From Gemmatimonadota bacterium (GTDB lineage Bacteria; JBHIER01; G020348925): a DNA stretch of 9,528 nucleotides. A model generated the notes under the pieces. It searched no databases. It saw only the letters and a list, made by a program, of their open reading frames with translations, and was not told where the DNA came from. Shown piece after piece: positions 1 to 9,528 of the stretch. The stretch covers positions 2,668,043 through 2,677,570 of the forward strand of contig CP070758.1 of assembly GCA_020348925.1 (NCBI GenBank), given 5' to 3'. Position numbers and translations under genes: made by a program. Each line of letters opens with the position of its first letter. Within the stretch, counting starts at the first letter, position 1.

Positions 1-1
1 A

Positions 2-757
2 AATCACTTGCCCGCTATCAAGGATGTGAGCGCTGCAGTCAAACTTGGTGATGTCAATGGTGACGGTGTCCTTGATGTCGTTATCGCCAATTATGGGGAA
101 CAGAGCGTTCTGTTCGTGGGGAACTCCGAACCAAAAGGAGGTCCTGTTGAACCGGAGGTGTTGCGCGGTGATGCGGACGGTGATGGCGAGATCGATGTGA
201 CGGATGTGCTGGTACTTGTGAACCACATTTTGGGTCACGTTCTTTTGGACGAGGAGACGATGGACCGTGCCGACTGCAATGATGACGGGCAGGTTGATAT
301 CTTGGACGCTATCGGTATTGTGAACGTCATCCTGGGGATGGGTGAGTGCAACCCAGGCGGTTCTAAGGCAGAAATCACGCCTGAGGTATTGAGGTTTTTT
401 ACATCTCTCGGAGACTTTCTTCCTGCCGAAGATGTCGACCGGTTCATGGCGATTGTCAGCAGAAATGGTACCATTCCGATATGCTGCAGTCTCTCCCAAA
501 ACTACCCCAATCCTTTCAATCCCGAGACGCGGATCGATTTTCAAATTCCCACTGCGGAAATGGTCAACGTGTCGATTTTCAATACGTTGGGACAGAGCGT
601 GCGAACCTTGACACACAGTGCGCATGAGGCCGGAATGTATACGCTCCAATGGGACGGCTGTAACGATTGCGGTCGGAGACTTCCGAGCGGTGTGTATCTG
701 TATCAATTGAAGGCGGGACATTACACAATTACGAAAAAAATGATGTTGATGAAATGA
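2..757 (+). CDS. Secreted FG-GAP/dockerin/sorting-domain protein, 3' end
   Basis: The reading frame is open to the left edge, so the true start lies outside the window and only about 251 residues are seen. The first residues hold an FG-GAP/VCBS-type calcium loop (LGDVNGDGVLDVVIANYG). A type I dockerin follows (about residues 53-115 of the visible part), with two D-x-D/N-x-D loops (GDADGDGEIDVTD and ADCNDDGQVDILD), each with a helix ending in NxILG. After an approximately 45-residue helical linker comes a FlgD-like/type IX-style sorting domain (LSQNYPNPFNP, LGQSVRTL, QWDG, SGVYLYQ) ending in KKMMLMK. Inference: an exported, surface-bound beta-propeller or repeat protein of unknown ligand. The sorting domain carries an unusual C-N-D-C where paralogues have RDDSG-like residues, and an adjacent Cys-Cys sits just before the LSQN motif. 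The stop TGA coincides with the domain's natural end. Confidence 0.85.
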   Translation, partial: NHLPAIKDVSAAVKLGDVNGDGVLDVVIANYGEQSVLFVGNSEPKGGPVEPEVLRGDADGDGEIDVTDVLVLVNHILGHVLLDEETMDRADCNDDGQVDILDAIGIVNVILGMGECNPGGSKAEITPEVLRFFTSLGDFLPAEDVDRFMAIVSRNGTIPICCSLSQNYPNPFNPETRIDFQIPTAEMVNVSIFNTLGQSVRTLTHSAHEAGMYTLQWDGCNDCGRRLPSGVYLYQLKAGHYTITKKMMLMK

Positions 758-916
758 TATCCAAATGGAAAACGTTCCTTCATGATCCCTTGATCCGTTC
801 CACTCATCCCTTTCAAAAGTACAACATCTCAAATCCTCGCCGGAAGACCGTACCTCTCTCAAAACCACCGCTTTACTCGGCAATCTGGCAAGATATTGAA
901 AAACAGAAATTAAAAC

Positions 917-945
917 TTGACTCAAGAAGGACCTTGTGCTATTTT
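917..945 (+). promoter_or_regulatory. Sigma70-type promoter of the Crp/Fnr gene
   Basis: TTGACT (917-922) and TATTTT (940-945) are separated by exactly 17 bp, and the -10 is extended by TGC (937-939). Transcription would start near 952, giving a leader of about 40 nt to the ATG at 994. It is the best -35/-10 pair noticed in the window and suggests the regulator is transcribed separately from the upstream sorting-domain gene. The -35 lies in an odd palindrome CTTGA-C-TCAAG, which lacks the N4 spacing of the two operators described elsewhere. Confidence 0.6.
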
Positions 946-993
946 TCGAAAACGAAGCCGTTCTCTGTTCTGTATATGTGGAAAAGGATCGAC

Positions 994-1671
994 ATGGAAA
1001 TAAAAGACATACTTAAGAAAAGCCCTTTATTTTCTGAGCTCAATGCAGGTGACCTCGATGCCGTGGCCGGCATCTCCGCCAAAAAAAGATATGCAAAAGG
1101 AGAGGCGATTTTCAATGAGGGTGAACCTGCCGACAGACTTTTTATTCTCAACTCAGGGCGCATAGAAGTGTTTAAGCTGTCAACGGAAGGCAAAAGGCAA
1201 ATTCTGCGCATCGTCCTTCCGGGTGAGGTTTTTGCAGAGGCGGCCATGTTCTCAGGGGAGACCTATCCGGCATATGCTGATGCTGCCACAGACACCGAGC
1301 TCCTGTGTATTGCTCAGAAGGAATTTTTATATCTGTTGGAAAAGAAGCCTGAGCTCAGTTTGCGAATGCTGGGGGCACTTTCGAAATTATTGAGAGGATT
1401 TACGGGCATGATCGAGGATCTCTGTCTCAGGGACGTCCCATCGCGCCTGGCAAAATTCCTTCTTGATCGCTCGGTAAAGGAGGACAGAGATTTTTTTCAT
1501 TTGGACATGAAAATGGGCGACTTGGCTCAAAAGATATGTACAGTGAGTGAAACGCTGTCGCGGACCCTGCGGAAGATGAGAGTGAAAGGGGTTATTGACG
1601 TAAGAGGTAAGACCATTACGATTCTCGATAAGGAGACCCTCCAAAAAATTGCCTCGGGAATGAAGATCTAA
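994..1671 (+). CDS. hcpR: Crp/Fnr-family transcriptional regulator, HcpR-like
   Basis: This is a 225-residue regulator. A cyclic-nucleotide-binding-type beta-roll occupies about residues 10-115 (KGEAIFNEGEPADRLFIL, GEVFAEAAMFSG, YPAYADA), a long dimerisation helix about 118-145, and a winged HTH about 150-213. The recognition helix TVSETLSRTLRKM has E186-x-x-S189-R190, the same spacing as the DNA-reading Glu/Ser/Arg of FNR, so a TTGA half-site is expected. The N-terminal cysteine cluster of FNR is absent, arguing against an oxygen-labile Fe-S sensor. The Arg-Ser/Thr phosphate contact of CRP is replaced by YPA, arguing against cAMP binding. The ATG at 994 is chosen because AAGG (984-987) sits 6 nt upstream and the protein begins like family members; the frame stays open upstream to 667 without family-like sequence. 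The HcpR label rests on the FrdX-type gene and matching palindromes nearby. The Crp/Fnr assignment is firm, the subfamily is inference. Confidence 0.8.
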   Translation: MEIKDILKKSPLFSELNAGDLDAVAGISAKKRYAKGEAIFNEGEPADRLFILNSGRIEVFKLSTEGKRQILRIVLPGEVFAEAAMFSGETYPAYADAATDTELLCIAQKEFLYLLEKKPELSLRMLGALSKLLRGFTGMIEDLCLRDVPSRLAKFLLDRSVKEDRDFFHLDMKMGDLAQKICTVSETLSRTLRKMRVKGVIDVRGKTITILDKETLQKIASGMKI

Positions 1672-1747
1672 TGCCTCTCTCAAAATAGAACGCTGAGTTC
1701 ACCCTCATGTGACCTCCATCAATTTTGAAATCCAAATAATCTGCTTT

Positions 1748-1763
1748 TTTGACGAAAGTCAAA
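1748..1763. promoter_or_regulatory. Crp/Fnr-type operator 1 (TTTGAC-N4-GTCAAA)
   Basis: A perfect 6+6 palindrome with spacer GAAA lies in the non-coding gap 168 nt before the propeller-gene ATG (centre 1755.5). The flanks match the second site at 7915: both read C-TTTTTTGAC-N4-GTCAAAGA. The half-site is the one expected for the E-x-x-S-R helix of the adjacent regulator. No convincing -10 can be placed at a class II distance, so activation versus repression cannot be decided. Confidence 0.65.
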
Positions 1764-1923
1764 GACTTTTCTCTCATTACGTGACATCTTTATTCAAATA
1801 AAAGGGTTGTATGGTCCGCGTTATGTTAGATGCGGAGAAGTGCAGCTTTTGGATGAAGAGTCAGCGATTTATGATAGAAATCGATGGAGAGGAGCAATAC
1901 AGAACTCAAGGAGAAATTGTACC

Positions 1924-2274
1924 ATGAGAGATTTGTCTAAGATGTTATTATTTTTTTTCATAATGATCCCCGCGATATCCCCGGCTCAGTACGTTGTGAA
2001 GGAGTTCAGCGCACCGGGTCCTGAGGCGAGAGGTCTGGCTTGGGATGGAAATTACCTGTGGTGTGTTGATGCCGATAAAGATGCCATTTTTAGGATCGAT
2101 CCGGCTTCGGGAGATATCGTACATTCCATTCCTTTTGATACTCCTGACACTTACGGAGGGGGAATCACCTGGAGCGGTGATGGCGCTTTGTGGGTGAGCC
2201 GGTTGCAGTATTTTTATAAGTTGGATACCACGACAGGCCGGGAGCTCGCCGAATTTCATTGTCCTGGTGGGTGA
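1924..2274 (+). CDS. Secreted beta-propeller protein, 5' part up to in-frame TGA
   Basis: The ATG at 1924 follows AAGGAGA (1908-1914) at a 9-nt gap and starts a signal peptide (MRDLSKMLLFFFIMIPAISP, then AQ). The next 95 residues are beta-propeller blades: GLAWDGNYLWCVD, a RIDPASGDIV turn, GITWSGDGALWVS, and a KLDTTTG turn. This is the style of NHL/YVTN or glutamine-cyclotransferase-like propellers. The frame meets TGA at codon 117 (2272-2274) after HCPGG. The same frame then continues without a shift into more propeller blades, a dockerin and a sorting domain to 3216, so this is the N-terminal quarter of one 430-codon gene rather than a separate protein. The TGA may be a nonsense change, a sequencing error or a recoded selenocysteine; see the hairpin at 2283-2307. 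If translation ends here, the product is a non-functional exported fragment. Confidence 0.75.
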   Translation: MRDLSKMLLFFFIMIPAISPAQYVVKEFSAPGPEARGLAWDGNYLWCVDADKDAIFRIDPASGDIVHSIPFDTPDTYGGGITWSGDGALWVSRLQYFYKLDTTTGRELAEFHCPGG

Positions 2275-3216
2275 CAGGCGCGTCCTACGGGCGTGACCCG
2301 TATTGGAAATAACCTCTGGTATTTCGATGAAAGTTATTGGTGGATCGGTCAGACGACGACGAGTGGCGGCCTCGGGGCAACGTTCTATCCCAGTGACAAT
2401 ACGATCAAGGATTTGGCCTGGGACGGCACGAATATCTGGGCGATCAATCCCTCAGGCATACTCACGGGATACAGTCCCACCGGTTCGCTCACCGGAGCAA
2501 TTCCGGGCCTCCTTACTGGTGGCTGGGGACTGACGTGTGACGGAACATTCCTGTGGGCTTCCGATCCGGAGTCCGATAAAATATACCAGATATCCCTGCA
2601 GGGTGAATTACCAAAAGGCGATGTGAACAGCGACGGGAGCGTCGATCTTCTGGATTTGGTGGATATCGTCAATCACATTTTGGGTCTTCGTGCTCTGGAG
2701 GATGGATCCTTTCGGCGGGCCGATTGTAATGAGGACGGTGGGATTGATGTTATCGATGCTCTGGGTCTGGTGAACGTGATTCTTGAGGTTGGTGGTTGTG
2801 AGTCAGTATCTCCTAAAATCGCTCTTTCCGACCAGGAGATGGAAATTCTGGAATCCTTGAAACCTTATGTCTCACCTTCTGGATATAAAAAATTCATGAC
2901 GCTCGTGGAGCATAACGTGGAAATTCCCTCTGAATATAGACTCTCTCAGAATTATCCCAATCCCTTCAATCCCAGAACGGATATTCGATATGAGATACCG
3001 GGTGGGAGATCATCCATCCACACTGTTCTGAAGGTATATAACGTACTTGGCCAGGAAGTGCGGACGCTCGTGAATGAAATCAAGGAGCCAGGCTATTATC
3101 AAGTGACCTGGGACGGTCGGGATGATTCCGGTTTTGAAGTGTCGAGCGGTGTATATTTCTACCAGATACGGACGGAAAACTTCCTCGATACAAAACGCAT
3201 GGTTTTTCAAAAGTGA
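2275..3216 (+). CDS. Beta-propeller/dockerin/sorting-domain protein, 3' part
   Basis: This continues the frame of the 5' part directly after the TGA; a GTG at 2293 is the first start-like codon but has no Shine-Dalgarno sequence. Numbered from the ATG at 1924, residues 118-227 complete the propeller (GVTRIGNNLW, DLAWDGTNIW, GLTCDGTFLW). Residues 231-292 form a type I dockerin (GDVNSDGSVDLLD, ADCNEDGGIDVID, each helix with VNxIL). Residues 300-335 are a helical linker also found in the protein ending at 757. Residues 340-430 are the FlgD-like sorting domain (LSQNYPNPFNP, LGQEVRTLVNE, QVTWDGRDDSG, SGVYFYQ). The intact C-terminal modules, with no other stop or frameshift, argue that the gene is not old decay. 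The next gene begins 27 nt downstream with a strong Shine-Dalgarno, so the two probably share a transcript. Ligand unknown; role presumably surface or matrix protein. Confidence 0.75.
   Translation, partial: QARPTGVTRIGNNLWYFDESYWWIGQTTTSGGLGATFYPSDNTIKDLAWDGTNIWAINPSGILTGYSPTGSLTGAIPGLLTGGWGLTCDGTFLWASDPESDKIYQISLQGELPKGDVNSDGSVDLLDLVDIVNHILGLRALEDGSFRRADCNEDGGIDVIDALGLVNVILEVGGCESVSPKIALSDQEMEILESLKPYVSPSGYKKFMTLVEHNVEIPSEYRLSQNYPNPFNPRTDIRYEIPGGRSSIHTVLKVYNVLGQEVRTLVNEIKEPGYYQVTWDGRDDSGFEVSSGVYFYQIRTENFLDTKRMVFQK
2283..2307 (+). other. Hairpin 3' of the in-frame TGA at 2272 (possible SECIS)
   Basis: UACGGG (2286-2291) pairs perfectly with CCCGUA (2297-2302) around the 5-nt loop CGUGA. UCC (2283-2285) and GGA (2305-2307) extend the stem past a two-U bulge. 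The loop begins 18 nt after the TGA and has G as its second base, which fits the general bacterial SECIS description (loop about 16-37 nt after UGA, G among its first two bases). A competing fold (CGCGUCC with GGGCGUG, loop UAC) is possible. A stem of this size can arise by chance in coding sequence. Confidence 0.3.
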
Positions 3217-3243
3217 TTCCCTCGCAGGTGAGAGGAGGTTAAA

Positions 3244-4605
3244 ATGAAGATCAAGGGTTTGTGGGTAGTTCTTTTGGTGGCTGTTCCAATGTGTGGGGCT
3301 CACGCGGAGTTGGCATTGGACGTCGCCTTTCCACATCTGTCTATCAATCGACCTGTCGATCTCCAAAATGCGGGTGACGGAAGTGACAGGATTTTTGTCG
3401 TCGAGCAGGCGGGAAGAATTCATGTCTTCGAGAATTCTCAGGACGTCCAGTCAACAGACATTTTCCTGGATATTCAGAATCGAGTCAACAGGTCAGGGAA
3501 CGAGGAGGGTCTTTTGGGACTTGCCTTTCATCCCGACTATGAGCATAATGGCTATTTCTACGTCGATTACACGGCTTCAAATCCCCGTCGCACGGTGATT
3601 GCCCGCTACACTGTCTCCGGTACGGATCCGGATGTGGCCGATGTTAATAGCGAGATCGTTCTGTTAGAAATCGAACAGCCCTTCAGCAATCACAACGGCG
3701 GTCAGATATCCTTCGGACCCGACGGCTATCTGTACATATCCGTTGGTGACGGTGGTGCGGCTGGTGATCCTCAGGGTAACGGTCAGAACCTTCAAACCTT
3801 ACTCGGAGCAATTCTTCGGATAGACGTGGACAATCCCGATATAGGATTCAATTACAGTATACCCAGTGACAATCCTTTTGCACATAATCAATTTGGCTAT
3901 GCCGAGGAAATTTATGCTTACGGTCTCCGAAATCCCTGGCGCTTCTCCTTCGATTCTGAAACCGGCTGGTTGTGGGCGGCTGACGTTGGTCAAAACACCA
4001 TCGAGGAAATCGATATCATAGAGAAGGGGAAGAACTACGGCTGGGATATAATGGAAGGAAGCGCATGTTTTGAACCACCTTCAAATTGTGATACAACTGG
4101 CCTTACCTTTCCCATCTGGGAATACGATCACAGTCTTGGACAGTCCATAACCGGAGGGTTCGTGTATCGCGGGACCAGCACACCCCAGTTGACAGGGAAA
4201 TATCTGTACGCAGATTATGTCACAGGTCGGATCTGGTCATTACAGTATGATGGGCAAAATCCTCCCTCCAACACCGAGCTCTTCGATACGGATCTCAATA
4301 TCTCCTCCTTTGGCGTGGATGAGGATAATGAGCTTTACTTCTGCGCCTTTGATGGTAGTATCTATAAAATTTCCTCCTCGTCATGCATGTCCAAAGGTGA
4401 CGCCAACGGTGATTGTGCCTTCGATGTTCTTGATGCACTTATGGTAGTAAATGTTATTTTGGATGCTGTAGATCCCACACCAGACCAATTCTGGTCAGCC
4501 GATTGCAACGGACCGGAGGGGAATTGCGACGGCGATGGTCAGGTCGATGTTTTGGATGCGCTCAAAATTGTTAATCTGATTTTAGGCTTGGCTGAGTGTC
4601 CGTAG
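3244..4605 (+). CDS. Secreted PQQ-type aldose (glucose/sorbosone) dehydrogenase with C-terminal dockerin
   Basis: AGGAGG (3233-3238) lies 5 nt before the ATG. The 453-residue product starts with a signal peptide (to about AHA-21). Residues 25-380 form the six-bladed propeller of soluble glucose/sorbosone dehydrogenases (YliI/Asd family). Landmarks are EEGLLGLAFHPDY, FSNHNGGQISFGPDG with His150 at the expected catalytic-base position, LYISVGDGG, GAILRIDVD, YAYGLRNPWRFSFD, WAADVGQN, KNYGWDIMEG and YADYVTGRIW. Known family chemistry is PQQ- and calcium-dependent oxidation of aldose sugars at C1 to lactones, passing electrons to a periplasmic acceptor; substrate cannot be read here. Residues 383-453 are a dockerin with loops GDANGDCAFDVLD and DGDGQVDVLD. 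Unlike the upstream protein there is no sorting domain after the dockerin. Probably co-transcribed with the propeller gene 27 nt upstream. No PQQ synthesis genes are present in the window. Confidence 0.88.
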   Translation: MKIKGLWVVLLVAVPMCGAHAELALDVAFPHLSINRPVDLQNAGDGSDRIFVVEQAGRIHVFENSQDVQSTDIFLDIQNRVNRSGNEEGLLGLAFHPDYEHNGYFYVDYTASNPRRTVIARYTVSGTDPDVADVNSEIVLLEIEQPFSNHNGGQISFGPDGYLYISVGDGGAAGDPQGNGQNLQTLLGAILRIDVDNPDIGFNYSIPSDNPFAHNQFGYAEEIYAYGLRNPWRFSFDSETGWLWAADVGQNTIEEIDIIEKGKNYGWDIMEGSACFEPPSNCDTTGLTFPIWEYDHSLGQSITGGFVYRGTSTPQLTGKYLYADYVTGRIWSLQYDGQNPPSNTELFDTDLNISSFGVDEDNELYFCAFDGSIYKISSSSCMSKGDANGDCAFDVLDALMVVNVILDAVDPTPDQFWSADCNGPEGNCDGDGQVDVLDALKIVNLILGLAECP

Positions 4606-4879
4606 GAGTTTGAGTAATAAAGTGCCGACACCTTTTGATCTCTGAATTATGCATTAAATCTCTTTGATGTTAGGCAAATATGACGCTTTCAACAGATTAA
4701 AATGATTCGGATTTTCAACTCAACTTGTAATGATCGGGCCTTCTGAACAAAGGGAGAGGAGTATTCCCCGAAAGATCGGGAAATCCTGAGAAGAGGTTAA
4801 ATGGAGAGGAAAAGGAGATCGTCCTGAGAGCAAAGGAGTGACCGTTGAGATTGATATAATGCTGTCTAAGGAGGAAAAT
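4606..4879 (+). other. Intergenic leader before the selenoprotein gene
   Basis: This 274-nt gap holds no recognised gene and no clear terminator for the dehydrogenase. A hairpin TTCCCCGA (4764-4771) with TCGGGAA (4776-4782), one C bulged, lies about 100 nt before the next ATG and is not followed by a T-run. An eight-codon ORF at 4801-4827 precedes a second purine-rich Shine-Dalgarno-like stretch, but nothing supports its translation. No -35/-10 pair is convincing. Confidence 0.35.
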
Positions 4880-5590
4880 ATGAGAAGTATACCAAGTATC
4901 ACGCTGGTAATAATAATTACAGGATTTCTGCTTTTTTCAATTGCGATCCAGGACATTCAAGCCGAGGTTGGTGTGGGTGATCAAGCCCCGGAGTTTACAC
5001 TGACCGATCTCGACGGGAACACCGTTTCCCTGTCCGATTTTACCGGTCAGGTCGTCTTTCTCAACTTTTTGGGTTATGGTTGAGGGTTCTGTCGGGCGGT
5101 GGCACCGTCCATCGAACAGAACGTCTGGCGAGCTTATCAAAACAGGGAGTTTCAAGCCATAGGTATTGATCTGTGGAATGGTTCGATTCAACAGGTGAGA
5201 TCGCAATATCAACAACCGTACAATATTACATATCCAATTTTGATCAACGGTAGTCTGTTGGGTGAAACATATGGTGTTTCTCAGGACTATTATTTTATCG
5301 TTGACAAGGGAGGAATTGTCCAGTATCGATCCACCGGCGGCTTGGGTCAGCGTTATGATGAGGATACCGTTACTGACATCATTGAGGGACTGCTTGATGA
5401 TTGCAAGAAAGCTGATGTTGACCTGAACGGTGAGATAGACGTTCTGGACATTCTTCTGGCGGTCAATTTCATCCTCGAACAGACCGATCCGAATTCCACT
5501 CAATTTTGTGCGGCGGACTTCAACGATGACGGCAATATCGATATTCTCGATCTCTTGGGTATTGTTGGAGAAATTCTTGAAGGTCTGTAA
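4880..5590 (+). CDS. Secreted selenocysteine thioredoxin-fold (redoxin) protein fused to a dockerin; TGA at 5081-5083 read as Sec
   Basis: AAGGAGG (4868-4874) lies 5 nt before the ATG. Read through one TGA, the product has 236 residues: a signal peptide (about 1-28), a redoxin/thioredoxin fold (about 30-172) and a type I dockerin (about 176-236; loops DVDLNGEIDVLD and DFNDDGNIDILD). The fold begins GDQAPEFTLTDLDGNTVSLSDF, then VVFLNFLGYG, then TGA (residue 68), then GFC(71)RAVAPSIEQ. In homologues the TGA position is the N-terminal, nucleophilic cysteine of the CxxC active site, so the motif becomes U-G-F-C. The frame is otherwise intact on both sides and a long hairpin starts 3 nt after the TGA. 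Known selenoproteins commonly replace this kind of redox cysteine. The usual cis-proline loop is not evident: GVSQDYYFIVD stands where GxxxxP is typical. Likely a periplasmic or surface disulphide reductase or peroxidase-like enzyme. A standard caller would split it at 5083 and restart at GTG 5099, a codon without a ribosome site. Alternative: a nonsense mutation exactly at the active site. Confidence 0.8.
5086..5122 (+). promoter_or_regulatory. Bacterial SECIS-like hairpin
   Basis: GUUCUGU (5086-5092) pairs perfectly with ACAGAAC (5116-5122). An inner stem GGGCGGU (5094-5100) pairs with ACCGUCC (5104-5110), with one G-U pair, closing the loop GGC (5101-5103). C5093 can pair with G5114, leaving AUC (5111-5113) as an asymmetric bulge. 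The loop starts 18 nt after the TGA with G first, matching the bacterial SECIS description. With 13-14 pairs in 37 nt inside coding sequence, it is a much stronger structure than chance short stems. It would recruit SelB-GTP-tRNA-Sec. Confidence 0.7.
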
Positions 5591-5753
5591 GTATGGCGAA
5601 CATTGGCTTTCTGCATTTAGAAAATGTGCACCTATGGGGTGTGAATAATGAAAATATGTACTATACGTACTCCGTTACCAAATCATTATGGATTCTGAAC
5701 ATTAAACAATTACTTTGATGAATCAGTCTTTTCGAATGTGGAGGAACTCACTC

Positions 5754-6281
5754 GTGACCGGTAGAAAAACAGTACTATTTCTCCTCTCTCTCCTCTTATT
5801 GGGTTGTGTATCTGCTTCATACGGTGATACTGAAAAAGCGCCCGATTTTAATCTGCTCACTATTGAGGGGGAAAAGGTGAAGTTGAAGGATTTACTGGGA
5901 AAAGGTCCCATCTTGATCGACTTTTGGGCCACCTGGTGCAAGCCGTGTATAAAGTATTTACCCAAGTTACAAGATTTGTACAAGGAATATGGGGAGAAAG
6001 GTTTCATGGTTTTGGCCATCAACGAGGACGGACCCCGGAACCTTTCCAAGGTGAAACCTTTTGTCAATTCCTTGGGACTTCAGTTTCCGATTCTTTTGGA
6101 TAAGAACTCGCAGGTTCTGCGTCGCTTCCGGGGTTTCGGCATACCTATATCCGTACTCGTCAATCCGGAGGGTGAGATTGTTCGCGTACATCGGGGTTAC
6201 AGGCCTGGTGATGAAAAAATGTGGGTCGAAGAGATTGAGAAGCATTTGATCGTAAAGGAGCCCAAGGCCCAAATCCAGTAA
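5754..6281 (+). CDS. TlpA/ResA-type thioredoxin, exported
   Basis: The product has 175 residues if started at GTG 5754, chosen because GGAGG (5740-5744) lies 9 nt upstream and the protein then begins MTGRK followed by a hydrophobic signal core. An in-frame ATG at 5718 adds 12 residues but has no Shine-Dalgarno. The signal ends LLLLGC-VSASYG; Cys18 could be a lipidation site, though Leu at -2 is atypical. The thioredoxin fold has the active site WATWC(62)KPC(65) and the cis-proline loop FGIPISVLVNPEG. Known role of the family: thiol-disulphide exchange in the periplasm, often reducing cytochrome c apoproteins or partner oxidoreductases. The barrel gene starts 10 nt after its stop, indicating co-translation. 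It is a normal C-x-x-C protein, in contrast to the U-x-x-C paralogue 163 nt upstream; the two share only the fold, not the dockerin. Confidence 0.85.
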   Translation: MTGRKTVLFLLSLLLLGCVSASYGDTEKAPDFNLLTIEGEKVKLKDLLGKGPILIDFWATWCKPCIKYLPKLQDLYKEYGEKGFMVLAINEDGPRNLSKVKPFVNSLGLQFPILLDKNSQVLRRFRGFGIPISVLVNPEGEIVRVHRGYRPGDEKMWVEEIEKHLIVKEPKAQIQ

Positions 6282-6291
6282 GGTATTCTTT

Positions 6292-7851
6292 TTGAGAAGT
6301 ACACTCCGTTCAATTAAGTTTATCGCATTAACCTGGATATTTCTGTTATTGAGTTGGCGTGGAGCGCTCGGTCAATTGGCTGTGTCCAACTTAGCGGAGT
6401 ATCAATTAGGAAACCTGCCCCACACAGATCCTCCAACCCTCACTACCCTTTATGATCAACTCAATGTCGATTATTATTACCAAAATATCCTTCTCGGTTT
6501 GAGGTTGGAATCTTTTCGGGCTTCGGAATTGGATCGCAAATTCTTCGAGGTCACCCAGAAATATATGGAGGCACAAACGGATCATCTTTCGTTAAGAATA
6601 GGCAACTTTTATGCCATACTGGGCAGGGGTATTGTGCTGAGGGCTTTTGAGTTGCCCGGAGTGGTTCTTGAAGATCAGGTCTACAGAAGGAGGTACAGCT
6701 TCTCTCGGGATTTAGAGGGAGTGTTGTTGAAGGGAATGTGGCGAAAAAGTGAATTCACGCTCCTGCGGGGTGAGCCATTGGACAGCAGTCTTCCACCGGG
6801 TGTGGAGAACCTGGAAAGAAGACAGAGACTGGTTGAGGGAGGGGAGCTGCGACTGAGGCCATGGAATTGGCTTACTCTCGGTGGCACCTATGTGAGACTG
6901 AATAAAAACGAAGGCCATCAGGAGGTGGCTTCCGCCTTCTGGGGCGGTTCCCTTCGATCGCTGGTGGAAATCTTGAAGGTGAAAGACATGGACCTTGACT
7001 TCTACGGTGAATATGCCCAGGTTCAGGGGGAGCTGAGCTCATTCTTGAGTCTTGAAGCAGACCAGCCTCATGCTTTGTATCTCTCTTTCAACTTTCTGTT
7101 CAGGAACCTCGGTCTGAGCATAGAATACAAAGACTATCAATCCTTCGACTTGGGCATCAACGACCCACCCTATTTGGTCAAAGAACATAATTTGACGCTC
7201 TTGAATCGTTCAACTCACATTCTTTTGCCTCAAAATGAGCGAGGCTACCAAATCGAAGGCAATTACAAGATAAGCAGTTATGCAAATGCGGTCTTCAACG
7301 TGAGCCGCGCCGTCAATGATCTCCTCGGTAGAGAAACGAAATTTGAGGAAAGATACGGGGAGATTTTGATGAATTTCAAACCGAATGTGTCTACTACGCT
7401 CTTTTATGATCATGGGAAAGACGAATTTGATTTCATTAAAGATAGAGATACATGGGGAAGCACCGTGGAATGGCAACCGGATTATGCCTACGGTTTGAAA
7501 TTGGATTTTCAATGTCAGAGAGTGACACGCTCTTTCACTTCGGATAAAGAAGAGGTTTTTCGGAATCATTTTCTCTCACTCTCGTTCTCAAAATCGCCGC
7601 AGGTCATATTCTCTCTTATCGGGGAAAAATCCACCGATCCTTTTGAGACTGACGATAAGGAGACTGTTGATATTCTTGAGGATGATCCGGAATATTGGCT
7701 TGGTGTAAACGTCAATTACCAGATCAGCGTGGAGCATGAGCTCAATCTCTTCTACGGTGACCGCAGGGGCGGTCCCGCATGCAATGCAGGTACATGTTAT
7801 GAGGTCTTGCCCTTTGAGGGATTAGAGATGAGGTTGGTAAGTCGTTTTTGA
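6292..7851 (+). CDS. Outer-membrane beta-barrel protein, DUF6029-like
   Basis: This 519-residue protein has a signal peptide (about 1-27, ending GALG before QLAVS), then repeated amphipathic, aromatic-rich strands and a C-terminal phenylalanine (LVSRF), as expected for a BAM-inserted barrel. GNFYAILGRGIVLRAFE (104-120) is the best-conserved stretch and resembles the GNFY-x3-G-x-G-x-V-L-R-x-Y/F-E signature I associate with the DUF6029 family of Bacteroidetes-type outer-membrane proteins; no transport function is established for it. The start is TTG at 6292, with TAAGG (6279-6283) 8 nt upstream; this Shine-Dalgarno overlaps the TAA of the TlpA gene, so translation is probably coupled. The pairing suggests, by inference only, that the thioredoxin services a redox process in the envelope involving this barrel. 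Two cysteines near the C-terminus (CNAGTC) could form a loop disulphide. Confidence 0.7.
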   Translation: MRSTLRSIKFIALTWIFLLLSWRGALGQLAVSNLAEYQLGNLPHTDPPTLTTLYDQLNVDYYYQNILLGLRLESFRASELDRKFFEVTQKYMEAQTDHLSLRIGNFYAILGRGIVLRAFELPGVVLEDQVYRRRYSFSRDLEGVLLKGMWRKSEFTLLRGEPLDSSLPPGVENLERRQRLVEGGELRLRPWNWLTLGGTYVRLNKNEGHQEVASAFWGGSLRSLVEILKVKDMDLDFYGEYAQVQGELSSFLSLEADQPHALYLSFNFLFRNLGLSIEYKDYQSFDLGINDPPYLVKEHNLTLLNRSTHILLPQNERGYQIEGNYKISSYANAVFNVSRAVNDLLGRETKFEERYGEILMNFKPNVSTTLFYDHGKDEFDFIKDRDTWGSTVEWQPDYAYGLKLDFQCQRVTRSFTSDKEEVFRNHFLSLSFSKSPQVIFSLIGEKSTDPFETDDKETVDILEDDPEYWLGVNVNYQISVEHELNLFYGDRRGGPACNAGTCYEVLPFEGLEMRLVSRF

Positions 7852-7914
7852 GCGATCCTGGGAAAAATAGAGGGAAAGTGAAGGAACGGTTTATACTATT
7901 TTAAAAATTTCTTT

Positions 7915-7930
7915 TTTGACTCGGGTCAAA
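7915..7930. promoter_or_regulatory. Crp/Fnr-type operator 2 (TTTGAC-N4-GTCAAA) before frdX-like gene
   Basis: A perfect 6+6 palindrome with spacer TCGG, centred at 7922.5 and 141 nt before the ATG at 8064. It shares C-TTTTTTGAC-N4-GTCAAAGA with operator 1, although the spacers differ, which is the conservation pattern of a protein-binding site. In HcpR regulons the hcp and frdX genes carry TTGAC-type palindromes (established knowledge for deltaproteobacteria, as I recall it). If a -10 lies near 7950-7955 or 7962-7967 the site would sit close to -41.5, compatible with class II activation, but those hexamers are poor. Confidence 0.7.
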
Positions 7931-8063
7931 GAATTCTATGTTTTTTTGAGATACCTTTCAGCATAAGCAGAATGTGATAGCACGCTCGCTGAACCTCTAC
8001 AAATTTTGAGGATCAGCAAGACTGAGGAGAAAATCGAAGATATTCATTTTAAGAAGGTTGGAA

Positions 8064-8789
8064 ATGGTAAAGAGAAAGATTGTCGAAATTGACGGGGAGA
8101 AAAGTACAGGTTGCGGGTTGTGCATACCGGCCTGTCCTGAGGGAGCTATTCAGCTTGTCGATGGTAAAGCCCGGTTGATAAGCGACATTTATTGCGATGG
8201 ATTGGGTGCATGCCTTGGTGAGTGTCCTGAGGATGCGATTACTATCATAGAACAGGAAGCTGAAGCGTTCGATGAAGAGGCGATGAAGCTCCATTTGCTG
8301 GAAATGGAGGAGAAACAGATCCCTCCAGCTCCTGAATTCAGTGGCTGTCCGGGGTCAAGAGTTATGGAGTGGAAAAGCGAGCGTGAGGCTCCTTGGTCGG
8401 GAAAGGAAGTGCCTCCGGTGCAATCGGAATTGCGACAGTGGCCTGTCCAATTGATGTTGGTGAATCCTGAGGCACAGTACTTTGAAAATGCGGATCTCGC
8501 CATAGTCGCAGACTGCGTCCCCTTTGCCTACGCCAGTTTCCACCAGGATTTCCTAAAGGATACTTCCATCGTTGTCGGCTGTCCGAAGCTCGATGACCTC
8601 GGTTTCTATCAACAGAAACTGGCACAAATTTTTAGTATGAACAATATCAAGAGCGTCACCACCGTTATAATGGAAGTCCCCTGCTGTGCCGGATTGAGCC
8701 ATGCGGTGCAACAGGCCATCGCCGAATCGGGGAAGGATATTCCCTATGAAAAGGTTGTTATCGGGATTAAGGGAAATCGGCACTCCTGA
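8064..8789 (+). CDS. frdX: FrdX-type ferredoxin-like protein (HcpR regulon type)
   Basis: AAGAAGG (8051-8057) lies 6 nt before the ATG. The 241-residue cytoplasmic protein starts with a ferredoxin domain. Motif 1 is S14-TG-C17-GL-C20-IPA-C24-P and motif 2 is C44-DGLGA-C50-LGE-C54-P, the YCDGLGAC pattern typical of the ferredoxin-like protein encoded with the hybrid cluster protein. The C-terminal domain has SGCPGS (C95), DLAIVADCVPFAYASFH (C151), VVGCPKLDDL (C173) and EVPCCAGL (C207, C208), also characteristic of this family. Likely role: electron transfer or NO/redox-stress defence with Hcp; Hcp itself is not in the window. Odd points: the first cysteine of motif 1 is serine (AGT), and the last residues (NRHS) and the stop lie in DNA that, in another frame, encodes the start of a sorting-domain remnant, so the 3' end may be a deletion junction. 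Confidence 0.85.
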   Translation: MVKRKIVEIDGEKSTGCGLCIPACPEGAIQLVDGKARLISDIYCDGLGACLGECPEDAITIIEQEAEAFDEEAMKLHLLEMEEKQIPPAPEFSGCPGSRVMEWKSEREAPWSGKEVPPVQSELRQWPVQLMLVNPEAQYFENADLAIVADCVPFAYASFHQDFLKDTSIVVGCPKLDDLGFYQQKLAQIFSMNNIKSVTTVIMEVPCCAGLSHAVQQAIAESGKDIPYEKVVIGIKGNRHS

Positions 8790-9073
8790 AACTTTTCGTC
8801 TTGCCCAGAACTATTCCAATCCCTTTAATCCAACAACAGATATCAGATATCAGATATCAGATTGCAGATAGCAGATCTTCAGTTCATATCACCTTGAAAA
8901 TTTTCAATCTTCTTGGGCAGGAGGTGCGGACGCTGGTCAATGAGATACGGGAACCTGGTTACTATTCCGTGACGTGAGATGGTCGCGGTTATGCACTTGC
9001 CAGCAGTATCTATTTCTACCGCCTGAATGCTGAGGATTACTCTGTTACGAAACGTATGATCCTGATGAAATGA
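8773..9073 (+). pseudogene. Remnant of a FlgD-like sorting domain
   Basis: In frame 1, from about 8773, the DNA reads EIGTPETFRLAQNYSNPFNP then TTDIRYQISDCR and a TAG (8869). In frame 2, from about 8882, it reads VHITLKIFNLLGQEVRTLVNE, IREPGYYSVT, TGA (8975-8977), DGRGYALASSIYFYRL and ends KRMILMK-TGA at 9073. Compared with the intact domain ending at 3216, it aligns without gaps if one 7-bp repeat unit is removed, and the internal TGA replaces the conserved Trp of VTWDGR. With no promoter, ribosome site or N-terminal region, it is the decayed 3' tail of a lost secreted-protein gene. Its 5' edge overlaps the last codons of the ferredoxin gene. Confidence 0.8.
8839..8873 (+). repeat. Heptanucleotide tandem repeat (GATATCA-like, 5 units)
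   Basis: Units GATATCA, GATATCA, GATATCA, GATTGCA and GATAGCA lie head to tail, followed by a diverged GATCTTCA. Because 7 is not a multiple of 3, each gain or loss of a unit shifts the frame. Loss of exactly one unit would rejoin the two halves of the sorting-domain frame as DIRYQIADSRSSVHITLK, the same length as DIRYEIPGGRSSIHTVLK in the intact paralogue. Confidence 0.85.
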
Positions 9074-9270
9074 ACAGGGGCGGATATGGAATGATGATGG
9101 TCGATACAAATAAGTGAAAGATCATGTTGAAAGTTCCCAGACAATCGAAACATGTGCATACGCGGGCACAGAAAACTTTATTTAACCTGCTTATTTCATG
9201 AACTGGCATTGCGGCTGGAGCTTGTCCCGGGATGTCGAAATCTCCTCGACCATTGAAACAGATTCTCTAT

Positions 9271-9300
9271 TCGGGAGATTCCGGGAGAAATCGGGAATGA
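9271..9300 (+). repeat. Three 10-bp tandem units (YCGGGARAWW-like)
   Basis: TCGGGAGATT, CCGGGAGAAA and TCGGGAATGA follow each other in exact 10-bp register, about one helical turn each. GGAGATT (9274-9280) is also the inverse complement of AATCTCC at 9239-9245. Confidence 0.5.
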
Positions 9301-9366
9301 CAGAGTCTCTCATCATTAAAAATGCCATGAAACGTGGTTCGAAAACAGTGTTCATTTTAAATCTTT

Positions 9367-9387
9367 ATATACATTGTAGTTGTATAT
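9367..9387. repeat. Inverted repeat ATATACA-N7-TGTATAT
   Basis: Perfect 7-bp arms (9367-9373 and 9381-9387) flank TTGTAGT. The element lies in an AT-rich gap and has no following T-run, so it is not a typical terminator. It could be a dimeric regulator site for a gene beyond the right edge. Confidence 0.35.
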
Positions 9388-9528
9388 GAATTGATCACAC
9401 TCTCTTCATCCTCCGTTTTTTCGTTCAATCCGTTGAATTTTGAACAATGAGACATTACGTTTAACAACATTTCCTGTAACCATATAGAGAAACTACTCGT
9501 AGAGTACTGCCAGATTTTGAACAAAATT

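Follow-up and report, generated by a model that had tools for sequence, protein, structure and literature searches.

Dockerins are docking tags of the kind that plug proteins into complexes on the outer surface. Selenocysteine (Sec)-containing TlpA-like and Prx-like thiol:disulfide oxidoreductases with a UxxC motif (PF00578, PF08534, cd02966) have been described in an inventory published in 2026 (PMC13188914), from which the word dockerin is absent. Here we analysed a window of 9,528 nucleotides from a Gemmatimonadota bacterium (contig CP070758.1, positions 2,668,043 to 2,677,570), which contains a gene for a putative Sec redoxin at 4880‒5590. Its product resembles the inventoried proteins in the redoxin fold, in the predicted Sec at the first position of UxxC, and in having widespread Cys homologues, and its catalytic part is already known in kind, as a Sec-containing TlpA/Prx-like redoxin (PMC13188914). 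Unlike those proteins, it carries a dockerin, has lost the cis-Pro, and is encoded in a trio with TlpA and DUF6029 genes. Like the ResA/TlpA redoxins (PDB 4nmu, 1st9), it is putatively exported and has a CxxC-type site, but Sec would take the place of Cys, a dockerin follows at the C-terminus, and the ResA cut-off is not reached. With cellulosomal dockerin enzymes it shares the C-terminal type I dockerin and a genome with many cohesin modules, whereas its product would be a selenium redox enzyme and not a glycoside hydrolase. In the open-access literature, we found no paper uniting dockerin, cellulosome, and thioredoxin domain, and no description of the Sec-redoxin/TlpA/DUF6029 trio. Nor did that literature yield a selenoprotein-dockerin fusion, of which an earlier note on this DNA had also known none.

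We consider it highly probable that 4880‒5590 encodes an exported selenoprotein redoxin with a dockerin, most likely acting as an extracytoplasmic reductase together with TlpA and DUF6029. The basis is computational and consists of the reading frame, the Sec/Cys column of the homologues, the Sec machinery, the hairpin excess, the gene trio, and the cohesin-rich genome. The gene has the following features.

4868‒4874, forward strand: Shine-Dalgarno sequence AAGGAGG, read from the sequence, with the ATG five bases further on.
4880‒5590, forward strand: coding sequence of the candidate Sec-redoxin-dockerin, 236 residues with U68-x-x-C71, from profile matches and the homologue column.
4880‒4963, forward strand: putative signal peptide, residues 1‒28, from the hydrophobic N-terminal pattern, with predicted cleavage after IQA.
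5081‒5083, forward strand: in-frame TGA, candidate Sec codon (U68), from the homologue column and the Sec machinery of the genome.
5411‒5557, forward strand: dockerin type I domain, residues 178‒226 (PF00404, 1.3e-8).

The earlier note had proposed one continuous frame with a strong Shine-Dalgarno sequence and a TGA at the first active-site position, which standard gene calling would hide as two fragments. The frame is indeed open apart from a lone TGA at 5081‒5083, where the predicted U68 opens the U-x-x-C active site, and standard calling splits the locus into 4838‒5083 and 5099‒5590. The C-terminal dockerin is also borne out, since Dockerin_1 scores 35.3 bits against a curated Pfam cut-off of 22.9. 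The suggested thioredoxin-like core stands in part: the product is a redoxin of the AhpC/TSA type (TlpA/ResA-like) by Pfam, with matches to AhpC-TSA on residues 32‒149 (PF00578, 7.9e-17; 61.8 bits against a cut-off of 26) and to Redoxin (4.6e-14), but it is not a classical thioredoxin. Among solved structures, ResA/TlpA redoxins such as 4nmu and 1st9 match the profile best (2e-28), and the ResA subfamily model NF002854 gives 70.8 against a cut-off of 170. The cis-Pro near the active site, present in most relatives, is absent (VSQDYYFIVD), which suggests that the substrate differs from that of TlpA and that the chemistry may differ as well. Single-sequence folding of the redoxin was uninformative (pLDDT 34), and an Rfam search of the whole window gave no matches.

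We used the redoxin domain to query sampled genomes of other phyla and then 80 genomes from the phylum of the closest one, removing duplicates. In the 100 non-redundant homologues, the U68 column contains TGA (49), TGC (31), or TGT (20) and no other codon, which speaks against chance. The second active-site position has a Cys codon in all except one homologue, where it is TGA; homologue L139 (798) has TGA at both positions (U-x-x-U), and the latter TGA may be a genuine stop codon. Among the matches listed for the 80 genomes, 39 of 49 have an in-frame TGA. U68 and C71 are the only invariant columns across 48 Sec proteins. The tree places the window redoxin in a clade of 36 rows (support 100/97), 34 of them Sec. 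Within this clade, one strongly supported sister pair of the same family consists of a Sec form and a Cys form from different genomes. Throughout the tree the two forms are clustered yet mixed, and the supported branches force at least four label changes. Four further genomes that encode Sec forms have a tRNA-Sec above the cut-off, and the one tested genome with only a Cys form does not.

The genome of the window (5.04 Mb, a single contig, 96% complete) has the Sec machinery that the earlier note had proposed to look for: a tRNA-Sec whose anticodon is UCA (65.8 bits; cut-off 47), adjoining genes for SelA (520.8 bits) and SelB (396.5 bits), and selD (372 bits) near them. The selD gene (L025, reverse strand, start near 2390) has its own in-frame TGA at the catalytic position (CAG-U-ASK), which fits the UxxK motif known from the selenoprotein form of SelD (PMC13188914). 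A small four-helix gene, S23-like by eye, lies between selB and selD (L017, 982‒1356, reverse strand), and a TlpA-like redoxin gene and a dihydrolipoamide dehydrogenase-like gene stand on either side of the tRNA-Sec gene (L009, 392‒1438 and 1501‒1599, by eye).

If the TGA at 5081 were a real stop, an assembly error, or the mark of a pseudogene, with a second fragment from GTG 5099, exactly the two fragments given by standard ORF finding would result, and another in-frame TGA of the window, near 8976, does resemble a Trp codon that has decayed within the remains of a gene. However, such a break would cut through the active site, at a column where 48 other loci and nearly the whole clade described above also have TGA, and would be followed by sequence that stays conserved in frame, in a genome with complete Sec machinery. 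This explanation is very unlikely. The full frame that homology requires would also be obtained if a suppressor or an altered genetic code inserted Trp, Gly, or Cys at the UGA. This seems hardly credible, as TGA terminates other genes of the window (e.g., 755‒757 and 3214‒3216), no homologue has Trp or Gly in this column, and both SelB and the tRNA-Sec with its UCA anticodon are present. We rejected both explanations on the homologue column and the machinery of the genome.

The Sec reading is further consistent with the RNA structure following the UGA, where the earlier note had anticipated a hairpin.

5086‒5122, forward strand: SECIS-like hairpin, core stem 5094‒5100/5104‒5110 and GGC loop 5101‒5103, from folding and covariation.

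The core (5094‒5110) has a 7-bp stem, a GGC loop 18‒20 nt past the UGA, and a z-score of about -2.2 to -2.4. Over the same stretch, hairpins are stronger in Sec homologues than in Cys homologues (stem and z, p about 1e-5; MFE, p 4e-8), where the p-values count related sequences as independent. Compensatory pairs occur in 18 Sec sequences of one register, for example U-A, G-C, and C-G at +12/+26, and the hairpins of some Sec relatives are weak or badly placed. The hairpin is a candidate SECIS that may guide Sec insertion through putative binding of SelB.

All 48 Sec proteins contain AhpC-TSA by Pfam; FlgD_ig was found in 33, Por_Secre_tail in 10 (two counts that overlap), and a dockerin in two. 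The FlgD_ig and Por_Secre_tail domains are consistent with an exported location. The Sec relatives thus seem to share a plan in which an exported Sec redoxin ends in a surface or sorting domain, and the dockerin would be the local variant of it. Both dockerin-bearing proteins come from the genome of the window. The second gene (L008, 190‒1944, reverse strand; motif HSG-U-PTC), which goes beyond the earlier note, has a hairpin with the spacing, loop, and stem length of the window hairpin and a different stem sequence. Since its product falls into another supported clade of the tree, the two dockerin fusions look independent, and the two copies appear to be anciently diverged.

The genome gives more than 140 dockerin matches, among the matches listed, and 73 cohesin-family matches above the Pfam cut-off. 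These counts point to a large docking repertoire in one genome, with putative cohesin-dockerin pairing. A different role for the dockerin is unlikely, though a serious possibility: the product may be a true Sec redoxin whose dockerin is a Ca2+-stabilised C-terminal tag that replaces the sorting domain of its relatives and binds no cohesin. FlgD_ig and Por_Secre_tail occupy the same place in the relatives, dockerin-like domains are very numerous in the genome, and some dockerin genes, e.g., 1924‒3216, bear a sorting tail too, but the 73 cohesin-family matches speak for docking. We retain the docking dockerin as the preferred reading.

Downstream of the Sec-redoxin-dockerin gene lie genes for TlpA and then DUF6029, a trio that is also new relative to the earlier note.

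5715‒6281, forward strand: TlpA-like redoxin with a WCKPC motif, partner gene (AhpC-TSA, 9.8e-26; conserved neighbour).
6292‒7851, forward strand: DUF6029 beta-barrel, partner gene (PF19494, 7.5e-19; conserved neighbour).
7780‒7797, forward strand: invariant Cys pair of DUF6029, C497/C502 (C-x4-C), in nine of nine module members and 30 of 30 DUF6029 loci.

The trio recurs, with varying gene order, in eight of 16 neighbourhoods examined from other lineages. The redoxin of these eight loci, which belong to another phylum, has the Sec form in seven and the Cys form in one. The C-x4-C near the C-terminus of DUF6029 is invariant in the nine module members and in all 30 loci sampled across phyla (L171‒L200). 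At 21 of these 30 loci, a CxxC redoxin gene lies beside DUF6029, in two cases (L181, L191) in the same reading frame. Since the last strand of such barrels runs inward, the Cys pair should sit on the outer side. Single-sequence folding of DUF6029 was uninformative (pLDDT 30). The sole mention of DUF6029 that we found in the open-access literature likens it to Wzi-type barrels (PMC9603273). Through its invariant Cys pair, DUF6029 may be a disulfide partner of the Sec redoxin.

In the favoured reading, the UGA at 5081 would be decoded as Sec by the SelA, SelB, SelD, and tRNA-Sec of the genome itself, with the hairpin past the codon as a guide. The signal peptide would then export the product, whose predicted fold is that of TlpA/ResA-like redoxins and whose active site, U68-x-x-C71, would form a selenenyl sulfide. 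Its dockerin should bind one of the many cohesin-type modules of the genome, beyond the cytoplasm and probably on the surface of the cell. There, the redoxin would most likely serve as a reductase of the thiol-disulfide (or peroxide) type, with a presumed substrate and direction of electron flow, and may exchange thiols with its operon partners, TlpA and, through the Cys pair, the DUF6029 barrel.

A further in-frame TGA, at 2272, had also not been part of the earlier note; it was examined because the hairpin there resembles that of the redoxin gene.

1924‒3216, forward strand: second candidate selenoprotein gene, encoding a beta-propeller, a dockerin, and a FlgD/T9SS-type tail, from the in-frame TGA and paralogues.
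2272‒2274, forward strand: in-frame TGA with the motif HCPGG-U; two paralogues (55% and 44% identity) have it too.
2286‒2302, forward strand: hairpin UACGGG-CGUGA-CCCGUA, with the loop starting at +18 past the UGA.

Both close paralogues (L202, L203) have HCPGG-U and the TGA at the same place, giving three genes in total. Since the TGA is kept in this way, the propeller gene is probably the second in the window to encode a dockerin selenoprotein. In one paralogue, the hairpin is GGCGGG-CGUGA-CCCGCC, which preserves the CGUGA loop and the spacing of the window gene and has two compensated stem pairs. The CGUGA loop is absent from remote relatives in the same genome, and the unconstrained minimum-energy fold of the window hairpin favours another pairing. 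No Cys homologue at the TGA column was seen within the genome of the window, the NCBIfam selenoprotein models did not match the gene, and no description of a propeller selenoprotein family was found in the open-access literature. We regard the beta-propeller-dockerin proteins as a likely new selenoprotein family. Scanning paralogues for conserved TGA codons over 1.65 Mb around dockerin genes of this genome gave 578 hits, many of them shadow-frame or stop-codon hits. The best 80 of the 578 were viewed, six of them in detail, and among these the redoxin and propeller families alone looked real.

Taken together, these genes may belong to an extracellular selenium redox system, in which Sec redoxins and the new Sec beta-propeller class would be plugged by their dockerins into cohesin assemblies and linked by a thiol relay across the outer membrane, from TlpA in the periplasm through the DUF6029 Cys pair to the exported Sec redoxin. 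We regard this wider scheme as speculative and rather improbable as a whole. With surface-docked or sorted selenoproteins, selenium chemistry would take place outside the cell, at a site with no obvious supply of reductant, and one would have to ask how extracellular selenoproteins become reduced. An answer that can be tested directly comes from the conserved trio, with TlpA and with a Cys pair that all examined DUF6029 copies share; for DUF6029 itself, the trio is a first clue to function. Since gene callers split both the redoxin and the propeller genes, counts from uncultured phyla probably miss some proteins of this type. Elsewhere in the window, 8790‒9073 holds a remnant of a T9SS/FlgD-type tail in which TGA (near 8976) replaces a conserved Trp (VT*DGR); this codon looks decayed and not like Sec.
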